A stretch of DNA of 28,146 nucleotides, from positions 1-28,146 of IMG/VR virus record IMGVR_UViG_3300048597_000175; one strand, 5' to 3'. The translations under genes were made by a program, and so were the position numbers. This DNA is from a virus. The notes beneath the pieces were generated by a model. That model did not search any database. It worked only from the letters and a program-made list of their open reading frames with translations, and was not told where the DNA came from. Shown here in pieces: positions 1-28,146 of the stretch. Numbering within the stretch: the first letter of the stretch is position 1; every line of letters begins with the position of its first letter.

Positions 1-1
1 C

Positions 2-343
2 CAGGTCGAAAGCCGGGATGACAAGCGGCCGGTGATGTCGGACCTGCGCGATTCCGGCAGCCTGGAACAGGACGCCGACGCGATCGCGTTCCTCTACCGG
101 GAACACTACTACCTGTCGAAGGGCGTGCCGCAGCGGCGCGAGCGCGAGAACGAAGAAGCCTTCGCCGCGCGCCTGGACGGCTGGCGCGAGAGGCTGTCGA
201 GCAGCGCCGGCGTGGCCGAGCTGATCCTTGACAAGCACCGGCAGGGCCCGACCGGCGTGATCCAGCTGCGCTGGGAAGAACGCCTGACGTGGTTTTTCGA
301 TCGCGAGGACGGGCCGCGCGTGCCGGAGGCCTCCGATGGCTGA
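2..343 (+). CDS. dnaB: Replicative DNA helicase DnaB, C-terminal part (partial)
   Basis: The window opens inside this gene; the reading frame runs from base 2 to the TGA ending at 343 and gives the last 113 or so residues. The order VESRDDKRPVMSDLRDSG, then LEQDADAIAFLYRE, then KHRQGPTG matches the end of the RecA-like ATPase domain of DnaB, the hexameric helicase that unwinds DNA ahead of the replisome. About 35 residues separate the FLYREHYY segment from AELILDKHRQG; this spacer with a YY motif is typical of alphaproteobacterial DnaB. Walker A and B lie upstream, outside the window. Its place before gapR and a replication-initiator-like gene suggests a phage-encoded helicase rather than the host copy. 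The next gene overlaps its 3' end by 8 bases. Confidence 0.93.
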   Translation, partial: QVESRDDKRPVMSDLRDSGSLEQDADAIAFLYREHYYLSKGVPQRRERENEEAFAARLDGWRERLSSSAGVAELILDKHRQGPTGVIQLRWEERLTWFFDREDGPRVPEASDG

Positions 344-557
344 CCTGATGACCGAGGCCGACGTGCTGCGCGACCTGTCGCAGAAATGCGAACTCGCTGG
401 TGGTCAGGCCGCGTGGGCGCAGGTGCACGGCGTGTCGCGGTCGCAGTTGTGCGAGGTCATCGCCGGGCGGCGGTCCATGCCTGAATCCATCGCGAACGCC
501 GCCGGGTATGTGCGCGTGACGCGCTTCGTGCCGATGAGGGGAAAACCGAATGCCTGA
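336..557 (+). CDS. Small helix-turn-helix protein, putative DNA-binding regulator
   Basis: This 73-residue protein overlaps the dnaB stop by 8 bases and gapR by 8 bases, so it is probably translationally coupled to both. Residues about 21-50 (GGQAAWAQVHGVSRSQLCEV, then IAGRRSMPESIANAAGY) resemble the XRE/Cro-like helix-turn-helix seen in small phage proteins of the pattern 'GGQAAWARxHGVSxxxVSxVLxGRRxPG'. A possible second start is the ATG at 348. No other domain is visible. A role as an early-region transcription regulator is inferred from the fold and position only. Confidence 0.75.
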   Translation: MADLMTEADVLRDLSQKCELAGGQAAWAQVHGVSRSQLCEVIAGRRSMPESIANAAGYVRVTRFVPMRGKPNA

Positions 558-903
558 GAGTGAAGCGACCGTCAGCATCAACGGCGGGCCGGACGTGCCG
601 ATTCGGGTGCTGAAGGAAGGCCTGCGCCGCGTCCGCGAAAAGCGCGGGCCGGCTGAGTCGGGCACCGAGGTCGGCGGCATCGCAGCCGATCGGCTGCGGT
701 CCATCATCGAGCGCATCGAGCGGTTGAACGAGGAACGCAAGGCGCTGTCGTCCGACATCAAGGACATCATGGCCGAGGCGAAGGCCGCCGGCTTCGACGT
801 CAAAGCGCTCCGCCAGGTCATCCGCATTCGGACCTGGGAGCCGGCCGACCTCGAGGAACACGAGACGCTGGTGGATCTGTACCGCCGCGCGCTCGGTATG
901 TGA
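550..903 (+). CDS. gapR: GapR-family DNA-binding protein (DUF2312)
   Basis: Residues about 47-116 (ADRLRSIIERIERLNEERKA, SSDIKDIMAEAKAAGFDVKA, LRQVIRIR, then LVDLYRRALG) match the GapR/DUF2312 core: a long coiled-coil helix followed by the conserved KAxGFDVKALRxxIRxR stretch. In alphaproteobacteria GapR is a nucleoid-associated protein that encircles overtwisted, AT-rich DNA ahead of replication forks and stimulates type II topoisomerases. This copy has an N-terminal extension of about 45 residues that the chromosomal protein, near 90 residues, lacks. It starts inside the previous gene (ATG at 550, previous stop at 557) and sits between dnaB and a replication-initiator-like gene. A role in phage replication is therefore likely but inferred. 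Confidence 0.9.
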   Translation: MPESEATVSINGGPDVPIRVLKEGLRRVREKRGPAESGTEVGGIAADRLRSIIERIERLNEERKALSSDIKDIMAEAKAAGFDVKALRQVIRIRTWEPADLEEHETLVDLYRRALGM

Positions 904-922
904 TCGGCCCCGCGGCCCTTTC

Positions 923-1480
923 GAGAAACCCAGGAAACCGAACATGCCCCGATCCTGCATCTGCGACCGCTGGCTGACCCGCGCCGCCGCTGACCTAGGC
1001 TTTCAGGCCCTGCCGGCCGCGGCGCAGCTCCTGTTCTTCCGCCTGCTGGCCTCGGCCGCCGGCGCCGAGGAACGCGGGCGCGTCCGGTTTCCGGTTCCGG
1101 TTTCCATCGCGGTTTCCCGCATCCTGAACCGAACGGAAACCGAAGCGGAAACCGATATCGCCGCGCTGGTCGACCTCGGCTGGATCGAGATCGACACCGA
1201 TGGGCGCAGCGTCTGGATGGCGGGCGCCAAGGCGCAGGCCGGGCGCGTGGAAGCCGCGCAGATCAACGGCTTGCGCGGCGGCCGGCCTCGGAAGGGGGAG
1301 ACCCCGGAACAGGCCCGCGCGCGCAAGCAGGGGTCGCTGATGCTGCCCATGGCGGGAGGTGCCGAGAAACCCACGGAAACCGAACGCGAACCCGGGGTCG
1401 AAAGCTCGCGCGCGGCTGCTGCTTCTTCTTCTACAGTTCAGGAAGCAGCAGCCGCGGGCGCGCGCGACGGCTGGGTTTCC
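923..1480 (+). repeat. Iteron-like GGTTTCC/GGAAACC repeat cluster; candidate replication origin
   Basis: Eight copies of GGTTTCC or its complement GGAAACC lie at about 934, 1086, 1099, 1111, 1135, 1147, 1376 and 1474. The three at 1086-1117 point one way and the pair at 1135-1153 the other, forming a dyad around 1123. Two longer repeats share GAGAAACCCA followed by GGAAACCGAAC: one at 923-943, just before the start codon of the replication gene, the other at 1364-1385, with one extra base. Repeats inside a replication-initiator gene recall the lambda ori within gene O. Origin function is inferred. The alternative is a recurring 'ETE' coding pattern, although the repeats occur in more than one reading frame and one lies outside the gene. 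Confidence 0.5.
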
Positions 1481-1816
1481 CTGGCCCAGCGCTGTGCCGA
1501 GATCGCGGGCATCGACCCCGCACGCGGTGGCTGGAACGCCCTGCCGGTGAAGGGCTGGGTGGATGCCGGCGTGCCGGAGGATGTGATCCTCGAAACCGTC
1601 CGCACCGTCGCGGCCCGCCCGCGGCGCTCGCCGATCGGGTCGCTGATGTTCTTCCACCAGGCGGTCATGCAGGCGCACCAGGCCGCGCCGGCGCCGGCGG
1701 GCAAGCCGTCGATGGTGGATGGCTACCAGAAGGCGCTGCGCGAATGGCAGGCGAACGGCGCGCAGGGCGTGCCGCCGTCCCTGGCCGAATGGCAGGCCGG
1801 GCGTATTGCCGCATGA
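944..1816 (+). CDS. Putative phage replication initiator / replisome organizer
   Basis: This 290-residue protein starts at ATG 944 behind an AGGAAA-type ribosome site that is itself part of a repeat. Residues about 1-90 look like a winged-helix unit (RWLTRAAADLGFQALPAAAQ, LLFFRLLASA, then DIAALVDLGWIEID), as in phage replication proteins that bind origin repeats. Residues about 115-175 are low-complexity, rich in Ala, Glu and Ser. The C-terminal 110 residues (GWNALPVKGWVDAGVPEDVI, then SPIGSLMFFHQAV) resemble the end of phage replication proteins that recruit helicase. I do not recognise a named family with certainty. Position after dnaB and gapR, the repeat cluster inside the gene and the domain plan together support an initiator role. 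Confidence 0.6.
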   Translation: MPRSCICDRWLTRAAADLGFQALPAAAQLLFFRLLASAAGAEERGRVRFPVPVSIAVSRILNRTETEAETDIAALVDLGWIEIDTDGRSVWMAGAKAQAGRVEAAQINGLRGGRPRKGETPEQARARKQGSLMLPMAGGAEKPTETEREPGVESSRAAAASSSTVQEAAAAGARDGWVSLAQRCAEIAGIDPARGGWNALPVKGWVDAGVPEDVILETVRTVAARPRRSPIGSLMFFHQAVMQAHQAAPAPAGKPSMVDGYQKALREWQANGAQGVPPSLAEWQAGRIAA

Positions 1817-2412
1817 CGGCCGCCCCATCCCGTCAGATCGTGCTGGACGATCAGCCTGAGCCCTTCGTCACCACCGAGGCGCAGGTCGCGCAATGGGTCG
1901 GCACTGCTGCCGCAGGCGATGCCGATGCCCGCCTGTCCGCCTTCGAGGCCTGGGACCGTCGCCGGGGCAAGACGCGCGACACGCTGGCTGCCCTGCGCGA
2001 GCGCCGCTGCATCACGGCGTACGAGCTGCGCGCGGGCCACGAGATCGCCATGGTGGTCGAATGGCAGTCCGGCGCGCATGCCCCGATCGTCCGGTCGCAG
2101 TTCCGCGAACGCCTGGCCGAGGATGCGTACAGCGGCGGCGGTGGTCTGTGGCTCTCGTTGCTCGAGGTCGAGCACACCCGGTACGCCCCCTGGCGTGAGT
2201 GGGCCGATGCCTACCCGGTGAAGCCCGGCAAGACCCTGCGCGACCTGACGCTGCTGCTGGCGTCGGATGGTCTGGGCATCCGCCAGGCGGCCGATGCCAT
2301 GCGGATGGATCAGCGGCGCGCGCTGGCGCTCCTTCGCCGGTCGCTGCACCGGTACTGCATCATCGCTGGGTGGCAGGTGGGGGAACATCCACCGGTCACA
2401 GATGCCGCTTGA
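1813..2412 (+). CDS. Putative transcription regulator before the late operon (unknown family)
   Basis: The frame is open from 1744, but the ATG at 1813 is preferred: it overlaps the previous stop as ATGA and gives a 199-residue protein. The middle has YELRAGHEIAMVVEW and a glycine-rich AYSGGGGLWLSLLEVE segment, then WREWADAYPVKPGKTLRDLT and LLLASDGLGIRQAADAMRMD followed by QRRALALLRRSLHRY. The last part (residues about 150-185) reads as a helix-turn-helix like sigma region 4. The layout recalls DUF6456-like proteins of alphaproteobacteria. Being the last gene before a terminator-like hairpin and the packaging genes, it stands where lambdoid phages keep their late activator or antiterminator. 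That role is inference. Confidence 0.5.
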   Translation: MTAAPSRQIVLDDQPEPFVTTEAQVAQWVGTAAAGDADARLSAFEAWDRRRGKTRDTLAALRERRCITAYELRAGHEIAMVVEWQSGAHAPIVRSQFRERLAEDAYSGGGGLWLSLLEVEHTRYAPWREWADAYPVKPGKTLRDLTLLLASDGLGIRQAADAMRMDQRRALALLRRSLHRYCIIAGWQVGEHPPVTDAA

Positions 2413-2457
2413 CGGGTTACCACGTTTCGACCATCACTGTGCGTACTGGTGCGAATC

Positions 2458-2496
2458 GCGCCCGGCCGGGTCACACCGCGCCGGGCGCTTTCGTTT
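2458..2496 (+). terminator. Rho-independent terminator-like hairpin after the early region
   Basis: A perfect 9-bp inverted repeat, GCGCCCGGC (2458-2466) and GCCGGGCGC (2480-2488), with a 13-base loop, is followed by TTTCGTTT. It lies 46 bases after the stop of the putative regulator, so it probably ends early transcripts or serves as the target of an antiterminator. The T-tract is interrupted, which lowers certainty. Confidence 0.65.
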
Positions 2497-2508
2497 CCGG
2501 GGCTGGCA

Positions 2509-2654
2509 CTAGCCCTGGTGCCCCGGCCGTTCGCCGCCTAGCCCGGGTGGTCGCTAGCCCTAGAGTTCCGGGGCCTTCGGCACTACCCCTAGGGCTCGCG
2601 GGTCCTTCCTGGCGCCCGGATTATACGGGCGGCTTGCGCGCCCGGGTTTGCTAG
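2509..2654. repeat. CTAG-rich intergenic cluster before terS; candidate cos/terminase-binding region
   Basis: CTAG occurs six times here: 2509, 2538, 2554, 2560, 2589 and 2651. Three are CTAGCCC on the + strand (2509, 2538, 2554) and two are GCCCTAG in one or other orientation (2557-2563 forward, 2589-2595 reverse). The last two forward sites merge as CTAGCCCTAG, and 2587-2594 is the palindrome CCCTAGGG. CTAG is usually rare in bacterial DNA; I noticed only two others in the window (995 and 27269). The 271-base gap 2413-2683 holds no gene. GpA-type TerL and lambda-type portal phages generally use cos packaging, with the site just before terS, so a cos/cosB role is a reasonable guess. The TTATAC at 2621 could be a -10 box, with no clear -35. 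Confidence 0.45.
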
Positions 2655-2683
2655 TCGGGCAGTTCCGAAAAAGGGTTACGGTC

Positions 2684-3202
2684 ATGGACGTCGTGACGGT
2701 CGGTAACGACGGTGACGCGCCGTCGGCCGTGACCTTCGCGGCCTTCGCGGTGACCATCGGCAAGTCCCGGCCCTACGTTTCCAAGTTGGTGGCGCAGGGG
2801 CGCATCCGGCCGCCGGCGCTGACGCCTGACCGGAAAATTATTCCTGACCTTGCGCAGGCGCAGATCGCCGAGATGGCCGACCCGGCCCGCGGCAAGGGTG
2901 GGGCGGCTTCGGTCGAGATCGGCGGCAGCTATGCCAGCAACAAGGCGCGGCTGGCGGCGGCGCAGGCCGAGCGCGCCGAGATCGAATTGCAAGAGCGCCG
3001 CGGCGAGCTGGTCGAGCGCGCCGCGGTTGCCGACACCCTGGCGCCGCTGCTGCGCAAGCTGCGCGACGACATCCTGACCGTGCCGCGCGACGTGCTGGCC
3101 GACATCGACCAGGCGGACCAGTGCGAAGCCGCTCTCGCCGCCGTGCTGGACCGCACGGCCACGGAGATCCTGACCCATGGAGCCGCATCGCCAGGCGCCT
3201 GA
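2684..3202 (+). CDS. terS: Terminase small subunit (Nu1-like)
   Basis: The 172-residue product begins at ATG 2684 behind AAAAAGGG. An in-frame TTG at 2648 is less likely because it falls in the CTAG region. Residues 17-45 (TFAAFAVTIGKSRPYVSKLV) form a helix-turn-helix like the Nu1 winged helix that binds packaging sites. Residues 84-112 (SNKARLAAAQAERAEIELQE) are a charged coiled coil typical of this family, and the C-terminal third should contact the large subunit. TerS recognises the phage packaging site and hands DNA to TerL; the likely target is the region just upstream. Its 3' end overlaps terL by 26 bases. Confidence 0.85.
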   Translation: MDVVTVGNDGDAPSAVTFAAFAVTIGKSRPYVSKLVAQGRIRPPALTPDRKIIPDLAQAQIAEMADPARGKGGAASVEIGGSYASNKARLAAAQAERAEIELQERRGELVERAAVADTLAPLLRKLRDDILTVPRDVLADIDQADQCEAALAAVLDRTATEILTHGAASPGA

Positions 3203-5177
3203 AGCCGCGACGTGGCTGGCGCGCCTGTTCGCGCACGGCATCCGGCCCGACGCGAAGCGGTCCCTGTCCGAATGGGCCGAGGCGGAGCGCATCGTCGCTG
3301 AGGGCGGCTACCAGGGCCCATGGCGCCATCGCCTGACGCCCTACCTGGTCGAGCCGATGCTCTACGCCGGGCTGAACTGCAAGACGCCGCGGGTGTCGAT
3401 CTGCGGGGGGGCGCAGATCGGCAAGACGCAGGTGGGCGTGAACCTGGCGGGCCAAGTGCTGAGCGAGACGCCCGCGCAGATGATGGTCATGCTGCCCAGC
3501 CTGACCACGCTGCGCGCCTACAACCGCGACAAGCTCGACCGGATGATCCAGGCCACGCCGGCGCTGCAGCGGGCGGTCGCGGATGTGACTGAGCGGTCGG
3601 GCAGCGAATCGACCGTCGCGGTGAAGCGCGGCGCCCGCGGTGCGCAGGTCGAGCTGGTGACCGCCAGCAGCTCGAAGGACCTGCAGATGCGCTCGGTGCG
3701 GGCCGTGCTGATGGAGGAAGTCAGCGAATACGCCCTCGAGGTCGGTGGCCGCGGGTCGCCGATCGACCAGGGGGAGGCGCGCACCTTGGCCTTCCGCAAG
3801 CGCGGCTGGAAGGTCATCAAGATTTCCACCCCCGGCATCAAGGGGGACCCGAAGAACGGCGGCTGCCACATCTCGGCCGAGGTCGAGGCCGGCAGCAACG
3901 GCCGCTTTCATGTCGTCTGCCGTCACTGCAACGAGCTGCACACCCTCGAATTCAGGAACTTGTCCTGGACGAAGGGGCAGCCCGAGACGGTGCGGCACAT
4001 GTGCCCGCACTGCGGCGCCGGCGCGGCCGAGGCCGACAAGGCCTGGATGTGCGACCCGGCGAACGGTGCCCGCTGGATCCACCAGCACCCGGAGCGCCTC
4101 GGCCAACACGCCAGCTTCGGCGGCCTGGGTGCGGTGTATTCGCAGATGCTGCCCTGGTCGGAACTGGCCCGGGCATCCGAGGCGGCCGAGGCCGACCCCG
4201 GCAAGCTGAAGACCTTCACGCAGCAGATGCTGGGTGAGCCCTGGGATGAAGCCTACGACCTGCCGCGGGCGGACATCCTGCTGCTGCGCCGCGACGCCTG
4301 GAAGCGCGGACAGATCCCGCCGGGCGTGCTGTTCCTGGTGGGCGCGACCGACGTGCAGGGCGACCGCCTGGAATGGGCGGTGTGGGGCTTCGACCGGAAC
4401 TTCGGCCAGTGGCTGATCGACACGGGCGTGCTGCCGGGCGACCCGACGCAGCCCGAGGTCTGGCGGGTGCACGACGCGCTGCTGCTGCGACGCTGGACCG
4501 ACGCCTGGGGCAAGGAAATCGCGCCGGACGCCTGGGGCATCGATGCGGGCTACCTGTCCTCGCAGGTGTACGGCTACGCGAGGCGGCACGCGGCGGACGC
4601 CGAGCCGGTGGTTCGCGCGCTCGACCCCCGCGGCGGGTGGCGCCAGCTGCCGATCGGCACGCCCATCGTGCGGGATGTCGACTGGGAAGGCCGCAAGATC
4701 GGCGTGGTGCAGCTCTACCCGGTGGGCACCTGGGACATGAAGTCGGAACTGTCCGCGGCGCTGCGCCTGACCGAGCAGGGCCCGGGGCCGGATGGCTGGC
4801 CGAAGGGTGCGATCCGGTTCAACGAAATCGCCGACCGGCCCTGGATGGATCAGCTGCTGGCCGAGCGCCTGGCGATCAACCCCAAGACCGGGGCGCGGGC
4901 CTGGGTGAAGGTGCAGCCGAGAAACGAGGCCTGGGACCTTGCGGTGTATGCGCGGGCGCAGGCGCGGCACCTGACGGCTGCGATGAACGACGCGCAATGG
5001 GAAGCGCTGGCGGCCCGCCGCCAAGGCCCTGCCGAGGACGTGCAGCAGGACATGGCGGCCCTGTGGTCGCCCGACCTGCGGGCGAAGGTGACGCCGGCAC
5101 CCGCACCGGCGCCTGCGCCCCGCGCGCGCAAGGCGGAGCGGCCCGGCTGGTTCCAGCCTCGGCGGGATTGGTTCTGA
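3177..5177 (+). CDS. terL: Terminase large subunit, GpA family
   Basis: This 666-residue protein is a DNA-packaging motor ATPase and nuclease. Walker A is GGAQIGKT at residues 77-84 and Walker B is VLMEE at 177-181. Cys248, Cys251, Cys276 and Cys279 form a CxxC...CxxC zinc-site pattern, common in GpA-type terminases. The nuclease half has GATDVQGDRLEW (Asp392), WGIDAGY (Asp456) and NEAWDLAVYARA (Asp587), placed as the metal-binding acidic residues of the fold. A Pro/Ala linker, APAPAPAPRA, sits near residue 645. Length is normal for the family. The ATG at 3177 is used because it gives the usual N-terminus, although it lies inside terS. GpA terminases make staggered cos ends in characterised phages. 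Confidence 0.97.
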   Translation: MEPHRQAPEAATWLARLFAHGIRPDAKRSLSEWAEAERIVAEGGYQGPWRHRLTPYLVEPMLYAGLNCKTPRVSICGGAQIGKTQVGVNLAGQVLSETPAQMMVMLPSLTTLRAYNRDKLDRMIQATPALQRAVADVTERSGSESTVAVKRGARGAQVELVTASSSKDLQMRSVRAVLMEEVSEYALEVGGRGSPIDQGEARTLAFRKRGWKVIKISTPGIKGDPKNGGCHISAEVEAGSNGRFHVVCRHCNELHTLEFRNLSWTKGQPETVRHMCPHCGAGAAEADKAWMCDPANGARWIHQHPERLGQHASFGGLGAVYSQMLPWSELARASEAAEADPGKLKTFTQQMLGEPWDEAYDLPRADILLLRRDAWKRGQIPPGVLFLVGATDVQGDRLEWAVWGFDRNFGQWLIDTGVLPGDPTQPEVWRVHDALLLRRWTDAWGKEIAPDAWGIDAGYLSSQVYGYARRHAADAEPVVRALDPRGGWRQLPIGTPIVRDVDWEGRKIGVVQLYPVGTWDMKSELSAALRLTEQGPGPDGWPKGAIRFNEIADRPWMDQLLAERLAINPKTGARAWVKVQPRNEAWDLAVYARAQARHLTAAMNDAQWEALAARRQGPAEDVQQDMAALWSPDLRAKVTPAPAPAPAPRARKAERPGWFQPRRDWF

Positions 5178-5189
5178 AGGAGGGATGGC

Positions 5190-5384
5190 ATGCCGCTGAC
5201 GCTGGCCGATGAAGACGCCATCCTGCAGGCGATCGCGCGCGGTGAATCCGAAGTGCGCTTCGCCGACGGCCGGTCGGTGAAGTACCGCGGCATCGCGGAA
5301 CTGCAGCAGGCGCTGGCCATCGCCCGGAGCGAGCGCAGCATCCCGCTGAACCGCACGACGCTGACCAGCTACCGGCGCGACTGA
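5190..5384 (+). CDS. gpW-like head-tail joining protein
   Basis: This 64-residue protein follows the motif GAAGGAGGG, the strongest Shine-Dalgarno of the packaging region. The sequence LADEDAILQAIARGESEVRF, with ADGRSVKYRGIAELQQALAI after it, fits the small gpW-like family: a helix, a beta hairpin (VRFADGRSVKY) and a second helix. gpW stabilises packaged DNA and forms part of the neck under the portal. The usual family length is about 65-75 residues. As in lambda, it lies between terminase and portal genes, which supports the call. Confidence 0.85.
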   Translation: MPLTLADEDAILQAIARGESEVRFADGRSVKYRGIAELQQALAIARSERSIPLNRTTLTSYRRD

Positions 5385-5386
5385 CC

Positions 5387-7312
5387 ATGGCCCTGATCGA
5401 CACCCTGCTGGCGGGCATCGCGCCCGGCTGGGCGCTGCGGCGTGCGCGCGCGCGCCTGGCGCTCGACCAGCTCAGCGCGATGTACGAGGGCGCGGCCATC
5501 AACCGCCGCACCCGCGGCTGGCGCGCCGATCGCCGCGGCCCGAATGCCGAGGTCCGCCCGGCCATGAAGCTGCTGCGCGACCGGTCGCGCGACCTGGTGC
5601 GCAACAACCCCTTCGCCAGCGCGGGGCTGGACCTGGTCGTGTCCTACCAGGTGGGCGCGGGCATCATGCCGCGGTCCAAGACCGGCGACATCGACCTGGA
5701 TGCGCAGGTCGACGCGCTGTGGACCGCCTGGGCGGATCGAGCGGACCTGTCGGAGCGCACCGACCTCTACGGCCTGCAGGCGCTGCTGGCGCGCGGCCGG
5801 TGCGAATCGGGCGAGGCGCTGGCGCAGATGATCCCGCTGACGGCGACCGAGGCGCGCCGCCGCGGCACGCCGGTGCCGCTGGCGTTGCAGGTGATCGAGG
5901 CCGACCACCTGGACGAAACCTATGACGGCGGCATGCGCGGCGCGGCGCCGGTCATCCGCCAGGGCATCGAATTCGACCCGTCCGGCGTGCGGGCGGTGGC
6001 CTACCACATCCATCGGCAGCACCCGGCCGAAATCGACAGCTTCTTCGGCCCCGGCGGGCCGATCGAGCGCATCCGCATACCGGCCGATCGCATGATCCAC
6101 CTGTTCCGGCAGGACCGGCCCGGGCAGATTCGCGGCGTGCCGGACCTGGCGCCGGTGATGACGCGGCTGCGCAGCCTGGACGAGCTCGAGGACGCGGCGC
6201 TGGAACAGGCCAAGGTGCAGGCCTGCCTGGCGGCGCTGATCGTCTCGCAGGCCGGGCCGTCGTCGGGGCCGCTGGAAGGCGGCGCGGCGGGCGCCGACGA
6301 AGCGGCCGAGGACGGCGTGAAGTCGCTGTACCCCGGCATGATGGAGCGCCTGCTGCCCGGCGAGGATGTCCGATACCTGCAGCCGACCGGTGCGGGCGGC
6401 TTCAACGAACTGGCGCGCCACCAGCTGCACGCCATCGCGACCGGCTGGGGCCTGACCTACGACCTGCTGACCGGCGACCTGTCCGGGGCCAACTATTCCT
6501 CCCTGCGCGCGGGGCGGCTGGCGTTCAAGCGGCGGCTGGAGCGGCTGCAGTGGCATGTGCTGGTGCCGGCGATGTGCGAGCCCATCTGGCGCGCCTTCAT
6601 CGATGCCGCGGTGCGGGTGGGCGCGCTGCCGATGCGGCCCGGCGGATACCCGGCGAGCTGGTCGCCGCCGGTGTTTGAGATGGTGGACCCGCTGAAGGAC
6701 GCGCTGGCGATCCAGAAGCAGATGCGCCTGGGCCTGCTGACCTTCGGCCAGGCGGTGGGGCAGATGGGCCACGAGCCGCGGCGCCAGGCGGCCGAGATCG
6801 CGGAATGGAACGAGATCATGGACGACGGGGGGCTGATCCTGGACGGCGACCCCCGGCGCACCGGCGGCAGCGGGGGTGCGCAGGACGCCCGCGCGAATGC
6901 CGCCATCGAGATCGCGGCGACGGGCGCGGCGACGGATCAACCGGCCGACGATGACCAGGAAGACGCCGCCGACCCGGCCCCGGCCGCGGCGGTGCATTTC
7001 GACCTGTCGGGCGGCTTCGGTGAGGCGGTGCGCGATGCGCTGCTGCCGGCGGTGGCCGAGATGCGCGACGCTGCCGGCGCCCTGCGCCAGGTGGCGGACG
7101 TGACGCGGGACGTGGGCGATGCGGTGCTGACCGGCGCCGCGGCCTCGGCCGAGCTGGTGGCGAACGTCGCGCACATCGCCACAACGGCGGCCGATGCAGC
7201 GCGGGAGGCGAACAGCCTGGCGCGCGACGCGGTGGCGCAGGCCAGCCGCCCGCGCCGGATGACCGTGACGCGCGACGCGCAGGGCCGCGTGACAGGTTCG
7301 GAGGAAGTCTGA
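5387..7312 (+). CDS. Portal protein, lambda family
   Basis: The 641-residue product has the lambda-type portal signature: RTRGWRADRRGPNAEVRPAM at residues 41-60, RSRDLVRNNPFASAGLDLVV just after, and further on NYSSLRAGRLAFKRRLERLQ followed by VLVPAMCEPIWRAF. Twelve copies would form the ring through which DNA enters the head. Residues from about 500 are an acidic, Ala-rich linker (TDQPADDDQEDAADPAPAAA) and then a long Ala-rich helix up to a basic end (RPRRMTVTRDAQGRV). This tail is longer than in lambda portal B and is the least conserved-looking part. The stop shares its last base with the next start (TGATG). Confidence 0.96.
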   Translation: MALIDTLLAGIAPGWALRRARARLALDQLSAMYEGAAINRRTRGWRADRRGPNAEVRPAMKLLRDRSRDLVRNNPFASAGLDLVVSYQVGAGIMPRSKTGDIDLDAQVDALWTAWADRADLSERTDLYGLQALLARGRCESGEALAQMIPLTATEARRRGTPVPLALQVIEADHLDETYDGGMRGAAPVIRQGIEFDPSGVRAVAYHIHRQHPAEIDSFFGPGGPIERIRIPADRMIHLFRQDRPGQIRGVPDLAPVMTRLRSLDELEDAALEQAKVQACLAALIVSQAGPSSGPLEGGAAGADEAAEDGVKSLYPGMMERLLPGEDVRYLQPTGAGGFNELARHQLHAIATGWGLTYDLLTGDLSGANYSSLRAGRLAFKRRLERLQWHVLVPAMCEPIWRAFIDAAVRVGALPMRPGGYPASWSPPVFEMVDPLKDALAIQKQMRLGLLTFGQAVGQMGHEPRRQAAEIAEWNEIMDDGGLILDGDPRRTGGSGGAQDARANAAIEIAATGAATDQPADDDQEDAADPAPAAAVHFDLSGGFGEAVRDALLPAVAEMRDAAGALRQVADVTRDVGDAVLTGAAASAELVANVAHIATTAADAAREANSLARDAVAQASRPRRMTVTRDAQGRVTGSEEV

Positions 7313-7683
7313 TGGCATTCCTGGCCGATCGCGTGCTGGACAACGGGCTGACGGTGCTGGACACCGAGGCGAACCGGATCGACATCTGCTCGACCGAGCC
7401 GACCAGCTACGCGCAGGCGACCAGCACCTACACGCTGGGCAACAAGACCGGGATCTCGGTCGGCGCGCCGGAGGATGCGGCGCCGAGCGGGCGGCGCGTG
7501 GTGGTGGCGGCGATCACCGATGGCAGCGTGACCGGTACCGGCACGGCGGGCTTCGTGGCGATCACCGACACCGTGAACAGCCGGCTGCTGGCGGTGCAGG
7601 ACCTGGATGCGCCGGTGGGGGTGACCAGCGGCAACCTGTTCAGCCTGCCGGCCTTCAGCATCATCAAGCCGGACGTGACCTGA
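7312..7683 (+). CDS. Unknown phage structural-like protein, directly after portal
   Basis: This 123-residue protein starts in a TGATG overlap with the portal stop and ends in a TGATG overlap with the next gene. It is rich in Thr, Val and Ala and predicted mostly beta (RRVVVAAITDGSVTGTGTAG, then FVAITDTVNSRLLAVQDLDA). I recall similar sequences beginning MAFLADRVLDNGL in other alphaproteobacterial phages, always as hypothetical proteins. No enzyme motif, signal peptide or membrane segment is visible. Tight coupling to the portal gene suggests it is a virion component; its function is not known. Confidence 0.8.
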   Translation: MAFLADRVLDNGLTVLDTEANRIDICSTEPTSYAQATSTYTLGNKTGISVGAPEDAAPSGRRVVVAAITDGSVTGTGTAGFVAITDTVNSRLLAVQDLDAPVGVTSGNLFSLPAFSIIKPDVT

Positions 7684-8480
7684 TGGCCATCACCGACCTC
7701 GACGGCATCGTCGGCGGCACCAAGGGCGCGGGGTTCATCTTCAAGTCCGCGGGCCAGCCGACGACGGCCGCGAACAGCTGGCATTCCTACTGGGCCGCGA
7801 CGGCCATCCCAGGCGCGGGCACGCTGGCAACCGGCAACACGACCGCCGGCATCATCCCGACCGAGGCGACGGCCGGCGCCATGCCCTTCACCGACCCGAC
7901 GGGCGGGGCGATCAGCTACATCATGGGCGCCGTGGTCAGTTCCACGGTCAGCGGCACGGTCTGGCTGTATGACCGCTGCTTCGCCCTGGGCGCGCTGACG
8001 CCGACGAGCGGGGCATATCCAGGCCCGGTGACGGGCACCGCGCTGGATCGCCCGGCTGACGGCGCGGGCTGCATGATCATGGCGGAGATCGTGACCGCGC
8101 TGTCGGCGGCGGCGCACACGGTCACCATCACCTACACCAACGAGGCGGGCGACACCGGGCGTACCGCCACGGTGGTGCTGCCGGCCTCGGCGCCGATCGG
8201 GCGCGTGTTCTTCGCGACGCTGCAGGCGGGCGACAGCGGCGTGCGGCAGATCACGGGCGTGTCGGGCTCGGCCACGCCGCCGACGGGGACCTTCAACCTG
8301 CTGATTATCCGCCCGCTGCTCATGGCGGGGGCCGTGGCGAACGTGCCGCGGTCGCTCGGCGTGCCGGAATGCGGGCTGCGGCCGCTGTATGCGAACACCT
8401 GCGCGGCGGTGCTGGTCTACAACCCGACGGGCACGACGGCGTCGACCATCCAGATATCGCTCGACCTGACCACGGGATAG
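7683..8480 (+). CDS. Unknown structural-like protein, beta-rich
   Basis: The 265-residue sequence is Gly/Thr/Ala-rich with alternating hydrophobic residues, as in beta-sandwich virion proteins. Landmarks are AITDLDGIVGGTKGAGFIFK at the start, a central AAAHTVTITYTNEAGDTGRT strand pair, and a C-terminal VLVYNPTGTTASTIQISLDL. The central strand pattern resembles that of capsid- or tail-decorating proteins. I do not recognise a family. It is coupled by a TGATG overlap to the gene before it and belongs to the six-gene block between portal and protease-capsid genes. Confidence 0.78.
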   Translation: MAITDLDGIVGGTKGAGFIFKSAGQPTTAANSWHSYWAATAIPGAGTLATGNTTAGIIPTEATAGAMPFTDPTGGAISYIMGAVVSSTVSGTVWLYDRCFALGALTPTSGAYPGPVTGTALDRPADGAGCMIMAEIVTALSAAAHTVTITYTNEAGDTGRTATVVLPASAPIGRVFFATLQAGDSGVRQITGVSGSATPPTGTFNLLIIRPLLMAGAVANVPRSLGVPECGLRPLYANTCAAVLVYNPTGTTASTIQISLDLTTG

Positions 8481-8484
8481 CGCG

Positions 8485-9051
8485 ATGGCCGAGATCGGGC
8501 GCGGCGACAGTGGGTCGTTCACGGGCGCCACGCTCGCGCAGCAATGGCCGGGCGATGCCGCGGCGACGGTTGCGCAGGCGCTGTACTTCCCGGCCAGCGG
8601 GCCTGCCACTGACGCGCTGGCGGTCAGCGACCTGACCGCGCCCGCGCCGCTGATCGAAGCGGTGGCGCTGGGCCAGACGCACGCGCTGGCGGTGTCGGAC
8701 ATCGTGGCGCCAGTGCCGATCATCGAAGGCGTGGCGCTGTCGCAGACGCAGGCGCTGGCGGTCGGTGACCTGGTCGCGCCGGCGCCGGAGATCGAAGCGC
8801 CGGCGCTGACCGAAAGCGCGCCGCCGGTTGCCGACCAGCAGGGCGGCGGGCGCGGCCGGGTTCGGGTGGTGGCGCGGCGGGTGTTCCGCCTGGCGGTGGG
8901 CGACCTGCGGGCGCCGGCGCCGGTGCTGGAACGCCCGGCGCTGTGGGTGACGCCAAGCGACGCGCAGATCCGCGCTGAGCTGCGGCGGCGGCATGAGGCG
9001 CGGCTGCGCGCCGATGATGAAGACGCGATCGCCGCGCTGCTGGCGGCATAG
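8485..9051 (+). CDS. Repeat protein with 23-residue AP-rich units, function unknown
   Basis: After about 43 residues the 188-residue product contains three contiguous 23-residue units, each starting ALAV(S/G)D, then AP(A/V)P, IE and AL. A fourth, more diverged unit (LAVGDLRAPAPVLERPAL) follows a Gly/Arg linker (GGGRGRVRVVARR). The C-terminal 40 residues are a charged helix (DAQIRAELRRRHEARLRADD). Similar 'APVLxxPALxQxHALAA' repeats occur, as I remember, in hypothetical proteins of alphaproteobacterial phages. An elongated spacer or fibre-like shape is plausible. No Shine-Dalgarno is obvious; the start lies 5 bases after the preceding stop, so reinitiation is likely. Confidence 0.75.
   Translation: MAEIGRGDSGSFTGATLAQQWPGDAAATVAQALYFPASGPATDALAVSDLTAPAPLIEAVALGQTHALAVSDIVAPVPIIEGVALSQTQALAVGDLVAPAPEIEAPALTESAPPVADQQGGGRGRVRVVARRVFRLAVGDLRAPAPVLERPALWVTPSDAQIRAELRRRHEARLRADDEDAIAALLAA
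8614..8820 (+). repeat. Three 69-bp coding tandem repeats
   Basis: Units at 8614-8682, 8683-8751 and 8752-8820 each encode 23 residues. All begin GCGCTGGCGGT and carry a shared ATCGAAG core two thirds of the way along. A partial fourth copy lies at 8890-8949. DNA identity is good but imperfect, indicating old duplication kept by selection for the protein repeat. Confidence 0.85.
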
Positions 9052-9063
9052 CAGGAGGGGCTG

Positions 9064-9387
9064 ATGGCGAAGCGAACGACGGCCGGCGAAGACCTGAGGC
9101 TGCAGGGCGGCAGCGGGTCGCTCGCGGCCACGACGGCAGGCGACTGGGTCGAGCTGGATGGCGCCTTCAACATCTTCATGTCTGGCACCTGGACGGGCTC
9201 GGTGGCGCTGGAATGCAGCCCGGATGGTGGCACGACGGCGTTCGCCTGCGAATACAGCGACGGGTCGCCGGTGGTGTTCACCAGCAACGGGCAGCTGGTG
9301 GCGCCGGACGCGACGGAAAAGGGGATGCTGTACCGCCTGAATCGCGGTGCGGGGACCGGCACGCTGACGTGGAGGCTGTCGCGATGA
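9064..9387 (+). CDS. Small beta-rich structural-like protein
   Basis: The 107-residue protein follows AGGAGGGG six bases or less upstream of ATG 9064, a very strong ribosome site and so possibly a high expression level. The pattern GDWVELDGAFNIFMSGTWTG, with SVALECSPDGGTTAFACEYS following, matches beta-sandwich proteins with the 'W-x-G-x-V-x-L-x-x-S-x-D-G-G' motif seen in phage decoration and tail proteins. It may be a virion decoration protein; the exact family is not recognised. Its stop overlaps the next start as ATGA. Confidence 0.78.
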   Translation: MAKRTTAGEDLRLQGGSGSLAATTAGDWVELDGAFNIFMSGTWTGSVALECSPDGGTTAFACEYSDGSPVVFTSNGQLVAPDATEKGMLYRLNRGAGTGTLTWRLSR

Positions 9388-9977
9388 GCGTGATGGGGCC
9401 GCTGACGCGGGCGCAGGCGCTTTCGCTTCAGCATCCAGGTATGGCCGCTGGGCGGTTTGCTTGGACCGTGACCAACGGCAACACGCAGAACATCACGCCG
9501 CCGGCTGCGAACCGGATCACGACCTATCCGTGGTTCTGCCCGCGCACGATCACGGTCAGCAACCTGTTCTTCCTGACGAACACGGGCGGCGCGGGTTCGG
9601 CGCTCAAGCCGGGCATTTTCGCCAGCGACCCGGCGACGGGGCTGCCGGCTGGCACGCCCATCATCGCCGTGAACGCGGGCGTGGATACGACGGGTGCGTT
9701 CCTCAATGTGGTCGCGATCACGCCGACCGTGCTGCAAGGCGGCCTCTGGTATTGGCCCTTCGGCAAGTTCACGGGGACGGCGCCGCAGATGCAGGGCGTC
9801 GCGGCCAATGGCGGCACGCAGGCCAACATGACCTTTGCCGCTGCGGCCGACGCAGCCGGCAACAACGTGTTCTTCGTCTCGGACGCCTACGCGAACAATA
9901 TCGAAACCTTCAACGCGACGGGGCAAAGCTGGCTGGTGTCCAGCGGCGGCGTTCCCTGCGTCGGGATCGGGTTCTGA
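9384..9977 (+). CDS. Putative appendage/fibre protein with jelly-roll-like domain
   Basis: The start at 9384 overlaps the previous stop as ATGA and gives 197 residues. The frame stays open further upstream, but that part is antiparallel to the real gene before it. Segments ITTYPWFCPRTITVSNLFFL, PGIFASDPATGLPAGTPIIA and TVLQGGLWYWPFGKF fit a beta-sandwich domain common in phage structural proteins, of the pattern 'PFxxPRTxTxxxxx...LGIYxxxxG.PG...LxxGxYW'. Such domains often act as surface or carbohydrate-contacting modules. Binding function is inferred. It is unusual to find this type of gene between portal and capsid genes rather than at the tail-fibre end. Confidence 0.72.
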   Translation: MSVMGPLTRAQALSLQHPGMAAGRFAWTVTNGNTQNITPPAANRITTYPWFCPRTITVSNLFFLTNTGGAGSALKPGIFASDPATGLPAGTPIIAVNAGVDTTGAFLNVVAITPTVLQGGLWYWPFGKFTGTAPQMQGVAANGGTQANMTFAAAADAAGNNVFFVSDAYANNIETFNATGQSWLVSSGGVPCVGIGF

Positions 9978-9979
9978 CC

Positions 9980-10333
9980 ATGCAGATACGCATCCGTGCG
10001 CTGGACGGCACCGAGACGGTCATCCCTGGTTTTCCGGCGCCGGTCCCCGAAGAATGCAGCCTCATCGAACTTCTGGCCGCGCTGACCGACCTGCAATGGA
10101 TCACCGAGGATGAGGCGCTGGCCGCCGCGCAGACGGGCGCGCTGCCGGCCTCGCTCGCAACGGCCCTGCTCCGGGACGCCGACGCGAAAACCGCCTTCCG
10201 CATCCGGCTCACCTGGGCCGGCATGTATTTGGCGGAGCGCGCCCATCCGTTCTGGGAGTTCGTGAAGGCCGCCGGCATCGCGACGGACGCCGACATCGAC
10301 GCGGTGTTCCGCCGGGCCAAGGGCCAAGCCTGA
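9980..10333 (+). CDS. Small unknown protein preceding the protease-capsid gene
   Basis: The 117-residue product begins two bases after the preceding stop. It has an N-terminal beta part (MQIRIRALDGTETVIPGFPA) and a helical remainder (LIELLAALTDLQWITEDEAL, then FRIRLTWAGMYLAERAHPFW). I do not recognise the family. The mix resembles small accessory or assembly proteins paired with an appendage gene, but this is speculation. It ends the block between portal and protease. Confidence 0.75.
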   Translation: MQIRIRALDGTETVIPGFPAPVPEECSLIELLAALTDLQWITEDEALAAAQTGALPASLATALLRDADAKTAFRIRLTWAGMYLAERAHPFWEFVKAAGIATDADIDAVFRRAKGQA

Positions 10334-10368
10334 CCCGCGCGCCCCTGCGCGCATAGGAGACCACACAC

Positions 10369-12318
10369 ATGAAGGGCGTGCAGATGCGCGCAGCAGGCGA
10401 ATCCGCCGTGCTGTCGCTGATGGGCGATGTCGGCTGGGACATCACCCCCAAGGGCGTCGCCGATGCGCTGAAGGGCGCGGGCAAAGGGCCGCTGACGGTC
10501 TCCCTGCATTCCTACGGCGGGGACGCGCTGGCGGGTGTGGCGATCCACAACATGATCGCCCGCCACCCCGGCGCGAAGACCGTCATCATCGAAGGCGTCG
10601 CGGCCTCGGCCGCCAGCCTGATTGCCATGGCCGGCGACCGGATCGTCATGCCGTCCAACGCGCTGATGATGATCCATGAAGCCTGGGGCCTGGCCATGGG
10701 CGACAGCGAGGACATGCGCAAGCAGGCCGACGTGCTCGACACCGTTTCGGGCGCCTACCGCCGCACCTACGCGGCGCGCAGCGGCAAGACCGAGGATGAG
10801 GTCGCGGCGCTGATGGCCGCCGAGACGTGGTTCACCGCCGACGACGCGGTGGCGCAAGGGTTCGCAACCGAGGCGGCCGAGCCCGTCGAAGTGCGCGCCA
10901 TGGCCGTTCCCGACGGTCGCTTCTCTCGGGCGCCGGCGGCACTCGCCGCCTTCGCCCACAACCCGCCGGCGCCGCCGGCCAGCAAGGAGATCCACATGGA
11001 TCCCGTCACCACCGCGGCGCCCAACGCCGCTGCCGATCCGGCGCCGAACACCGGCCCGGTCCCCGCCACCCTCGCGCAGGTGCGCGAGATCGCGACCCGC
11101 GCCAAGCTGCCCGCCGACTGGGTGCTGGCGCAGGTGGAAGCCGCCGCCACGCTCGACGTGGTGCGCGACGCCGCGATCGACGCCGTGGCCGCGGCTGCGC
11201 AGGCCAAGCCGGTGCACACGGCCGTCACGGTCGGCGCCAGCCACGACGACCCGGCCCGCGTGCTGGAAGCGCTGGGCACCGCCATCGCCGTGCGCCACAT
11301 GCCGGCGGTCGCCGCCCGTGCGGGCAACGACCACTGGAAGAAGTTCGCTGGCCTGAAGCCGTCCGACATGCTGCTGGCCCTGGCCGAGGCGCGCGGCGAG
11401 CGTGTCTCCTTCCGCGACCGCGACCGCCTGATCCAGGCCGCCTTCCACACCACCAGCGACTTCCCGCTGCTGCTGGAGAACGCCGGGAACAAGATGCTCC
11501 AGGCCGGCTACGCCGCCGCGACGCCGACCTACCGGTCGTTCTTCGCCGAGCGCGCCTTCGCCGACTTCAAGGCGCACAGCTTCCTGACCGCCGGCGACTT
11601 CCCGGCGCTGGCCGAGCTGGCCGAGGGCGGCGAGATCACCGCCGGCACCATCAACGAGAAGCGCGAGCAGATCACGCCGAAGACCTATGCGCGCCAGGTG
11701 CGCGTGACGCGGCAGATGCTGATCAACGACGACCTCGGCGCCTTCGCCGACTTCGGCACCATGATCGGCCGCCGCGTGGCGGACTACGAGAACGCGCTGG
11801 CCTTCGCGCTGGTCAACACCGCCTCGGGCGCCGGCCCGACGCTCTCGACCGGGTCGCTGGCGGTGTTCAGCACCAACGCCGCGCGGCTCAACCGCGCGTC
11901 GTCGGCCGGTGCCATCACCGAGGCCACGCTGGACGACGGCTATGCCGGCATGATGGCGCAGACCTCCCTGGACAACATCAAGCTGAACCTGATGCCGCGC
12001 ATCCTGCTGACCGGCCCGGCCTACCGTGGCGCCGCCATCCGCTACACCACCGCCATCACGGCGGATGTCGGCGCGAATGTCGGCCTGTACAGCGACCTGA
12101 CGCCGGTGGCGGATGCCAACATCACCGGCAACCGCTGGTATCTGTTCGCCGACCCGGCGGCGGCGCCGGTGTACGTGTACGGGTACGTGAACGGCCAGTC
12201 GGGCCCGATGATCCGGGTGCACCAGTACGTGCCCGGCACCGATGGCTTGGCGGTGGAAGTGCTGCACGACTTCGCGGTCGGCGCCATCGACCACCGCGGC
12301 GGCTGGTTCAACGGCTGA
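10369..12318 (+). CDS. ClpP-like prohead protease fused to major capsid protein
   Basis: One uninterrupted 649-residue frame encodes both maturation protease and capsid subunit. Residues 1-170 form a ClpP/S14-like fold: VSLHSYGGDALAGVAIHNMI, then EGVAASAASLIAMAGD with Ser80 as likely nucleophile, and MMIHEAWG with His103. The third catalytic position, near ETWFTADDAV, appears to be Glu152. Residues 180-330 are an Ala/Pro-rich, partly helical stretch suited to a scaffold or delta domain. The capsid fold covers about 330-649, with the central helix and strand pattern (KTYARQVRVTRQMLINDDLG) typical of HK97-type capsid proteins. A strong Shine-Dalgarno (AGGAGA, 10355-10360) precedes the start. 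Fusions of this kind are known in phages. Confidence 0.92.
   Translation: MKGVQMRAAGESAVLSLMGDVGWDITPKGVADALKGAGKGPLTVSLHSYGGDALAGVAIHNMIARHPGAKTVIIEGVAASAASLIAMAGDRIVMPSNALMMIHEAWGLAMGDSEDMRKQADVLDTVSGAYRRTYAARSGKTEDEVAALMAAETWFTADDAVAQGFATEAAEPVEVRAMAVPDGRFSRAPAALAAFAHNPPAPPASKEIHMDPVTTAAPNAAADPAPNTGPVPATLAQVREIATRAKLPADWVLAQVEAAATLDVVRDAAIDAVAAAAQAKPVHTAVTVGASHDDPARVLEALGTAIAVRHMPAVAARAGNDHWKKFAGLKPSDMLLALAEARGERVSFRDRDRLIQAAFHTTSDFPLLLENAGNKMLQAGYAAATPTYRSFFAERAFADFKAHSFLTAGDFPALAELAEGGEITAGTINEKREQITPKTYARQVRVTRQMLINDDLGAFADFGTMIGRRVADYENALAFALVNTASGAGPTLSTGSLAVFSTNAARLNRASSAGAITEATLDDGYAGMMAQTSLDNIKLNLMPRILLTGPAYRGAAIRYTTAITADVGANVGLYSDLTPVADANITGNRWYLFADPAAAPVYVYGYVNGQSGPMIRVHQYVPGTDGLAVEVLHDFAVGAIDHRGGWFNG
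10984..10998 (+). promoter_or_regulatory. Internal ribosome-binding site and start codon for capsid protein alone
   Basis: AAGGAG at 10984-10989, six bases before ATG 10996, is in frame with the protease-capsid gene at residue 210. It lies exactly at the linker after the protease domain, and the codons before it encode Ser-Lys-Glu-Ile-His. A near-perfect Shine-Dalgarno at ideal spacing at a domain border is unlikely to be accidental. Confidence 0.75.
10996..12318 (+). CDS. Nested product: scaffold region plus major capsid protein, internal start
   Basis: Translation from ATG 10996 would give a 440-residue protein beginning MDPVTTAAPNAAADPAPNTG, lacking the protease. This parallels nested genes such as lambda C/Nu3, where one reading frame gives a protease form and a more abundant form. 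Here the abundant product would be the capsid subunit with its N-terminal scaffold segment, removed later by the protease. This would explain how hundreds of capsid copies can be made with few protease copies. It rests on the internal ribosome site and on the domain border; no direct proof is visible. Confidence 0.6.
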   Translation: MDPVTTAAPNAAADPAPNTGPVPATLAQVREIATRAKLPADWVLAQVEAAATLDVVRDAAIDAVAAAAQAKPVHTAVTVGASHDDPARVLEALGTAIAVRHMPAVAARAGNDHWKKFAGLKPSDMLLALAEARGERVSFRDRDRLIQAAFHTTSDFPLLLENAGNKMLQAGYAAATPTYRSFFAERAFADFKAHSFLTAGDFPALAELAEGGEITAGTINEKREQITPKTYARQVRVTRQMLINDDLGAFADFGTMIGRRVADYENALAFALVNTASGAGPTLSTGSLAVFSTNAARLNRASSAGAITEATLDDGYAGMMAQTSLDNIKLNLMPRILLTGPAYRGAAIRYTTAITADVGANVGLYSDLTPVADANITGNRWYLFADPAAAPVYVYGYVNGQSGPMIRVHQYVPGTDGLAVEVLHDFAVGAIDHRGGWFNG

Positions 12319-12324
12319 TGCCCC

Positions 12325-12359
12325 GGGCCGGCGCCGACCGCGCCGGCCCTTCCCCGTTT
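12325..12359 (+). terminator. Terminator-like hairpin after the capsid gene
   Basis: A perfect 10-bp inverted repeat, GGGCCGGCGC (12325-12334) and GCGCCGGCCC (12340-12349), with a 5-base loop is followed by TTCCCCGTTT. It begins 6 bases after the capsid stop. The weak T-tract suggests partial termination or protection of the capsid mRNA 3' end rather than a full stop. Confidence 0.6.
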
Positions 12360-12413
12360 CCCGGCGGCGACTGGTGCGCCATCGCCCGCTGAACCCGAAA
12401 GGACATTCCTCCG

Positions 12414-12755
12414 ATGGAGAATTACGTCTCCCCGGGCGACCTGGTGACGATCACCGCGCCCTCCACCGTGACCGCCGGCCAGATCCTGGCGGTGGGCACC
12501 AACCTGTTCGGCGTGGTGCAGAATTCCGCGGCCTCCGGCGCCACGACGGTGCTGGCGACGCGCGGCATCTTCACCCTGAACGCCGACGTGACGAACACCG
12601 CCGCGGTGGTCGGCCAGTTCGCCACGCACCACACCACGAACAACGCGATCAGCGTGACGGCGCCGGGCGCTGGCTTCGTCAAGGTCGGCGTGTTCGTGCA
12701 GGCGAAGGCGACCACCGACAACACCGTGGTGGTGCGGCTCAACGGTTCCTTCTGA
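12414..12755 (+). CDS. Capsid decoration protein, DUF2190 family
   Basis: The 113-residue sequence starts MENYVSPGDLVTITAPSTVT, continues AGQILAVGTNLFGVVQNSAA, and then has VLATRGIFTLNADVTNTAAV. This matches DUF2190, which includes small head-decoration ('cement') proteins that bind the expanded capsid from outside. The fold is beta-barrel-like and length is typical for the family. A ribosome site AAAGGA lies at 12398-12403. The position just after the major capsid gene is the expected one. Hairpins on both sides (12325-12359 and 12797-12831) make it an almost separate transcription unit. Confidence 0.9.
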   Translation: MENYVSPGDLVTITAPSTVTAGQILAVGTNLFGVVQNSAASGATTVLATRGIFTLNADVTNTAAVVGQFATHHTTNNAISVTAPGAGFVKVGVFVQAKATTDNTVVVRLNGSF

Positions 12756-12796
12756 CGGCATCCGGCCCACACCGGACGCGCTTCGCGCGCGCGAAC

Positions 12797-12831
12797 GGCG
12801 GGGCGGCCTGTGGGGGCCGTCCCGCCACTTT
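12797..12831 (+). terminator. Strong hairpin between decoration gene and glycosyltransferase
   Basis: A 12-bp stem, GGCGGGGCGGCC (12797-12808) with GGCCGTCCCGCC (12815-12826), contains one G-U pair and a 6-base loop, and is followed by ACTTT. It probably lowers read-through from the highly expressed capsid/decoration genes into the glycosyltransferase-methyltransferase pair. Confidence 0.6.
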
Positions 12832-12854
12832 CCTGCCCACACAGGACACCCACC

Positions 12855-13661
12855 ATGACCGACTTCCCGCGCCGCGCCACCGCGCCCGGCGTTCATCCCG
12901 ACGCGCCCGACCTTCCGGCCGCCGACATCCCTATGACCGGCCTGCTGGTCGCCACGCCCATGGCCGGCGGCGGCCTCTGCGACATGGCCTTTTCCAACGG
13001 TATGGACGCGTTGCGCACCGAATGCCTGCGCCGCGGCCTGCGCCTGTCGACCATCTACCTGCGCGGCGAGAGCGACGTGCAGCAGGCGCGCAACCGCTGC
13101 TTCGCGCAGTTCCTGGCATCGCCCGACCATTCGCACCTGCTGTTCATCGACGCGGACATCGGCTTCAGCCCGGATGCGGTGCTGCGCCTGGTCGCGCACA
13201 ACCAGCCGCTGGTCGGCGCCACTTATGCCAAGAAGACGCGCGGGCCGGTGCAGTTCGCGGTCTCCCTGCTGCCGCGGGCGCTGCGCACCGATGCCGGGCT
13301 GGTCGAGGTCAACGGCCTGCCCGGCGGCTTCCTGATGATCCGGCGCGACTGCGCCGAACGCATGGCCGGCGCCTATCGCGACCTGGCCTTCGACCCGCAG
13401 GACGGGCAGGCGGAGGGCGAACCCTGGCGCGCCCACCTGTTCAACATCTTCGGCGCCGAGCTGGCCGAGCGCACCCGCTGGTCGGAGGACATCTCCTTCT
13501 GCCGGCGCTGGACGGCGATCGGCGGCAAGGTGTGGCTCGACCCGTACATCCTGCTCGAGCACTGGGGCATGGCGTGCTTCACGGGCGAACCGGCGGCCAT
13601 GTTCGTGCCGGCCGACGCGCCGGCGCCGCGCGCGGTCGATATGGAAGGTGCGGCGGCATGA
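12855..13661 (+). CDS. Putative glycosyltransferase (GT-A fold)
   Basis: The ATG at 12855 gives 268 residues; the frame stays open from 12810 but without a better start. The core has GLLVATPMAGGGLCDMAF (the nucleotide-sugar entry strand), DVQQARNRCFAQFLASPDHS, and LLFIDADIGFSPDAVLRL with a DAD metal motif at residues 99-101. SEDISFCRRWTAIGGKVWLD at residues 210-229 is the acid-catalyst region, and LEHWG follows. These are the elements of a family-2-like GT-A enzyme. The sugar donor and acceptor cannot be read. It is coupled by ATGA to a methyltransferase gene and sits inside the morphogenesis operon, so modification of a virion protein or of a surface sugar is plausible. Confidence 0.82.
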   Translation: MTDFPRRATAPGVHPDAPDLPAADIPMTGLLVATPMAGGGLCDMAFSNGMDALRTECLRRGLRLSTIYLRGESDVQQARNRCFAQFLASPDHSHLLFIDADIGFSPDAVLRLVAHNQPLVGATYAKKTRGPVQFAVSLLPRALRTDAGLVEVNGLPGGFLMIRRDCAERMAGAYRDLAFDPQDGQAEGEPWRAHLFNIFGAELAERTRWSEDISFCRRWTAIGGKVWLDPYILLEHWGMACFTGEPAAMFVPADAPAPRAVDMEGAAA

Positions 13662-14236
13662 CCGAGTTGCTGATCGGCTGCGGGCACGACCGCACAAAGA
13701 AGCTCGCGCTGCCCGGCCGCACCGAATGGCGCGACCTGGTGACGCTGGACATGAACCCCGCGGCTGGCGCGGACGTGACCTGGGACCTGGCCGACCTGCC
13801 GCTGCCCTTCGCGACGGATTCGGTGGCGGAGATCCACGCCTATGAGGTGCTGGAGCACACCCGGCAGCAGGGCGACTGGCGCGGCTTCTTCGCCGAGTTC
13901 CAGGAGTTCTGGCGCATCCTGAAGCCCGGCGGCACGCTGCACGCCACCTGCCCGGCCTGGCACGGCCCGTGGGCCTGGGGCGATCCCGGCCACACGCGGG
14001 TCATCCAGCCCGAAAGCCTCACCTTCCTGCATCAGCCGGCCTACACCGCCGAATGCGTGCCGGGCGGTTCGCCGCGCACCGACTACCGGCCCTGGTACAC
14101 GGGCGACTTCGACATCGCCTGGATGAACATCCAGCCGGGCGGACAGCTTCCCGCGCAGGGCTTTGCCTTCATCCTGCGCGCGGTGAAGCCCAGCCGCATC
14201 ACGCCGCCCGCCCCGAGGCCGGAGCCCACGCCATGA
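13658..14236 (+). CDS. Class I SAM-dependent methyltransferase
   Basis: This 192-residue protein begins in an ATGA overlap with the glycosyltransferase. A compact motif I (LLIGCGHDRTKK) at residues 4-15 is followed by TLDMNPAA with Asp31 for the SAM ribose, DLADLPLPFATDSVAEIHAY, EVLEH at 63-67 and RILKPGGTLHATCP at 86-99. The order is that of the Rossmann-like methyltransferases acting on small molecules or sugars. No DNA-methylase catalytic motif such as DPPY or PC is present, so DNA methylation is unlikely. It probably acts with its neighbour, for example by capping a glycan, but the substrate is unknown. Its end overlaps the next gene by ATGA. Confidence 0.85.
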   Translation: MTELLIGCGHDRTKKLALPGRTEWRDLVTLDMNPAAGADVTWDLADLPLPFATDSVAEIHAYEVLEHTRQQGDWRGFFAEFQEFWRILKPGGTLHATCPAWHGPWAWGDPGHTRVIQPESLTFLHQPAYTAECVPGGSPRTDYRPWYTGDFDIAWMNIQPGGQLPAQGFAFILRAVKPSRITPPAPRPEPTP

Positions 14237-14538
14237 GCGACACCGCCTTCGCCGCGGCCGACGCCATCGTGTTCCGCACCTTTGGCGTGGCCGCCATCTA
14301 CAAGGCCGCCGGGACAGGGTCGGACACCGCCGTCACCGTCATCCGCGAACGGCCCACGGCCGATGCCTCCGCCTTCGGGGTGCAACTGCGCGCCGGCACG
14401 CAGATGGTGCATGTGCGCAAGGCCGACATCGCCGCGCCCGCCAAGGGCGACACCTTCACCATCGGCGCCGAGGTCTTGACCGTGCAGGCCGCCCCCACGC
14501 TCGACGGCCAGGCCACCCGCTGGATGCTGGAGTGCTGA
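14233..14538 (+). CDS. Head-tail joining protein (gpFII-like)
   Basis: The start at 14233 overlaps the methyltransferase stop as ATGA, giving 101 residues. The C-terminal half, AKGDTFTIGAEVLTVQAAPT then LDGQATRWMLEC, has the strand pattern of small head-tail connector proteins related to lambda gpFII, which bridge the neck and the tail. The N-terminal half is Ala-rich. It is followed one base later by a tail-terminator-like gene, the usual order FII then U. Identification rests on size, position and the C-terminal pattern. Confidence 0.7.
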   Translation: MSDTAFAAADAIVFRTFGVAAIYKAAGTGSDTAVTVIRERPTADASAFGVQLRAGTQMVHVRKADIAAPAKGDTFTIGAEVLTVQAAPTLDGQATRWMLEC

Positions 14539-14539
14539 C

Positions 14540-14956
14540 ATGGCGACTGCCATCGAAACGGCGCTGGCGGCGCTGGCTTCCGCGCTGGACGCCGCGACAT
14601 CGGCGCCGGTGATCCGTAATTCCGACCGGGCGGAGGACGTGCCGGCCGCGGGCCTGGTCGTGCTGCGGGATGGCGAACAGGTGGATGCCGAGGAAACCTT
14701 CTCCCCGCTCCGCTACCATGTGAACCACCAGGCCGAGGTCATCGTCATCGCGCCGGACGAAACCGACCGCGACGCGCTGCTCGAGGCGCTGTCGGACGCG
14801 CTGGTTGCCAACCGCACCCTGTCGGGCGCGGTGGAATGGCTGGAGGTGCTGCCGGTGTCGCTCGACCTCGGCGACTATGAGGGCGCGGAGGCCGCGCGCG
14901 GCGCGCGCATGCCGGTGCTCCTGCACTACACCACCCTGGGCGGCCCGGTGGGCTGA
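14540..14956 (+). CDS. Tail terminator / minor tail protein U-like
   Basis: This 138-residue product has helix AIETALAALASALDAATSAP followed by strands AAGLVVLRDGEQVDAEETFS and YHVNHQAEVIVIAPDETDRD, then a helix DALLEALSDALVANRTL and a final strand MPVLLHYTTLGG. The alpha-beta layout and length agree with tail-terminator proteins, which cap the finished tail tube and dock it to the head. Its position between joining protein and DUF6441 gene supports this. Sequence similarity to lambda U is not visible by eye. Confidence 0.7.
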   Translation: MATAIETALAALASALDAATSAPVIRNSDRAEDVPAAGLVVLRDGEQVDAEETFSPLRYHVNHQAEVIVIAPDETDRDALLEALSDALVANRTLSGAVEWLEVLPVSLDLGDYEGAEAARGARMPVLLHYTTLGGPVG

Positions 14957-14958
14957 CC

Positions 14959-15573
14959 ATGCGCCTGCGCATGGGCATGACCTTCCCCGACCTGGTCGGG
15001 CTGTTCCGCGACCAGGTCGCGAAGGACTTCACCGCCGTGGTCTCGCGCGAGACGCGGGCGCTGGAGAAAGCCTTCGAGGCCGCGACGGCGGCGGCGGGGC
15101 TGGGCCAGGGCATGGCGCGGTCGTGGCAGTCCCGCGTGTATCCCGGCCGGCCATCCCTGGCGCCGGCGGGGCAGATATGGTCCCGCGCCCCCAAGGCGCT
15201 GCGGGCCTTCGCCGAGGGCGCCACCATCACGGCGCGTGGCGGGCGCTTCCTGGCCATCCCGTCGCGTGAGGTTCGCGCCATGCGCAACGGCCGCAACCAG
15301 CCTGCGCCGACGCCGGCGGATGTCGAGCGGCGCCTCGGCGTCAAGCTGGTGGTGGTGGCCAAGGGCGGGCGGCGGTTCCTCGTGGCGCGGTCGCGCGACA
15401 AGGCCCGCCGGCGCACCGGCCCGCGGCGGCTGTTCGTGGCCTTCTTCCTGGTGCCGCGGGCCGTCATCAAGAAACGGCTGGACCTGCCGCCCATGGCCGC
15501 GGCGGCGCAGGCCCGCATCCGCATCGGCCTGGCCGAGTCCATCAACAAGGCCGAGCAATCGCTGCGGCGGTGA
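14959..15573 (+). CDS. DUF6441 family tail-completion-like protein
   Basis: The 204 residues run from MRLRMGMTFPDLVGLFRDQV through GLGQGMARSWQSRVYPGRPS and APAGQIWSRAPKALRAFAEG to ARGGRFLAIPSREVRA and RLFVAFFLVPRAVIKKRLDL. This is the layout I associate with DUF6441 proteins of alphaproteobacterial prophages: a basic N-terminal helix region, a conserved 'W-S-KAP' segment, 'LAIP' and a 'P-x-x-x-x-KRLDL' end. Placed before the tail tube gene, it fills the slot of lambda Z or neck-type proteins. The strong positive charge suggests contact with DNA or the tape measure; this is inferred. Confidence 0.75.
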   Translation: MRLRMGMTFPDLVGLFRDQVAKDFTAVVSRETRALEKAFEAATAAAGLGQGMARSWQSRVYPGRPSLAPAGQIWSRAPKALRAFAEGATITARGGRFLAIPSREVRAMRNGRNQPAPTPADVERRLGVKLVVVAKGGRRFLVARSRDKARRRTGPRRLFVAFFLVPRAVIKKRLDLPPMAAAAQARIRIGLAESINKAEQSLRR

Positions 15574-15591
15574 TCGAAGGAGAAGCACGAC

Positions 15592-16548
15592 ATGGCGACC
15601 GCGCGCGGTGCGAACACTCGCCTGCTGGCGAAGGAGGAATCGGCCTATGGCACGAACCCCGGCGGGTCCGACTGGGTCCAGTACCCGTTCAACCCGCCGC
15701 TGACCTTCGGCGCCACGCAGGACCTGACGCAGTCGCCGACCATCGGCATCAGCACCAACCGCGACCCGGGCGAGCCCTTCCGGGAGAACGTGACGGTGCC
15801 CCTGTCGGCCGGCCTGCCGATCGACCTCACGCATATCGGCTTCTGGCTGCACAAGCTGTTCGGGGATGCCACCACGACGGGCAGCTCGAACTACACGCAC
15901 GTCTTCAAGTCCGGCACCTTCACTGCGCTGCCGTCCGTCAGCCTCGAGGTCGGGCTGCTGGATCTGCCGCGGTACTTCCTGTACACCGGCGTGAAGGCGA
16001 ACAGCCTGTCGATCACCGCCGCGCCGGGCGGCAAGCCCTCGGCCAGCATCGGCATGATCGCGCAGGACGAAGCCGAGAGCGGCACCAGCGTCGATTCCTC
16101 GCCGACCGTCGCGTCTTCCCTGGTGACCTTCAACAACTACCAGGCGACGCTGTCGCGCGAGGCCACGGCGCTGTCCTACGTGACCGGCTTCGCGCTGAAC
16201 TTCGCGAACAACATCGAGGGCATCCGCGACATCGGGTCGGGCCAGAACATCCGCGAGGCGCTGGAAAGCGACACCAGCATCAGCGGCACCCTGACCGAGC
16301 GCCTGGCCGCCACCACGCTGCTGGCCGACGCGGTGGCCGCCACCTACAAGTCCTTCACCATCCTGTGGGAGATCGGCGCCACGCAGTCGCTGCAGATCGA
16401 CCTGCCCCGGGTGCACCTGCAGCGCGTGCAGAAGACCATCCAGGGCAAGGCCGGCATCGAGATCGGCTGGGCCTGGCAGGCGGAATACGACAGCAGCGCG
16501 GGCGCCGCGCTGGTGGTCACGCTGAAGAACCAGACGGCGAGCTACTGA
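15592..16548 (+). CDS. Major tail tube protein
   Basis: The 318-residue protein follows AAGGAG ten bases upstream of ATG 15592. It starts ATARGANTRLLAKEESAYGT, a hallmark of tube proteins of the Phage_tube_2 type, and continues with beta strands throughout (GVKANSLSITAAPGGKPSAS, then LQIDLPRVHLQRVQKTIQGK). Hexameric rings of this protein stack to form the tail tube. Its position before the tail chaperone pair and tape measure is standard for siphoviruses. No extra C-terminal Ig-like domain is present. The stop overlaps the next start as TGATG. Confidence 0.9.
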   Translation: MATARGANTRLLAKEESAYGTNPGGSDWVQYPFNPPLTFGATQDLTQSPTIGISTNRDPGEPFRENVTVPLSAGLPIDLTHIGFWLHKLFGDATTTGSSNYTHVFKSGTFTALPSVSLEVGLLDLPRYFLYTGVKANSLSITAAPGGKPSASIGMIAQDEAESGTSVDSSPTVASSLVTFNNYQATLSREATALSYVTGFALNFANNIEGIRDIGSGQNIREALESDTSISGTLTERLAATTLLADAVAATYKSFTILWEIGATQSLQIDLPRVHLQRVQKTIQGKAGIEIGWAWQAEYDSSAGAALVVTLKNQTASY

Positions 16549-16940
16549 TGCTGCGCCTGGACATTCCGGCCGAGCCCTTCTGGATCGACGCGCCCTATGG
16601 CGTGCGGCTGCATGTGCGCCCGCTGACCACGGCGCTGAACCACGCCGCCATGGCGCGCGCGGCGCGCCGGCTGCGCGCGCTGCGGGAGGTCTCGCCGGAG
16701 GACCCGCGCCTGACTGACCCGGACGTGGCGGCCGGCGCGCTGCGCGAGGAAGCGACGGTGGCGCTGGGCGAGATCCTGATCCTCGCCTGGGAAGGGGTCG
16801 GCGCGGCCGAGGGCGACGCGGCAGCGCCGGTGACGCCCGAGAACATCCGCAAGCTGCTGGCGGTGCCCGAGATCGAACAGGCCTTCGACCGGGGGCTGGT
16901 CGCGCCGCTGGCGCGTGTCACCGCCGAGGGAAACGCCTGA
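16548..16940 (+). CDS. Tail assembly chaperone (gpG-like)
   Basis: The frame is open far upstream, but the ATG at 16548 is chosen because it couples to the tail tube stop (TGATG). The 130-residue product is mainly helical (LNHAAMARAARRLRALREVS, ALREEATVALGEILILAWEG, PENIRKLLAVPEIEQAFDRG). It fits the gpG chaperone that, with its frameshifted longer form, coats the tape measure during tail assembly. The last codons Ala-Glu-Gly-Asn-Ala lie on a GGGAAAC heptamer that would divert part of the ribosomes to the -1 frame. Confidence 0.85.
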   Translation: MLRLDIPAEPFWIDAPYGVRLHVRPLTTALNHAAMARAARRLRALREVSPEDPRLTDPDVAAGALREEATVALGEILILAWEGVGAAEGDAAAPVTPENIRKLLAVPEIEQAFDRGLVAPLARVTAEGNA

Positions 16941-16974
16941 GGGCCCTTGCCGAGCACCACTTCGGCGGGGGCCC
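16928..16974 (+). promoter_or_regulatory. Programmed -1 ribosomal frameshift signal
   Basis: The slippery heptamer G GGA AAC spans 16928-16934 in the zero frame of the chaperone gene, four codons from its stop. A 6-base spacer (GCCTGA) is followed by a stem: 16941-16953 (GGGCCCTTGCCGA) pairs with 16962-16974 (TCGGCGGGGGCCC) as 13 bp including two G-U pairs, with loop GCACCACT. A shift to -1 continues as Arg-Leu-Arg into the downstream open frame to 17266. The heptamer, spacer length and stem fit the rules known for -1 frameshift sites, and lambda G-T uses GGGAAAG. Confidence 0.9.
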
Positions 16975-17266
16975 GGAATACTGCGCGGGCTGCGGCCACC
17001 TGGCCGGCAAGGCCTGTGACGAATGCCCGTACACGACCGAGCAGCCGCACACCGCCGATGGCGTGGCGGCCTGGCAGGCGGGCAGCCGGTGCCTGGCGGT
17101 GGCGCTGGGCTATGGCGCGGCGGATGTGCGGATGGACTGGTCGGCGGCCTTCCAGGTGGCGGTGGCCGAGGGGTGCGACCCGCGCGTGGCGGGCGAGCTG
17201 TTGCGCGCGGTGGCGGATGGCATGGCCGCGGGCCGCGCCAGGATGAAGGAAGGGCAGGGCGCATGA
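16934..17266 (+). CDS. Tail assembly chaperone frameshift extension (gpGT-like T part)
   Basis: Read in the -1 frame from 16934, this gives about 110 residues beginning RLRALAEHHFGGGPEYCAGC and ending GRARMKEGQGA, stop at 17266. There is no ATG at its start; the first, at 17063, would remove the N-terminal third. It should therefore be made as a fusion with the preceding protein. It carries CAGC and CDEC within 14 residues (YCAGCGHLAGKACDECPY), a likely zinc-binding knuckle, and then a helical part. In lambda the T extension recruits the tail tube or tape measure. The tape measure start overlaps the stop as ATGA. Confidence 0.82.
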   Translation, partial: RLRALAEHHFGGGPEYCAGCGHLAGKACDECPYTTEQPHTADGVAAWQAGSRCLAVALGYGAADVRMDWSAAFQVAVAEGCDPRVAGELLRAVADGMAAGRARMKEGQGA

Positions 17267-18972
17267 GCGGCAGCAGGGGCGGGTCGTCGAACTTCGGCGT
17301 GCGGCTGTCGGTGGACGGCGCCGAGGCGGTCGAGGCCAGCCTGCGCCGCGTGCAGACCACGGCCGCGCAGGTGGGCCAGGAAGTCTCCCGCGCCGGCGAC
17401 AGCACGGGCCGCGCCCTGGCGGTGATCGAGCGTGGCACGCAGGCGGCGTCAACGGGTCTCACGAAGCTGGGGGGCGACTTCGCCGCGCTGGCGCCGGTGG
17501 TGGACACGGCTGGCGGGGCGATCGGCCGGCTGGTGACGGCGCTGGGCGCTGGGACCGGGCTGCTGGGCGTGGTCGGGGCGGTCAGTGCCGTCGTGGGTGC
17601 CGCGGTCGCCGTCTACCAGAACTGGGATTCCGTGACCCGCGCGGTGGCCGGCAGCATGGACGTGCTGACCGGGCGGGTGCGGGCCGTGCGCGCCGAGCTC
17701 CAATCGACCTATGACCTTCTGAACCAGCTGAATGGGATCGTGCCGCAGGCGGCCAGCACTTCGGCGCGAGGCGCGATCGAGCAGATCGACGGCCGCGCCA
17801 ATCCCATCCGTGAGCGCATCGCTGAAAACGAACGGCGCCTTGCAGCGGCGCGGGCCGGTGGCGGCGCCGCGGCGATCGTCAACCGGGGCGGCGCTTCCGG
17901 GCTGGTGCCAACGGACGACTTCGCGCGAGACCTCGATCGCCGGGTGATCGAGCGCCAGCAGCGCCAGCAGGCTGATCGCGCCGCTGAAATCGAGCGTGAG
18001 CTCAGTGCCGACCGGGCGGCGCTGGCCGACCTTGAGCGTGCCCGCGTGCGCCAGCAGGGCATCATTGTCGCCGCAGAGGAAAATGTCGGGTCGGTCACCC
18101 GCCCGCCGCCGGAGGACACGCCGGCGGCGCGGACTGCGCGAGGCGGCGGTGGTGGCGGCGCAGCGCGGCCCGTGCGCGATGACCTCGGCGGCCGGCGCGA
18201 CGCCTTCCTGACGCAGAACGACCCCTTCGAACGCTACGCCGCGACCCTGTCGCGCATCGGCCAGCTGCAGGCCGACCTCGCCGCGGCCGGGCAATCCCCG
18301 CTGCCCGACGAAGCCGTGGTGCGCGCCACCGAACAGGCGATGCAGGACTATGAGCGCGCGCTGTCCGGCGCCGGCGCCAGCACGCGGGACCTGGCCGACG
18401 GCACCAAGGAATGGGAACGCGCCAGCCAGGGCGCGGCCAAGGCGCTGACCGGCGCCTTCGAAGACCTGGTGTTCGAGGGGCAGTCCTTCGATGACGTGCT
18501 GAAGAACCTCGAGCGGTCGCTGCTGCGCATCGGCAACCAGGTGCTGCTGCAGCCGCTGATCCAAAGCGGCTTCTCGGCGCTGTTTGGCGGCGGTGGCGGC
18601 AACCTGAACAACGGCGGCACCAGCGGAATCGGCGGGCTGATCGGCCAGGGCGTGGGCTTCCTGTCCAGCCTGGTGGCGCACGACGGCGCGCTGGTGGGCG
18701 CTGGCGGCGGGCACCACCGCATGGTGCCGGCCTCCTTGTTCGCCGGTGCGCCGCGCTTCCATGGCGGCGGCATCATCGGCCCGAACGAAGTCCCGGCCAT
18801 CCTCGAGCGCGGGGAGCGCGTGCTCAGCCGCGCCCAGGCTGCCGCCTACAGCCGCGGCGGCGGCGTGACCGTGAACATCAGCACGCCCGATGCCGGGTCC
18901 TTCCGCAATTCGCAGGGGCAGATCATGTCGACCATGGCCGCCGCGCTGGCACGTTCGGGCCGGAACCGCTGA
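17263..18972 (+). CDS. Tail tape measure protein (lambda-type C-terminus)
   Basis: ATG 17263, coupled by ATGA, gives 569 residues. Residues about 86-122 form a long hydrophobic segment (LVTALGAGTGLLGVVGAVSA, then VVGAAVAVYQNW). About 140-290 is a charged coiled coil (RRVIERQQRQQADRAAEIER). The C-terminus has AFEDLVFEGQSFDDVLKNLE, NQVLLQPLIQSGFSALFGGG and FHGGGIIGPNEVPAILERGE, the signature of lambda-type tape measure C-termini. The tape measure sets tail length and passes to the tail tip. At roughly 1.5 angstrom per residue it would suit a tail of about 85 nm, short for a siphovirus. An alternative start is not evident. Confidence 0.93.
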   Translation: MSGSRGGSSNFGVRLSVDGAEAVEASLRRVQTTAAQVGQEVSRAGDSTGRALAVIERGTQAASTGLTKLGGDFAALAPVVDTAGGAIGRLVTALGAGTGLLGVVGAVSAVVGAAVAVYQNWDSVTRAVAGSMDVLTGRVRAVRAELQSTYDLLNQLNGIVPQAASTSARGAIEQIDGRANPIRERIAENERRLAAARAGGGAAAIVNRGGASGLVPTDDFARDLDRRVIERQQRQQADRAAEIERELSADRAALADLERARVRQQGIIVAAEENVGSVTRPPPEDTPAARTARGGGGGGAARPVRDDLGGRRDAFLTQNDPFERYAATLSRIGQLQADLAAAGQSPLPDEAVVRATEQAMQDYERALSGAGASTRDLADGTKEWERASQGAAKALTGAFEDLVFEGQSFDDVLKNLERSLLRIGNQVLLQPLIQSGFSALFGGGGGNLNNGGTSGIGGLIGQGVGFLSSLVAHDGALVGAGGGHHRMVPASLFAGAPRFHGGGIIGPNEVPAILERGERVLSRAQAAAYSRGGGVTVNISTPDAGSFRNSQGQIMSTMAAALARSGRNR

Positions 18973-18974
18973 CC

Positions 18975-19595
18975 ATGGCCTTCCATGATGTCCGCTTCCC
19001 CGACGCCATCGCCCAGGGCGCGCAGATCGTGCCTGGCTTCAGCACGTCGGTCATCGGGTCCAGCGGCGGGAACGAACAGAGGCAGGGCAACTGGTCGCTG
19101 CCGCGCCGCCGGTACAACGTGGGCACCGGCCTGCGCCGGCGCACCGACACGGAAGCATTGCTGGCCTTCTTCATTGCGCGCGCCGGGCGGCTGCACGGCT
19201 TCCGCTTCAAGGACTGGTCGGATTACGAGATGCCCCGCACGGCCATCGGCACGACCGATGGTGTCGACGCGACGTGGCAGGTCTTCAAGGCCTATGTGTC
19301 CGGCCCGACCACCGCGACGCGCCCGCTGACGCGCCTGGTCAGCGGCACCGTGCAGTGCTGGGTCAACAACGTGGCGATCGTCCTGGGCGCTGGCGCGGGC
19401 GAATTCCAAGTGAACCTGTCGACCGGCGTCATCACGCTGGGCGCCACCCTGGCGGCCACCACCGGCCAGGCGATCGAGGCCGCCTGCCAATTCGATGTGC
19501 CGGCGCGCTTCGACAGCGACGAAATCGCGCTGACGCAGCGCTCGCACGAAATCGGCGAATGGCCCGATGTGCCGGTGATCGAGGTGCGGGAATGA
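18975..19595 (+). CDS. Distal tail protein, DUF2460 (GTA gp12-like)
   Basis: The 206 residues include AFHDVRFPDAIAQGAQIVPG and FSTSVIGSSGGNEQRQGNWS at the start, then RLHGFRFKDWSDYEM, and end with VPARFDSDEIALTQRSHEIG EW-type motifs. These are the conserved elements of DUF2460 (TIGR02217) proteins, which correspond to gp12 of the Rhodobacter capsulatus GTA. There the protein forms the distal-tail ring between tube and hub. The order with the next three genes is exactly the GTA order. The next gene starts inside this one by ATGA. Confidence 0.93.
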   Translation: MAFHDVRFPDAIAQGAQIVPGFSTSVIGSSGGNEQRQGNWSLPRRRYNVGTGLRRRTDTEALLAFFIARAGRLHGFRFKDWSDYEMPRTAIGTTDGVDATWQVFKAYVSGPTTATRPLTRLVSGTVQCWVNNVAIVLGAGAGEFQVNLSTGVITLGATLAATTGQAIEAACQFDVPARFDSDEIALTQRSHEIGEWPDVPVIEVRE

Positions 19596-20452
19596 AGTCC
19601 GTCTCCGCAGGCCTCGCGACGCATCTCGCCAGTGAATCCACCACCCTGGCCACGCTGTGGCGGGTGGTGCGGCGCGACGGCGCGGTCTTCACCTTCACCG
19701 ACCACAACCGTGACATCGTCTATGGTGGGGAGACCTATGTCGCCGCGCTGGGCTACCAGCGCGCGGCGATCTCGGGCGGCGCCGACCTGGCGGTGGATGA
19801 AACCGAGCTGCTGGGCCTGGTGAACAGCGGCAGCATCGTGGAATCGGACCTGCGCGCCGGCCTGTGGGATGGCGCCGAGGTCCGCATCTTCGCGGTGAAC
19901 TGGGCCGACCTGGCGCAGGGCGAACTCAAGCTGCGCCGCGGCACGCTGGGCGAAGTGGTGCTGGATGACCGCGGGCTGTTCCGCGCCGAGCTCCGCGGCT
20001 TGGCGCAGCCGCTGCAGGTGACGGTCGGGCAAATCTATCAGGCCGAATGCCGCGCGGACCTCGGCGACGCGCGCTGCCAGATCAACCTGGCCTTCGGCGC
20101 CGGCTGGACGCTGCAGCAAGGCATCCTGACCGTGACCGACAGCGTGACCCTCATCATGGATACCGGCCTGTCGAGCGTGGTCGATGGCTGGTTCGATGGC
20201 GGCGTGGCAATCTGGCAGACCGGCGACAATGCTGGCGTGGTGCGCGAGGTCATCGGGTGGGTGCAGTCCAGCCGCACCCTTTCGCTGCTGGCCCCGCCGC
20301 CCTTCGCGCCGGCGCCGGGCGACGTGCTGAACATCCAGCCGGGCTGCGACAAGCGCTGGGCCACCTGCCGGGACAAGTTCAACAACCGCTTCAACTTCCG
20401 CGGCGAGCCGCTGGTGCCCGGCGCGAACGCGCTGCTGGGAACGCCGGCATGA
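19592..20452 (+). CDS. Tail hub protein, DUF2163 (GTA gp13-like)
   Basis: ATG 19592 overlaps the preceding stop and gives 286 residues. LWRVVRRDGAVFTFTDHNRD, then YGGETYVAALGYQRAAISGG and TELLGLVNSGSIVESDLRAG, are the conserved N-terminal pattern of DUF2163 (TIGR02218). Near the end CDKRWATCRDKFNNRFNFRG is the C-terminal conserved motif. Cys153, Cys162, Cys252 and Cys259 could ligate an iron-sulfur cluster, as in the related tail-tip protein gpL of lambda. It forms the hub of the tail baseplate in the GTA. Confidence 0.93.
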   Translation: MKSVSAGLATHLASESTTLATLWRVVRRDGAVFTFTDHNRDIVYGGETYVAALGYQRAAISGGADLAVDETELLGLVNSGSIVESDLRAGLWDGAEVRIFAVNWADLAQGELKLRRGTLGEVVLDDRGLFRAELRGLAQPLQVTVGQIYQAECRADLGDARCQINLAFGAGWTLQQGILTVTDSVTLIMDTGLSSVVDGWFDGGVAIWQTGDNAGVVREVIGWVQSSRTLSLLAPPPFAPAPGDVLNIQPGCDKRWATCRDKFNNRFNFRGEPLVPGANALLGTPA

Positions 20453-20856
20453 CCGCGCTGGTGGTCGCGGCCCGCAAGTTCCTGGGCGTGCCGTGGCGGC
20501 ACCTTGGCCGCACGCGCGCGGGGGTGGACTGCATCGGTCTCGTGCTGCTGGCCGCGCGGGAGATCGGCCACGATTTGCCCGACCCTGCGCCGTATGAGCG
20601 CAAGCCGCAGGGCGCGCGCCTGGTGGCCGGGCTGGCGCGGCACGCGCGGCGCGTGGCGGATCCGCTGCCGGGCGACGTGCTGGTGTTCCGCACCGGTTTG
20701 TTCGGCGGGCATGTCGGCATCGCGACCTCCCACCGCACCTATGGCGGGGCAGGCGTGCTGCACGCCTATGCGACGCACCGGCATGTGGTCGAGCAGCCGC
20801 TGGAGGCTGAGCTGCAGCGGGAGCTGGTCGGCGCCTGGCGGCTGGCGGAGGGCTGA
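20449..20856 (+). CDS. NlpC/P60 family peptidase of the tail tip (GTA gp14-like)
   Basis: This 135-residue protein begins by ATGA coupling to the hub gene. Cys28 in VDCIGLV, His88 in GGHVGIA and a third polar residue near His105 (LHAYATH) form the NlpC/P60 catalytic triad; GDVLVFRTG precedes the His. Such peptidases cut cell-wall peptides to let the tail penetrate. Its place between hub and megatron genes, as GTA gp14 or lambda gpK, means it is carried in the virion and is not the lysis endolysin. Length is normal for the family. Confidence 0.92.
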   Translation: MTALVVAARKFLGVPWRHLGRTRAGVDCIGLVLLAAREIGHDLPDPAPYERKPQGARLVAGLARHARRVADPLPGDVLVFRTGLFGGHVGIATSHRTYGGAGVLHAYATHRHVVEQPLEAELQRELVGAWRLAEG

Positions 20857-20859
20857 CCC

Positions 20860-23800
20860 ATGGCGCAACTTGCGGTCACGGGTGGCGGCGCCGTCATTGG
20901 CGGCGTCGCTGGCTTCCTGGTCGGCGGGCCTGCCGGCGCCTTCACGGGCGCGCAGATCGGCTGGGCGATCGGCGGCATCGCCGGCGCGCTGCTGTTCCCG
21001 CCGAAGGGCACCGACCAGTCCGGCCCGCGCCTGGGCGACCTGTCGGTCCAGACCAGCGGCTATGGCGTGCCGATCCCGGTGGTGGCGGTGCGCGCCAAGC
21101 TGGCCGGCAACGTCATTTGGAAGACCGACATCGAGGAACGCAAGTCGACCCGCCGGCAGGGCAAGGGCGGCGGCGGGCCGAAGATCACCGAATACAGCTA
21201 CTTCCTGTCGTGGGCGGTCGGGCTGTGTGAATGGCTGATCCCGCCGACGAACCCGGGCGTCCTGCGCATCTGGCTGGACGACAAGCTGGTCTACGACACC
21301 ACCGGCGGGTCGGAGGTCGTGCAGATCCCCGGCCTCACCTGGCGCTTCTACGGCGGCACCGAGACGCAGTTCCCCGACCCGCTGATCGAGGCGACGGTCG
21401 GCAGCACCGAGGCGCCAGCACATCGCGGCCTGGCCTACATCGTGTTCGAGGACGTTCCGCTGGATCGGTTCGGCGGGCGCATGCCGAATGTGACGGTCGA
21501 GCTGGCCGCCGAAATACAGCGCACCTTCCCCGAGGTCACCGCCACCCCGCCGGCGACGCCGCTGTGGGATTCGCAGTTCAGCAATCGCGTCTACAACTTC
21601 GCCGCCTCGCTCAACAACAACGTGGCGGTCGACTATGCCCGCGGCCGGATCTACGAGGGCCGCCGCCGCACCACCGGCGCGATCGGCACGCCCGCAGACG
21701 AACTGATCCGCGTCTACGACCTGCTGACCATGCAGACCCTGGGCGAGTTCCAATATGACCGGGTGTGCGCGCCGCTGACGGGCGGCACGGGCAGCCTGAA
21801 CGGCCTGGGCTGCGCCATCCTGCATGTCGGCGCCGACGGCTTCCTGTACGTCGCGGGCGGCACGGCCACGCATGTGCCTGTGGTGAAGGTCGACCCTGAC
21901 CGCATGGCGGCCGTGGACTTTTATGGCACGTCGATCGACGGCGGGCCGACGACCTTTGCCGGTTCGCTCGGCGCCTATCTCACGGCCCCTGTGGCGCTCT
22001 ACAGCTTCCAGGTGCCGCGGCTGGCCGCGACGCCGCGGACCTTCCTCGCCGGCGTCGGGAACTTCGGCGGCTGCGTCATCATCGACGCCGACCGCATGGA
22101 ATATGTGTGGGGGGACCGCAGCGTATCCGTGGACCCCGAAGGGTTCTTCGGCGTCGGCGCGCTATCCGTCGATCACAGCGTGAAAGTTGTGCCTGGCGCC
22201 GTGACGCCCAGCGGCACCGATGTGTGGGTCATCCGCGCGAGCGGCACCGTCGGGACGCCCGAAGTCTACATCAGCCGCGTGCGCGTGACCTCGGGGGCCG
22301 CGAACCTCGGCGGCGGCGCCGCGATGGGCGTCACGCGCACCGACTACGATGCGGTCAACGTCCCGTCGGAGGTCGACAACAGCAGCAACGCCGCCTTCGT
22401 GCAGAGCGCGTTCTACGACCCAGGCGACGACACGCTGGTCATCACCATTGCGGGGCTTATCGCATCCTTCCAGCGCAGCCGCTTCTCGACGTTCAAGTGG
22501 GCGCAGGGCACCGGGCCGATCTGGACCGTGGTCGACCATGCTGGCTTCCAGCAGGACGACCCGCGTGGCGATGCCGGCCGGCTGCTGTCCGGCCTGTGGG
22601 GGCGCGGCGGCAACCTGGTTCTGCAGCCCGGGACAGGCGACACGGTGGTGAACGCGACCGGCGCCACATGGCGGCAGACCGTGGCGTGGCTGGACGAGCA
22701 GCAGGCGGTGATCGGGTGGAAGGACACCGCCCGGCTGCCGGTCAAGCGGTTCCTGACCCGCGCCGCGCCGGCGAACCTGACGGTTGCGGATGTGGTCGAG
22801 GCACTGTGCCTGCGTGCCGGCCTGTCCCTGTCGGATATCGACACGACCGCGCTGTCGGGTGACGCCCTGCGCGGCTACACGCTGGCCCGCCCCATGGCGG
22901 CGCGCGACGCGATCACCCCACTGGCCTCGGCCTTCCTGTTCGATGCTGTGGAACAGGACGACGTGCTGGTGTTCCGCAAGCGGGCCGGCGCATCGGTCGC
23001 GACCGTCCCCTACGCCGACCTGGTGCGCGAAGAACCCGATTCCAGCGTGATCGAGGAACAGCGCGCCCAGGACGCGGATCTTCCGCGCGAGGTCACCGTG
23101 CGCTTCGCCGACATCGAGCGGGGGTGGGAACAGAACGCGCAGTCCTGGCGGCGCCCGCTGAGCCCGACCGCCACCATGACCAGCCGCGGCGCGGCGGCGA
23201 TCGACCTGCCGATGCCGCTCACGGTGACGGAGGGCAAGACCATCGCCCGGCGGCAGTGCATCGCGGTATGGCGCGAGCGCACCCGGATGTCGTTCAGCCT
23301 CGGGCCGAAGTTCGCCCGGCTGGTGCCGACCGACGTCATCACGGTCGGCGCGCGAGACGGCGCGAGCATCCGGTGCCGCGTGCTGAACGTGCAGCTCGGC
23401 GCCAACTGGATCACGCGCATCGAGGCCGTGACGGAAGATGCGGCGGTGTACGGCCTGACGGCCTCCGGCGATGGCGGCAGCGCCTGGGACGAGCCGGAGA
23501 TGCCGCTGCCCTACTATGTGCGGCTCGACCTGCCGGACCTGGCGCTGGTCGAGGACAACGACGACCTCGGGCAAGGTGCCCTGCGCGAGTACGCCTTCGC
23601 CTGCGCCTATGACGGGTCGCGATTCCGCGGCGTGCGCGTGGTGCGCAGCGCGGATGGGTCGGCGTGGGATGACCTCGACGTTATCGCCACCGCATCGACC
23701 TGGGGGACGGTGCTGACCGCGCCCACGGCACCCGCGACGCCCTGGACGTGGGATGAGGCGGGCAGGATTGCCGTGCGCCTGTCGGATGGCGATCTGGACA

Positions 23801-24465
23801 GCGCGACCGACCTGGAGGTGCTCAACGGCGCGAACCGGGCCGCGCTGGTCAGCAGCGACGGCTCGGCCGAGATCATCCAATTCCGCACTGCCACGCTCGA
23901 GGCCGATGGGTCCTACACCCTGACCGGGCTGCTGCGCGGCCGGCGCGGTACCGAAGACAGGATCGCGTCCCGGCGGGCAGGTGACGGCTTCATCCTGCTG
24001 GATGGGACGCGGCTGCCATTCTCTGCGCAGCTGGGCGACCAGGCCGCCACGCGGTTCCACCGCGCGCTGACCGTGTTCGAGAGCGTCGACACCGCCCGCA
24101 CGACGGTGACCAAGACCGCCCGCGGCCGGGCCGAAAAGCCCTACGCACCGGCCTACATCCGCGGCAGCCGCGACGGCGGGCTGAACCTGTCCATCACATG
24201 GCTGCGCCGCACGCGGATCGGTGGGGAATGGCTGGACGGCACCGGCACCGTGCAGCTTGGCGAGGGGACCGAAGCCTATGAGGTCGACGTGATGAGCGGC
24301 GGCACGGTGGTGCGCACCATCGGCAGCCTGTCGTCTCCGGCGGCCACCTACCCGGCATCGCAGCAGGTGACCGACTTCGGTGGTGCGCAGGCCAGCGTGA
24401 CCGTCCGCGTCTACCAGATCAGCAGCATCGTGGGCCGCGGCATCGCGGCGGAGGCGACCATATGA
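20860..24465 (+). CDS. Tail tip 'megatron' / host-specificity protein (GTA gp15-like)
   Basis: At 1201 residues this is the largest product. It begins with a glycine-rich hydrophobic stretch (AVIGGVAGFLVGGPAGAFTG, about 10-48), then SGPRLGDLSVQTSGYGVPIP, the usual start of gp15/J-type proteins. Residues about 60-225 form the hub-like part with PNVTVELAAEI. About 237-610 looks like an inserted beta-propeller-like region (AVDYARGRIYEG, FLYVAGGTATHVPVVKVDPD, then GCVIIDADRMEYVWG). From 630, RFLTRAAPANLTVADVVEAL starts the Phage-tail_3 domain, and YTLTGLLRGRRGTEDR near 1020 is the conserved C-terminal motif. It contacts the host surface and caps the tail. Confidence 0.93.
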   Translation: MAQLAVTGGGAVIGGVAGFLVGGPAGAFTGAQIGWAIGGIAGALLFPPKGTDQSGPRLGDLSVQTSGYGVPIPVVAVRAKLAGNVIWKTDIEERKSTRRQGKGGGGPKITEYSYFLSWAVGLCEWLIPPTNPGVLRIWLDDKLVYDTTGGSEVVQIPGLTWRFYGGTETQFPDPLIEATVGSTEAPAHRGLAYIVFEDVPLDRFGGRMPNVTVELAAEIQRTFPEVTATPPATPLWDSQFSNRVYNFAASLNNNVAVDYARGRIYEGRRRTTGAIGTPADELIRVYDLLTMQTLGEFQYDRVCAPLTGGTGSLNGLGCAILHVGADGFLYVAGGTATHVPVVKVDPDRMAAVDFYGTSIDGGPTTFAGSLGAYLTAPVALYSFQVPRLAATPRTFLAGVGNFGGCVIIDADRMEYVWGDRSVSVDPEGFFGVGALSVDHSVKVVPGAVTPSGTDVWVIRASGTVGTPEVYISRVRVTSGAANLGGGAAMGVTRTDYDAVNVPSEVDNSSNAAFVQSAFYDPGDDTLVITIAGLIASFQRSRFSTFKWAQGTGPIWTVVDHAGFQQDDPRGDAGRLLSGLWGRGGNLVLQPGTGDTVVNATGATWRQTVAWLDEQQAVIGWKDTARLPVKRFLTRAAPANLTVADVVEALCLRAGLSLSDIDTTALSGDALRGYTLARPMAARDAITPLASAFLFDAVEQDDVLVFRKRAGASVATVPYADLVREEPDSSVIEEQRAQDADLPREVTVRFADIERGWEQNAQSWRRPLSPTATMTSRGAAAIDLPMPLTVTEGKTIARRQCIAVWRERTRMSFSLGPKFARLVPTDVITVGARDGASIRCRVLNVQLGANWITRIEAVTEDAAVYGLTASGDGGSAWDEPEMPLPYYVRLDLPDLALVEDNDDLGQGALREYAFACAYDGSRFRGVRVVRSADGSAWDDLDVIATASTWGTVLTAPTAPATPWTWDEAGRIAVRLSDGDLDSATDLEVLNGANRAALVSSDGSAEIIQFRTATLEADGSYTLTGLLRGRRGTEDRIASRRAGDGFILLDGTRLPFSAQLGDQAATRFHRALTVFESVDTARTTVTKTARGRAEKPYAPAYIRGSRDGGLNLSITWLRRTRIGGEWLDGTGTVQLGEGTEAYEVDVMSGGTVVRTIGSLSSPAATYPASQQVTDFGGAQASVTVRVYQISSIVGRGIAAEATI

Positions 24466-25187
24466 GCGGCACCGCCAACCTGAACGCGCCCTTCATCCAG
24501 GCGGCGCAAAACCAGAAGGAAGTCACCGCGAACGCGGCATTCGCGCGCTTCGATGGCGCGATCACCGACACGCTCGCCCTGTCGGTGGCGGCAAGCGGCA
24601 TCTCGCCGGGCGCCGAGGAAGTCCGCGCGGCCTTCCGCATCCTGATCAGCGGCGCGACGACGGCCGGGCGGCAACTCTCGCTGCCGGTGATCGAGAAGCC
24701 GACATGGATCAGCCTGACCGCCGCCAGCACCAAGTCCATCGAGGTCGTGCGGGGCACGACCATCTTCACGCTCTATCCCGGCGCCAGCATGTTGGTCGTC
24801 ACCGACGGCACCACCAACGGGATGATTCGGCTGGCCGAGCACGGGCTCGACGTCAGCCGCCTGTGGGTCCGCGGCGCGCCTTCGTCGAGTGAGCTCCTGG
24901 CGCGGTTCAAGGTGCAGGAGCCGACCGTGCTTCTGCCCGACCTCATGGGGTGGGACGTGGGCGCGGACATCGCGGCGACAGGCACCAGCGTCTTCGACGT
25001 GCGCAAGAACGGCACGACGGTCGGCACCGTCACCTTCGCTGCGGCGGCCACCGTGCCGACCTATGCCACCACCAGCAACGCGGCGCAGTCCTTCGCCGCA
25101 GGCGATTACATCGACCTGCGCGCGCCGTCCTCGGTCGACGCCACGCTGTCGAACATCTTCTTCCGCATGCTGCTGATCAGGAGCTGA
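24462..25187 (+). CDS. Putative tail appendage protein (DUF2793-like N-terminus)
   Basis: It is coupled to the megatron gene by ATGA; 241 residues. The first 40 residues (ANLNAPFIQAAQNQKEVTAN, then AAFARFDGAITDTLAL) resemble the start of DUF2793 tail proteins, of the pattern 'NLPYIxxAQAQKxVTxNEAL'. About 85-130 is a beta-rich middle (WISLTAASTKSIEVVRGTTI). The last 100 (GTSVFDVRKNGTTVGTVTFA, then YIDLRAPSSVDATLSNIFFR) is a separate beta domain like those that end receptor-binding proteins. A role in host recognition is inferred from position and domain type. Confidence 0.75.
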   Translation: MSGTANLNAPFIQAAQNQKEVTANAAFARFDGAITDTLALSVAASGISPGAEEVRAAFRILISGATTAGRQLSLPVIEKPTWISLTAASTKSIEVVRGTTIFTLYPGASMLVVTDGTTNGMIRLAEHGLDVSRLWVRGAPSSSELLARFKVQEPTVLLPDLMGWDVGADIAATGTSVFDVRKNGTTVGTVTFAAAATVPTYATTSNAAQSFAAGDYIDLRAPSSVDATLSNIFFRMLLIRS

Positions 25188-25189
25188 CC

Positions 25190-25597
25190 ATGACGCTGCA
25201 ATTCTCCACGGCCGTCCGCAACGATATGCTCGACGCCATCGAGATCGAGATCGGCACGGGTCCGGTCTTGCGCATCCTGTCCGGGGCGAAGCCGGCGAAT
25301 TGCGCGGCGGCTCAGACCGGCACCGTCCTGGCAGAAATGAGCCTGCCGTCCGACTGGATGCTCGCCGCGGCATCGGGGGTCAAGGCGAAGGACGGCACCT
25401 GGTCGGACCTGAGCGCCAATGCCAGCGGCACGGCGGGCTACTTCCGCATCTACGACAGCACCATCTCGACCTGCCACATCCAGGGCGAATGCACCGACAC
25501 GGGCGGCGGCGGGCCGATGAAGCTCTCGACGCTCGCCGTGGTCGCCACCGAACCGGTGACGGTGGCGTCGTTCACGCTGACCGCCGGCAACGCATAG
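25190..25597 (+). CDS. Small tail-associated protein, unknown family
   Basis: ATG 25190 follows the previous stop by two bases and gives 135 residues; the same frame is open upstream but is antiparallel to coding there. The run LQFSTAVRNDMLDAIEIEIG, TGPVLRILSGAKPANCAAAQ and then MKLSTLAVVATEPVTVASFT, ending LTAGNA, is a pattern I know from many alphaproteobacterial phage genomes, always in the tail-tip region and annotated as hypothetical. Beta structure is predicted throughout. The DTGGGGPM loop and the TLTAGN end appear typical. Its job in the tail tip is not known. Confidence 0.8.
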   Translation: MTLQFSTAVRNDMLDAIEIEIGTGPVLRILSGAKPANCAAAQTGTVLAEMSLPSDWMLAAASGVKAKDGTWSDLSANASGTAGYFRIYDSTISTCHIQGECTDTGGGGPMKLSTLAVVATEPVTVASFTLTAGNA

Positions 25598-25613
25598 CGC
25601 AGGGCCTGCTGCC

Positions 25614-26993
25614 GTGGCCGCCGTTACCATCGAGGTCGCCGAAGACTTCTCGATCGCGCGCAACGCGAACACGATCGGTTCACCGGAATGGGTGTCGGTC
25701 ACGGGCGGCGGCGCCGATATTGTGCCGTGCCCTTCGGGGTTCGGCTGGGCGCTGTCGCAGGACACCAGTGTCGCGACCGATCATTCCATTCAGCGCAACA
25801 TCATCACTGCGCGCAATGGCATGGGCTTCGCTGCGATGCTCACGCTGGACATGCCGTCCGGCGACACGACATGGCGGCCGATCTATCGCGCGTTCCTGAA
25901 CGCTGCGGCGCCTTCGCTGTGGTTCCGCTACCAGCCCAGCACGAACACCTTCAAGGTCGCCTACGTCAACACGGGCAGCGAAACCGACGTCGCCGGGGCG
26001 ACGTTCTCCGGCCCGGCGGACCCGACGCAGCCCTTCCACGTCGCGATCGAGGTGACGCGGTCTGCCACGGTGGGCACCGTCAAGGCGTGGCTGGACGGCA
26101 CGCAGGTGCTGAATCTGTCGGGCGTCAACACCGGCAACAACGCGAACACCTTCAACCGGCAGATATTCTACGCGCCCACCAGCACGGGCGCCGGGCAGAC
26201 CACGATGGGCAACGTGCTCGCGTGGAACACGGCTTCGTACAGCTGGGATGGAACCCGGAAGGTGATCCAGCGCCTGGCGCCTGTGCTTGATGTCGGCGCA
26301 TCGGGATGGAGTGGGTCGGCGCCCTACTGGGAGAAGCTGGACGACACCACGACCAGCACGCAATCCAATACGAATGGCAGCATCCGGGTGGTGCTCGCCA
26401 ACATGACGATTGAGCCGGAGGAAGTCTTCGGCCTCTGGGTCTATTGGCGGCCAGCGTCGGGTTCCGGGTTCAGCACGCTGCACGAGCCGTCCTATGACCA
26501 TGTCGGCTCAACCTTCACCGGCATCAATGCCTTCGCGCGGGAATACATCGCGGGGCCGAACTCGGGCGGCGACTGGACGCAATCCAGGCTAAATGATCTC
26601 GAGCTGTCGTTCACGCGGAACGGCTCTGGGACGCTCGATATTCCCTACGGCCACATCCTGGTGCTGCACTCGGTCGAGATCGCCGGGCCACCGACCGGCA
26701 ATTTGGCCGAGACATTGGATGGCGCGACCCTCGACGCGCTGACGAACCTCACGGCCGCGGCTGAGCTCGCGGTCACCCTGGACGATACCGCGCTGGCATC
26801 GTCGGTGCAGGTGACGGGCAACATCGTCGTTGATGCGGAGATCGCCCTTGATGGCGTGACCCTGGCGTCGGTGGTGCAGCTGAATGTTGTCGGCGTGCTG
26901 GGCGAGACGCTGGACGATGTGTCGGCGGGGTCGTTCGCCATCGTGGGTAGTCTGGGGCCGTTCACGCGGTGGCCTCTGATCGTCGTGAATTGA
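25614..26993 (+). CDS. Tail appendage protein with lectin-like domain and C-terminal repeats
   Basis: The likely start is GTG 25614 (no nearby ATG, weak AGGGC ribosome site); 459 residues. Residues 15-215 have a concanavalin A-like pattern: FHVAIEVTRSATVGTVKAWL followed by DGTQVLNLSG, typical of LamG/pentraxin-type domains. Residues 240-360 form a further beta domain (SIRVVLANMTIEPEEVFGLW). From about 364 the repeats LAETLDGATLDA, LAVTLDDTALAS, IALDGVTLAS and ETLDDVSAGS follow. Lectin-like domains in phage tail genes usually bind surface sugars, so receptor binding is plausible. It is the last structural gene before the membrane proteins. Confidence 0.75.
   Translation: MAAVTIEVAEDFSIARNANTIGSPEWVSVTGGGADIVPCPSGFGWALSQDTSVATDHSIQRNIITARNGMGFAAMLTLDMPSGDTTWRPIYRAFLNAAAPSLWFRYQPSTNTFKVAYVNTGSETDVAGATFSGPADPTQPFHVAIEVTRSATVGTVKAWLDGTQVLNLSGVNTGNNANTFNRQIFYAPTSTGAGQTTMGNVLAWNTASYSWDGTRKVIQRLAPVLDVGASGWSGSAPYWEKLDDTTTSTQSNTNGSIRVVLANMTIEPEEVFGLWVYWRPASGSGFSTLHEPSYDHVGSTFTGINAFAREYIAGPNSGGDWTQSRLNDLELSFTRNGSGTLDIPYGHILVLHSVEIAGPPTGNLAETLDGATLDALTNLTAAAELAVTLDDTALASSVQVTGNIVVDAEIALDGVTLASVVQLNVVGVLGETLDDVSAGSFAIVGSLGPFTRWPLIVVN
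26703..26960 (+). repeat. Degenerate 'LDD-x-TL' coding repeats
   Basis: About four units of 21-26 residues, with cores TLDGATLDA, TLDDTALAS, ALDGVTLAS and TLDDVSAGS, are encoded here. They resemble the 'TLDDATLSATG' repeats that decorate many tail proteins of alphaproteobacterial phages. Spacing between units varies. Confidence 0.7.
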
Positions 26994-27002
26994 GGGGGGG
27001 GG
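26994..27002 (+). promoter_or_regulatory. G9 tract as part of a ribosome-binding region
   Basis: Nine G follow GA at 26992-26993 and lie 6-14 bases before ATG 27008, so they can serve as a Shine-Dalgarno. The length of such a tract can change by slippage, which would alter spacing to the start. No coding frame is affected. Confidence 0.45.
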
Positions 27003-27007
27003 CAGGC

Positions 27008-27325
27008 ATGAGCGAGACGCCAGAGGACGCGCATGCGCGCAAGGTTCTGCGCTGGGATGGGACGGTGACGGCCGGGAATGTGCTGACGGCCGCCGCCATG
27101 ATCATCGCGCTGCTGGCCTGGGGCTTCCGGCTGGAGGCGGCGAACGACCGCGCGCATGACCGGCTGCTGCGGCTTGAGGCGGCGCGCGAGCGCGACGACC
27201 GCGAGACGGCCGGCACGCGCGAGTTGGTGGCAGGTATGCGGGCGGACCTGTCTGGCATTCAGCGGTCGCTAGGGCGGGTCGAGGCGCTGATCGACCAGGA
27301 ACGCCGCACGAGGGCGACGCCATGA
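27008..27325 (+). CDS. Membrane-anchored coiled-coil protein, possible lysis accessory
   Basis: The 105-residue product starts at ATG 27008 after a G-rich ribosome site. Residues about 22-43 (AGNVLTAAAMIIALLAWGF) form one membrane segment. The rest (RLEAANDRAHDRLLRLEAAR and DLSGIQRSLGRVEALIDQER) is a charged coiled coil. This layout recurs among small phage lysis-region proteins, for example holin-like or spanin-like accessory proteins. Its stop overlaps the next gene by ATGA. Identification is by layout only. Confidence 0.7.
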   Translation: MSETPEDAHARKVLRWDGTVTAGNVLTAAAMIIALLAWGFRLEAANDRAHDRLLRLEAARERDDRETAGTRELVAGMRADLSGIQRSLGRVEALIDQERRTRATP

Positions 27326-27633
27326 CCCCCGGCCTCGCCCACGCAGCCCTGGCGCTGCTGATGCAGGCGCTGGTGGCGCTGCCACTGGCCTTTGCGCTGC
27401 GCATCGATGCCGTGGCCGCGCTGCTGACCGGCGGTGTCCTGGCGGCGACGGTGGGCCTGGCGTTCGCCCTGGGGTTCTACGCGGGCCGAGAGCGCCGGCA
27501 GACCGAGGAACACTACGGCAGCAACCGCATCCCGCCCTGGTGGTGGAAGCCGCGCGCGCTGCGGGACTTCGCCTGGCCGGCGCTGGCGGTGGTGGTCGCG
27601 ACCGCGGCCGTGGCGATCGCCCGCGCCATCTGA
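27322..27633 (+). CDS. Small multi-spanning membrane protein, possible holin
   Basis: ATG 27322 overlaps the preceding stop as ATGA. The 103 residues contain three hydrophobic segments: about 6-25 (HAALALLMQALVALPLAFAL), 30-55 (AVAALLTGGVLAATVGLAFA) and 82-102 (FAWPALAVVVATAAVAIARA). A polar loop (GRERRQTEEHYGSNRIPPWW) lies between the second and third. Three short membrane spans in about 100 residues suit a class I holin, the protein that triggers host membrane opening. I do not recognise the family from sequence. A terminator-like hairpin follows. Confidence 0.72.
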   Translation: MTPGLAHAALALLMQALVALPLAFALRIDAVAALLTGGVLAATVGLAFALGFYAGRERRQTEEHYGSNRIPPWWWKPRALRDFAWPALAVVVATAAVAIARAI

Positions 27634-27637
27634 CCCT

Positions 27638-27660
27638 GCCCGGCCACGCGCCGGGCGATT
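27638..27660 (+). terminator. Weak terminator-like hairpin between membrane genes
   Basis: The perfect 7-bp repeat GCCCGGC (27638-27644) and GCCGGGC (27650-27656) has a 5-base loop, and only GATT follows. The missing T-tract suggests an mRNA stability element more than a terminator. Confidence 0.4.
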
Positions 27661-27676
27661 CCATCGGAGATCCATC

Positions 27677-28021
27677 ATGGACCTGTCCCCCGTCATGCAG
27701 GCGGCGGTGACGGCTGCGGCTGGCGCTGTCACGGCGCTGGCCGGGCTGGCGCTGGCGCGGCTGCCGCTGCTGCTGACCGCGCTGCGCGTGTGGATCGACG
27801 GATCGGACGCGACGCGCCTGCGCTTCGCGGTGGCGAACGCGGCCGAGGCGGCGATGCGTGCGGTGGAAGGCGGCCAGGCGCAGGACCGGGCGGTCGACGA
27901 GATGATGGCCTACTGCGAGGCGAACCTGCCGCGCGCGCTGGCGAGGCTGGGCACCGCACCCGAGACGCTGCGCACAATGTGCGAGGCCGCGCTGGCGCGG
28001 TTGATGGCGGGGCGTGCGTGA
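27677..28021 (+). CDS. Putative holin-like membrane protein
   Basis: The 114-residue product follows GGAG at 27666-27669. Its first 35 residues (VMQAAVTAAAGAVTALAGLA, then LARLPLLLTALRVW) are one long hydrophobic segment. The rest, LRFAVANAAEAAMRAVEGGQ followed by AQDRAVDEMMAYCEANLPRA, is an amphipathic helical part. This layout of one N-terminal membrane segment and a helical tail with 'AVxxAExA' resembles LL-H-type phage holins, though similarity is not firm. The stop shares a base with the next start (TGATG). Confidence 0.7.
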   Translation: MDLSPVMQAAVTAAAGAVTALAGLALARLPLLLTALRVWIDGSDATRLRFAVANAAEAAMRAVEGGQAQDRAVDEMMAYCEANLPRALARLGTAPETLRTMCEAALARLMAGRA

Positions 28022-28146
28022 TGCCCGCGCTGCTGCTGTCCCCCATCACGCGCTGGCTGGCGATCGGCGCCGTGCTGGCCGCCGTCGCGGGGTGGGGCGC
28101 CATCGAACGCGCCGGGCGCCAGGCCGCCCGCGCCGACGCCGCCTTC
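28021..28146 (+). CDS. Start of a membrane protein, possible Rz-like spanin (partial)
   Basis: A new frame opens at ATG 28021, sharing one base with the preceding stop, and runs to the window end for 42 codons. It reads MPALLLSPITRWLAIGAVLA, then AVAGWGAIERAGRQAARADA. One membrane segment at the N-terminus is followed by an Ala/Arg-rich helix start, as in inner-membrane spanins (Rz) of phage lysis cassettes. The fragment is too short to be sure. The endolysin is not seen in the window and may lie further on. Confidence 0.6.
   Translation, partial: MPALLLSPITRWLAIGAVLAAVAGWGAIERAGRQAARADAAF

What the first reader, a model, noticed from the sequence alone, without database searches (positions are those of the whole stretch)
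16928..16974. Complete -1 frameshift signal joining the two tail chaperone frames
The sequence shows a canonical slippery heptamer, G GGA AAC, in the zero frame four codons before the stop at 16940. It is followed by a 6-base spacer and then a 13-bp stem (two G-U pairs) with an 8-base loop. The -1 frame is open from there to 17266, lacks a credible start of its own and encodes a CxxC...CxxC protein. All parts agree with the lambda G-GT system by position, while the T part is unlike lambda T in carrying a zinc-knuckle pattern.
Basis: partly seen in the sequence, partly recalled or inferred. Interest (0 to 1): 0.72.

Follow-up and report, generated by a model that had tools for sequence, protein, structure and literature searches.

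The report
Tail-chaperone ribosomal frameshift with four-cysteine extension
This phage makes a longer form of its tail-building helper protein by having ribosomes slip back one base at a marked spot, a mechanism known from many tailed phages, and the added piece belongs to a widespread family with four invariant metal-binding-type cysteines that databases seem to hold only as a truncated 'unknown' domain.

Summary
A canonical -1 heptamer, G GGA AAC (16928-16934), lies in the zero frame of the tail assembly chaperone gene (16548-16940). It is followed by a 6-nt spacer and a 13-14 bp hairpin (16941-16974, -28.9 kcal/mol). The -1 frame, open to 17266, has no start codon before the conserved domain.

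Comparison strongly supports a programmed frameshift. I recovered homologous loci by T-protein similarity, 60 after de-duplication. All 58 with an unmasked site carry a slippery sequence at the same codon: 40 AAAAAAC, 13 GGGAAAC, 4 AAAAAAA(G), one GGGGGAA (itself a published phage slippery motif). A second set found through a neighbouring gene gives 37 of 37. The hairpin is kept beyond what the protein demands, covaries, and occurs in two registers tracked by synonymous glycine codons.

This is a new member of the lambda G-GT class. Rhodobacter phage relatives already carry a joined CDS; the same heptamers are published for Caulobacter phages. The interesting remainder is the T part: a four-cysteine family whose C-terminal half is listed as DUF7697 / phrog_11212, unknown function, probably truncated models because the upstream half has no start codon. 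Frameshift efficiency and zinc binding are untested.

The parts
16548..16940 (+). G: tail assembly chaperone, zero-frame product (130 aa)
   Evidence: phrog_313 tail assembly chaperone E 8.2e-9; relatives to 1e-24; AlphaFold pLDDT 92.6
16928..16934 (+). Slippery heptamer G GGA AAC
   Evidence: Sequence; slippery sequence kept in 58 of 58 legible lineages and 37 of 37 of an independent set
16935..16940 (+). 6-nt spacer containing the zero-frame stop TGA (16938-16940)
   Evidence: 15 of 60 lineages have the stop at this place
16941..16974 (+). Stimulatory hairpin, 14 bp, arms 16941-16954 and 16961-16974
   Evidence: RNAfold -28.9 kcal/mol; covariation; synonymous-recoding test
16931..17266 (+). 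T: -1 frame extension (110 aa after the shift) with C4 motif, stop TGA 17264-17266
   Evidence: Translation; 59-member family with invariant cysteines; DUF7697-like C-terminal half, sub-threshold in the window itself (E 0.005) but 56 of 59 members match
16982..17026 (+). CxxC-x7-CxxC motif (T residues 18-32)
   Evidence: C18, C21, C29, C32 invariant in 52 homologues
15592..16548 (+). Tail tube protein, upstream neighbour
   Evidence: PF18906 Phage_tube_2 E 7.8e-39
17263..18972 (+). Tape measure protein, downstream neighbour, ATG overlaps the T stop
   Evidence: phrog_2335 tape measure 1.7e-18; NF058675 RcGTA_tape 3.9e-12, below its cut-off

Best explanation
[quoted passage not shown] Most ribosomes stop at 16940 and make G (130 aa). 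A minority pause at the hairpin with tRNAs on GGA and AAC, slip back one base to GGG and AAA, and continue at CGC to make a 239-aa G-T fusion. By analogy with lambda, G coats the tape measure protein and the T extension recruits the tail tube subunit. The four cysteines of T most likely form a structural metal (zinc) site. Shown here: anatomy, conservation and RNA-level selection. Inferred: slippage itself, its rate, the roles of G and G-T, and zinc binding.
For: Heptamer in phase, spacer, stable hairpin, startless -1 frame. Position between tail tube and tape measure genes. G matches tail assembly chaperone families. A slippery sequence stands at the same codon in 58 of 58 legible lineages although its letters change (GGGAAAC, AAAAAAC, AAAAAAAG, GGGGGAA), and in 37 of 37 loci found independently. 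The stem covaries and is more stable than synonymous recodings, and two stem registers are tracked by synonymous Gly codons (Fisher 5e-8 and 6e-8). Substitutions against the nearest relative L169 favour third codon positions of the T frame (11/14/25). Rhodobacter phages annotate a joined CDS here.
Against: No protein, ribosome-profiling or reporter data. The A-site codon AAC is described as mammalian-like rather than typical of E. coli sites (PMC5009743), so efficiency in the host is uncertain. Lineages are not phylogenetically independent. A minority of relatives have weak hairpins (for example L064, L023, L162).
Confidence: 0.94

Rival explanations
1. T is a separate protein started inside its own frame (re-initiation after the G stop, or an internal start), as in RcGTA-type clusters where two overlapping genes take the same place.
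For: RcGTA-type clusters L177 and L179 have two separate ORFs, the second with its own ATG. Pfam DUF7697 and phrog_11212 models cover only the part of T after internal start-like codons, as gene callers would give it.
Against: No ATG/GTG/TTG in the open T frame upstream (72 codons) or in the first 30 codons in the window. 59 of 60 lineages have none in those first 30 codons, and the conserved C4 motif lies in exactly that startless stretch. It would not explain the slippery site and stem.
Confidence: 0.03
2. The -1 product arises from transcriptional slippage on homopolymer runs rather than from ribosomal slippage.
For: Most relatives have runs of 7-8 A.
Against: The window, L169 and the other GGGAAAC lineages have only three G and three A. 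The stem downstream is under selection, as expected for ribosomes.
Confidence: 0.01
3. The two frames are one gene broken by an assembly or sequencing indel, and the heptamer is a coincidence.
For: The window is a single metagenomic virus record with no near match among phage records.
Against: The same split stands at the same codon in 58 independently assembled lineages. An in-frame heptamer in the overlap is expected 0.017 times.
Confidence: 0.01

Closest known systems
Lambda G / G-T -1 frameshift and its relatives in dsDNA tailed phages (Levin 1993; Xu 2004; reviewed in PMC5009743)
   Same: Position between tail tube and tape measure genes, X XXY YYZ heptamer near the end of G, startless -1 frame, two chaperone forms
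   Different: Heptamer GGGAAAC instead of GGGAAAG; strong conserved hairpin; T part is a C4 protein without a match to a tail-T family
Joined tail assembly chaperone CDS of Rhodobacter phages RcKemmy, RcBaka and relatives
   Same: Homologous T (about 30% identity), same heptamer in the same codons, stem at the same place, joined CDS annotated
   Different: The zero frame runs about 30 codons further there; in the window it stops 3 nt after the heptamer
Caulobacter phages phiCbK (AAAAAAC) and Colossus (GGGAAAC); Burkholderia phage KL1 (GGGAAAC just before TGA)
   Same: Same slippery heptamers in pre-tape-measure chaperone genes (PMC3556154, PMC3483164)
   Different: Homology of their T parts to this one was not tested
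DUF7697 (PF24752) / phrog_11212 and DUF1799 (PF08809)
   Same: DUF7697 and phrog_11212 match the C-terminal half of T in 56 and 53 of 59 members; DUF1799 matches 10 members, best 2e-6
   Different: These models lack the C4 half and carry no function; none of them mentions a frameshift in the output seen here
RcGTA-type tail cluster
   Same: Downstream tail genes (tape measure C-terminus, DUF2460) are related
   Different: Two separate overlapping chaperone-position ORFs, the second with its own ATG; no C4 T

Membership tests
Tail assembly chaperone -1 frameshift class (lambda G-GT type) | Gene lies between the tail tube and the tape measure genes | tested here: met
   Phage_tube_2 upstream, tape measure downstream
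Tail assembly chaperone -1 frameshift class (lambda G-GT type) | Zero-frame product is a tail assembly chaperone | tested here: met
   phrog_313 E 8.2e-9, relatives to 1e-24; HK97 chaperone 2OB9 is only an insignificant fold match
Tail assembly chaperone -1 frameshift class (lambda G-GT type) | X XXY YYZ in phase inside the overlap of the two frames | tested here: met
   conserved
Tail assembly chaperone -1 frameshift class (lambda G-GT type) | Downstream frame lacks its own start | tested here: met
Tail assembly chaperone -1 frameshift class (lambda G-GT type) | Two products made from one start in a fixed ratio | not testable with these tools
   Needs reporter or mass spectrometry
Lambda T / tail-T protein family | Sequence match of the -1 product to a tail-T family | tested here: not met
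   No tail-T family among Pfam matches of 59 members
DUF7697 (PF24752) | Pfam match above the gathering score | tested here: inconclusive
   Window T 17.2 bits against cut-off 27, but 56 of 59 homologues match at E <= 0.01, several well above the cut-off
Zinc-binding C4 domain | Conserved CxxC pairs | tested here: met
   C18, C21, C29, C32 invariant in 52
Zinc-binding C4 domain | Metal bound | not testable with these tools
   No solved homologue

The most novel reading that the evidence does not exclude
The frameshift extension is a distinct, unrecognised class of tail-chaperone T domain: a C4 metal-binding module joined to a DUF7697 C-terminal half, widespread in phages and prophages of Alphaproteobacteria and made almost only by -1 frameshifting. 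DUF7697 and phrog_11212 are truncated gene models of it, and the most conserved protein motif doubles as an RNA stem that exists in two synonymous registers.
Probability: 0.5. Interest if true: 0.42.

Novelty: new member of a known kind. Interest (0 to 1): 0.27.

Why it matters
It supports the lambda-type chaperone frameshift in a large, poorly annotated set of alphaproteobacterial phages and prophages. It suggests a role (T domain of the tail chaperone) for a Pfam and a PHROGs family now listed as unknown, and gives a reason why gene callers would cut them: the conserved half has no start codon. The family is also a natural data set for studying slippery-site choice (AAC in the A site, GGG or AAA in the P site) and stems that must serve protein and RNA at once.

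Tried and rejected
A single-protein scan with T found nothing in IMG/VR or GTDB; an alignment was needed. G alone has no tblastn match in phage records. PDB fold searches gave no significant match for T or G. BFVD for T gave only insignificant hits, some to tape measure chaperones of T5-like phages. Rfam has nothing at the site. L127 first looked like a counterexample (heptamer lost, both frames intact), but its GGGGGAA in the frame G GGG GAA matches the published 'fivetwo' motif. L102 and L109 have masked bases in the site and were left out. Chance, indel error, internal initiation and transcriptional slippage were considered and rejected as stated. A pseudoknot between loop and downstream sequence was not examined.

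Full report
What is there. The window is a 28,146-base virus record. Its + strand carries terminase, portal, capsid-region, tail tube, tape measure and RcGTA-like tail genes. Between tail tube (15592-16548) and tape measure (17263-18972) lies a 130-codon ORF (16548-16940) that matches PHROG 313, tail assembly chaperone, with E 8.2e-9. Near its end stands G GGA AAC (16928-16934), then GCC TGA. Six nucleotides after the heptamer begins a hairpin that RNAfold draws as 14 bp with a 6-nt loop (-28.9 kcal/mol, z -3.6, no shuffle as stable). The -1 frame runs from there to 17266 and has no start codon in its 72 open upstream codons or in the next 30.

Is it more than chance? The bare heptamer is not unusual in the window (4 against 2.1 expected). 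In phase it is: two sites in 8829 codon positions of the proposed CDSs, so 0.017 expected in the 74 codons where both frames are open. The hairpin is also more stable than 99% of recodings that keep the T protein (z -3.07). In the window these recodings are a fair control, because the zero frame ends before the stem.

Relatives. tblastn of T in phage records gave eleven Rhodobacter phages (about 30% identity), two cyanophages and two gut contigs. RcKemmy and RcBaka annotate a joined CDS 'tail assembly chaperone' here, and their DNA has G GGA AAC in the same codons. A small alignment then reached 160 more loci in IMG/VR and GTDB genomes; the titled genomes are mostly Alphaproteobacteria. The search pattern lay downstream of the heptamer, so it did not select for it. 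After de-duplication 60 remain, the window included: 40 AAAAAAC, 13 GGGAAAC, 4 AAAAAAA followed by G, 2 with masked bases, and one GGGGGAA. The last (L127) is read G GGG GAA, the frame implied for the 'fivetwo' GGGGGAA motif that PRFect found in about a thousand actinobacteriophage sites (PMC10885494). A second set was found through the downstream DUF2460 protein. It contains 37 loci with T, and all have a heptamer: 30 AAAAAAC and 7 GGGAAAC.

Why this is RNA-level selection. In the accepted tandem-slippage model the fusion receives the residue of the zero-frame YYZ codon and then resumes at Z, so the nominal first codon of T (AAA, 'Lys') is not decoded as such. Yet it is AAA in all 57 X XXY YYZ lineages, where AAA is 31% of Lys codons. 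In the 13 GGGAAAC lineages the codon before it is always GGG, which is 20% of Gly codons. These products of frequencies ignore shared descent and are only indicative.

The stem. Homologues align without gaps through the stem because the protein motif KRLxALAEWHFGGG has fixed length. In 38 lineages with Leu at codon 6 the window's pairs are standard in 93% of cells, with a covariation score above all 500 shuffles and above all slid controls. In the window the pair 16942-16973 is G-C where most relatives have C-G. In 21 lineages codon 6 is Arg. There the 3' arm shifts register with one bulged base (folds), and the synonymous glycine codons 13 and 14 change from GGG GGC to GGC GGG (Fisher 5e-8 and 6e-8). 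Over all lineages, stems are more stable than synonymous recodings (mean z -2.35, 45 of 60 at or below 5%; 12 of the 15 with the early stop). The closest relative, L169 (78% nt identity over G-T), keeps the heptamer and differs in 3 of 47 bases of site plus stem, one change strengthening a G-U pair to C-G and one breaking a U-G pair.

The T protein. In 52 aligned homologues C18, C21, C29, C32, H10 and W48 are invariant. AlphaFold gives a confident model (mean pLDDT 90, lower around the cysteines, 69-78): N-terminal helices, the C4 loop, a beta hairpin and a long C-terminal helix, with no significant match in the PDB or BFVD. DUF7697 (52 aa) and phrog_11212 (55 aa), both of unknown function, cover only residues from about 57 to the end in relatives and match 56 and 53 of 59 members. 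The simple reading is that gene callers started at an internal codon because the upstream half has none. DUF1799, which sits between tail assembly chaperone and tape measure genes in Variovorax phage VarioGold (PMC9658991), matches 10 members (best 2e-6) and is probably a distant relative.

Mechanism and standing. The arrangement works like lambda G/G-T, where gpG and gpGT bind the tape measure protein and the T part recruits the tail tube protein, with a molar ratio of 30:1 described as crucial (PMC5009743). Membership in the tail-chaperone frameshift class is met for every feature testable by sequence. T is not a recognisable member of a tail-T family. AAAAAAC and GGGAAAC were already reported for Caulobacter phages phiCbK and Colossus (PMC3556154), and GGGAAAC just before a TGA for Burkholderia phage KL1 (PMC3483164). 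The Rhodobacter phage paper implies that most of its phages carry this frameshift (PMC8601537). The finding is therefore real and ordinary in kind. What it adds is the C4 T family, the likely correction of two 'unknown' families, and the two-register stem.

Limits. Lineages are related, so counts are not independent. Codon usage came from long open frames of each locus and may include wrong frames. 45 of 60 lineages have a longer zero-frame tail over the stem, so the synonymous test is cleanest in the other 15. No protein or ribosome data exist here. Zinc binding and the efficiency of an AAC A-site codon in the host are unknown.

Noticed in passing
window 10369-12318: One 649-codon ORF reads like a ClpP/S49-type protease followed by a major capsid protein in a single frame, a protease-capsid fusion (judged from its translation only).
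   Followed up: no
window 12810-14236: Two genes in the structural region read like a glycosyltransferase and a SAM-dependent methyltransferase, between the capsid region and the tail terminator; an unusual place for such genes.
   Followed up: no
window 539-545: The only other in-frame X XXY YYZ in the proposed CDSs is GGGAAAA near the end of the ORF 336-557, shortly before the next ORF at 550.
   Followed up: no
L177 and L179 (about 3750-4330), RcGTA-type clusters: In the chaperone position these clusters carry two separate ORFs, the second with its own ATG (overlapping in L177), and no C4 T part: a non-frameshift solution in related tail modules.
   Followed up: partly
L168 1369-1650: A locus 66% identical in DUF2460 carries a different, cysteine-poor small ORF before a different, longer tape measure gene: the chaperone-tape measure module may be exchanged as a unit.
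   Followed up: no
L127 2471-2480: A lineage in which the heptamer is replaced by GGGGGAA, the 'fivetwo' slippery motif of actinobacteriophages, with the T family otherwise intact: a natural swap of slippery type at one site.
   Followed up: partly
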